Positions 1-43,706 of a stretch of DNA of 43,706 nucleotides are shown here, piece after piece; position 1 is the first letter of the stretch, and the number at the start of each line of letters is the position of its first letter. A program made the position numbers and the translations under genes. The notes beneath the pieces were generated by a model. The model was not told where the DNA came from and made no database searches. It saw only the letters and a list, made by a program, of their open reading frames with translations. The stretch comes from Gammaproteobacteria bacterium. GTDB taxonomy: Bacteria > Pseudomonadota > Gammaproteobacteria > Steroidobacterales > Steroidobacteraceae. The stretch lies in the NCBI GenBank assembly GCA_029865465.1, contig JAOUGW010000002.1, positions 1 to 43,706 of the forward strand, written 5' to 3'.

Positions 1-1
1 G

Positions 2-1354
2 GTGTATCCGCTGCTCGACGTCGTCAACGGCCGCGTGCTCTGGGCAGCGCTGGTCGGCGGCAGCGTGTTTCTCACGTTGCTGCCGTGGTTGCCGCCGCTG
101 CGCAAGGCACCCGCCGCCGTGGTCGAACTCGACAACTGCAATGGCTGCGGGCGCTGTTTTGCGGACTGCCCGTTCGGTGCGATCACGATGAGCGGACGGA
201 CCGACGGCACGGCGTTCGACCAGGAAGCCCGTGTCGACGCCGACATGTGCATGAGCTGCGGCATCTGCGTCGGCGCTTGCCCGACGGCAACGCCGTTCCG
301 TCGAGCAGGCGCACTGGTGGCCGGCATCGAGCTGCCTGCCCTCCCCATCGCAGGCCTGAGGGACCAGGTCCTGGCCGCAACCGGTGCATTGCGTGGCAGC
401 GACCGCGTCGTCGTCTTCCGGTGCGCGCACGCCGGCGCCCTCGACGCCCCGGCGGATCCAGGAGTCGCCGTCGTGCCCATGCCTTGCGTCGCCATGCTGC
501 CGCCGTCGTTCATCGACCTGGTGATCTCGCGCAAGCATGCCGACGGCGTGTTGATCGCCGGCTGCGCCGAGGAAGACTGCTTCGAGAGGCTCGGCAATCG
601 GTGGGTGGACGAACGCATCGCCAACGAGAGGGATCCAAACCTCCGCAATCGGGTGGATCGCGACCGCGTAGCCGTCTCGTGGGCATCGCCGGTGCAGTCG
701 CATCGGACGCGCGAGAGCCTGGCGCAATTCCGGCAACATCTGCGTGCATTGGCCGCGTCGCCGCACGTGGGCCGGACGGGAACGGCGTGGCGCGCACAGT
801 TCAGCCAACTGGCGGCACCCCTGAGGGTCGTCGGGATGACAGCGGTGCTCGGGGCCGTCGCGTTCCTGATCGGCTGGTTCGCCACGCGGCCCGCGTATGC
901 ATACCTGGACCGCGACCAGGCCTTGCTCAAGCTGAGCTTCAGTCACGCCGCGCAGCCGCTGCAGCCCTGTCGACACTACAGTCCCCAGGAACTGGCGGAG
1001 TTGCCTTTCAACGAGCGCAGCGCCACGACCTGCAAGCGCGGGCGCTGGCCCGTCTACCTGGAGTTCGAGCTCGACGGTCGGACCATACACCGGGCGACGC
1101 ACCAGGCCGCGGGCCTCTGGGACGACGGGCCTTCCACCGTCTACGCAAGCTTCCGCGTGCCTGCCGGCCAGCACAGGCTGGCGCTGCGACTGCGCGACAG
1201 CGGTCGGGCGACGGGATTCGACTATGCCAGTTCCGCGACCGTCTCCCTGACGCCCGGCCAGAACTTCGTCATCGATTTTCGCGGCACGGAAGGGGGCTTC
1301 CAGTTCGGCCGCGCACCGGCGCATGGCCGGTCCACGCGGGAGGTGCCACCATGA
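2..1354 (+). CDS. Membrane-associated 4Fe-4S ferredoxin / MvhD-like (hydrogenase iron-sulfur subunit) protein with C-terminal periplasmic domain; probably 5'-truncated by the window edge
   Basis: Two 4Fe-4S motifs (CNGCGRCFADCP, CMSCGICVGACP), an MvhD-like stretch with cysteines (VVVFRCAHAG, PMPCVAML, AGCAEEDCFERLGN), then a TM segment and an exported-looking tail. The frame is open to the window edge. Confidence 0.75.
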   Translation: MYPLLDVVNGRVLWAALVGGSVFLTLLPWLPPLRKAPAAVVELDNCNGCGRCFADCPFGAITMSGRTDGTAFDQEARVDADMCMSCGICVGACPTATPFRRAGALVAGIELPALPIAGLRDQVLAATGALRGSDRVVVFRCAHAGALDAPADPGVAVVPMPCVAMLPPSFIDLVISRKHADGVLIAGCAEEDCFERLGNRWVDERIANERDPNLRNRVDRDRVAVSWASPVQSHRTRESLAQFRQHLRALAASPHVGRTGTAWRAQFSQLAAPLRVVGMTAVLGAVAFLIGWFATRPAYAYLDRDQALLKLSFSHAAQPLQPCRHYSPQELAELPFNERSATTCKRGRWPVYLEFELDGRTIHRATHQAAGLWDDGPSTVYASFRVPAGQHRLALRLRDSGRATGFDYASSATVSLTPGQNFVIDFRGTEGGFQFGRAPAHGRSTREVPP

Positions 1355-1752
1355 CGTTACTGCAGTGGCGCGACGAATACCGCATCGGCATTGCCGAAGT
1401 GGACCACGAGCACCAGGAACTGATTGGCCTCATCAACGAAGTGCATGCCGCTTTGGGGGCGGACCGGTCCTCCGGGCGCATCGAGGAATTTCTCGGTGAA
1501 ATCTACGCGCGCATTGCGGCGCACTTCGCCCTGGAGGAGAAGGACATGCGGGCGCACCGGTATCCGGAATTCAGCCAGCACACGGCGGATCACGAGCGGC
1601 TGCTCGACGATATCCGCGACATCATGGACGAGCATGGCGAGAGCGGCGTGCTCGATGACCAGGCGTTCTCGTACCGCCTGGCGGCCTGGTTCGGCGACCA
1701 TTTCAAGACCCACGACGCGCGGCTGCACCGTTTCCTGCGGGTTCAGCGCTAG
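1351..1752 (+). CDS. Bacteriohemerythrin
   Basis: MTLLQWRDEYRIGIAEVDHEHQELIGLINEVH...HFALEEKDMRAHRYPEFSQHTADHERLL...WFGDHFKTHD: the hemerythrin metal-ligand pattern. ATGA overlap with the upstream gene. Confidence 0.92.
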   Translation: MTLLQWRDEYRIGIAEVDHEHQELIGLINEVHAALGADRSSGRIEEFLGEIYARIAAHFALEEKDMRAHRYPEFSQHTADHERLLDDIRDIMDEHGESGVLDDQAFSYRLAAWFGDHFKTHDARLHRFLRVQR

Positions 1753-1844
1753 GCGCCAGGGACGCGATACGGTTCGGAAGGTACCTGCGTTGCGAGCATA
1801 GACATGAAGAATAGCCAGGCCTGCAATCAGCCGGTGCAGCGGTC

Positions 1845-2263
1845 TTGAATCCCCGGTTGCCCCGCATCCTGCTGCTGGCCACCGTGGCGTTCGTCGCCGC
1901 GCTGATCGGCGCGCGGGCACTGCTGCCCGACGTCACAGCGCTGCCACAGCTCGAACGCGCGGTGTGGTTGCCCGATCTGCCGACCACCCAGCACCCTGCC
2001 GTGTTGCTCGTGACCGTCGACCCGTCGCGGGACGACGCAGCGACGCTGGCGCCATACGTCAGGTACCTCGACCCGGCTTTCCATGCAGTGACGGGCGACG
2101 AGGCCAGTCTCGCCCGACTGGCACGAGCGCTCGGCGCCGCGTATACCCGCGCGAGCATGGCGGCCGGCTCGTCGCGACCTCTGGCGCGCCGCACGACGCG
2201 GACGTCCTTGCGCGCGACTATCGCACGCTCGTGGCGCGCGGCATCGGGATGGGGCGTCAATAG
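1845..2263 (+). pseudogene. Decayed SCO1/SenC-family copper chaperone
   Basis: Frame 1 keeps VLLVTVDPSRDDAATLAPYVRYLDPAFHAVTGDEASLARLARALGAAYTR. The C-terminus continues in another frame as GRLVATSGAPHDADVLARDYRTLVARGIG. The CxxxC copper-site segment and the His-containing segment are missing. Confidence 0.65.
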
Positions 2264-2988
2264 GCGCTCTGCAGCGCTTCGCTGACGAGCGCCCGCAGTT
2301 GCTGCTCACCAAAGCTCGGCATGGGGCGTCCGTTGACGAAGTATTCCGGCGTCGCAGTGACTTTCAGCGCCACGGCATCGTTGCGGTCCCGCTCCATGCG
2401 CTGCGCGACTTCGGGCGCATTCATGTCCACCATGAGTTGCTCCAGGTTCAAGCCTGCGCCGGCAATTGCCTGCAGAACCAGATCCGGTTGGACAGTGTGA
2501 CTGGGAGCCCATTGCGCTTGTGATGCCAGCAGCGCTTCCAGGGTCGCCAGGTACTTGTCCTGCCTGCGGCTCGCTTCCAGGAGCCTCACCACGTACTCAG
2601 AGCCGTCGTGGAATGCGACGTGGCGAATCGACAGGCGGATCCTGTTCGGATTGTCGGCCATCAACTGCTTCACGATCGGGAAGAAGTGGGCACAGGTTTC
2701 ACACGCCGGATCGATGAATTCGACGATGTGCACCCTGGCGTTCGCGTCGCCGAGCGTCGGTGAATGGTCACTCGCGAGTGGAGCATGGTTCGCGGTGACC
2801 GCGCCCTGCGCAGACTGCGGCCGGTCGTCCCGGTACAGCAGCGTCCCCACCACGACGGCAACCAGCGCGGCGACGACGGAACCGATGACGATACCCTTTC
2901 GGCTGGTCCGGCTCGCTCCGGGTACCGGGTCCACAGGCGGATCCTGGCGTGCCGGGTTCGGTTTGTTTCTCATGGTCTTTCGGCTCAT
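2257..2988 (-). CDS. DsbA-family thioredoxin-fold protein, membrane anchored
   Basis: N-terminal TM anchor, DANARVHIVEFIDPACETCAHFFP active site (CETC), cis-Pro segment TATPEYFVNGRPM. Start taken at MSRKTMRNK. Confidence 0.85.
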   Translation of the reverse strand: MSRKTMRNKPNPARQDPPVDPVPGASRTSRKGIVIGSVVAALVAVVVGTLLYRDDRPQSAQGAVTANHAPLASDHSPTLGDANARVHIVEFIDPACETCAHFFPIVKQLMADNPNRIRLSIRHVAFHDGSEYVVRLLEASRRQDKYLATLEALLASQAQWAPSHTVQPDLVLQAIAGAGLNLEQLMVDMNAPEVAQRMERDRNDAVALKVTATPEYFVNGRPMPSFGEQQLRALVSEALQSAY

Positions 2989-3260
2989 GGGGGCTCCCGT
3001 TGCGTGCCGTGAACGGCGGTTGCGGTGGTACCGGCAATCTGGCCATTCTCGCCCGGATGAGATCGTATTTGACACACCGCGCTGGGCGGGCTCGGGATGT
3101 CGGCCGCTCGATGCTGTCCCCGGTCACCACCTCACTGCAATGACTTAGGTTCAGAATGGCGCGACGCAAGACCCGGCCCGGTTGCGATGGACTGCGCATC
3201 CAGAGTCCGGGACGCGTGGCGACCGGTCGGGTCGCGATGGAATCCAGAGGGGTTCGAACG

Positions 3261-5363
3261 ATGAATGGCTTTACGCAATCGTCGGCGCAAGCTTCACGAC
3301 CTGGCAAACGGGAGCCATCCCCCTTTGACAGACTGTTCGAGCCGGTCACGCTCGGCCCGGTCACCGCACCCAACCGGTTCTACCAGGTTCCGCATTGCAA
3401 CGCGCTCGGCCACCGCATGCCGAACGCACTCGCCGCGATGCGAGGAATGAAGGCCGAAGGCGGCTGGGGCGTCGTCTGCACCGAGGAAGTGGAGATACAC
3501 CACAGCAGCGACCTGGCGCCCTACGTCGAAGGTCGCCTGTGGGACGACGACGACATCCCGGCCATGGCGCTGATGGCGGACGCCGTTCACCAGCACGGTG
3601 CGCTCGCGGGCATTCAATTGGCATACAGCGGCGCCAACGCGACGAACCTATACTCGCGCACGCCGCCGCTGGGACCGCGCTCCATGGGCACCATCGGTGG
3701 TACGGGCTGGGAGCCCGTCCAGTCGCGCCGCATGGACAAGACGGACATCCGCAATGTGCGCCTGTGGCACCGGCAGGCGGCATTGCGCGCGAAGCGTGCC
3801 GGCTTCGACATCGTCTACTGCTATGCCGGGCACGGCATGACCGTGGCGATGCAGTTCCTGATGCGCAGCTGCAACGACCGCACCGACGAATATGGTGGCT
3901 CGCTCGAGAATCGCGCTCGCCTGCTGCGAGAACTGATCGAGGATACCAAGGACGCGGTGGGCGACTCCTGTGCCGTCGCGGTGCGGCTGGCTGTCGATGA
4001 ACTGCTGGGCAGCGACGGCATCACGCACGAGGGCGAGGGCCACGACGTCATAGCCATGCTGGCGGAGTTGCCGGACCTGTGGGACGTCAACCTCAGCGGC
4101 TGGAACAACGACTCGGTCTCATCACGTTTTGCGAAGGAGGGCTACCAGGAACCGTACACCCGTCTTGTCAAGAAGCTGACCAGCAAGCCGGTGGTCGGCG
4201 TGGGGCGCTACACCTCACCGGACTCGATGGTCTCCGCCGTGCGGCGCGGCGTGCTCGACCTCATCGGCTCCGCCCGCCCGTCCATCGCGGATCCGTTCCT
4301 GCCGACGAAGATCCGCGAGAATCGCATCGAGGACATCCGCGAATGCATCGGCTGCAATATCTGCGTCACTGCCGACATGCGCAGCGTTCCGATCCGCTGC
4401 ACGCAGAACCCGACGATGGGCGAGGAATGGCGGCGCGGCTGGCATCCCGAGACTGTCAATCGCAGGACGACCGACGAAGGAATACTGGTCGTCGGCGCCG
4501 GCCCCGCCGGCCTGGAAGCTGCGCGCGCGCTTGGCCAGCGCGGCTACCACGTCACGCTCGTCGAGGCTGGCCGCGAGCTCGGTGGGCGCGTCCTGCACGA
4601 AGCCTCCCTGCCCGGTCTGAATGAATGGCGGCGCGTGGCTGATTGGCGCATCAGCCAGTTGCTACGAATGCCAAACGTCGATGTTTACCGCGCCAGCCCG
4701 ATGGCAGCTGCCGACATCCTGGACACCGGGATTCGGAACGTCATCCTCGCCACGGGCTCCGCCTATCGGCGCGACGGAATCGGCCGCACGCTGTGGCGGC
4801 CCATCGCGGGTCATGCACTGTCCAACGTTCTGACACCCAACGACGTCTTCGAAGGTCGTGCGCCAGCAGGGCGCGTGCTCATCTATGACGACGATCACTA
4901 TGTGATGGGCGGCGCGCTGGCAGAACTCTGCGCAGGCCGCGGCTGCACCGTAACGCTCGTCACGCCTGCACCCGAGGTTTCGTACTGGACGCGATTCGCG
5001 CTCGAGCAGGAGCGAATCGAAGCGGGACTCCGCAGCCTCGGCGTGAAACTGCTCACCAGGCATACGCTGTCGCTGGTCGGACTCGATTCGGCCACCGTCA
5101 TCGACTGTGTGAGCGGCACTGCTTGCGCGATTCCCGTCGACAGCGTGCTGCTCGTGACGGACCGGGTTCCCGCCGACACCCTGTACTACGAACTGCAGCC
5201 CGCGCTGACCGACGGCAGGCTGCGCTCGTTACGCATCATCGGCGACGCCGAGGCGCCGAACCTGATTGCACAGGCCGTCTTTGCCGGTCACCTGGCCGCC
5301 CGCGAATTCGACGAGGCGCCGGTCCACGGCACGCCCTTCAGGGTCGAGCGGGTCACGGTTTGA
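3261..5363 (+). CDS. Old-yellow-enzyme-type FMN / 4Fe-4S / FAD oxidoreductase of the trimethylamine/dimethylamine dehydrogenase family
   Basis: N-terminal FMN TIM barrel (FDRLFEPVTLGPVTAPNRFYQVPHCNALG), Fe-S motif ECIGCNICVTADMRSVPIRCTQNP, Rossmann GAGPAGLEAARALGQRGYHVTLVEAG. Confidence 0.85.
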   Translation: MNGFTQSSAQASRPGKREPSPFDRLFEPVTLGPVTAPNRFYQVPHCNALGHRMPNALAAMRGMKAEGGWGVVCTEEVEIHHSSDLAPYVEGRLWDDDDIPAMALMADAVHQHGALAGIQLAYSGANATNLYSRTPPLGPRSMGTIGGTGWEPVQSRRMDKTDIRNVRLWHRQAALRAKRAGFDIVYCYAGHGMTVAMQFLMRSCNDRTDEYGGSLENRARLLRELIEDTKDAVGDSCAVAVRLAVDELLGSDGITHEGEGHDVIAMLAELPDLWDVNLSGWNNDSVSSRFAKEGYQEPYTRLVKKLTSKPVVGVGRYTSPDSMVSAVRRGVLDLIGSARPSIADPFLPTKIRENRIEDIRECIGCNICVTADMRSVPIRCTQNPTMGEEWRRGWHPETVNRRTTDEGILVVGAGPAGLEAARALGQRGYHVTLVEAGRELGGRVLHEASLPGLNEWRRVADWRISQLLRMPNVDVYRASPMAAADILDTGIRNVILATGSAYRRDGIGRTLWRPIAGHALSNVLTPNDVFEGRAPAGRVLIYDDDHYVMGGALAELCAGRGCTVTLVTPAPEVSYWTRFALEQERIEAGLRSLGVKLLTRHTLSLVGLDSATVIDCVSGTACAIPVDSVLLVTDRVPADTLYYELQPALTDGRLRSLRIIGDAEAPNLIAQAVFAGHLAAREFDEAPVHGTPFRVERVTV

Positions 5364-5524
5364 CATACCTACCGACTGCCGGTGAGTGACCGCCGCGTCT
5401 GCAGGCGTCCAGGCGGGCCGATCGTCCTGCGACGGCGCTGCGGATGCCGTCCCCGAGCAAGCAGGGCAAAGCATGGAATCAAGTCACGTAATCTCCCTAT
5501 GTCACGCACGCGTGCCGGGGCGTA

Positions 5525-5539
5525 TGCTGCATAGCAGCA
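5525..5539. promoter_or_regulatory. Candidate PhaR-type operator (TGCTGC-ATA-GCAGCA) upstream of phasin gene
   Basis: Perfect 6-bp inverted repeat with a 3-nt spacer. It contains CTGC-N3-GCAG, the pattern described for PhaR sites, and lies about 36 nt before the ATG. Confidence 0.4.
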
Positions 5540-5575
5540 AATGCTGTTTCGTGGCATCCGTCCAAGGAGCAATCA

Positions 5576-6118
5576 ATGGTTGCCTATCTGAATGAGTTCG
5601 CGAGTGAACAGCGGCAGGTCCTGGCTGAGCAGGTGCAGAAGTTCCGTCAGCAGCCGATCGAGTCGATGCGCGAAGTCGCCGCGACTTCCGCTGACGGCAT
5701 CAAGTCGCTGAAGGCGCCCGTCCGCGCGTTTGCGCACTCGGGCGTGAAGCTGGTGGCGATATCGCAGAGCGCCATGCAGAACCTGATCGAACTGGAGTCG
5801 GAGGTCGTCACGTCGGCACTGACGGCTGCGGCTCTGCGTCTCGAGCGCGCCGCGGCAGCGGAGAACGTTGCCTACCTGCTGATCGAACAAGCCGAAATGC
5901 TTGGCGCTACCCGTGATCGCGTCGCAGATGAGGTGGCCCGTGCAGTCGAGATCTTCAGGGTTGCGGGCCGCGAAGTGCGCAAGGTCGGGACCCACCTGTA
6001 TGGCCAGGTCTTCGAGCGGGCCGAGGAAGCTCCCCTCAAGGCGAAGGGCGCCCGTGCCCGCAAGGCGAAGCGCGCGGTCCGGAAGCCGACCCCTCGCGCG
6101 CGCAAGGCCGCCGCCTGA
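5576..6118 (+). CDS. Phasin-family protein with lysine/alanine/arginine-rich C-terminal tail
   Basis: MVAYLNEFASEQRQVLAEQVQKF... helical amphipathic body typical of phasins, tail KAKGARARKAKRAVRKPTPRARKAAA; RBS aaggag. Confidence 0.7.
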   Translation: MVAYLNEFASEQRQVLAEQVQKFRQQPIESMREVAATSADGIKSLKAPVRAFAHSGVKLVAISQSAMQNLIELESEVVTSALTAAALRLERAAAAENVAYLLIEQAEMLGATRDRVADEVARAVEIFRVAGREVRKVGTHLYGQVFERAEEAPLKAKGARARKAKRAVRKPTPRARKAAA

Positions 6119-6170
6119 GCGCCGGAAGCGCCCGGACCGACCCGCAGCGACTTGACCTTTCCCCCCTGCA

Positions 6171-6192
6171 AGCGCCCTCCCTGGAGGGCGCT
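6171..6192 (+). terminator. Rho-independent-like terminator after the phasin gene
   Basis: AGCGCCCTCC-CT-GGAGGGCGCT perfect stem followed by gccttttcc. Confidence 0.6.
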
Positions 6193-6287
6193 GCCTTTTC
6201 CACGACCTTCTTCCCGGCTGCAAGGGCCGCCAGCCTGGCCCGGCAGCCTGCCAAACCTGCCATCATTTGCGGGGAGGGGAATCGTCG

Positions 6288-8132
6288 ATGATCGGCAGGC
6301 TGACGGACCGCGTGCTCTCCTGGATCGACGCCAGCCTGGCGGCATTCGGCCACGGCTTCATCCTCGCGTGGACCAGGGTCGAGCGCAGTTACCGGCGGCC
6401 GTTCTCGCAAGTCGCGTTGCGGCTGAAGTTCGCGTTTTATCCGCTGCTCGCGCTTGGCGCGATCGCCTGGCTCGCCTGGGACTGGAGCCACGCCCGCTCG
6501 CTCAACTCGGCCGAGGATGCGATCTTCGATCGCGTGGTCCAGTGGCGGCCGTTCGAACCGCAGCCTTCCGGTCGCGTGGTCGTGGTCGAAATCGACGAGT
6601 GCTCGATCGAATATTTCCGCGCCCGCAACGAAGGCGGCTGGCCGTGGAGCCGTCAACGGCACGCGGATCTGCTCGACCAGCTGGATCGAGCCGGGGTGCG
6701 CGCCGTCGGCTACGACGTGCTGTTTACCGATCCGTCGCAAAGCGATCCGGTCGGCGACGCAACCCTGGAGGCCATGGCGCAAGGCGGCGGCGGCCGCTTT
6801 GTCTTCAGTTCCACGCGACTGCATCCGGATTACGATGCGGGTTCGCCCGTGCGGGCGTCGCAGTCCCCGGCGGCGTTCGCGCTGCATGCCCATCCGCGAA
6901 TCGATCCGCAGGTCGCGTTGTTGCTGCCCTACGGCGAGGCGATGGCGGGCTTCAGCGCAATTGCCAACGTGACTCGCAGCGAGGATGGCGTACTGCGTGA
7001 CATTCCGTTGCGCGAGACCGTCGGCGACTGGGCCCTGCCGTCGCTGCCGTTGCGCCTGGCGACGACCGCGACGGCGCGATCACCTGGCGACCTCGCGGCC
7101 ATGGTGCGGCCGAACTGGCGACGGGACACGCGGCTGCCACGCATCAGCGCCGCCGACCTGCTGGCTGGCGGCCAACCCGTCTGCCGCGATGCGACGACCG
7201 CGCCGCCGGTCCTGAAGGATCGCGTGGCGCTGGTCGGCTACACGGCCTCCGGTCTCAACGATGCCAAGCCCACCCCGGTCGATCCGGTGATGCCGGGCGT
7301 GGAGGTCATGGCCGAGGCCACCGAGGCATTGATTGCCGGCAGCGCCATTCGGGCGCCGCCGGCGTGGCTCAAGTATGTCATTGCCATGCTGCTGGTCGCG
7401 CTGACCACGTTCGCTTTCTACCGCGGCGAACCGGCCACCGACATCGACTCGGTCTTCGTCGCCGCCAACGTGACGATGTTGACGGCCGCGTTCGTGGGTC
7501 TCACGTTCTTCGGGTTCTTCTTCGACATCTTCGCCAGCATCGGGTTTGTCGCCCTGGTCTTCGGCCTGTGTCGCCTGTACGCCGGCATACAGCGCGGACG
7601 TGCGGTGGGCAATGGCGATTTCCTGCCGGAGTTTGCGCCGGACCGGGACCGCTGGCTGGCGGTCGCGCGCCTGCGCTTCGTACCCGACGCGCAGCTCGAC
7701 GCCAGGGCCGCGGCGCGACGGCGACGGGAGTACCGTCGCCGGCTGCGGCGCTTCCTGTACGCCGGCAGCGATGCGGTGATGCTGGAGGGCGTGGTGGAAC
7801 GCAAGAGCTGGCTGCACGAAGCCCTGGACGACTTGATGGTGCTGGTCTGGCACGGTGCAAGCGAGGCTGCGGCGCGCGCTGCCGCCAGGCACGATCTCGC
7901 AAGGCTCGAGCGGCAGCTCGCGGAATACGACGAGCGCCTGCCCGATGACGGCAGCGTGCGCATCGCCTTCGCCTGCGCCGAAATCGACGATGGCGCCGCT
8001 GACACCGATCGCGGCGAGCGCCGGCGCCTGCGGGAACTGGTCGGCCAGGTGGTGGCTGCCGCGGGCGAATCGCCACTGGCGCGGCGCGCGACCTTCTTCG
8101 ATCATAGGGACGTGTCGTCGGGAGGCTCGTGA
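6288..8132 (+). CDS. CHASE2-domain membrane protein with non-cyclase cytoplasmic C-terminus
   Basis: DAIFDRVVQWRP...VVVVEIDECSIEYFRARNEGGWPWSRQRHADLLDQLDRAGVRAVGYDVLFTDPS is CHASE2-like. TM helices follow around 7370-7600. RBS ggggagggga before the ATG at 6288. Confidence 0.82.
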   Translation: MIGRLTDRVLSWIDASLAAFGHGFILAWTRVERSYRRPFSQVALRLKFAFYPLLALGAIAWLAWDWSHARSLNSAEDAIFDRVVQWRPFEPQPSGRVVVVEIDECSIEYFRARNEGGWPWSRQRHADLLDQLDRAGVRAVGYDVLFTDPSQSDPVGDATLEAMAQGGGGRFVFSSTRLHPDYDAGSPVRASQSPAAFALHAHPRIDPQVALLLPYGEAMAGFSAIANVTRSEDGVLRDIPLRETVGDWALPSLPLRLATTATARSPGDLAAMVRPNWRRDTRLPRISAADLLAGGQPVCRDATTAPPVLKDRVALVGYTASGLNDAKPTPVDPVMPGVEVMAEATEALIAGSAIRAPPAWLKYVIAMLLVALTTFAFYRGEPATDIDSVFVAANVTMLTAAFVGLTFFGFFFDIFASIGFVALVFGLCRLYAGIQRGRAVGNGDFLPEFAPDRDRWLAVARLRFVPDAQLDARAAARRRREYRRRLRRFLYAGSDAVMLEGVVERKSWLHEALDDLMVLVWHGASEAAARAAARHDLARLERQLAEYDERLPDDGSVRIAFACAEIDDGAADTDRGERRRLRELVGQVVAAAGESPLARRATFFDHRDVSSGGS

Positions 8133-9463
8133 TGCGCAACATCCTGTTCGCCCTGTTCACGCTCGCGCCGCTGGCATCGAGCGCGGGCGCCGCGGAGCTG
8201 CCGGCCGTCGTGCACAAGCCGACCGCGGACGTGTATGCCCAGCCCAGGTTCGATGCGCCGAAGCTCGCGACCCTGCAGCGTGACACGGAGGTCAGGATTT
8301 CCGCGCAGCAGGGGCTGTGGTACCAGTTACTGCTGTCCGCCGGGGCGCCGGGCTTCGTGCGCGTCAATGACGTGCGCGTGGCCTATGCCGGAGCAGAGGA
8401 TGGCGAAGCCAACCTGCGTGTGCTGATGGGAGGCAAGGCCGGCAAGGGCCGCGTCACCGAGACCGCCGGCGTGCGCGGCATCGACGAGAGCGATCTGCGA
8501 TCCGCATCGCTCAACCAGGCGCAACTGGACGCGATGGTCGGTCATCGGGTCGATGGATCCGCGGCTGCCGCGTATGCCGCGGAGCAGGGCTGGCAGGCGA
8601 CACGCGTGGCGTATGCCGGGGAGGCCAGGGCCGCGAAGAAGTCCGGGAATCCGCCAGCGGAGCCCGCGGCTTCGAAGACGGAGCTGGCGAGATCCGTGGG
8701 TGGCCTGCTCGGTTCACTGGGGGTCAATGTCGGCACGAAGCTGGACACGGCCGCCAAGGTGGCGCCGAAGTCCGAGGACGAGCTGGCCGCGGAGGAAATC
8801 GCGCTCGGCCCGGAACTCGCAGGCCGAATTCTCGGCGCGCGCCCGTTGTGGAGCGATGAAGGCGCGCAGCAGCATGTCAACCTCGTCGGACGCTGGGTCG
8901 CGTCGCAGACTAGTCGTCCCGGGCTGCCATGGACCTTTGGCGTGATCGACACGCCCGAGGTCAACGCATTCGCTGCGCCGGGCGGCTTCATCCTGGTCAC
9001 GCGCGGCCTGTACCAGCTGTTGTCGTCGGACAGCGAGCTCGCGGCGGTGCTCGGGCACGAAATCAGTCATTGCGTGCAGCGCGATCACTACAACGTGATC
9101 CACAAGCAGGAAGTGACGGCCGCCGGCAAGGACCTGGCGATGCAGGACGTCAGCGCCGGCAACGACAGCGTCGCCGGCAGCTACGCGCGGCGTTACGCCG
9201 AGAAGCACGGCGCCGCCATCATGCTGACATCACTGGATCGCAACGCGGAGTATCGCGCGGACGAAGCCGCGGAATTCTATCTCGCCCGAGCCGGCATGAA
9301 TCCGCTGGCCTTATATGCAGTCCTGCAGAAACTCACCGCACTCGGCAGCGAGTCGGCGAGCCTGGCGCAGCTCTACAAGACGCACCCGCCGCTGGCTGGG
9401 CGGCTCGATCGCATCGATCAGCGCGGGCTTGGCGCGCTGGAAACCTACGCGACGCGCGAGTGA
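8132..9463 (+). CDS. M48-family zinc metalloprotease with N-terminal bacterial SH3-like domain
   Basis: Zinc motif HEISH (VLGHEISHCVQRDH), downstream YRADEAAEFYLARAGMNP; SH3-like VHKPTADVYAQPRFDAPKLATLQRDTEVRI. Start overlaps the stop of the CHASE2 gene. Confidence 0.9.
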   Translation: MRNILFALFTLAPLASSAGAAELPAVVHKPTADVYAQPRFDAPKLATLQRDTEVRISAQQGLWYQLLLSAGAPGFVRVNDVRVAYAGAEDGEANLRVLMGGKAGKGRVTETAGVRGIDESDLRSASLNQAQLDAMVGHRVDGSAAAAYAAEQGWQATRVAYAGEARAAKKSGNPPAEPAASKTELARSVGGLLGSLGVNVGTKLDTAAKVAPKSEDELAAEEIALGPELAGRILGARPLWSDEGAQQHVNLVGRWVASQTSRPGLPWTFGVIDTPEVNAFAAPGGFILVTRGLYQLLSSDSELAAVLGHEISHCVQRDHYNVIHKQEVTAAGKDLAMQDVSAGNDSVAGSYARRYAEKHGAAIMLTSLDRNAEYRADEAAEFYLARAGMNPLALYAVLQKLTALGSESASLAQLYKTHPPLAGRLDRIDQRGLGALETYATRE

Positions 9464-9536
9464 GCGCCGGGACGCATTCGGGTGCTGCGTCGCAGTCATG
9501 CAGGGCAGTGCAGCGGAGGCGGACGAGGAACGTTCG

Positions 9537-9662
9537 TCAGGCCGGTCGTGGCGGGGGCTCGTCCTTCTGCTGCTGACGGCGCTGCTGCTTCTCTTCGCGC
9601 TTCTTCTTCGCGGCCTCTTCGCGCTGCTTCTTCTGCTGCGAGTAATTCGGGGGTCTGGGCAT
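9537..9662 (-). CDS. 41-aa highly charged small protein (absent from the ORF track)
   Basis: Manual translation: MPRPPNYSQQKKQREEAAKKKREEKQQRRQQQKDEPPPRPA*. It has an ATG start and a TGA stop. Confidence 0.5.
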   Translation of the reverse strand: MPRPPNYSQQKKQREEAAKKKREEKQQRRQQQKDEPPPRPA

Positions 9663-9818
9663 GGAGTCTCCACTTGCAATCGTGACTATCGAGCAGGGTA
9701 ACGGTTGCACGGTCCGGGGAACAGTGGTGGCCGTGGCGGGGAGGCCGGGGACCGCCTGCGGATGCTAGGCTCTGGAGGGCGGACGAACCACTGCCCCTCC
9801 AGCGAGGATCAAGACAAC

Positions 9819-10922
9819 GTGTTCGACATCACTGCCTCCGTGCGGCTGCGTCCCTCCCCGTATTATGAAGCCACGCTGGCCGAGGGCGTCACCGGGTTCC
9901 AGCCGTATAACCGCATGCTCCTGCCCACGAGCTTCGGCGATCCGGAAGCGGAATACTGGCGCTTGATCAAGGGTGTCGTGCAATGGGACGTCGGCTGCGA
10001 GCGGCAGGTGCAGCTGACGGGGCCGGACGCCGGGCGGCTCGCGCAGATCCTGAGTCCTCGCGACCTGACCCGTTGCAGGGCAGGCCAGGGCAAGTACGTG
10101 CCGCTGTGCAACCACGCGGGCGTGCTGATCAATGACCCGGTCCTGCTCAAGCTCGACGAGGACCGTTACTGGCTGTCGATCGCGGATTCTGACATCTGGC
10201 TCTGGGCGCAGGCGATCGCCGCCGAGCGCCGGCTCGACGTCGAGATCAGCGAACCCGACGTCTCGCCATTGGCGGTACAGGGGCCACGAGGCGAGGACGT
10301 GGTCGCTGCGATCTTCGGTGACTGGGTACGCGAGCTGAAGTACTTCTGGTTCCGTGAGACTGCAATCGAGGGCATCCCGCTCGTGGTCGCACGCTCGGGC
10401 TGGTCGAAGCAGGGGGGATTCGAGCTGTACCTGATGGACGGAGCACGCGGCACGCAGCTGTGGAATATCGTCAAGGAAGCCGGCAGGCGCTGGGACATCG
10501 GCCCCGGCGCGCCCAACACCTGCGAGTGGGTGGAGAGCGGACTGCTGTCTTTCGGCGCCGACACCGATGACGCCACGAACCCTTACGAAGTGCGCCTGGG
10601 CAAGTACGTGGAATTACAGGTGCCGGACGAGGTGATCGGCATACAGGCGTTGCGCCGCATCCATGCCGCAGGTCCCCGGCGTCACCAGCTCGGCCTGGTG
10701 CTGCACGGGCACGAGCCGATCGCGCTGCGCTCGAGCTGGCACACGATCCGCAAGGGCAACGAGAACGTGGGTAGCCTCACCAACTGCATGTGGTCCTACC
10801 GTCTCAAGCGGAACATCGGCTATGCATTGATCTCGATGGCCTGCAACCCGGGCGACGCTGTTGAGGTCATTCACGAGGGGCGGCCGCTCGCCGGCGCCCT
10901 GACGGGGTTGCCGTTCCTCTAG
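9819..10922 (+). CDS. GcvT-family (aminomethyltransferase-fold) demethylase, DmdA-like
   Basis: SPYYEATLAEGVTGFQPYNRMLLPTSFGDPEAEYWRLIKGVVQWDVGCERQVQLTGPDA, LKLDEDRYWLSIADSD, VARSGWSKQGGFELY, terminal LTGLPFL. This resembles the DmdA pattern. GTG start chosen for family-sized length. Confidence 0.75.
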   Translation: MFDITASVRLRPSPYYEATLAEGVTGFQPYNRMLLPTSFGDPEAEYWRLIKGVVQWDVGCERQVQLTGPDAGRLAQILSPRDLTRCRAGQGKYVPLCNHAGVLINDPVLLKLDEDRYWLSIADSDIWLWAQAIAAERRLDVEISEPDVSPLAVQGPRGEDVVAAIFGDWVRELKYFWFRETAIEGIPLVVARSGWSKQGGFELYLMDGARGTQLWNIVKEAGRRWDIGPGAPNTCEWVESGLLSFGADTDDATNPYEVRLGKYVELQVPDEVIGIQALRRIHAAGPRRHQLGLVLHGHEPIALRSSWHTIRKGNENVGSLTNCMWSYRLKRNIGYALISMACNPGDAVEVIHEGRPLAGALTGLPFL

Positions 10923-10939
10923 CCTCCGGGTCAGTGCGC

Positions 10940-12244
10940 TCACGGCCTGCCGGTCGGCGGTTCCAGCGCGTCTGCAGGCACCGCGACCGGGTGCTTGCGG
11001 AAGATTGCAGTGATGCCGAACAGCATGATGGCGATTGCGCCCAGCAGCGCGTAGTTCTGCACGAAGCTCGTGTACTCGGACAGGCTGCCGAATGTCTTCG
11101 AGCCCGCGGAGTGGCCGAGGTTGGCCATCGACATGTAGACCGCGAACTGCGTGGCCGAGATGCGAGTGGAGCAGATGCTCATGGCCAGGGCGATGACGCA
11201 GACCATCGTGACAGGCTGCATCAGCACGTACGCCGACAGCATGAACAGCACGTAGGTGCTGTTGGTCCAGAGTTGCTGGGTTCCGGCCAGCAGGAATGCG
11301 TGTACGCAGACCACGCCGATGGTCAGCAGCAGCATGGTCCTGGCGCCGAAGCGGTCGATCAGCGGCCCGAGCGCGAGCGCCGCAAAGGCTCCGGTGAGCC
11401 CCATCACGGCCACGAGTTGTGACCACTGGGCCGTCGTGAACGAAAAGAGCTTTACGGCTGCGATCGGCATCAGGGCCTCGCCGTAGCCAGTGACCACTCC
11501 GTCGAAGAACATGATCAGCGATACGACGAGGCTGGTGCGTCCCCAGAGCACCGCGTTCAGGTCCTGCGCGACGCTCTTGAACGAGCTTGCGACACTGCGT
11601 TGACCCACGGCCTCGCCCTGTGTCCAGGGCAGCAGGCGCTCGCCCTCACGTTCCCGCACGAAGAAGAAAGCGATCAGGACCAGGCCCGCACCGGCCGCGG
11701 CGACCACTCCAGTGACGGCCAGGCCGTACTTGACGAGCAGGGTTCCCGAGAGCGCGGCCGTTACCGCCCACCCGACGGCCTTGCCACAGCTCATGAACGC
11801 ATTGATCCGGCCGTGCTCGGACTCGGGCACGAGATCGATCGCCATGCCGTCCACGGCCACGTCCTGGGTGGCCGTGAACGAATTGATGACGACACCGAGC
11901 GCCGTCAGCAGCCCGATCTGCGCCATGGGGTCGTCGATGACAGCCAGGCTCAGGAGGCTCAGCACAAGCCCGAACTGGGCGCCGAGTACCCACGGGCGGC
12001 GACTGCCCATCGGCCGGTAGGCGAATCGATCCATGAGCGGGCCGGTGACCAGCTTGAAAGCCCACGGCAGCACGATGATCGCAAGGTAGGAGGCGATGGC
12101 GCCGCTGCTGGCCCCCTGGCTCGCCAGCCAGGCCGGCATGGCGATGTGCAGGAGGCCCTTTGGAATGCCCTGCGCAAAGTAGAGCGCCGCGCCGCTTGCA
12201 TAGCGCACGGCCGGGCTCCTCGACATGTAGAGCGTCGACGCCAT
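10940..12244 (-). CDS. Major facilitator superfamily transporter (AmpG/PAT-like)
   Basis: Multiple TM helices; AALYFAQGIPKGLLHIAMPAWLASQGAS, FTATQDVAVDGMAIDLVPESEHGRINAFM. Confidence 0.85.
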   Translation of the reverse strand: MASTLYMSRSPAVRYASGAALYFAQGIPKGLLHIAMPAWLASQGASSGAIASYLAIIVLPWAFKLVTGPLMDRFAYRPMGSRRPWVLGAQFGLVLSLLSLAVIDDPMAQIGLLTALGVVINSFTATQDVAVDGMAIDLVPESEHGRINAFMSCGKAVGWAVTAALSGTLLVKYGLAVTGVVAAAGAGLVLIAFFFVREREGERLLPWTQGEAVGQRSVASSFKSVAQDLNAVLWGRTSLVVSLIMFFDGVVTGYGEALMPIAAVKLFSFTTAQWSQLVAVMGLTGAFAALALGPLIDRFGARTMLLLTIGVVCVHAFLLAGTQQLWTNSTYVLFMLSAYVLMQPVTMVCVIALAMSICSTRISATQFAVYMSMANLGHSAGSKTFGSLSEYTSFVQNYALLGAIAIMLFGITAIFRKHPVAVPADALEPPTGRP

Positions 12245-12544
12245 GGTTCTGTCCCCCTGCCAGGCGACCGCTGTGCGGAAAGCGCCGGCCTGTCGTTCTT
12301 GTTGCACTCAGATTCTAGCGCGTCAGAACCATGCCGGAACATGGATGTCCGACCTCGCCCGGGACGATGCGGATTTCGATCCGGTCGCGACTGGCGCAAG
12401 GCCGGCCAGGCGCTACCCGGGCCGCATCTCCAGCCACGCCTTGTTCGAAGATCGGGCGAATGTCAGAGTCTTTGACTGCATCCAAGCCGGTGTTGCACGA
12501 TAGCCCCGGATCGATCGATACCAACATCAGCAGGGGAGATCAAT

Positions 12545-12913
12545 ATGAAGCGACTCACGGTAGTGCTGGCAGCCCTGGTGGGTTTATTCGTGCTCGCGAA
12601 TACCGCCGAAGCGACGGTCCTGCGGGTCGTCGTGGTTGAAACCAACGACGTGACCGCCTACATGGGGCAGTTGAACACTCTCAAAGCGAGCCTGCAGCGC
12701 CTCGGCAGCAAGTCGACGGTGCGGGCCTGGCGCGCGCGCTTTGCGGGCCCGAACGCGGGCTCGATCGTCGTTGCGGTCGAGTATGCCGACATGGCGACCT
12801 TCGCAGCGGAGGACTCCATGATCGCGAAGGACGCGGAATACCAGGCGACGCTCAAGAGCATGAGCCAGATGCGCAAGATCGTCTCGGACAGCCTGTACGA
12901 AGAGCTGAAATAG
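12545..12913 (+). CDS. Small secreted hypothetical protein
   Basis: Signal peptide MKRLTVVLAALVGLFVLANTAEA, then a ferredoxin-like alpha/beta domain (VLRVVVVETNDVTAYMGQLNTLKASLQRLG); RBS caggggaga. Confidence 0.65.
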   Translation: MKRLTVVLAALVGLFVLANTAEATVLRVVVVETNDVTAYMGQLNTLKASLQRLGSKSTVRAWRARFAGPNAGSIVVAVEYADMATFAAEDSMIAKDAEYQATLKSMSQMRKIVSDSLYEELK

Positions 12914-13039
12914 CCGATGCGCGGCCGGTCGCCGTCGTCCGGCGGCAACTGGCGCCTGCCCGGACGGGGAAATGAACCAGAAGCCGGCTGCCGGCTCCGT
13001 GGACACGATCCCGAGTCGATTGCGCCCGGTCGGGCCTGG

Positions 13040-13462
13040 TCAACGCTGGGCGCCGGACGCGTAAGCGTCCGGCCAGAGCTGGTTGCGCAGCTTCTGCGGG
13101 TCTGCCAGCACGTTCGCGCGTGATCTGGCAACCTCCGCGCCGCGCAGAGGTTCGAAATTCTCTGGCAATGTGTCCCGGTTGTACTCGAGGAGCAGCCAGT
13201 TCAGGACGGCCGCCAGTTCGTCGTCGCTGAGTGGAGCCTGCGCCGCGCCAGGCACGCGGGCGATGTAGTCCCGCCCTTCGGCCGATGCCACGATGCGACC
13301 GAGTGGACCCGACAGCGACGGCACGTCGGGCGGAACGCCGCTGGCGTCCACAAGGTGACACCCGGCGCAGTGCATCAGGTAGTCAGACCGGGGATTCGCG
13401 AGCGAGGGCGCCGCCAGCGCCAGCAGCGAGCCGGCAACGAGTCCGGTGAGGAAGCGTCGCAA
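13040..13462 (-). CDS. Monoheme c-type cytochrome downstream of the TTQ amine dehydrogenase genes
   Basis: Signal peptide, single CAGCH heme motif, C-terminal PQKLRNQLWP. Apparent TTG start, 7-nt gap from the light-chain stop. Confidence 0.8.
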   Translation of the reverse strand: MRRFLTGLVAGSLLALAAPSLANPRSDYLMHCAGCHLVDASGVPPDVPSLSGPLGRIVASAEGRDYIARVPGAAQAPLSDDELAAVLNWLLLEYNRDTLPENFEPLRGAEVARSRANVLADPQKLRNQLWPDAYASGAQR

Positions 13463-13469
13463 GACGGGA

Positions 13470-14012
13470 TCACCCTTGGCCGCCAGCCTCGCCGAGCACG
13501 ATCCCGACGGTGCAGTGATACGCGCGGCTTTCGGTGCCGAAGCACCAGATCACGCTGCTGCTCTTGCTCGGGTAATACACCGGCCGTGCCCGCTCGGTAT
13601 TGTGGCAGTGACAGCGATTGCAGAATGCCTTGCCGCAGCAGTCGTTGTAGGAAATCAGGTAGTCTCGGTCATCCACCGGATTGCGACAGGTGCCGACCCA
13701 GGTGATGGGCGACGGCTCGGCGCCGGGCGGGCAGGAAGTGTGCGTGCCGCCGCAGCAGCTGCACAACGTGCCGCTCAGCGCGCAATAACGCCAGTAGTCG
13801 CAGCTCTGCGGGTCACCGAGCTCGGCGACTGATTCCGCGGCGAAGGCCCGCACGACCGGCAACAGGGGCAGCACCGCCGCGCCTGTCAGCACCGTGCCCA
13901 GCCGGGCCAGGAAACTGCGGCGTGAAGTCGTCCTGGCCAGCTTGCGGCTGCCTTCTCTGGTCTTGCGATCCAGCCATTGCCAGGTTCCATCGACGATCTT
14001 CGAGTTCTTCAT
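13470..14012 (-). CDS. mauA/aauA-like: TTQ amine dehydrogenase light (beta) chain, methylamine/aromatic amine dehydrogenase family
   Basis: Tat-type leader (TSRRSFLARLGTVLTGAAVLPLL). Cys-rich body QSCDYWRYCALSGTLCSCCGG...ITWVGTCRNP...YLISYNDCCGKAFCNRCHC...VIWCFGTESRAYHCT retains both TTQ tryptophan contexts. Confidence 0.93.
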   Translation of the reverse strand: MKNSKIVDGTWQWLDRKTREGSRKLARTTSRRSFLARLGTVLTGAAVLPLLPVVRAFAAESVAELGDPQSCDYWRYCALSGTLCSCCGGTHTSCPPGAEPSPITWVGTCRNPVDDRDYLISYNDCCGKAFCNRCHCHNTERARPVYYPSKSSSVIWCFGTESRAYHCTVGIVLGEAGGQG

Positions 14013-14638
14013 GTTGGCTGTCCCTTGAGGGCGGCTTCCTCCTGGCGGTCCGCGATTCCAGCAAACTCCTGCAGCGACCGGATGCCAGACCGCATCGATT
14101 CCACCAGGCTTTCGAGGTGTTCCCGCGTGTTCACGAGGCCCTTGCTCTTCAATACGCCGTCGCCGCCGATCAGGATGGCGAACGGGAGCTTGCTGACCGC
14201 GTAGCTCAGGCCGAGCGCCTGCGATACGACGTAAGGATACGCGTCGATGCGCAGATCGCGGACGTAGGCCCGGTGCTGCTCGAGCTTGTCGCCGTCGCTC
14301 GCGAATACCAGCCGCAGGCGCTCGGCCTGCGCCATGGACAGTGCCGTCGGCACGAGTGCCTTGCAGACCGGACAGGTCGGCGAAACCCACAGCACCAGTG
14401 TCGCGCGCCCGTCCGGGCCCGGTCCGCCCACGCTCACCTCCGCGCCGCTCAGGTCGCGATAGGCGGCTGGCTGAGTGCGTTCGCCGACCTTCGGCCCGGT
14501 CGTTGGCATCAGCGCTCCGGCCGGCGATACCCGCTCGTGCAGCACGCCAACCTGCCGCGCCAGCGCCAGCACGACCAGCGCCAGCACGATGACGACGCAC
14601 CAGAGCACGGCGTTGGATATCAGCAACGCGTCAGTCAC
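14009..14638 (-). CDS. mauD/aauD-like: MauD-like thioredoxin-fold disulfide protein for TTQ dehydrogenase maturation
   Basis: N-terminal TM anchor, LVLWVSPTCPVCKALVPTALSMAQAERLRLVFASDGD. 4-nt overlap with the light-chain start. GTG start. Confidence 0.88.
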   Translation of the reverse strand: MTDALLISNAVLWCVVIVLALVVLALARQVGVLHERVSPAGALMPTTGPKVGERTQPAAYRDLSGAEVSVGGPGPDGRATLVLWVSPTCPVCKALVPTALSMAQAERLRLVFASDGDKLEQHRAYVRDLRIDAYPYVVSQALGLSYAVSKLPFAILIGGDGVLKSKGLVNTREHLESLVESMRSGIRSLQEFAGIADRQEEAALKGQPT

Positions 14639-15182
14639 GCAGCCTTCTCCACGACGAGATCGCCGCGCCGTTGCGCAGCAACTGGGAGACCCCGGCGTGC
14701 AGCAAGCCGCAAGCCGCCAGGGCCAGGGCGAGCGTGAGCCAGTCGTAGCGACCGAGCTCACGGCTTGCCGCCGGCAACGTTGCGAGCACAGCCAGGGCGC
14801 CGAGTAACAGGTTGCGTGCCACCAGCCACCAGGACAGTGGCTGGTCCTCGCCCGCTGCGCCGCCGAACCCGCAGCCGCAGCTGATGTGGACACGACCACG
14901 CCAAAGGTTGATCGCAATGGCGCAGGCATAGAGAGCCAGCAATCCTGCGGTGAGGACCGCAACGGTATCGATTTCGTGTCCCGTGAGCCAGGCGAGGCCC
15001 AGCGAGGCCTCGAGCACCGGGATCAGCGCTGCCGTGGGACGCAGTAACGAGCCGGGCAGCAACCGGTAATCGCCCAGTGCGGCAATGAACCTTTCCCGCG
15101 CGGCGACCTTGTGCCATGCCGAAAGCAGCAGCAACAGTGCGCACGCGACCGCGATCACGAGCCTGAACAAAGGATCAATCAT
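14631..15182 (-). CDS. mauE/aauE-like: MauE-like methylamine utilisation membrane protein
   Basis: DoxX-like/MauE TM pattern (LLLLSAWHKVAARERFIAALGDYRLLP...VLEASLGLAWL, CGCGFGG). 8-nt overlaps with both neighbours. Confidence 0.85.
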   Translation of the reverse strand: MIDPLFRLVIAVACALLLLLSAWHKVAARERFIAALGDYRLLPGSLLRPTAALIPVLEASLGLAWLTGHEIDTVAVLTAGLLALYACAIAINLWRGRVHISCGCGFGGAAGEDQPLSWWLVARNLLLGALAVLATLPAASRELGRYDWLTLALALAACGLLHAGVSQLLRNGAAISSWRRLRD

Positions 15183-16308
15183 TGGGCGTCAGCGTCTGCA
15201 GCAGGGCGCCGTTGACGCCCGGTTTCTCGATGGTGTGCAGCAGCGCGAGCTTGAGCCCGTCATAGATGTTCAGCTTGTGGTCCTTGTCGAGCACGTACAG
15301 CCGGGGGGATGGTTCCTGGCTCGAGAGGATGCCTTCCGCGGCGACCGGCAGTACCTCGCGCGCGACACGCTTGCGGCGGCTGGTATCAAACACCCAGATT
15401 TCCGTGCCTTCGGCGTCCTGCGTGTCGACCTTCCCCTTGTGCATCAGTGAGTACAGGAGAGACGTATTGCGGTGCATGGTGAAAGGCTGGTCGCCTCCCG
15501 GCCGCCACTGTTCCTTCTCGCCCCCGTCTTCCTTGTCCTCGGCATTCAGCATCGACCAGGCCTCGCCGACCTTGATGCGGTCACCGTCCACTCCGACTTC
15601 GCGCACCAGTCCATCGTGCGTGATCAGCATCCAGCCGCCACTGGAGCGCACGACCCGGTCGAAGACCGGGTCCTGTTCCATCACGAAGAACGATTCGCTG
15701 CGGACGCGCCCGGCCTCCTTGCCGTTCTTGTCCAGCGTGATGAACTGCAGGGTGCCGTCGCCGCAGAGCATCAGGAATCCCCGCGGACCGGCGGGCATGA
15801 TGATGCCGCAGCCGGGCGTCGAAATCTCCGCCGTCAACTTGCGCTCGACGACGTCCACCACGCTGACGGATTGCGCTGGCGTCATGTTGAAGACCACTAC
15901 ATGACGCTCGTCGTCCAGCAGTGCGATGTGCTGGCGTATGGGCAGCGCCGCCGCCTTGTCGGGGATGTCGATTTCCGCCTTGGTCGTGAGATCGCGCATG
16001 TCGATCACGGTCAGCACGTCGCTGCGCGTGCCGCGCACGCCACGCGCATAGAACGAATCGACGAAATAGGCTTCCTTCCGCGACGGCAGCGTGACCACGG
16101 CTGGAGTAAACACGCTGTGCGAGATCAGGCCCTTCATCTGCTGGTCTGCGGCATCGAAAATGTAGCTGGCTTCCCAGCCGTTCATCATGAACCAGCTCGG
16201 CTGCGGCTCGGGCAGCACCGTCTTGCCGACCGTTTCGGCCCGCAGCGGCGTGACGAAAAACTGGCTCGCCATTGCGAGCAACAGGGCCGGCAACATGACG
16301 ACGCGCAT
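15175..16308 (-). CDS. mauB/aauB-like: TTQ amine dehydrogenase heavy (alpha) chain, beta-propeller
   Basis: Signal peptide then propeller repeats; GFLMLCGDGTLQFITLDKNGKEAGRVRSESFFVMEQDPVFD, EAWSMLNAEDK...WRPGGDQPFTMHRNTSLLYSLMHKGK, EGTEIWVFDTSRRKRVAR. Confidence 0.9.
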   Translation of the reverse strand: MRVVMLPALLLAMASQFFVTPLRAETVGKTVLPEPQPSWFMMNGWEASYIFDAADQQMKGLISHSVFTPAVVTLPSRKEAYFVDSFYARGVRGTRSDVLTVIDMRDLTTKAEIDIPDKAAALPIRQHIALLDDERHVVVFNMTPAQSVSVVDVVERKLTAEISTPGCGIIMPAGPRGFLMLCGDGTLQFITLDKNGKEAGRVRSESFFVMEQDPVFDRVVRSSGGWMLITHDGLVREVGVDGDRIKVGEAWSMLNAEDKEDGGEKEQWRPGGDQPFTMHRNTSLLYSLMHKGKVDTQDAEGTEIWVFDTSRRKRVAREVLPVAAEGILSSQEPSPRLYVLDKDHKLNIYDGLKLALLHTIEKPGVNGALLQTLTPND

Positions 16309-16407
16309 CTTTCTTTTCCCCCCGGAATCCAGTGGCTCTGTCCCGAGCCGTTGGCACCGGGCGGAGTATAGGCACAAACCAGGGCCATTCGCGCGAGTCT
16401 CCTTTCC

Positions 16408-17072
16408 ATGTACCGTGCCAATCCATCCTGGCTGCCTGCCGGCCTGCTTCTCGTCCTCACTGCCATGCCTGCATCCGCCTCGCCTGCGGAGAGTCGGAGC
16501 GAGCGCACGACGATCGCCGAGCGATCCGGGTTGACTCGCACCGGCCGCGACCACGAAGTGGAAAGATTGTGCGCTGCATTTGCCGCGCGCTGGCACGGCA
16601 AGGCGCGCTGCTTCGAGTTCGGGCGCTCGCCAGAGAACCGGCCGTTGCTCGCTGTCGCCGTGTCGGACGATGGCGTCCTCCCCGAGTTCGTCCGTGCCGA
16701 CGATCCGGCCTCCGGCCTTGCCGCGGAGGTGCGCTCGCCCCGCTACAGTCTCAGCTATTGGGCCACCCGCAACCGCTTCGGCGGCCTGGTCGAGACGCAC
16801 TCCTGGCAGGAATATCCATGATGTTCGTGCCGATTGCGCAGCCGAAGGCGCGGCTGGTGATGTCGCTGCTGGAGCCGCAGGCGCCAGACTCGTTCCTGTC
16901 ATGGGGCTATTTCAGCACGGCTTTCGAACGCAACGAGTACGTGGAGAACTACGTCATCGAGGCCGTGGCGCGCCAGATGCTGTCGCAGGACGCGGCGCTC
17001 ACGGAGGAGTTCGAGCGGCGGTTGCGCGAGGATCCGCTGCGCACGCAGGAATCCAGGGCGGGCCGGAGAGAC
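16408..17072 (+). pseudogene. Decayed M14-family zinc carboxypeptidase
   Basis: N-terminal piece RTGRDHEVERLCAAFAARWHGKARCFEFGRSPENRPLLAVAVSDD joins directly to the late catalytic-domain piece SYWATRNRFGGLVETHSWQEYP, then shifts frame to the C-terminal piece MFVPIAQPKARLVMSLLEPQAPDSFLSWGYFSTAFERNEYVENYVIEAVARQML. The zinc-ligand core is missing. Confidence 0.7.
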
Positions 17073-17073
17073 C

Positions 17074-17874
17074 CTACTGCTGCAGCGGCTGCAGGTCGAG
17101 GATCGAGTTCAGCACCGTGCCGAGCAGCGAGTCGGAACCGTTGGCATTGTTGCCATAGGTGCGACGCCCGTAGTAGCCGTCCTCATAGCCCCGCTGGAAT
17201 CCCTCGCGGAAGTAGTAGTTGTAGTCGTCCTGCCGCACGTAGCGGCCGTCGAAGCCGTAGTTGGAGTCCTGGTAGGCGAACGATCCCCGGTAATCGAAGC
17301 GCCAGTGGTCCTGCTTGTCCGCGCGCCCCGCCTGGTAGCCTTTCTGGTAGCCGGTGTTCGAGGCCTGCCGGAGCTGGTTGGCGCCGTACTGATTGGTCTG
17401 GTAGTTGTTGTCGCCCCGGCGGTACTGGTAGGTCGGAGGCGTGTAGTAGTACGGGTCGTTGTCGTAGTCGTAGCGGTCATTCTCGAGGCGCGCCTGCTGT
17501 TGACGCAGTTGCTCGTAGTACGCCTGCTGGTAGCGGTAATGGGCCAGTCGCTTCTGTTTCTCCAGCTGCTGCGCGTTGCGCAGCGCAATCGCCTGCTGTT
17601 GCGCGATACGCTGGTTGTACTCTGCGATGAGCCTCTTCTGCTGGCGGATACGCTCCTGTTGCTCCTGCTGCGAGAGGCGATGATGCTGCTTGTCCTTCGC
17701 CTCTTTCTTTTCGTCTTTCTGCTCTTGCTGGTCTTGTTTGTGCTGCTGTGCCTCGGCCTTGTGCGGGGCCGACACTTCCTGTCCGTACTGGGCGTGGCTC
17801 GCGAAGCTCATGGTCGCCAGCGCCGTGCTCAGCGCGACCGTCAATCCAAGGCGAGTCAGGGCGCTGGTCTTCAT
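17074..17874 (-). CDS. Secreted Q/Y/R-rich low-complexity protein
   Basis: Signal peptide MKTSALTRLGLTVALSTALATMSFASHAQ followed by Q/K-rich coil and Tyr-rich tail. Confidence 0.7.
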   Translation of the reverse strand: MKTSALTRLGLTVALSTALATMSFASHAQYGQEVSAPHKAEAQQHKQDQQEQKDEKKEAKDKQHHRLSQQEQQERIRQQKRLIAEYNQRIAQQQAIALRNAQQLEKQKRLAHYRYQQAYYEQLRQQQARLENDRYDYDNDPYYYTPPTYQYRRGDNNYQTNQYGANQLRQASNTGYQKGYQAGRADKQDHWRFDYRGSFAYQDSNYGFDGRYVRQDDYNYYFREGFQRGYEDGYYGRRTYGNNANGSDSLLGTVLNSILDLQPLQQ

Positions 17875-18162
17875 CGCATGTCTCCGCAACTGGACCGACC
17901 CATCTGTCGGCAGTAAAGACGGGTCGTACTGACCCCGTCTACTCAGCGTATGCCCTGGGATCCGGATTCATCTGTACGGCAAGACACAGTCGGGACGTCG
18001 CCGCGGCGCCGGTTCGAGGTCGACACGGGCAAGGCTGTGCGCCTGTTCACAGTCCGGCCACGATTCTGCGGACTCGCGGCGAGCCGTTGCTAGCATGCGC
18101 AGCACACGAGACCCGGCGTCGGGCCATCCGGGCTGCGAACGGCCGCATAGGAGTGAAGACCC

Positions 18163-18597
18163 GTGAGACGCTTGCTTGTCGCCCTCATCGCATCGGTTGT
18201 CGCTGTTCCGGCGTTCGGCACCGACGTCAGCGCCTCGATCGGGATCAGCCAGCCCGGTCTGTACGGGCAGATCAACATTGGCGATTTTCCGCGGCCGGCT
18301 GTGATCTATGCCGAGCCGGTCTGGGTCCAGCGCCCGCCGAAGGTCGCCTATCTGCAGCCGATCTACCTGCGCGTGCCGCCGGGCCACGAGAAGCACTGGA
18401 GCAAGCACTGCGGCAAGTATGGCGCGTGCGGCCGCCCGGTCTATTTCGTGCGCGAGGACTGGTACCAGGCACAGTACGTGCCGCGCTACAGGCAGCAAGA
18501 GTATTACGCTCGCGGCGCGAGCGATGAGCACGACTCGGAGCGCGGTCATGGCAACGGCAAGAGCAAGGGCCACGGCCGCGAGCGCGGCGATGACTGA
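18163..18597 (+). CDS. Secreted hypothetical protein, basic/His/Gly-rich C-terminus
   Basis: Signal peptide MRRLLVALIASVVAVPAFGT, PPGHEKHWSKHCGKYGACGRPVYFV core, tail HDSERGHGNGKSKGHGRERGDD. Confidence 0.7.
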   Translation: MRRLLVALIASVVAVPAFGTDVSASIGISQPGLYGQINIGDFPRPAVIYAEPVWVQRPPKVAYLQPIYLRVPPGHEKHWSKHCGKYGACGRPVYFVREDWYQAQYVPRYRQQEYYARGASDEHDSERGHGNGKSKGHGRERGDD

Positions 18598-18634
18598 TCG
18601 CCGCTTCCCAGTTGCGTGAGTCTGCTCGGGCTGG

Positions 18635-20443
18635 CTAGCCGGCCGACGGCGAAGCCGGGCGGCTGCTCAAGTCGCGCAGCATTTCGATGAAGGCGGGATC
18701 GTCGCGCAGGGAGACCAGGTCCGGGTCGTTCTGCATCCAGCCGAAATTGGTGTAACCGGCTTCGACGGCCTGGCGCAGCGCGTCGATGGCCCGGCTCGAC
18801 TCGCCAAGACCGACGTACATGCACGCGGCGTTGTAGAGCATGACCGGATCGCCGGGGCTGAGCACGAGTGCCTTGGCGCCCTCGCGGATCGCCTCTTCCT
18901 TGCGACCAGCCCAGCCGAGCTTGCTCGCGTAGATCAATCGCGCGCGCGCATCGTCGGGATTCTGCAGCAGGTAATTCGGCATGATTTCGAGCAGGCGACG
19001 ATAGACCGTTGCCGCTTCTTCGTCGCGCCCGAGCCCGGCGCATGTTTGCGCCACGTCCAGGTGGCCCGCATAGAAGCTCGGCTTGATCTCGGCCACGCGC
19101 CGGAAGAGGTCGAGCGCCTGTTCGAGCTTGCCCTCGGTGAAGTAGATCCGCCCGAGCGTCCAGTGCGCGATGAAGTCATCGGGGTCGATTTCGATCGCCT
19201 TGGTGCACGAGGCGGTGGCCTCGTTCAGCTTGCCCCAGAGAAAATAGGACAGTCCCATCGCCCGGTACGCTTCCGACAGGTTGTTGTCGTACATCAGCGC
19301 CTTGAAGCTGAGTTCCTGCGCCAGTTCGCGATAACGCTCCTCGCGCGCGATCAGCTGGTACATCTGGCCGTAGGCGCTGGAGCAACCGGCATACGCGGAC
19401 GCGTAACGCGAGTCGAGTTCGATCGCCTTCTCGAACAGCTGGATCGCGTATTCGACGCTGCGCTTGGTCAGCCGGTAGAGCTGGTCCTGGCCACGCAGGT
19501 AAAGGTCGTAGGCTTCCGCATTGAGGGTCTGCCGCTTGGTGAGCGACAGTCGTTCCGAGAAAGTGAGCTTGAGCTTCAGTGCCTCGACGATCTGCTGGGC
19601 GACCTGCTCCTGGATGTCGAAGATATCGTCGAGCTTGCCCTTGTAGGTGTTGCCCCAGAGCTGCAGGTTGGTCACGACGTCGACGAGCTGCACGGTAATG
19701 CGCACCGAATCCTGGAACCGGCGGACGCCACCGCCGACGATGTAGCGTGCGCCGAGCGCATTGCCGATCGCGAGCACGTCCTGGCCCCGGCCCTTGTGCT
19801 GCATCGAGGCCCAGCGTGAAATCAGGTTGATCTCGCTCACGAGCGACAGCCTCGCGATCAGTTCCTCGGTCAGCCCGTCGCTGAAGTAGTCGGTCTCGGG
19901 ATCCGGGCTGATGTTGTCGAACGGCAGCACGGCCACCGCCCCGCGCTCCGGGAGGGAGTCGGCCGCATGCGCTGCGGCGGCAGGGGCAGGTCGTGTTTCC
20001 GCACCGGCGCCGGCAGCAGGCTGCGGGCGCATGATGGTGACGCCCAGGCCCGTCAGCGAGCGCAGGACGGCCTGCAGGTTTTCCTCTGGATCGCCGTGGT
20101 AGAACTCGATGTGCTGGATGCCGGCGAGCGGGTACTTGAGGCCGAGTGGAATCGTCGTCGGCTCGAGGTGAACGGGCAGGATGTTGCCCTTGCGTTCGCT
20201 CGTCAGCATCACTTCCTTCGCCACGTTGTGGGAGCTGACAGCCGACGGCGAGACCATCAGCAGCAGCACCTTGGCCCCCTCGAGCGCACGCACGATGGAT
20301 TCGCCCCAGAGCGCTGCGCCGTCGATGCCGCCCTGGTCGATCCAGATATTCACGCCGGCGGCCCGCAGTTTGCCGGCAAACTCGAGTACCCGCGCCTTGT
20401 CTTCGCGCGAATAGCTCAGGAAAACATCTGCGGTTTGAGCCAA
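18635..20443 (-). CDS. TIR domain - FlgO/TolB-like linker - TPR repeat protein
   Basis: N-terminus MAQTADVFLSYSREDKARVLEFAGKLRAAGVNIWIDQGGI (TIR), then AVAVLPFDNISPDPETDYFSDGLTEELIARLS (adenylate-cyclase-associated linker), then repeated TPR units. Confidence 0.87.
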   Translation of the reverse strand: MAQTADVFLSYSREDKARVLEFAGKLRAAGVNIWIDQGGIDGAALWGESIVRALEGAKVLLLMVSPSAVSSHNVAKEVMLTSERKGNILPVHLEPTTIPLGLKYPLAGIQHIEFYHGDPEENLQAVLRSLTGLGVTIMRPQPAAGAGAETRPAPAAAAHAADSLPERGAVAVLPFDNISPDPETDYFSDGLTEELIARLSLVSEINLISRWASMQHKGRGQDVLAIGNALGARYIVGGGVRRFQDSVRITVQLVDVVTNLQLWGNTYKGKLDDIFDIQEQVAQQIVEALKLKLTFSERLSLTKRQTLNAEAYDLYLRGQDQLYRLTKRSVEYAIQLFEKAIELDSRYASAYAGCSSAYGQMYQLIAREERYRELAQELSFKALMYDNNLSEAYRAMGLSYFLWGKLNEATASCTKAIEIDPDDFIAHWTLGRIYFTEGKLEQALDLFRRVAEIKPSFYAGHLDVAQTCAGLGRDEEAATVYRRLLEIMPNYLLQNPDDARARLIYASKLGWAGRKEEAIREGAKALVLSPGDPVMLYNAACMYVGLGESSRAIDALRQAVEAGYTNFGWMQNDPDLVSLRDDPAFIEMLRDLSSRPASPSAG

Positions 20444-20706
20444 GTTCTTGCCCTGGTGCGTCCAAGGTCCTGTGGAGCGGGCAGGTCGGCGTCGAGGCCT
20501 CTTCTGAGCCCAAGGCTAGCGGATACGCGGCGGTGTGCAAAGCAGAGGGCGGACCGCTGCCGTTCGATGCAGCGACGTGCGCTGCTAACTGTATGAAAAG
20601 AAAAGCATTATTATCTCCACACGCTGCAGCTCAAAGCCCGCGGCCAGCGCGAGTGACGGCGGCAGCGTCGTACGAGCGTCCATCGCCGCCGGGCCGGCCG
20701 ATCCGG

Positions 20707-23541
20707 TCAGCCTGCTGCCGAACGCGGCCGGAGGTCCGCCACGCGATAGCGACCGGTCGCGGTGAGGTCGGTGCGTGCAGCGCGCTCCGCCACCCGCAGG
20801 TTGGCGCGGCGATCCATGAACGGGGTCCGAGCCACGACGTCGAGCGTGCTCGAGCGGGCAAAGAGGAATCCCTGGCCCGCTACGCAGCCGAGGCCCAGCA
20901 GGGTCGCCACCTGGCTTTCGTTCTCGATGCCTTCGGCGACCGTCTCGAGGCCGAGCGTCGTCGCGAGCATCACGACGGCACGCGCCAGTTCTGGACCGCC
21001 GTCGTGCTCGGTCAGCCGGCTCACGAACGCGCGATCGATCTTCAGGATGTCGATGGGGAACCGGTGCAGGTACGAGAGCGACGAGTAACCCATGCCGAAG
21101 TCGTCGATCGCGAGGCGCACGCCGAGCGCTTTCAGCTCGCGGAAGCGTTCCAGGTTGGCCTCCGTGTTCTGCATGATCGTGCTCTCGGTGAACTCGATCA
21201 CGAGGCTGCCGGGGTCGAGCCCTGATACCTCGAGTGCATGGCGCACATCCCCGACGAGGTCGCCCTGCTGCAGGTGGCGGCCGGAAATGTTCACGGCCAC
21301 GCGCAGGCCGGTGCCAGCCTCGACGGAATCGCGCCACGCTCGAATCTGTGTGCACGCGTCGACGAGGACGCGACGACCCAGTTCGACGATCCGGCCGGAT
21401 TCCTCGGCGATCGAAATGAACGCGCCTGGCATGACGATGCCCCGCTGCGGGTGATCCCACCGAACCAGGGCTTCGACGCCGAGCAGCTCGCGGCTCACCA
21501 GGTCGACGACGGGCTGGAACTCGACGAAGAACTCGTCACGGACGAACGCGAGGTCGATGTCCTGCTCGAGTCGCAGGCGGTCGTGCAGCTGTTCCTGCAT
21601 GTGCGGCTGGAACAACACGCAGCGCGCCTTGCCGGCCGCCTTCGCGTGGTACATGGCGATGTCGGCTTTGCGGAGCAACTGCTCGGCATCGTCACCCGGC
21701 TGTGAGCACGCGGCACCGATGCTCGCCGTCGCGTCGGTTTCCCGGCCGTCGACCAGCAGCGGTCGGCTGAACGCCGCGGTAATCGGCGCCGCGATGCGCT
21801 CGACGTCCACATCGCTGTGGATATCTTCCAGCAGGATCGCGAATTCGTCGCCGCCCAGGCGTGCCACGGTGTCCGATGGCCGCGTCGACTTGACCAGCCG
21901 CTGCGCCGCTGCCTGCAACATGCGGTCGCCGGCGTCGTGTCCGAGCGAGTCATTGACGGTCTTGAAGTTGTCGAGGTCGAGGAACATGACGGCGACTCGC
22001 TGCTGCGTCCGTTGCGCCAGCGCCAGCGCGTGCTCGACCCGGTTCCAGAAGAGGCTGCGATTCGCCAGCAGCGTCAGCGGGTCGTGGAACGCCAGTTTGC
22101 GCAGCTGTTCTTCCAGGGCCCGGCGCTCGCTGACGTCGCGGAAGTTCAGCGCCAGCCCGCCAATGGCCGGATCGTCCATCAGGTTGCTGCCGACGCACTC
22201 GAGGGTGCTGCGCCGTTCGCCCGTCTCGACGACCAGTTCGATCGGCCCGACGACCCGCCCGTGCGTTGCCGCCACCTCGGCGAGGAACGCGGCCAGCCGC
22301 TCGTTGTCGCCATCGGCCCAGCGCTCGAGGAGGTTCCGGCCCACCAGGTCGTCCGGGTGGGTCGCAAAGGTGCGTTCGGCCGCCGGCGAGGCGAACAGCA
22401 GCGTTCCCTCTGCGTTGGTGATCATGATCACGTCGGAGGCGTTCTTGATCAGTGATGCGTACCGGGCTTCGACGATGTCGGCGGCGCGTTGCTCGCGCAG
22501 CAGGGCGTCGTCGCGCGAGAGCACGCCCTGGCGCACCACGACCAGCGACGTCAGCACGAAGATGATGACGGTCATCGTGTTCACGGGGCTGACGGCCGTG
22601 CTGCTTTCCACGTACACCAGCACCAGGAACGACACCATCATGGCGATGTACGGCATCCCTTCGACGAGTGCGATGCTGAATGCACTCGGGGCGCGGCGTA
22701 CGCCGGGCTCGCCCCGCAGCTGCTCGCGCGCAGCAGCCGCAAGCCAGACGTAGCACGACAGGTAAATGACATCCGAGACGCTGCCCGGAATGTAGCTGCC
22801 GTCCACCTTGGACATGGCCCAGACGATGTCGGCCACGGACATCGACGAAAAGCCGAGAGTGAGCAGCAGCAGGGCGTGGCGGCGGATGGGCGTGGCGCCC
22901 GAGTGCATCAGCAGCACGCCGCAGGCCAGCAGCATGAGGCAATTGAGGCCGATGTAACTCTGTGCCAGCACGTACTTGAGCACGTCAGGTTCGCGCTGGG
23001 CGTCCGCCGTCGGCGAGATCACGAGGAACCAGAAGAATGCGCCGAATCCCAGCATGAGGATCGCGGTGTCGAGTCCGAGCCGGACCCATTGCACTCGAAC
23101 GGCGGCGGTGCGGATCACCGTCAGCACCGCGGCGAAGACGAGCGGGTAGAACCCCAGGAAGAACACGTCGCCGAGCGACGGGAACGGGTCGATCCCGTAC
23201 AGCCAGTAAGTCGAATGCAGCAGGTTGCCTGTGCTGTAGGTGGCCAGCGCGGCCGTTAGCAGCCACCAGGTACGGCGCGGGCCCGGGTCGGCGGAGCCGT
23301 GCGCGGCAGCCCCGGTCAGGATGGCCACGCAGATGCTCGCCGCCGAATCGGAATACAGGTTGAAGACGTCGAGCCACGGCGATGAAAGACCGTCGATCAG
23401 GATCAGCGCGATGGCGATAGCGATGTAGACGAACAACCCGACGGCAACGGCGCCGGTCCAGCCGGCGCCGAACCGCTCGCACTTCGTCATCCCGTCGTTC
23501 TCTGGCCGCCTTGGCGACATTCTTCTGCGAGCCTCTTCCAA
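20707..23541 (-). CDS. Membrane-anchored PAS-GGDEF-EAL cyclic-di-GMP turnover protein
   Basis: N-terminal multi-TM sensor region, PAS-like region, ARLGGDEFAILLED and FQPVVDLVSRELLGVEALVRWDHP motifs. Start could also be MTKCERF at 23490. Confidence 0.9.
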   Translation of the reverse strand: MEEARRRMSPRRPENDGMTKCERFGAGWTGAVAVGLFVYIAIAIALILIDGLSSPWLDVFNLYSDSAASICVAILTGAAAHGSADPGPRRTWWLLTAALATYSTGNLLHSTYWLYGIDPFPSLGDVFFLGFYPLVFAAVLTVIRTAAVRVQWVRLGLDTAILMLGFGAFFWFLVISPTADAQREPDVLKYVLAQSYIGLNCLMLLACGVLLMHSGATPIRRHALLLLTLGFSSMSVADIVWAMSKVDGSYIPGSVSDVIYLSCYVWLAAAAREQLRGEPGVRRAPSAFSIALVEGMPYIAMMVSFLVLVYVESSTAVSPVNTMTVIIFVLTSLVVVRQGVLSRDDALLREQRAADIVEARYASLIKNASDVIMITNAEGTLLFASPAAERTFATHPDDLVGRNLLERWADGDNERLAAFLAEVAATHGRVVGPIELVVETGERRSTLECVGSNLMDDPAIGGLALNFRDVSERRALEEQLRKLAFHDPLTLLANRSLFWNRVEHALALAQRTQQRVAVMFLDLDNFKTVNDSLGHDAGDRMLQAAAQRLVKSTRPSDTVARLGGDEFAILLEDIHSDVDVERIAAPITAAFSRPLLVDGRETDATASIGAACSQPGDDAEQLLRKADIAMYHAKAAGKARCVLFQPHMQEQLHDRLRLEQDIDLAFVRDEFFVEFQPVVDLVSRELLGVEALVRWDHPQRGIVMPGAFISIAEESGRIVELGRRVLVDACTQIRAWRDSVEAGTGLRVAVNISGRHLQQGDLVGDVRHALEVSGLDPGSLVIEFTESTIMQNTEANLERFRELKALGVRLAIDDFGMGYSSLSYLHRFPIDILKIDRAFVSRLTEHDGGPELARAVVMLATTLGLETVAEGIENESQVATLLGLGCVAGQGFLFARSSTLDVVARTPFMDRRANLRVAERAARTDLTATGRYRVADLRPRSAAG

Positions 23542-23681
23542 ACGCGGCAGCCCCTTGGATCTGGTACATCTAGCCCGAGGGGTTCAGCAAGGGTCTGTGA
23601 CACGCGTACGAATATGTCGACTCCGCTCGTGACGCAGTTCACAGGCCGGGCCGCCCCCCGGCAGCGTCGGTTTTCGTCGCC

Positions 23682-23721
23682 GATTGCAGGGTCGCTGATT
23701 GCGGATTGCAGGGTCGCTGAT
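23682..23721. repeat. Tandem direct repeat, two copies of gattgcagggtcgctgat (period 22)
   Basis: Copies at 23682-23699 and 23704-23721 are identical over 18 nt. Confidence 0.9.
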
Positions 23722-23909
23722 CGTGCGGAGAGAGGCGGCGCCGGGCTGCGCAGACGGGCATCAGGCCGCTCCGAAATGTGAACCCGGCGCGATTCTTCCG
23801 CCGGCTGATATGTCACATTCGCCGCGAATTGTGGCAGGCTGCCGGCCGCTTCGACGCTGGCTCAAGAGATGGGCGGGCGGCCCGGGGCTGCGAGACTCGT
23901 GAAGGAGCG

Positions 23910-24785
23910 ATGGACGACATGCGGAGTTGGCACAAGAGGATCGGCTCGACGGCGTTGGCGGGCTTACTGCTGACCGTGTTTGCATCGACGGCCGCCCTGG
24001 CAGCAGCGCAAGGAACCGCGCTGCCCGGGACGATCCCGGACGTGCGCTCCCACGCCTATTACGTCCTCGACGAGTCCGCCGCGTCGGTGCTCGCCGCGCG
24101 CAATGAGCACATCGCCGTTCCGATCGCCTCCATCACCAAGCTGATGACTGCCCTGGTCGTGCTCGAGGGCGGCCAGTCGATGGACCAGCTCGTGACCATC
24201 AACGCCGACGACGTGCGTGGCACCGCCGGCAATGCCTCGCGGCTCGCTTCCGGTTACAAGCTGAGCCGGCGAGACCTGCTGCACCTGGCCCTGATGTCGT
24301 CCGAGAACCGTGCCGCGTACGCGCTGTGCCGGGCCTATCCTCGCGGTCTGCGCGCCTGCGTGCAGGCCATGAACAAGAAGGCCGTTGCACTCGGCATGAC
24401 CTCGGCCCATTTCGTCGAGCCCACGGGCCTGTCGAGCGGCAACGTGGCGAGCCCCGTGGACCTGGCCAAGCTGGTGCTGGCGGCCGCAGGCAACCGGACG
24501 ATCCGCGACTACTCGACCTCTGCCGGGCACACGGTGACGGTCAACCGACGACAACTCGAGTTCCACAACACCAATCTGCTGGTGGCGAACCCGGCCTGGC
24601 GAGTCGACGTGCAGAAGACCGGCTACATCCCGGAGGCCGGGCGCTGCCTCGTGATGCAGACCGTCATCGACGGCCGCCCGGTCGTGATGGTGCTGCTCAA
24701 CTCCTATGGCAAGTACACGCGAATCGCGGATGCCAAGCGGGTCCGGACCTGGCTCGAGTCGCGGAGCCGCGTCGCCGCCCTCTAG
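23910..24785 (+). CDS. D-alanyl-D-alanine endopeptidase/carboxypeptidase (PBP7-like S11 family)
   Basis: Active-site motifs SITK, SSEN and KTG in order; signal peptide; RBS aaggagcg before the ATG at 23910. Confidence 0.88.
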   Translation: MDDMRSWHKRIGSTALAGLLLTVFASTAALAAAQGTALPGTIPDVRSHAYYVLDESAASVLAARNEHIAVPIASITKLMTALVVLEGGQSMDQLVTINADDVRGTAGNASRLASGYKLSRRDLLHLALMSSENRAAYALCRAYPRGLRACVQAMNKKAVALGMTSAHFVEPTGLSSGNVASPVDLAKLVLAAAGNRTIRDYSTSAGHTVTVNRRQLEFHNTNLLVANPAWRVDVQKTGYIPEAGRCLVMQTVIDGRPVVMVLLNSYGKYTRIADAKRVRTWLESRSRVAAL

Positions 24786-24841
24786 ACCGGCTGCACACAC
24801 GCAGTGTGATCGTTGCAGCACCGCGCGCGGCGGCGTGAAAT

Positions 24842-24867
24842 AGGGCACACATGACTGTGTGTACCCT
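24842..24867. promoter_or_regulatory. Imperfect inverted repeat / hairpin upstream of the 24886 CDS
   Basis: AGGG-CACACA-TGAC-TGTGTG-TA-CCCT: 10 bp paired with a 2-nt bulge. It ends 18 nt before the ATG. Confidence 0.5.
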
Positions 24868-24885
24868 GTTCACGGAGGACGCCCT

Positions 24886-25377
24886 ATGACGCTGCAGGAC
24901 TGGGGAGCGATCGGCGAGGTCGTCGGAGCGCTGGCCGTGGTCGTCACGCTGGTCTACCTCGCCAAGCAGATCGGCCAGAACACGCGTGCCATGGAAGAGG
25001 CCCGCAAGCTCGCGCTGGCGCAGACCTACCAGGTGCGTTCCGATGCGTTGCAGGCCATGCTGGTGCAGGCCGCCGATTCCGAGTTCATCGGACCGATCAT
25101 CATCAAGCTGACGGAACTCGGTTATCCCGGGGACGTCAACGCGCTGGATTCGTTGACCGATGCGGAACGCGGGCGGTTCCGGATGTGGCAGATCGCCCAG
25201 CAGACGCACTGGGACAACATGCACTACCAGTTCCAGCAGGGCTACCTCGACCACGAGTATTATGAAGACGCGTTCAAGGATCGCGTCGTCAGGCTCGCAC
25301 CGACCTGGAAGGCACTCGGACTGACCAGCGGGCGTCGCAGCTTCTTCGCCGAGATCGACCGTCTGTCGCAGCGGTGA
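24886..25377 (+). CDS. Hypothetical protein with single N-terminal TM helix
   Basis: MTLQDWGAIGEVVGALAVVVTLVYLAKQIGQNTRAMEEARK; RBS acggagga before the ATG. Confidence 0.7.
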   Translation: MTLQDWGAIGEVVGALAVVVTLVYLAKQIGQNTRAMEEARKLALAQTYQVRSDALQAMLVQAADSEFIGPIIIKLTELGYPGDVNALDSLTDAERGRFRMWQIAQQTHWDNMHYQFQQGYLDHEYYEDAFKDRVVRLAPTWKALGLTSGRRSFFAEIDRLSQR

Positions 25378-25674
25378 CGAAGTGGTCGGCCATCAGCCGC
25401 TGATGCCTGCGCCGCGACGCCAGACGCGAGAATCCGTGCATTCATTGCTCCAGGCGCCTGCCGCCCGCTACCTAGTCCCGGGTGCCGCTGTCATCAAGTA
25501 ATTCGACTGGCTCCAGATTGCGTTCGGCCGGTGCGAGGCCGACGGTGTCGGCAATCAGCGGCGCTTCCTCAAGTGCGGATTGCCCGGGTGCGAGAACGGA
25601 CTAGACTTTCCCGGCGGGGCAATGGATCTGCCGAATGTCAGCTCCGGCAGGCCGTTGCCGCCTGGCTCCGCCCG

Positions 25675-26004
25675 ATGCAACAAAGCACCCTGCAAGAGAT
25701 CCTCGGCGTCGAAGAGGAAATTCGGGAGAAGCTCGACGCCGAGCGCGAGAAAGCGGGCCAGTGGCTCGAGGATGAGCGGCGCCGGCTTCTGGCGGAGCAC
25801 ACGGCCGAGATGGGGCGTCTGCAAGGCAGCTCGAGCCAGGGCGAGGCTGCAGCAAGGGAGGCCGCGCGTAGGAGCGCCGCGGAGATCGTCAGTCAGGCGC
25901 AAGCAGCGGCACATGCCATGGAGCGCGATCGCGACGATGCCTTGAGAGATCTCGTTGCCCGGCACATCGCCTGCATCGTCCCGGGGTCTTCCAGTGCTCG
26001 TTAG
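25675..26004 (+). CDS. V/A-type ATPase peripheral-stalk subunit (G/H-like)
   Basis: MQQSTLQEILGVEEEIREKLDAEREKAGQWLEDERRRLLAEH coiled coil, first gene of the V/A-ATPase operon. Confidence 0.7.
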   Translation: MQQSTLQEILGVEEEIREKLDAEREKAGQWLEDERRRLLAEHTAEMGRLQGSSSQGEAAAREAARRSAAEIVSQAQAAAHAMERDRDDALRDLVARHIACIVPGSSSAR

Positions 26005-27874
26005 GATGTCCAAGGTCGAGATCACGGGTCCTCGCGACGAGCTGCTGCCCGTGCTCGAGACGATCGAGCGTGCCGGAGTCCTGCAGATCGATCCCGAGAT
26101 CAAGGGGCGAATCGACGAAGGCGCCGTGCCGCAGGTCCGCCCGCTGGCCCTCGACGGCAAGATGCTGGCCGAGCGGCTGTTCCTCGAGGACCTTAGCGTG
26201 AAGGTCGATCGGCTGCTGGAACTGCTGCCGAAAGTTGCAACGCGGGAGTCCTACCTGAGCGCGTCGCGTGCGATGAACTCCATCGCGGCGGTGATCGGCA
26301 AGCACCTGGCGTCTGCCGAGGAACGCGCGCGACGACGGGAGGCGTTGCAGGGGGAACTGGCGCAACTCAACCGTTACACGGTGTTCCTCTCGACCGTCGA
26401 GTCGCTGGCTCCCAAGGGTGCCGAGGCCGCGGGTCTCGAGTTCATCGGCGTCGAAGTCCGTGACCCCGCCGCGCTGGAGCAACTGACCCGCGTTGCGGGC
26501 CGGCTGCTGCTCGGCACGGAAGTGCGCACTGCGCGGGCCGAGGATGGCTCCTACATCGGGTTGCTCACGACGGAAAAGGATCTCGCGGCCCGGCTGAAAG
26601 AAGGCCTGCGTGATAACCACATCCCGGAAATCGCGTTGCCCGGTTATCTCGCAGGCCTGTCGTTGCCGGAGAAGATCCGGGCGACACGGGCGCGTCTGGA
26701 GGCACGGCGGGCCGATCTCGCGGCAATTGACGAGGAGGCTCAAGACTTCGCGCTGTCATGGCGCGGACTCTACGCGAACGTCCGGGAGTGGCTGGGCCGC
26801 CGACTCGTGCTGTTGCGGACCAGCGCGTCAATGTACGAAACTGACCGCTGCTTCGTGCTGTACGGCTGGATGCCGTCCGTCAGCGTGGATGGGTTGCGCA
26901 AGTCGCTCGTGGCAAAGCACGGTGAGACGGTGGTCGTCGAGGAACGCGAGATCCTGCAGCAGGATCTCGACGACGTGCCGGTGGCGCTGCGCAATCCGCC
27001 GTATTTCCGGCCGTTCGAGCTGTTACTGCGGCCGCTGCCCGCGCCCCGCTACACGTCGATCGATCCGACGCCGTTCATCGGCATATTCTTCCCGCTGTTC
27101 TTCGGCATGATCCTCGGCGACATCGGCTATGGGCTCGTGTTGCTGCTGGTGGCGGCCGGTCTCGTCGTGTTCGCCAGGGGCCGTCGGACGTTGCGGCAGA
27201 TCGGGCAGATCCTGGCAGTTGCCTCCGTCTACTCCATCATTTTCGGGGTGCTGTACGGGGAGTGTTTCGGTGCATCGGGCGCGCAGTGGCTCGGCTTCGA
27301 ACGGGCCTGCATCGACAGGCGCACATCGATCGTGCCGATGCTCTACTTCGCCCTGGCCATCGGAGCCGTCCATGTGCTCATCGGGCTGGCCCTGGGCATC
27401 GTCTCGTCAATGAAGGGGCACCACAGGCGCGAAGCGCTGTCCCGGCTGTTCAGCATCCTGGCCTTGCTCTGCGTGGCGGGAGTGCTCGCGTCCTATTTCG
27501 CACCGGTCGCCGCGCTGCTCAGGAAACCGCTGCTGATGGCGATGCTGGTGATCGGCCCGGTGCTGTTGCTGACGGGCGGATTGCTGGCGCCGTTCGAGTT
27601 GCTCCGGCACCTCGGCAACATCGTTTCCTACGCGCGCATCATGGCCGTTGGCCTCGCATCGGTGCTGCTCGCGTACGTTGCCAACGAACTCGCCGGCGCT
27701 GCGGGCAGCGTCTGGGTGGGCATCGCTGTCGCTGTGCTGCTGCATGCGTTCAATATCCTGCTCGGCGTGTTCGCGCCGACGATCCACGCGCTGCGCCTGC
27801 ACTACGTCGAGTTCTTCGGCAAGTTCATCGAAACAGGCGGCCGGCGCTACGAGCCGCTCAAGAAGGTCGACTGA
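25994..27874 (+). CDS. V/A-type ATPase subunit I (a-subunit)
   Basis: RMSKVEITGPRDELLPVLETIERAGVLQID N-terminus, ARYTSIDPTPFIGIFFPLFFGMILGDIGYGLV, LRHLGNIVSYARIMAVGLASVLLA, C-terminal LHYVEFFGKFIETGGRRYEPLKKV. Confidence 0.93.
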   Translation: MLVRMSKVEITGPRDELLPVLETIERAGVLQIDPEIKGRIDEGAVPQVRPLALDGKMLAERLFLEDLSVKVDRLLELLPKVATRESYLSASRAMNSIAAVIGKHLASAEERARRREALQGELAQLNRYTVFLSTVESLAPKGAEAAGLEFIGVEVRDPAALEQLTRVAGRLLLGTEVRTARAEDGSYIGLLTTEKDLAARLKEGLRDNHIPEIALPGYLAGLSLPEKIRATRARLEARRADLAAIDEEAQDFALSWRGLYANVREWLGRRLVLLRTSASMYETDRCFVLYGWMPSVSVDGLRKSLVAKHGETVVVEEREILQQDLDDVPVALRNPPYFRPFELLLRPLPAPRYTSIDPTPFIGIFFPLFFGMILGDIGYGLVLLLVAAGLVVFARGRRTLRQIGQILAVASVYSIIFGVLYGECFGASGAQWLGFERACIDRRTSIVPMLYFALAIGAVHVLIGLALGIVSSMKGHHRREALSRLFSILALLCVAGVLASYFAPVAALLRKPLLMAMLVIGPVLLLTGGLLAPFELLRHLGNIVSYARIMAVGLASVLLAYVANELAGAAGSVWVGIAVAVLLHAFNILLGVFAPTIHALRLHYVEFFGKFIETGGRRYEPLKKVD

Positions 27875-27884
27875 GGAGAAAACC

Positions 27885-28118
27885 ATGGATGCTGTCGTGA
27901 ACATGGACAAGGTCCTGATGGCCTTCGCCGCCGCGCTGGCGCTGGGGATCAGCGCACTCGCCACCGCCTGGGTGCAGTCGCGGATCGGTGCGTCCGGTGC
28001 GGGTGCGCTGGCCGAAAAGCCGGAGCTGACGGCGACGATCATCATCCTGCTGGCGATTCCGGAAACGATCGTGATCCTGGGCTTCGTGATCGCCGCGATG
28101 ATCCTGCTGCAGGTATGA
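27885..28118 (+). CDS. V/A-type ATPase rotor subunit K (c-ring, two-helix form)
   Basis: 77 aa: ALGISALATAWVQSRIGASGAGALAEKPELTATIIILLAIPETIVILGFVIAAMILL; conserved carboxylate in PET; RBS gaggaga. Confidence 0.92.
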   Translation: MDAVVNMDKVLMAFAAALALGISALATAWVQSRIGASGAGALAEKPELTATIIILLAIPETIVILGFVIAAMILLQV

Positions 28119-28121
28119 GCG

Positions 28122-28706
28122 ATGGGCCGGGAGGCGCTGATCGAGTCGCTGCGCAACAGGGCGACCGAGGACGTGGAGGCGCTCTGGCGCGACGTCCGGG
28201 CGCAGGCTGAGGCGTACCGCCTCGAACTGGCGCACGCGCTCGAGCGGCAGCGCGTGCGGGAAGCGCAGGCGGCAGCCGCGCTTGCACGACAGCTTCAAGA
28301 CGATGCGACCGCCGAAGCACGGCATCGTGCCCGCGAGATCCGTACCCAGGCCGTACTCGTTCTCGCGGATCGACTCTACAGGCTGGCAATCATGCAGCTG
28401 CCGACAATGCGCGTAGCGAACGGTCTGGAGCTCTTCCAGGCACTGGCTCGCGAGTTGCCGCAGCGGGACTGGCAGCGCGTCCGCGTGAATCCAGCGGATC
28501 GGGAGGCCGCGTCCGAGCGATTCCCGTCCGCTGAAGTCGTGTGCGATCCGGCCATCTGTGGCGGATTGCATGTGGAAGCGGACGGGGGGCGGATCCGCGT
28601 GAGCAACACGCTCGAGACACGCCTGGAAACGGCGTGGCCCGACGTGCTCCCGCGACTGATCAACGACCTGCCAGGGGAGCCCGATGGCCATCGAACTGCT
28701 TCGTGA
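28122..28706 (+). CDS. V/A-type ATPase subunit E
   Basis: Helical stalk N-terminus, C-terminal VVCDPAICGGLHVEADGGRIRVSNTLETRLETAWPDVLPRLINDL. Confidence 0.85.
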   Translation: MGREALIESLRNRATEDVEALWRDVRAQAEAYRLELAHALERQRVREAQAAAALARQLQDDATAEARHRAREIRTQAVLVLADRLYRLAIMQLPTMRVANGLELFQALARELPQRDWQRVRVNPADREAASERFPSAEVVCDPAICGGLHVEADGGRIRVSNTLETRLETAWPDVLPRLINDLPGEPDGHRTAS

Positions 28707-29622
28707 CATCGCGTCCGACGGCTACCCGACGGACTATCTGCTGGCGCGGGTGCGTGCCCGGCGCGCGGCGCTGACGGCGCAGTGGCGAGCGATCCATGCA
28801 CGCGGCCTGCCTGCGGAGGTCACGGACGACGCCATCTGGGAAGGATTCCTGCGTGAACTCGGCTGGCTGCGAGGCCAGATGAATCGCCGACTCCGGACGA
28901 GCGTCGATCCGGTGTTCGGGTTGTTCGAGCTGAAGACCCTCGTGCTGTGCCTGCGCTGCAAAGCCGTGCAGCGGGACGCCGAGATCGCGCGGCTGCTCGC
29001 AGCAAGCCAGGTCTCCGACGCGCTGCGACAGGCGCTGTTGCAGGAAACGGATGTCCCGGCCGCGGTCGCGTCCATTGCCGTCGCATTGGAGCCTGCGGAC
29101 GATGCCGAGGCATCGCTGCGACGCGCCTATGCGCAGGCAGGGCTCAAGGGCTTCGAGACACGACTGACGCGGAGCTATCTCGGGCACGTGAACGACGCCC
29201 GCCTGCATCCGCTCGTCCGGAGATTCTTCGCGTCCTTCGTCGATCTGCGCAATCTCATGACGCTCTACAAGCTGCTGCGCTGGGAAATGGACGACGCGGC
29301 GGCGTTCCTGACGGGTGGCACGATCGGAGTGGAACGCCTGCAGCGCATTGGGGCAGCCCGGGACGCTGCGGGCCTCGATCCCATGGTCCGCGAGATTGCG
29401 GGCCGCGCGGCACCGCCGCTGGCGACGGCAGAAGGTTCCCTCGAGACGATCCTGCTCGGCAGCCTGTCCCACAAGGTTCGCAGCCTGGGCCGGCAGGAAG
29501 ATCCGGTCGGCACGGTCCTCGACCATGCGTGGCGCGTCTACATCCACGCGCGCAATCAATCCCTGCTGCTGCACGCCGGCCATCTCGATTCAGCAGGACT
29601 CGAGAAGGAGCTGGTCGCGTGA
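28684..29622 (+). CDS. V/A-type ATPase subunit C (AC39-like)
   Basis: DYLLARVRARRAALT..., FFASFVDLRNLMTLYKLLRWEMDD; position in operon. Confidence 0.82.
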   Translation: MAIELLRDIASDGYPTDYLLARVRARRAALTAQWRAIHARGLPAEVTDDAIWEGFLRELGWLRGQMNRRLRTSVDPVFGLFELKTLVLCLRCKAVQRDAEIARLLAASQVSDALRQALLQETDVPAAVASIAVALEPADDAEASLRRAYAQAGLKGFETRLTRSYLGHVNDARLHPLVRRFFASFVDLRNLMTLYKLLRWEMDDAAAFLTGGTIGVERLQRIGAARDAAGLDPMVREIAGRAAPPLATAEGSLETILLGSLSHKVRSLGRQEDPVGTVLDHAWRVYIHARNQSLLLHAGHLDSAGLEKELVA

Positions 29623-29942
29623 GAAAGATCGTAGTGATCGCTCCACCCGATTCGCGTCCCGGTTTCGCACTGGCCGGGGTCCGGCAGCTGAGCGCGAGCC
29701 CGGACGAACTGCCGGTCCTGCTGCGACAGCTGGTGCGCGATCCGCTGAATGGCGCCGTCATCGTCGACGAGCGGTTGGCGACTGGCAGTGCCCGCGAATA
29801 CATCCGGGAGCTCGATCGACGCTGGACCGGCCTCGTCATCGTACTTCCTGCGCCCGAGCGGGCAGGTGCCGTCGCGGAGGAGGATTACGTCCTGCAACTG
29901 ATTCGTCGTGCGATCGGCTACCAGGTGAGGTTGAGCCTGTGA
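29619..29942 (+). CDS. V/A-type ATPase subunit F
   Basis: VIAPPDSRPGFALAGVRQLSAS...GAVIVDERLATGSAREYI...GLVIVLPAP; GTG start overlaps subunit C stop. Confidence 0.85.
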   Translation: MRKIVVIAPPDSRPGFALAGVRQLSASPDELPVLLRQLVRDPLNGAVIVDERLATGSAREYIRELDRRWTGLVIVLPAPERAGAVAEEDYVLQLIRRAIGYQVRLSL

Positions 29943-31561
29943 GCGGTCGAATCATCGGCATTTCCGGCCCGACCGTCAGCGTGGACCTGGCCGGGCTCAA
30001 GCTCTATGAGCGCGTGGTCGTCGGCGAGGCCGGACTCATGGGCGAGGTCGTGCGCCTCGAGCGAGGACGTGCCGTCGTCCAGGTCTACGAAAACACGCGC
30101 GGCCTCGCGATTGGCGAGCCGGTCGTCGGCACTGGCACGCAGTTGACGGCTCGGCTCGGCCCGGGCCTGTTGCGCCAGATGTTCGACGGGCTGCAGCGAC
30201 CGCTCGCGGCGATGCACCAGTCGCAGGGACCTTTCCTTCTTCCAGGTGGAACAGGCGCAGGCACGACCGCAGCGATGAAGCTGCGCTTCACGCCGACAAA
30301 ATCACGAGGCGACGCGATCCGGGTCGGCGAGTCTGTCGGTTACGTCGACGAAGGGGCATTCCGCCATCCGATTCTTGCTGTCGACTGCGAGGGCACGATC
30401 GATGAAATCAAGGACGGCGAGATCGGGCTGGAGGAGGCCGTAGCGGCCTTGACCGACGGCCGACGGGTCTTCGCCTGCCATGACTGGCCCGTGCGACTGC
30501 CGCGGCCCTATCGGCGCAAGCTGTCGCGCTTCGAGCCGCTGACCACAGGGCAGCGTTGCATCGACTTCCTGTTCCCGCTGGCCCGTGGCGGCAGCGCCAT
30601 TTTTCCCGGCGGCTTCGGCACCGGCAAGACGCTGCTCGAGCAATCGATCGCGAAGTTCGCCGAGGTGGACATCGTCGTCTACGTGGGTTGCGGCGAGCGC
30701 GGCAACGAGATGGCCGAGATGCTCGACGACTTTACCGTGCTCAGCGATCCGTGGAGCAAGCGGCCACTGATGGAACGCACCATCGTCGTCGTGAACACGT
30801 CGAACATGCCGGTGGCGGCGCGCGAGGCCTCGATCTACACGGCCATCACGATGGCGGAGTACTACCGGGACCTCGGTTACAACGTGTTGCTGCTGGCCGA
30901 CAGCCTGTCGCGCTGGGCGGAGGCGCTGCGGGAGATTTCCGCGGCACTCGAAGAGATGCCGGGCGAGGAGGGGTACCCCACCTATCTTGGTTCGCGCATG
31001 GCGGAGTTCTTCGCGCGTGCGGGAGTGGTCGAAACACTCGACGGCCGCATCGGCTCGCTCACGGTGCTGTTGTCGATCTCGCCTCCGGGCGGTGACTTCT
31101 CGGAGCCGGTGACGCAGGCGTGCCTGCGCAATACGGGCGCGTTCTTCATGCTCGACACTTCGTTGGCGCACCGCAGGCACTTTCCGGCAATCAACTGGTT
31201 CCAGAGCTTCTCGCTGTACGAAGCGGACGTCGTCGCGCAACTCGATCAGCAGGTTGCCGCGGAGTGGGGAGCGCTCAGGCAGCGCACGCGAGCGCTGCTG
31301 CAGCGGGAAGAGAGCCTGCGCGAGGTCGCCGAGATCGTGGGTACCGAGGGGCTGCAGGAGGCGGACCGCCTGTTGATGCGTACCACGGCGCGCATCCGGC
31401 AAACATTCCTCGCCCAGAACGCATATACCGAGGACGCCTTTTCCACGCCGGCACAGACCTACCAGAAGATCCGCCAGCTGCTCGACGAACACCAGGCGGC
31501 GAGCGAGCGGCTGGAGCGTGGCGAGTCGCCCGCGCACGATGCCGAGGTTCACCCGTCATGA
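29939..31561 (+). CDS. atpA-type (V/A): V/A-type ATPase catalytic subunit A
   Basis: GRIIGISGPTVSVDLAGLKLYERVVVGE, Walker A GGFGTGKT, YVGCGERGNEMAEML, SRWAEALREISAALEEMPGEEGYPTYLGSRMAEFFARAG. Confidence 0.96.
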   Translation: MSGRIIGISGPTVSVDLAGLKLYERVVVGEAGLMGEVVRLERGRAVVQVYENTRGLAIGEPVVGTGTQLTARLGPGLLRQMFDGLQRPLAAMHQSQGPFLLPGGTGAGTTAAMKLRFTPTKSRGDAIRVGESVGYVDEGAFRHPILAVDCEGTIDEIKDGEIGLEEAVAALTDGRRVFACHDWPVRLPRPYRRKLSRFEPLTTGQRCIDFLFPLARGGSAIFPGGFGTGKTLLEQSIAKFAEVDIVVYVGCGERGNEMAEMLDDFTVLSDPWSKRPLMERTIVVVNTSNMPVAAREASIYTAITMAEYYRDLGYNVLLLADSLSRWAEALREISAALEEMPGEEGYPTYLGSRMAEFFARAGVVETLDGRIGSLTVLLSISPPGGDFSEPVTQACLRNTGAFFMLDTSLAHRRHFPAINWFQSFSLYEADVVAQLDQQVAAEWGALRQRTRALLQREESLREVAEIVGTEGLQEADRLLMRTTARIRQTFLAQNAYTEDAFSTPAQTYQKIRQLLDEHQAASERLERGESPAHDAEVHPS

Positions 31562-32922
31562 CGGCCACCGCCGCCTACACCACGCGACTGAGCCGGCACA
31601 GTTACTCGACACTGCGCAGCATCCAGGGACCACTGCTCTTCGTCGAGAAGGTCAGTGACGCGCGCATGAGCGAAGCGGTCAGGATCGTGTTTCCGGACGG
31701 GCACGAGGCGGCCGGTGAGGTGCTGCGGATCGAGGGTGACACGGTACTGATCCAGGTCATCGGCGACAGCCGCGGCCTCGACATGGACCACACCGAGGTC
31801 GTGTTCACGGACTCAGTCAAGCGCGCCCCGTTGTCACCGGGCGTGCTCAACCGCACCTTCGGCGGTTCGTTCCAGCCGCTCGATGGCCTGCCGATGTTCG
31901 TGCCGGAGCGCTGGGCCCCGGTGTCCGGCTTTCCGCTTAACCCGGTCGCCCGCGAGCGCCCGCAGGAATTCATCGAAACCGGGCTGTCGTGCATCGACGG
32001 CCTGAACACGCTGGTCAAGGGCCAGAAGCTGCCGATCTTCTCCTGCGCCGGGTTGCCGTCGAGTGCCATCGTTGCCAGCGTCCTTGCGCATGCGCGTTCT
32101 GGTGGCGTCAACGTCGCGGGCACCGGTTCAGGTTCGGTGGTCGTGTTCGTGGCGCTCGGGCTCGCACATCACGAGTACGCGTTCTACCGGCAGACGCTCG
32201 AACGGCTCCAGGGTGACTTCGTCGCGTTCATCAACCTGGCGCGGGATCCGGTCGTCGAGCGTTTGCTGGCGCCGCGGTTCGGGCTCAGCGTCGCTGAGTA
32301 CCTCGCGTTCGAGCAGGGCAGGGACGTGCTGGTGGTCATCACCGACATGACCAACTATTGCGACGCGCTACGTGAGGTCTCCACCGCACGGGAGGAATTG
32401 CCGGGTCGGCGCGGCTATCCGGGCTACCTGTACTCCGACCTGGCATCGCTCTATGAGCGTGCCGGACGCATCAAGCAGCGCCCCGGTTCGGTGACACTGC
32501 TCCCGGTCGTCACGATGCCCGAGGACGACATCACGCACCCGATTCCCGACCTGACGGGGTACATCACCGAGGGCCAGATCGTGCTGAGCCGCGAGCTGCA
32601 TCAGCGCGGTATCTTCCCGCCCGTGGACGTGCTGCCGAGCCTGTCGCGGCTGATGCAGCGTGGTATCGGCAAGGGACATACGCGCGAAGACCACCGCAAG
32701 ATCGCCAATGCCCTCTACATGCATTACGCCAGTGGGCGGGACCTGCGGCGGCTGGAGGCCATCGTCGGACGCGAGAGCATGGGTGATTCCGACAAGCGCA
32801 TGCTCGACTTCGCCGAGGCCTTCGAACGCGAGATCGTGCACCAGGGCGATGCGCGCCGCGGCATCGGTGAGACATTGGATCTGAGCCTGGCATTGCTGCA
32901 GAAATTCGGCCTGTCCGCATGA
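31558..32922 (+). CDS. atpB-type (V/A): V/A-type ATPase non-catalytic subunit B
   Basis: YSTLRSIQGPLLFVEKV, ETGLSCIDGLNTLVKGQKLPIFSCAGLPSS, DMTNYCDALREVSTAREELPGRRGYPGYLYSDLASLYERAG. Confidence 0.96.
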   Translation: MTATAAYTTRLSRHSYSTLRSIQGPLLFVEKVSDARMSEAVRIVFPDGHEAAGEVLRIEGDTVLIQVIGDSRGLDMDHTEVVFTDSVKRAPLSPGVLNRTFGGSFQPLDGLPMFVPERWAPVSGFPLNPVARERPQEFIETGLSCIDGLNTLVKGQKLPIFSCAGLPSSAIVASVLAHARSGGVNVAGTGSGSVVVFVALGLAHHEYAFYRQTLERLQGDFVAFINLARDPVVERLLAPRFGLSVAEYLAFEQGRDVLVVITDMTNYCDALREVSTAREELPGRRGYPGYLYSDLASLYERAGRIKQRPGSVTLLPVVTMPEDDITHPIPDLTGYITEGQIVLSRELHQRGIFPPVDVLPSLSRLMQRGIGKGHTREDHRKIANALYMHYASGRDLRRLEAIVGRESMGDSDKRMLDFAEAFEREIVHQGDARRGIGETLDLSLALLQKFGLSA

Positions 32923-33641
32923 TCCACCCGACCCGCACCGACCTGCTGCAGCTGGAGGAAAAGGCCACGTCGATCGCGAACAGCGTGGCCATCCTGAAAG
33001 CACGGCGCCAGGCGCTGATCCGTGGCTTCCTCGAATCGGTGCGTCCCCTCGTGCGTTCCCGCGATGCGATCCGGCGCGACTACGGCATCGCCATCGACGA
33101 GCTGCACCTGAGCGAAGGACACGAGGGGGCCGCATTCGTGGAGACACTCGCCGCACTCTCGGAGCGAGAGGTGGGTGTCGACATTGCGGAGCGTAACCTC
33201 CTCGGTGTCCGCTATCGGGAGCTCGTGGCTTTCGGGCCATTTGTACGGATGCCGCCGGAACGCGCCTACGATTACACCGTCACCACGCCGCATCTCGAGG
33301 AGGCGGTCCATCGCTTCGAGTCGGTGCTGGAGACCGTGCTTGAGATCGCTGCGTTCGAGAGCAAGCTCAAGATGCTCGGCGAAGAGATCCTCGCGGTCAC
33401 GCGGCGGGTACGTGTCCTGGAGGAACGGGTCTTGCCGCGCCTGCGAACAGAGATCCGCTCCATCGTGCAGTTCCTGGGCGAGCGCGAACGCGAGGCTCAC
33501 TATCGGCTCAAGAAGTTCAAGTCGGACCGGCGCGGCGGTGCCTTCAGTGTCCCGCCTTCTCGTACGTGCCCACCAGTTCGGCGCGCGCCAGCACGTGGCC
33601 TTGCATCGCTGCCTCCACCTGCGCCCTGGTCGGGTGCTTGA
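32919..33641 (+). CDS. V/A-type ATPase subunit D
   Basis: PTRTDLLQLEEKATSIANSVAILKARRQALIRGFLE...HLEEAVHRFESVLETVLEIAAFESKLKMLGEEI. The C-terminus runs about 98 nt over the convergent PEBP gene. Confidence 0.88.
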   Translation: MIHPTRTDLLQLEEKATSIANSVAILKARRQALIRGFLESVRPLVRSRDAIRRDYGIAIDELHLSEGHEGAAFVETLAALSEREVGVDIAERNLLGVRYRELVAFGPFVRMPPERAYDYTVTTPHLEEAVHRFESVLETVLEIAAFESKLKMLGEEILAVTRRVRVLEERVLPRLRTEIRSIVQFLGEREREAHYRLKKFKSDRRGGAFSVPPSRTCPPVRRAPARGLASLPPPAPWSGA

Positions 33642-34080
33642 GACCGTCGAGCATGACGTCCAGCGCGTACAGCCTGTGAAAGTAGCGATGCCGGCCAATG
33701 GGCGGGCACGGGCCGCCATAGCCCGTGCGTTTCCAGTCGTTCAGGCCTTCGACCGTTCCCTTGGGCAGGGCCGCCGGCGCGATGCCCTCCGGCAGTCCGG
33801 CTGCATCCACGGGCAGGTTTGCCAGCACCCAGTGAACCCAGGTCATTCTGGGCGCGCGTGGATCAGGCGCGTCTGGATCGTCGACGATCAGCACCAGTGA
33901 TTTCGCGCCCGCCGGCATGCCTTGCCAGCGCAGTGGCGGCGAAACATCGTTGCCTTCACACGTGTAGCGCCTGGGTATCGCTGCGCCGGGGCCGAATGCC
34001 GTCGATGAGAGTTCCATTGCCATGGCGGGGCCTCCTGTCAGCAGCGCGATCAGCAAGAAGAACGTGTTTCCTGGCGTCAT
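33544..34080 (-). CDS. PEBP-family (YbhB/YbcL-like) phospholipid-binding-like protein
   Basis: YTCEGNDVSPPLRWQGMPAGAKSLVLIVDDPDAPDPRAPRMTWVHWVLANLP, GPCPPIGRHRYFHRLYALD. Confidence 0.92.
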   Translation of the reverse strand: MTPGNTFFLLIALLTGGPAMAMELSSTAFGPGAAIPRRYTCEGNDVSPPLRWQGMPAGAKSLVLIVDDPDAPDPRAPRMTWVHWVLANLPVDAAGLPEGIAPAALPKGTVEGLNDWKRTGYGGPCPPIGRHRYFHRLYALDVMLDGLKHPTRAQVEAAMQGHVLARAELVGTYEKAGH

Positions 34081-34128
34081 TTTGCGACTCCATTGGTGGT
34101 TAGTCGACACATCGCCTGCCTGCCCGAA

Positions 34129-35850
34129 TCACGGTCGCAGCAGCCGCCTCAGGTCGGCAAGTCGCCGTGTGTTGACGACGTCGTCGGGCTCCAGCCAGCC
34201 GCGTCGAGCCTGGTCGATCCCGAAGCGCATGAGGCCGAGGTCGGCCACGCGATGCGCATCCGTTGAAATGGCGAGGCGCACCCCCGCCTCCCTGGCCATG
34301 CGGCAGCCCTGGTCGTCCAGGTCGAGCCGGTCCGGGTGCGCATTGACCTCCAGGATCCGGCCGCGCTCCCGGGCCGCCGTCAGCACGCGCTCGAGATCGA
34401 TGTCGTAGGGCTCCCTGGCGTTGATGAGCCGGCCGGTCGGATGTGCCAGGATCGAGAAATACGGGTTGTCCATCGCCCGCAGGATTCGCTCGGTCTGCTT
34501 CTCACGGCTCCGATTGAGGCCGTAATGGATCGCGCACACCGTGAAATCGAGTTCCTTCAGCACACCGTCCGGCAGGTCCAGCGAGCCATTGTCGAGGATG
34601 TCGACTTCAGCGGACTTGAGTACTTCGATGCCTTGCAGCCTGGCGTTGAGCTTGTCGATTGCGCGAACCTGCTGCAGCAGGCGACGCCGGTCCATTCCAT
34701 GCGCGATGCTGACCCGCCTGGTGTGGTCGTTCGCGGAGACGTACTCATAGCCTCGCGCCGCCGCCGCCCGTGCCATCGTCTCCAGCGAGTCGCGACCATC
34801 GGTCGCCTTCGTGTGGCAGTGCAGGTCGCCGCGGATGTCGGCGATTTCGACCAGGGCAGGCAGCCGCTTCGCGCGCGCGGCCGCGATCTCACCGCGGTCT
34901 TCACGCAGCTCGGGTGGAATGAACGGCAGGTCGACGGCGTCGAAGACGTCCTGTTCGGTGCGGCCACCCACGCTGCGGTCACCCCTGAAGATGCCGTATT
35001 CGTTCAGCTTGAGGCCCCTCGCGATCGCGAGCTTGCGCACGGCGATGTTGTGCGCCTTGGATCCGGTGAAATAGAACAGCGCTGCACCGAAGCTCGCTGG
35101 GGCGACGACGCGGAGATCCACCTGCACGCCGTTGCGCAGGCGCACGGTGCCCCGCGTCGAACCCTTGGCCAGGACTTCCGCCACGTCTTCGTAACCCACG
35201 AACGCGTTCATGACCCCGGCCGCGTTACGGTTCGCGCTGACCAGCAGGTCGAGGTCGCCCACCGTCTCGCGGCGGCGCCGGTAGCTGCCCGCGACTTCGA
35301 CGGTCTTGACGCCATCCACCGACCTGAGGTGTTCGACCAGCGGTACGGCGATGTCCTCGGCGTCGGCCAGCTTGATCCGTCGCTCCGTCGATGCGATGCG
35401 GGCCGCACGCTGGCCGATCAGCTGTTCCGTCCTTGCACCGAAGCCCTTGATCTCGCGGATACGCCCGCTGCGCGCGGCTCGCTGGAGGTCTTCCAGGCTG
35501 CGGATCCTGAGGGCCCGGTAAAGTGCCTTGGCCCGCTTCGGGCCCAGGCCTTCGATGCGGGTCATGTCGACGAGGGGCCGCGGTACCTTGGCGCGCAGCT
35601 GGTCGAGCAGCGGCAGCTTGCCGGTGTGCACGATGGTGGCGATCTTGCCGGCGAGGTCGGCGCCGATGCCGGGTAGTTCGGCCAGGTCAGCGCCCGCATC
35701 GACGAGTTCGGCCATGCTGCGTGCATGGCCGCGGATCACCCGCGCCGCATTGCGATAGGCACGGATGCGGAACGGATTGTCCTCGCGGATTTCGAGCAGG
35801 TCGGCGAGCTGCTCGAAGATGTCCGCGATTTCGCCGTTGTGTACCGTCAT
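34129..35850 (-). CDS. polX: PolX-type DNA polymerase with C-terminal PHP domain
   Basis: N-terminal HhH region, VAGSYRRRRETVGDLDLLV polymerase site, PHP motifs DLHCHTKATDGRDS, ANDHT, ILAHPTGR, ISTDAHR. Confidence 0.93.
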   Translation of the reverse strand: MTVHNGEIADIFEQLADLLEIREDNPFRIRAYRNAARVIRGHARSMAELVDAGADLAELPGIGADLAGKIATIVHTGKLPLLDQLRAKVPRPLVDMTRIEGLGPKRAKALYRALRIRSLEDLQRAARSGRIREIKGFGARTEQLIGQRAARIASTERRIKLADAEDIAVPLVEHLRSVDGVKTVEVAGSYRRRRETVGDLDLLVSANRNAAGVMNAFVGYEDVAEVLAKGSTRGTVRLRNGVQVDLRVVAPASFGAALFYFTGSKAHNIAVRKLAIARGLKLNEYGIFRGDRSVGGRTEQDVFDAVDLPFIPPELREDRGEIAAARAKRLPALVEIADIRGDLHCHTKATDGRDSLETMARAAAARGYEYVSANDHTRRVSIAHGMDRRRLLQQVRAIDKLNARLQGIEVLKSAEVDILDNGSLDLPDGVLKELDFTVCAIHYGLNRSREKQTERILRAMDNPYFSILAHPTGRLINAREPYDIDLERVLTAARERGRILEVNAHPDRLDLDDQGCRMAREAGVRLAISTDAHRVADLGLMRFGIDQARRGWLEPDDVVNTRRLADLRRLLRP

Positions 35851-35906
35851 GACCGAATACGGCCTCCACGTGTCCGGCAGCCCTGGCGTGCCCTGCCAGG
35901 GCCGTG

Positions 35907-36745
35907 CTACGGGATGACTGACTGGTCGAGCGCCTGCTGCCGTCGATGTTCCTTACGCTTCATGGCCAGGTAAGCATCGCGATCCATTTCGTGCAGCTGG
36001 GTGGCATAGGCCTCGGTCGCGTCGAGCCAGAGTTCGAGGCTGCGCTCGAACCGGTCGGGTTCCGGTGCGGGGAGGGCGGCGACGTGGGCCTCGACAGCGA
36101 GGAAGTAACGCATGACGTTGCGTTCGACCGCGCCGCGGATTCCGCGCACCGGTTGCGGCGTCCCGTCAGCGCTGGGCTTGACCATCGTGAAACCGACCTT
36201 GTCGCTGCCGGCGGTGGCGAGGTAGAGCCCCATCGCGAAGCGTGCCTGGAGACCATAGCCGAAAGAATACTGCAGGTGCAGGAATGTCTGCCCGTCCTCG
36301 AGCGTCTGATCCCGCTTCGTCGCCATGGCCACACGCAGCACGGCTCGCTCGCCATGCGAGTCGGCGCGGCAGAACTTCACGTTGGGGTGGAGGAGCAGTA
36401 CGTCGCACCAGTTGTCCGGGTTGGTCAGTGAGCCCGTGATGCTCGCGAGGGGTGGTCCACCAGCGCAATGACATCTCCCTGCGCTGAGTGGGGTCCTGCC
36501 GCAGATTCAAGATGCAGGGGTCGCTGGAACGGACCCTGTTCGAGCTGCGGGCGCAATGCCGCGTACCGCTCCCGCAGGGCATCCGCCGCCCCTGTTTCCG
36601 CGGTTGCGGCGTCCTGGTCAGTCGGCGCACCGGCCGGTTCGGCGATCGCGGGGACGCTCGACAGCCAGCTGCCAGCGGCAATGACGACGGCCAGCGCTAC
36701 CGCCGTATGGAGGAAGTTACGCTGAATGCGTTCGATCAGTGTCAT
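35907..36745 (-). pseudogene. Exported conserved hypothetical protein interrupted by an apparent 1-nt deletion
   Basis: N-terminal half MTLIERIQRNFLHTAVALAVVIAAGSWL...GDVIALVDHP ends in RASRAH*. The next frame continues ITGSLTNPDNWCDVLLLHPNVKFCRADSHGERAVLRVAM...; adding one T (minus strand) near 36448 restores VDHPFASITGSLTNP. Confidence 0.75.
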
Positions 36746-36929
36746 GACCTGCTCCGGCTCCCCCGCGAGTCCATTCCCGGGGATGGCCGGTCGCGAGCTT
36801 GAATCCCGTGGGTTTGCCGGCCCTCTCGCCATGAAAGGGCAATACCGCGCCCTGACCGGTGTCGTGACGGAAGTGACCGCGGCTGGCGTCTTCGTTCAGC
36901 GCGGAGGACTTCGCCTGGTCACTTGTCGT

Positions 36930-38861
36930 TCATTGGCCGTTTACGGAGAACGCGGCCAGCACGTTGCCGGCCATGTGAAAATACGCGCCGTAGCCGGAGT
37001 TCACGTACAAAATGCCGTCGTGCACGACCGGGCCGCCGCCCCCGATCGAGCCGCCCTGACCGGGCTTCCCGGACAGCGTCGGCAGCGGCTGCGAGGTGTC
37101 GAAGCTCCACAGCACCTTGCCGTCTTCGGTGTCGTACGCACGCACGCGACCGTCCATGTGGCCCGCGAAGATCGCGCCCGGAATCGCGACGATCGAGGCG
37201 AGGATGCCCGGATCGCAATACTGCCTGCCGTAGCACACGTCGTCGGCTGGCGTCTTCCACGACAACCTGCCTGTCACGGGGTCGAGCGCATACAGGCCCG
37301 GTCGCGAAGGTCCCGCCTCTCTCTCACGCTCCGCGGATGACTTGTCCATCGCGTTCTGCATGTCGGCGATCGGCACGTAGAGCCGCTTGCCGTCGTACGC
37401 CATGCCGAACTGGATGCCGCCCTGGATCGAGCCGCGGCCCACGCGGTTCGTCCACAGCATTCCTTTCTTCGGGTCGTCCGGATCAAGCGCGAGCGCCTGG
37501 CCACTCTTGAGGCCGACGAAAATGCGATCCGAGCCGTCCGGCAGCTTGACGAGCATCGTGCCGGAGCCGATGTCGAAGTCCGGGCCGGCCGGCTCCGGAC
37601 ACGTATCGAGCCCGATCATGCAGCCGACGTTCCACGCGTCGCCCGGCACCACCTGCCACGACCAGCGAACCTTGCCCGTCTCCAGATCGAAGGCGATCAC
37701 GGCATTGCTGCGATCGTTCGCGGGTCCCGTGTAGTTGTTGCCCGTGCCTGCGTACAGCACACCGCGCTTCTGATCGAGCGTGGGCGTGTTCCAGATCGCG
37801 GCGCCGGAGGGCGACCAAACGGGCGTGCCTGCCTTTGACTTGCCGGCTTTCTTCGGCTTCTCGTTGATCGTGTAAGTCTTCCACAACTGCTTGCCCGTGC
37901 TCGCGTCGAGCGCGAGCATGCTGCCGCGGAACGTGCAGCATGGGTATTTCGGGTCGGCCATCGCTTCTTCGAGCGACGACACCGGCACGAACAACGCGCC
38001 CTTGTGATGGACGGGTGAACCCGTGACGGTCGCACTCGGGTGTTCGTCCGCCTTCACGCGCCAGATTTCCCTGCCCGTGAACGCATCGACGGCATACACG
38101 CGGCCGATCAGGTCACCGAAGAAGGCCAGCGGTGCCGCACTGCCCGTGTCGGCGGTCGACTGCACCACGACCGGCGTGCGCACCTCCGCCGTCGTCTTGA
38201 ACGTCCAGCGAATGCAGCCGGTCTGCGCATCCAGCGCGTAAACCGTGCCATCCTGCGAGCCCGTGTAGAGCGCGCCGTACGCGAACGTCGGGCGCGAACG
38301 CATGCGCACCGTGTTCGGGAACGCCACGGCCCACTTGAGCTTGAGCTTCGGTACGTCGGTGGCCGCAAGCTTCGCGACATCCGCGGCGACGAAATGATCG
38401 TTATCGGGCGTCTGGCCCCAGCCCTGGATCGTCGGCACTTTCGTGCGGTCGAATTTCGCGGCGTCGCCGCTGCAGGTCGCTGCGACCGGCGTCCTCGGCA
38501 TGCCGACCGGGCTCCCCGACAGGTATTCGGCCACGTGATGCATCTGCTCGTCGTTCAGCTTGACCGCCATCGGCCGCATGATCCCGAGCGACAGCGCGTC
38601 GTAGATCGCCTCCGGCGACATCATGTTGAGAAAGACCTTGACCGGGGCTTTCGGCGCCTGGCCTTCGTGGCATTGCGAGCAGTGCTCGCGATAGACGAGC
38701 GCGCCCGGCTTCTTCTCCGGGTCGCCGCTCTGCGCGGCGTTCATCTTTGCCTTGATGTCGCTGAGGTCTTCCGGAGGCGGCGAGGAAACCGCGGCGTGCG
38801 AGAGCTGCAGTGCGCCGAGCGAGCACAGGACGACGGCGACGAACATCCGGACGTGGTTCAT
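36930..38861 (-). CDS. Cytochrome c - PQQ-type quinoprotein dehydrogenase (polyvinyl-alcohol-dehydrogenase-like)
   Basis: Signal peptide, heme motif CSQCH in YREHCSQCHEGQ, then propeller repeats (GTVYALDAQTGCIRWTF, GRVYAVDAFTGREIWRVKA, GSMLALDASTGKQLWKTY) with a CC pair in YPCCTFRG. Confidence 0.88.
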   Translation of the reverse strand: MNHVRMFVAVVLCSLGALQLSHAAVSSPPPEDLSDIKAKMNAAQSGDPEKKPGALVYREHCSQCHEGQAPKAPVKVFLNMMSPEAIYDALSLGIMRPMAVKLNDEQMHHVAEYLSGSPVGMPRTPVAATCSGDAAKFDRTKVPTIQGWGQTPDNDHFVAADVAKLAATDVPKLKLKWAVAFPNTVRMRSRPTFAYGALYTGSQDGTVYALDAQTGCIRWTFKTTAEVRTPVVVQSTADTGSAAPLAFFGDLIGRVYAVDAFTGREIWRVKADEHPSATVTGSPVHHKGALFVPVSSLEEAMADPKYPCCTFRGSMLALDASTGKQLWKTYTINEKPKKAGKSKAGTPVWSPSGAAIWNTPTLDQKRGVLYAGTGNNYTGPANDRSNAVIAFDLETGKVRWSWQVVPGDAWNVGCMIGLDTCPEPAGPDFDIGSGTMLVKLPDGSDRIFVGLKSGQALALDPDDPKKGMLWTNRVGRGSIQGGIQFGMAYDGKRLYVPIADMQNAMDKSSAEREREAGPSRPGLYALDPVTGRLSWKTPADDVCYGRQYCDPGILASIVAIPGAIFAGHMDGRVRAYDTEDGKVLWSFDTSQPLPTLSGKPGQGGSIGGGGPVVHDGILYVNSGYGAYFHMAGNVLAAFSVNGQ

Positions 38862-39075
38862 GCGGGGTTCCCGAAGCTGGAAAGGGGGCGCCGAGGCAAG
38901 CTGGCCCATCACGCTGGACTGGCGAAGCCGCGATCGATCCTAGAGAGGGGCCCTGCAAAAAACAAGCAGGTCATCCTGTTTTTTGGCGGCGTGCCGAGTC
39001 GCGGCATCTCGGTATCCAGCCGCCGGGCCTGGGCCTTTCTGGCTCACTGCAGCGCGGCTTGCAACCGGCCCAGGC

Positions 39076-39972
39076 CTACGAGCCAGCACCGTCCCTCGCC
39101 CACGCGGCGCGAATATTCGCCGCCGTCGGTCCGGCGCCATCCGGCCGCCAGCCCGGCGAACCGAACGCGTACCCTGCGATCTCGCGCAGGCTGCGCGCAC
39201 GCCCGACGTCACGGAACATCGCCGCCCACTCGTGGAACGCAATCCTGATCGGGTTGTACGTGCTGATGTTGTTGATCAACCCGTACCGCGGCGGATCGTC
39301 GTCCCGCTCGGCGACGAACGTGCCGAACATCCGGTCCCACACCATGAACACGCCGGCGTAGTTGCGATCGACGTACCGCGGGTTCGACGCGTGATGCACG
39401 CGATGGTGTGACGGCGTGTTGAACAGGTACTCGAACCACGCGGGCATCCGGCGGATCGCCTCGGTGTGGATCCAGAACTGGTAGAGCAGGTTGAGCCCGC
39501 TCTGCAGGAAGATCATCTCCGGCGGGAAGCCGATCAGCAGCAGCACGAACCACGGCGCCCAGGTGCCGACGAGCACGCCGGTCCAGGGTTGCCGGATCGC
39601 GGTGGAGAGGTTGTACTCCTGCGACGAGTGATGGTTGACGTGGGCGGCCCACCAGAAGCGGCACTCGTGGCTGATGCGGTGGAACCAGTAGTAGGCGAGG
39701 TCGTCCAGCACGACGATCGCCGCCCAGGCGTAGGGCGAACTCATCGAGACGTCGAACAGGCGGAACTGGTAGATCCAGGCGAAGACCGCGACCGTCGCGC
39801 CCGCCAGCGCCACGTTGGTCGCATAGTTGCCGGCGCGCATGCCGATCGATGCGAGCGTGTCCTTGAGCGTGTAGCGGCCGCGGACGAGGTGAGCGCGGAT
39901 CAACGCCATTTCGAGCAACATCAGCGCGAAGCGCGCCAGCACCAGCACCTGCGCAGTGGTCAGGGCTTTCAT
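39076..39972 (-). CDS. Sterol desaturase / fatty-acid hydroxylase superfamily protein
   Basis: His-box motifs HRISHE, HVNHHSS, HRVHHA in a multi-TM protein. Confidence 0.9.
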   Translation of the reverse strand: MKALTTAQVLVLARFALMLLEMALIRAHLVRGRYTLKDTLASIGMRAGNYATNVALAGATVAVFAWIYQFRLFDVSMSSPYAWAAIVVLDDLAYYWFHRISHECRFWWAAHVNHHSSQEYNLSTAIRQPWTGVLVGTWAPWFVLLLIGFPPEMIFLQSGLNLLYQFWIHTEAIRRMPAWFEYLFNTPSHHRVHHASNPRYVDRNYAGVFMVWDRMFGTFVAERDDDPPRYGLINNISTYNPIRIAFHEWAAMFRDVGRARSLREIAGYAFGSPGWRPDGAGPTAANIRAAWARDGAGS

Positions 39973-41270
39973 GTCTTCGTCGACCTGCGTCGATAGCCCG
40001 GGTTGCGGAAGAATAGCATCGCGGGCACCAGCGCAAGCAGGGTCAGCAGCGCGGCCGTGGCGAAGACGGCGCCGTATCCGAATCGGTCGGTGAACAAGCC
40101 GCCAAACGTCGCGGCCACGCCCGTGACCATTACCATGAGCGAGGCCTGCAGCGAGTAATCGGTGCCCGGCGAGTGCATGCGGCACCGGTCCATCATCAGC
40201 GTGAACAGGGCGACGGTCGAAAGGCCGTCCGCAAACTGCTCGAAGTACACGATGGCGCCGATCGCATAGAGGTCGCGCACGCCGGCGACGACCAGCAGGT
40301 AGCCCGCGAGTCCAAGCGCCTGCAGCACGCCGAACGCCAGCAGGGCCTCGCGGTGGCCGATGCGCAGCAGCGTTGCGCCGCCGACGAACGCGCCGATGAC
40401 TCCTGCGGTGGCGCCAGCCACGCCTGTGATTACGCCGATCTGTGCCAGCGAGAACCCGCTGTCGGTGAGCAATGGTCCCGTCATGCGGGAGGCGAGCGAG
40501 TCACCGAACTTGTACAGCGCGACGGTTGCGAGCCACCAGCCGAGTCCGGGCCGTGCGACGAAGTCGTGGAACAACCCGGCATAGCCGCGCAGGCCGTGCC
40601 AGTCCGTGTGCGTCGCCGCCTGCTGCGTCGGCGTGCGGGCATCCTCCATGAACAGGACCGGCACGATCACGAGCAGCATCAGGCATGCCAGTCCGCCGTA
40701 GCTCGCCTGCCAGCCGTGATGCGCGACCAGCCACAGCAAGCCGCCGCTGCCCGTCACCATGCCGAGCTTGTAACCGACCACCTGGATGCTGTTGCCGAGG
40801 CCGCGCCATTCCGGCTTCAGCCTGGTGACGGCGTAGCCATCGGTGGCGATATCCTGCGTGGCGGAAGCGACGTTCGCGCAAAACAGCACTGCGAGCAGCC
40901 AGGGCAGCCGGTCGACCCAGGCTTCGAAGTCGCGCGAGGCGACCGCGAGCATCAACGTCATCGTCAGTCCGTTCAAGCCGAGCAGCCACTGTTTGCGCGT
41001 GCCGTAGCGATCGATCAGCGGGGCCCAGAGGAACTTGAGAGCCCATGGCAGCGCGAGCGCGCTGGTGAAACCGATCAGCGAAAGCGAGACGCCCTGGTCA
41101 CGCAGCAGTGCCGGCAGTGCTTTCGCAATCAGGCCGGAAGGCAGGCCCTGCGCGAAGTAGAGCAGTGCCAGCAGGCTCAAGAGACGCCAGCCGTTGGCGG
41201 CCAGCAGGGCCGGTCGCGGGGTATTGGCGGAGCCTGCCTCTCCAGGCGCTCGCTCGAGCTTGCTAGCCAT
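39969..41270 (-). CDS. AmpG/PAT-like major facilitator transporter
   Basis: LLYFAQGLPSGLIAKALPALLRDQGVSLSLIGF, ANVASATQDIATDGYAVTRLKPEWRGLGNSIQVVGYKLG; multiple TM helices. Confidence 0.9.
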   Translation of the reverse strand: MASKLERAPGEAGSANTPRPALLAANGWRLLSLLALLYFAQGLPSGLIAKALPALLRDQGVSLSLIGFTSALALPWALKFLWAPLIDRYGTRKQWLLGLNGLTMTLMLAVASRDFEAWVDRLPWLLAVLFCANVASATQDIATDGYAVTRLKPEWRGLGNSIQVVGYKLGMVTGSGGLLWLVAHHGWQASYGGLACLMLLVIVPVLFMEDARTPTQQAATHTDWHGLRGYAGLFHDFVARPGLGWWLATVALYKFGDSLASRMTGPLLTDSGFSLAQIGVITGVAGATAGVIGAFVGGATLLRIGHREALLAFGVLQALGLAGYLLVVAGVRDLYAIGAIVYFEQFADGLSTVALFTLMMDRCRMHSPGTDYSLQASLMVMVTGVAATFGGLFTDRFGYGAVFATAALLTLLALVPAMLFFRNPGYRRRSTKT

Positions 41271-42819
41271 CGACAGGTCGTGTTGCGAGTTCTGACTTCA
41301 AGATCTTGCCGGAGGCGTTGCGCGGCAATGCGGCGACGAACTCGACGTAGCGCGGCTTCTTGTAGCCGGCGATGTGGGCACCGACCCAGTCCGCGATCGC
41401 AGCGCGCGTCAGTTCGCGCCCTGATTTGAGGACGACGAATGCCATCACTGCCTCGCCCCAGCGTTCGTCCGGGATGCCGATCACCGCCGCGTCTGCGACG
41501 GCATCGTGCCGCAGCAGCACCTGTTCGACTTCCTGCGGGTAGACGTTCTCGCCGCCGGTCTTGATCAGGTATTTCTTGCGGTCGACCATCTTTACCTGGC
41601 CGTTGGCGAGTCGCACGAACAGGTCGCCGGTGTGGTGCCAATCGTTCTTCAGCGTCTCCGCCGTGGCGGCGGGGTGATTCCAGTAGCCCAGCATGACCGT
41701 GCTGCTGCGCACGCACAGTTCGCCGATCGATCCGGTCGGCACGTCATGGTCGTCGTCGTCGGCCAGCATGTAGTCGTAGAAGGGCATGACGCGCCCGTAG
41801 GTCGTGGGATCGTCGCGCAGCATGCCTGAATCGGCCCAGGTCACCTTGCCGCCGGCTTCGGTCTGGCCGTAGATACCGTAGTACCTGGCGCCGAGCTGCG
41901 CCTCGACGGCCTCGACCAGATCGAGCTTCTCGACACCGGCGCCGCTGATGAAGACTTTGAGCGAGGACGTGTCGGTGGCTGCGCGGGACTCGTCGGCGAT
42001 GAAGGCAGCGGAGATTCCCGGCACGAGGAACATGATGCTGACGCGATGCTCTGCAATCAGCCGATAGAACAGCTTTGGATCCGCGAGCGGCACCGTGACG
42101 ATCGTGCCGCCGAGGATGAGCTGGGAGAGCGCTGTGCCAAGACCGGCGACGTGGAAATACGGCAGGAAGGCCAGGTACACATCCGTTTCGCCCATCCCGA
42201 AGCAGGCGGCCATGTTGACCGCATAGCCCGTCCAGGTGCGCTGCGGAATCATGCAACCCTTTGGCCTGCCCGTCGTGCCGCTGGTGTACAGGAGCATGGA
42301 CAGGGACTCACCGCTGACCGACGGCTCCATTTCGCGGACCGGGTTGGTCGAAGCGACGAGGGCATTGAAATCGATCCATCCGGCACGAGTTGCGCCGTGC
42401 AGGACCTTCAGGTCAACCGTCGCGTTGCCCGCCAGCGCGGCTTCGGCGAGCGGCGCCATCTGGCTGCATGAAAAGCAGGCCCGCGCGCCGGCATCCTCGA
42501 TGATGAAGCGCAGCTCCGGTGCCGCATGTCGGATGTTCAGCGGCACGAGCACGGCGCCGATCCACGAGAGCGCCAGGATGAATTCAGTGTAGGCCTTGCC
42601 GTTCAGCGCCAGGCAGGCCACGCGGTCACCGGGGCCGATGCCATGGCTTGCGAGCCAGCCTGCCATGCGCGCAACGCGCAGGTGGAGTTCGCCGTAAGTG
42701 ATCGCCTCGCCCGTGAGGCCGTCGATGACGGCAGTCTTGCCCGCGCGTTCAAGGGCGTGACGCTTGAGCAGGTAACGGCAAGGGACTGAAGTAAGCAGGG
42801 GCTGTACGGCAGCTGGCAT
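41263..42819 (-). CDS. AMP-forming acyl-CoA synthetase/ligase
   Basis: LLYTSGTTGRPKGCMIPQ, YGIYGQTEAGG, YWNHPAATAETLKNDWHHTGDL, VDRKKYLIKTGGENVYPQEVE, PRNASGKILKSEL. Confidence 0.95.
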   Translation of the reverse strand: MPAAVQPLLTSVPCRYLLKRHALERAGKTAVIDGLTGEAITYGELHLRVARMAGWLASHGIGPGDRVACLALNGKAYTEFILALSWIGAVLVPLNIRHAAPELRFIIEDAGARACFSCSQMAPLAEAALAGNATVDLKVLHGATRAGWIDFNALVASTNPVREMEPSVSGESLSMLLYTSGTTGRPKGCMIPQRTWTGYAVNMAACFGMGETDVYLAFLPYFHVAGLGTALSQLILGGTIVTVPLADPKLFYRLIAEHRVSIMFLVPGISAAFIADESRAATDTSSLKVFISGAGVEKLDLVEAVEAQLGARYYGIYGQTEAGGKVTWADSGMLRDDPTTYGRVMPFYDYMLADDDDHDVPTGSIGELCVRSSTVMLGYWNHPAATAETLKNDWHHTGDLFVRLANGQVKMVDRKKYLIKTGGENVYPQEVEQVLLRHDAVADAAVIGIPDERWGEAVMAFVVLKSGRELTRAAIADWVGAHIAGYKKPRYVEFVAALPRNASGKILKSELATRPVDG

Positions 42820-42856
42820 GACAGGCCTCTGGTGCAAGGCGGCGTCCGTTTGCGGG

Positions 42857-43648
42857 CTATAGCCCCTGGGACGCCGGGGGGTCGGGATAGTCCGGTTGGC
42901 GTTTCTCCAGCCAGGCCTGTACGCCCTCCAGGTAGTCCCCGTGCGGGATGAGGCCCGCCCAGTAGTCGCGTTCGAGCGCCAGCGCCTGCTCAAGCGGCAG
43001 ATCGAGCCCCTCGTCCACGCAGTGCTTGATGTGCCGGACGGCGATCGGGCTGTTGTCCGCGATTTCGCGGGCGATGTTCATCGAGTTCGCCAGCAACTGC
43101 TCCGGCGCCGACACTTGCTCCACCAGGCCCAGTTCGAGCGCCTCGCCAGCGGTGAACTGCCTACCGGTGTACATCATCAACTTGGCCCGCCCCGGTCCGA
43201 CCAGGCGGGCGAGGCGCTGGGTGCCACCGGCGCCGGCCAGGATGCCGTAGCGCGCTTCCGGCAGGCCCAGGATGGCGCTGCTCGACGCCACGCGGATGTC
43301 GCAGGCCAGTGCGATCTCCAGTCCGCCCCCGAGTGCGTAACCGTTCACTGCGGCGATGGTCGGATAAGGCGTTGCGGCAATGGCGTTCATGAAGTCCTGC
43401 GCCAGTTCGACGAAGGCCTTGGCGTCCGCCGGCGTCTTCAGGGTCAGGAAACGATTCATGTCGCCACCGGCCTGGAAGTACTTGCCCGTGCCGGTGATGA
43501 TCGCGACGCGCACGGCTTGCCCGGCCAGCGTGGCCAGGGTGGAGCGAAAGTCGTCGTGCAGGGCGTCGGTGAAGGCATTCACCGGCGGGCTGTCCATGGT
43601 GATGACGGCGATCCCGTCCTGCAGCGTGAAATCAACGTGCTTTTTCAT
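42857..43648 (-). CDS. Enoyl-CoA hydratase/isomerase family protein
   Basis: PVNAFTDALHDDF, AFSAGGD-like YFQAGGDMNRF, AAVNGYALGGGLEIALACDIRVASSSAILGLPEARYGILAGAGGTQRLARLVG. Confidence 0.93.
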   Translation of the reverse strand: MKKHVDFTLQDGIAVITMDSPPVNAFTDALHDDFRSTLATLAGQAVRVAIITGTGKYFQAGGDMNRFLTLKTPADAKAFVELAQDFMNAIAATPYPTIAAVNGYALGGGLEIALACDIRVASSSAILGLPEARYGILAGAGGTQRLARLVGPGRAKLMMYTGRQFTAGEALELGLVEQVSAPEQLLANSMNIAREIADNSPIAVRHIKHCVDEGLDLPLEQALALERDYWAGLIPHGDYLEGVQAWLEKRQPDYPDPPASQGL

Positions 43649-43706
43649 GTCTGGCCCGGCAACAGGTGGGTGTCCGCGGCAAGGACGAGGGGGGGTCGTT
43701 GTCTTA

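Follow-up and report, generated by a model that had tools for sequence, protein, structure and literature searches.

A single-haem cytochrome encoded beside MauG-less TTQ amine dehydrogenases as a candidate for cofactor formation

How is TTQ formed in an amine dehydrogenase whose genes are not accompanied by mauG? This question is raised by a cluster of five genes in the window, that is, the whole stretch of 43,706 nucleotides analysed here (contig C165; the draft genome comprises 3.36 Mb and is 91% complete). In the mau system of methylamine dehydrogenase (MADH), MauG works on a mono-hydroxylated precursor once the light chain has reached the periplasm, introducing the second hydroxyl and cross-linking the two Trp residues (PMC7876137). 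A search of the literature for TTQ maturation in aromatic amine dehydrogenase (AADH) returned no paper. MauG-less aau clusters have reportedly been known since the work of Chistoserdov in 2001, and to our knowledge the formation of TTQ without MauG in AADH-type enzymes has been an open question since the aau cluster was described.

Gene order and type of the encoded enzyme

The genes of the cluster and the codons relevant to the cofactor are listed below, "type II" being the name coined here for the family of cytochromes to which that of the window belongs.

15175..16308, minus strand: TTQ amine dehydrogenase heavy chain (aauB/mauB-like), with signal peptide (PF06433, 1.6e-28)
14631..15182, minus strand: MauE-like membrane protein, light-chain disulfide/folding accessory (PF07291, 1.7e-23)
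14009..14638, minus strand: MauD-like thioredoxin-fold accessory protein, GTG start (TIGR02661, 2.2e-55)
13470..14012, minus strand: light chain (aauA/mauA-like), with twin-arginine signal for Tat export (PF02975, 2.9e-49)
13698..13700, minus strand: codon of Trp105, first TTQ-forming tryptophan of the light chain
13641..13643, minus strand: codon of Asp124 of the light chain, aligned with the active-site Asp of AADH
13545..13547, minus strand: codon of Trp156, second TTQ-forming tryptophan of the light chain
13040..13462, minus strand: type II cytochrome c, TTG start (one CxxCH; PF00034, 3.8e-5)
13355..13369, minus strand: codons of the single CAGCH haem-binding motif of the cytochrome (read from the sequence)

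Along the minus strand, the heavy chain and MauE genes overlap by 8 nt, MauE and MauD by 8 nt, and MauD and the light chain by 4 nt, and a gap of 7 nt separates the light chain from the cytochrome; the MauD protein scores 187.1 bits with TIGR02661, just below its cut-off of 188.6. The coordinates from 16308 to 13040 thus agree with the order, overlaps of 4-8 nt and 7 nt gap described in the earlier note, which was also right that the window has no dihaem MauG (there are no PF03150 proteins on the contig) and that the small cytochrome has a single CxxCH (PF00034 is its only domain). The same B-E-D-A-cytochrome order was found again in the majority of some 180 distinct loci related to this one, in such a way that it cannot be attributed to chance.

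Regarding the type of enzyme, Trp105, Trp156 and Asp124 are invariant in 84/84 aligned light chains, those of the crystallised AADH and MADH included, and the equivalent of Asp124 is the active-site residue in AADH. The two tryptophans and this Asp, together with the PF06433 and PF02975 domains, place the proteins in the MADH/AADH superfamily of TTQ amine dehydrogenases. When compared with the PDB, the heavy chain was much closer to the AADH alpha chain (1.6e-38) than to the MADH heavy chain (1e-18), whereas AADH and one MADH light chain were equally near to the light chain. Both subunits score below the cut-offs of the MADH equivalogs (162.4 against 196.85 with TIGR02659 for the light chain, and 107.7 against 454.45 with TIGR02658 for the heavy chain), and neither mauF nor a canonical mauG was found in the genome (91% complete). 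The cluster itself, with its B-E-D-A-monohaem cytochrome arrangement, is devoid of mauF, G, J, M and N, and its light chain falls outside the narrow clade of the Alcaligenes faecalis AADH. These comparisons identify the product as a predicted TTQ enzyme of the periplasm, an amine dehydrogenase of the AADH (aau) kind in a broad sense, and not a methylamine dehydrogenase. The earlier preference for an aau-like over a mau layout is sustained by the heavy chain, the lack of MauF and the position of the light chain outside the MADH clade.

The window also encodes a TIR-TPR protein (18638-20443, minus strand), a PAS-GGDEF-EAL protein (20710-23541, minus strand) and a quinohaemoprotein of the PQQ type that carries a cytochrome domain itself (36933-38912, minus strand).

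MauG-family proteins in genomes with the light chain

The presence of MauG and MauF in the rest of the window genome was also studied. Three dihaem proteins of the PF03150 (CCP_MauG) family are encoded, all on other contigs, and one has a segment, EFYNKG, that contains a Tyr. They were rejected as canonical mauG, as none is linked to the cluster and none reaches the mauG equivalog cut-off; among them, L002 resembles a Met-ligated peroxidase. No MauF was found in this 91% complete genome (best E 0.084). The genome gives a mixed answer to the earlier note, with MauF absent and with relatives of MauG that stay below the equivalog level but leave its option of a distant MauG three proteins to choose from.

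The equivalog itself turned out to be a poor yardstick, since the MauG of P. denitrificans scores 97 bits with TIGR03791 (TTQ_mauG) against a cut-off of 444, in such a way that the reference enzyme is not recognised, and the presence or absence of the whole PF03150 family was used instead. This family is absent from 27 of the 80 light-chain-positive genomes searched. As the same holds for 26/75 good-quality genomes, and several of those that lack PF03150 are estimated to be 98-100% complete, the absence is not due to genome incompleteness. Many light-chain-positive species can do without the MauG family altogether, which strengthens the earlier suggestion of a possibly different enzyme for TTQ maturation.

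These genomes bear directly on the idea that a distant dihaem protein of the MauG/CcP family makes TTQ, with type II as an accessory. It could draw on the three PF03150 proteins of the window genome, that with the EFYNKG tyrosine included, and on four loci in which a MauG-like dihaem gene adjoins an AADH-type cluster with type II, L142 and L144 (opposite strand) and L175 and L181 (same strand), from which it follows that type II and MauG are not strictly exclusive. Nevertheless, the light-chain-positive genomes without any PF03150 protein, some of them estimated as practically complete, and the lack of anything MauF-like in the window genome make this explanation improbable in our judgement.

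Sequence, fold and distribution of the type II cytochromes

About 190 light-chain neighbourhoods were collected, many of them from metagenome-assembled genomes, and two cytochrome families were found 3' of the light chains, type I (44 sequences) and type II (175, that of the window included). The Met in the c552 ligand loop is invariant in type I (44/44), which makes this family a candidate for a normal electron carrier, as judged from sequence. By contrast, the segment from a conserved Arg to a conserved Asn (R64-N88) has 25 residues in 174/175 type II proteins versus 43-44 in type I, and the missing stretch, 18-19 residues, is the Met-ligand loop. After the CxxCH, the 175 type II homologues share no conserved Met, His, Lys or Cys, and the window cytochrome has no Met at all downstream of this motif. 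An AlphaFold model of type II (pLDDT 93) had Thermus c552 as its nearest fold (Foldseek 1.4e-4), and both proteins are also related by sequence (phmmer 7.4e-10). With one CxxCH and no CCP_MauG domain the window cytochrome is not a member of the MauG family, and with no axial Met it lacks the mark of a c552-type carrier. It is not a generic carrier, but has a c552-type fold from which the Met-ligand loop has been deleted. As this loop is deleted and no replacement ligand is conserved, the sixth site of the type II haem is likely open or weakly held, an unusual sixth ligand also being possible.

Some type II domains are part of longer proteins. In L053 (G239:C4), about 850 nt 3' of the light chain, a type II domain is fused to a Met-containing cytochrome c domain in a 284-aa dihaem protein, where, by analogy with MauG, type II may work with a second haem. 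In L067, L068 and L069, type II is followed by a long C-terminal domain (about 545 aa) that looks by eye like a phosphotriesterase/amidohydrolase.

The distribution of type II was followed with a profile made from the linked genes and searched genome-wide irrespective of linkage. Type II lies 3' of 168/179 distinct non-mau light chains. Within the order of the window, the light chain is present in 111/396 genomes and type II in 110/396, corresponding to 110/111 light-chain-positive genomes and 0/285 light-chain-negative ones; in the only exception (G216) a contig edge truncates the light chain. In a sample of the phylum, type II was detected in 11/399 genomes, exactly those with an intact light chain, two further light-chain matches being fragments or broken, and all nine alphaproteobacterial light-chain genomes (9/9) have it. 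Two of the alphaproteobacterial genomes, G1004 and G911 (loci L240-L242), have light chains that exceed the TIGR02659 methylamine dehydrogenase cut-off, but encode type II in the cluster or elsewhere in the genome and have no adjacent mauF or mauG, and G1004 gave no match with TIGR03791 at E 1e-10; these light chains are likely misnamed methylamine dehydrogenase in public annotation. No type II was found within the stretch examined of four annotated mau clusters carrying mauF/J/G/M/N.

Part of this co-occurrence must reflect joint gain and loss, as the genes are mostly linked, and the unlinked cases are more telling. In G088, a single contig, an E-D-II operon lies at 1.44 Mb, far from the B-A pair at 2.66 Mb, and in G392 E-D-II is also separate from one B-A pair. 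In G102, type II was found apart from B-A in a pair with type I, and not with E-D. The loci L040/L213, L076, L081/L160, L089, L177, L182 and L188 have no type II directly 3' of the light chain, but each of their genomes has it elsewhere, and the loci L050/L208, L151, L153 and L172, also without it in that position, lie close to contig ends or reach them. Among the genomes without type II beside a light chain, three named ones carry it at another site. The type I-type II pair of G102 (L230, G102:C10) lies amid genes that resemble, by eye, those for polyamine uptake and catabolism, a hint about the substrate.

Could type II simply be the dedicated electron acceptor that links reduced TTQ with the respiratory chain, the cofactor being formed otherwise or non-enzymatically? 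Co-occurrence and linkage fit an obligate acceptor equally well. The c552-like fold, the location in an operon with the structural genes, which it always accompanies, and the fact that type I adjoins the light chain in only 43/183 distinct loci, in such a way that most clusters are left without another carrier gene, would agree with this. On the other hand, the whole family has lost the loop with the axial Met to which c552 owes its quality as a carrier, type II is kept even where type I is also encoded, and in G088 and G392 it adjoins E-D and not B-A. Furthermore, azurin is reported to be the partner in crystals of the A. faecalis AADH (entries 2h47 and 2iaa). We regard the acceptor role as possible but rather unlikely.

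Clustering of the neighbours in 186 neighbourhoods revealed no flavoprotein or other maturase candidate that was near-universal. The commonest other families were TonB receptors (33/186) and aldehyde dehydrogenase-like proteins (23/186, mostly encoded downstream on the same strand), neighbours that fit a catabolism from amine to aldehyde to acid. These data count against TTQ being the work of an unrelated enzyme encoded elsewhere, a flavoprotein for instance, or forming with no dedicated enzyme at all, with type II in a minor role as a peroxide scavenger or structural subunit. Other tryptophylquinones are indeed made by flavoproteins, namely QhpG, LodB and GoxB (PMC7876137), and the present survey covered neighbourhoods plus two families genome-wide, which leaves room for such an enzyme. 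However, a minor role fails to explain why type II is retained in 110/111 genomes, unlinked cases included, and we see this explanation as a long shot.

Proposed role of type II and comparison with known systems

In a tree of 132 light chains, the MADH structure groups with the four annotated mau clusters that carry mauG in a single, long-branched clade (100/100), and the crystallised AADH (2agl) falls within a type II-bearing clade (100/95). The light chain of the window is in a third large clade, on the AADH side of the MADH split and in a subclade other than that of the A. faecalis AADH, so it does not belong inside typical MADH, a placement that the earlier note had considered as contrary to its reading. 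Type II and MauG require one label change each on the tree, supporting a single switch between them. The neighbours of the MADH clade (G1004, G911, G182 and G253) bear type II, and midpoint rooting, used here for a root that lacks independent support, nests MADH within the type II diversity; the direction of the switch, with MADH arising from within this diversity, is only suggested.

For the earlier note the single-haem cytochrome was only a sign of the missing MauG, and it is this same protein that becomes the strongest candidate here. We put at about an even chance that TTQ formation depends on type II in place of MauG. Such a role is favoured over that of acceptor because type II joins E-D when unlinked, the Met loop is deleted and PF03150 is dispensable. 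MauE and MauD assist the folding of the light chain in the mau system, and by analogy they would help the cysteine-rich light chain to fold here, the light and heavy chains making up the enzyme. Type II would then serve in the periplasm as the haem oxidant of the folded light chain. With peroxide or O2 reacting at its probably open haem, it would finish the predicted TTQ by a second hydroxylation and by cross-linking the two Trp residues, the job of MauG in methylamine dehydrogenase. Some points speak against this maturase role: in G102 type II sits with the Met-ligated type I and not with E-D; MauG uses two haems, and to store the oxidising power for TTQ on a single haem would be mechanistically new; and the window genome does contain three PF03150 proteins. 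A broader proposal is put forward more tentatively, in which type II would represent a new class of TTQ synthase, single-haem and open-coordinated, and the prevalent route to TTQ in nature, replaced once by MauG on the way to MADH.

These data single out type II as one specific, universally linked protein on which TTQ maturation can be tested. If it makes TTQ, chemistry for which a dihaem bis-Fe(IV) system was considered necessary would be within reach of a monohaem protein, and TTQ enzymes could be produced in a simple heterologous system.

We compared the cluster with the known systems. The aauBEDA-orf2 cluster of A. faecalis, described by Chistoserdov in 2001, reportedly lacks mauF, G, L, M and N, and the cluster of the window resembles it, with the order B-E-D-A followed by a small monohaem cytochrome and the same genes missing. 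Among the solved structures, AADH is the nearest to the window heavy chain, whereas the window light chain belongs to a large clade separate from that of the A. faecalis AADH. The mau clusters of Paracoccus and Methylobacterium share with the window homologous B, E, D and A genes and both TTQ tryptophans, but have mauF upstream, amicyanin, mauJ, mauG, mauM and mauN downstream, and no type II in the cluster. With the dihaem TTQ synthase MauG (bCcP_MauG family), type II would share only the proposed role, a haem-based oxidation of the light-chain precursor, as it has one haem, a cytochrome c552 fold and no PF03150 domain. Finally, although the segment with the axial Met of Thermus cytochrome c552 is absent from type II, both proteins are alike in fold and sequence.
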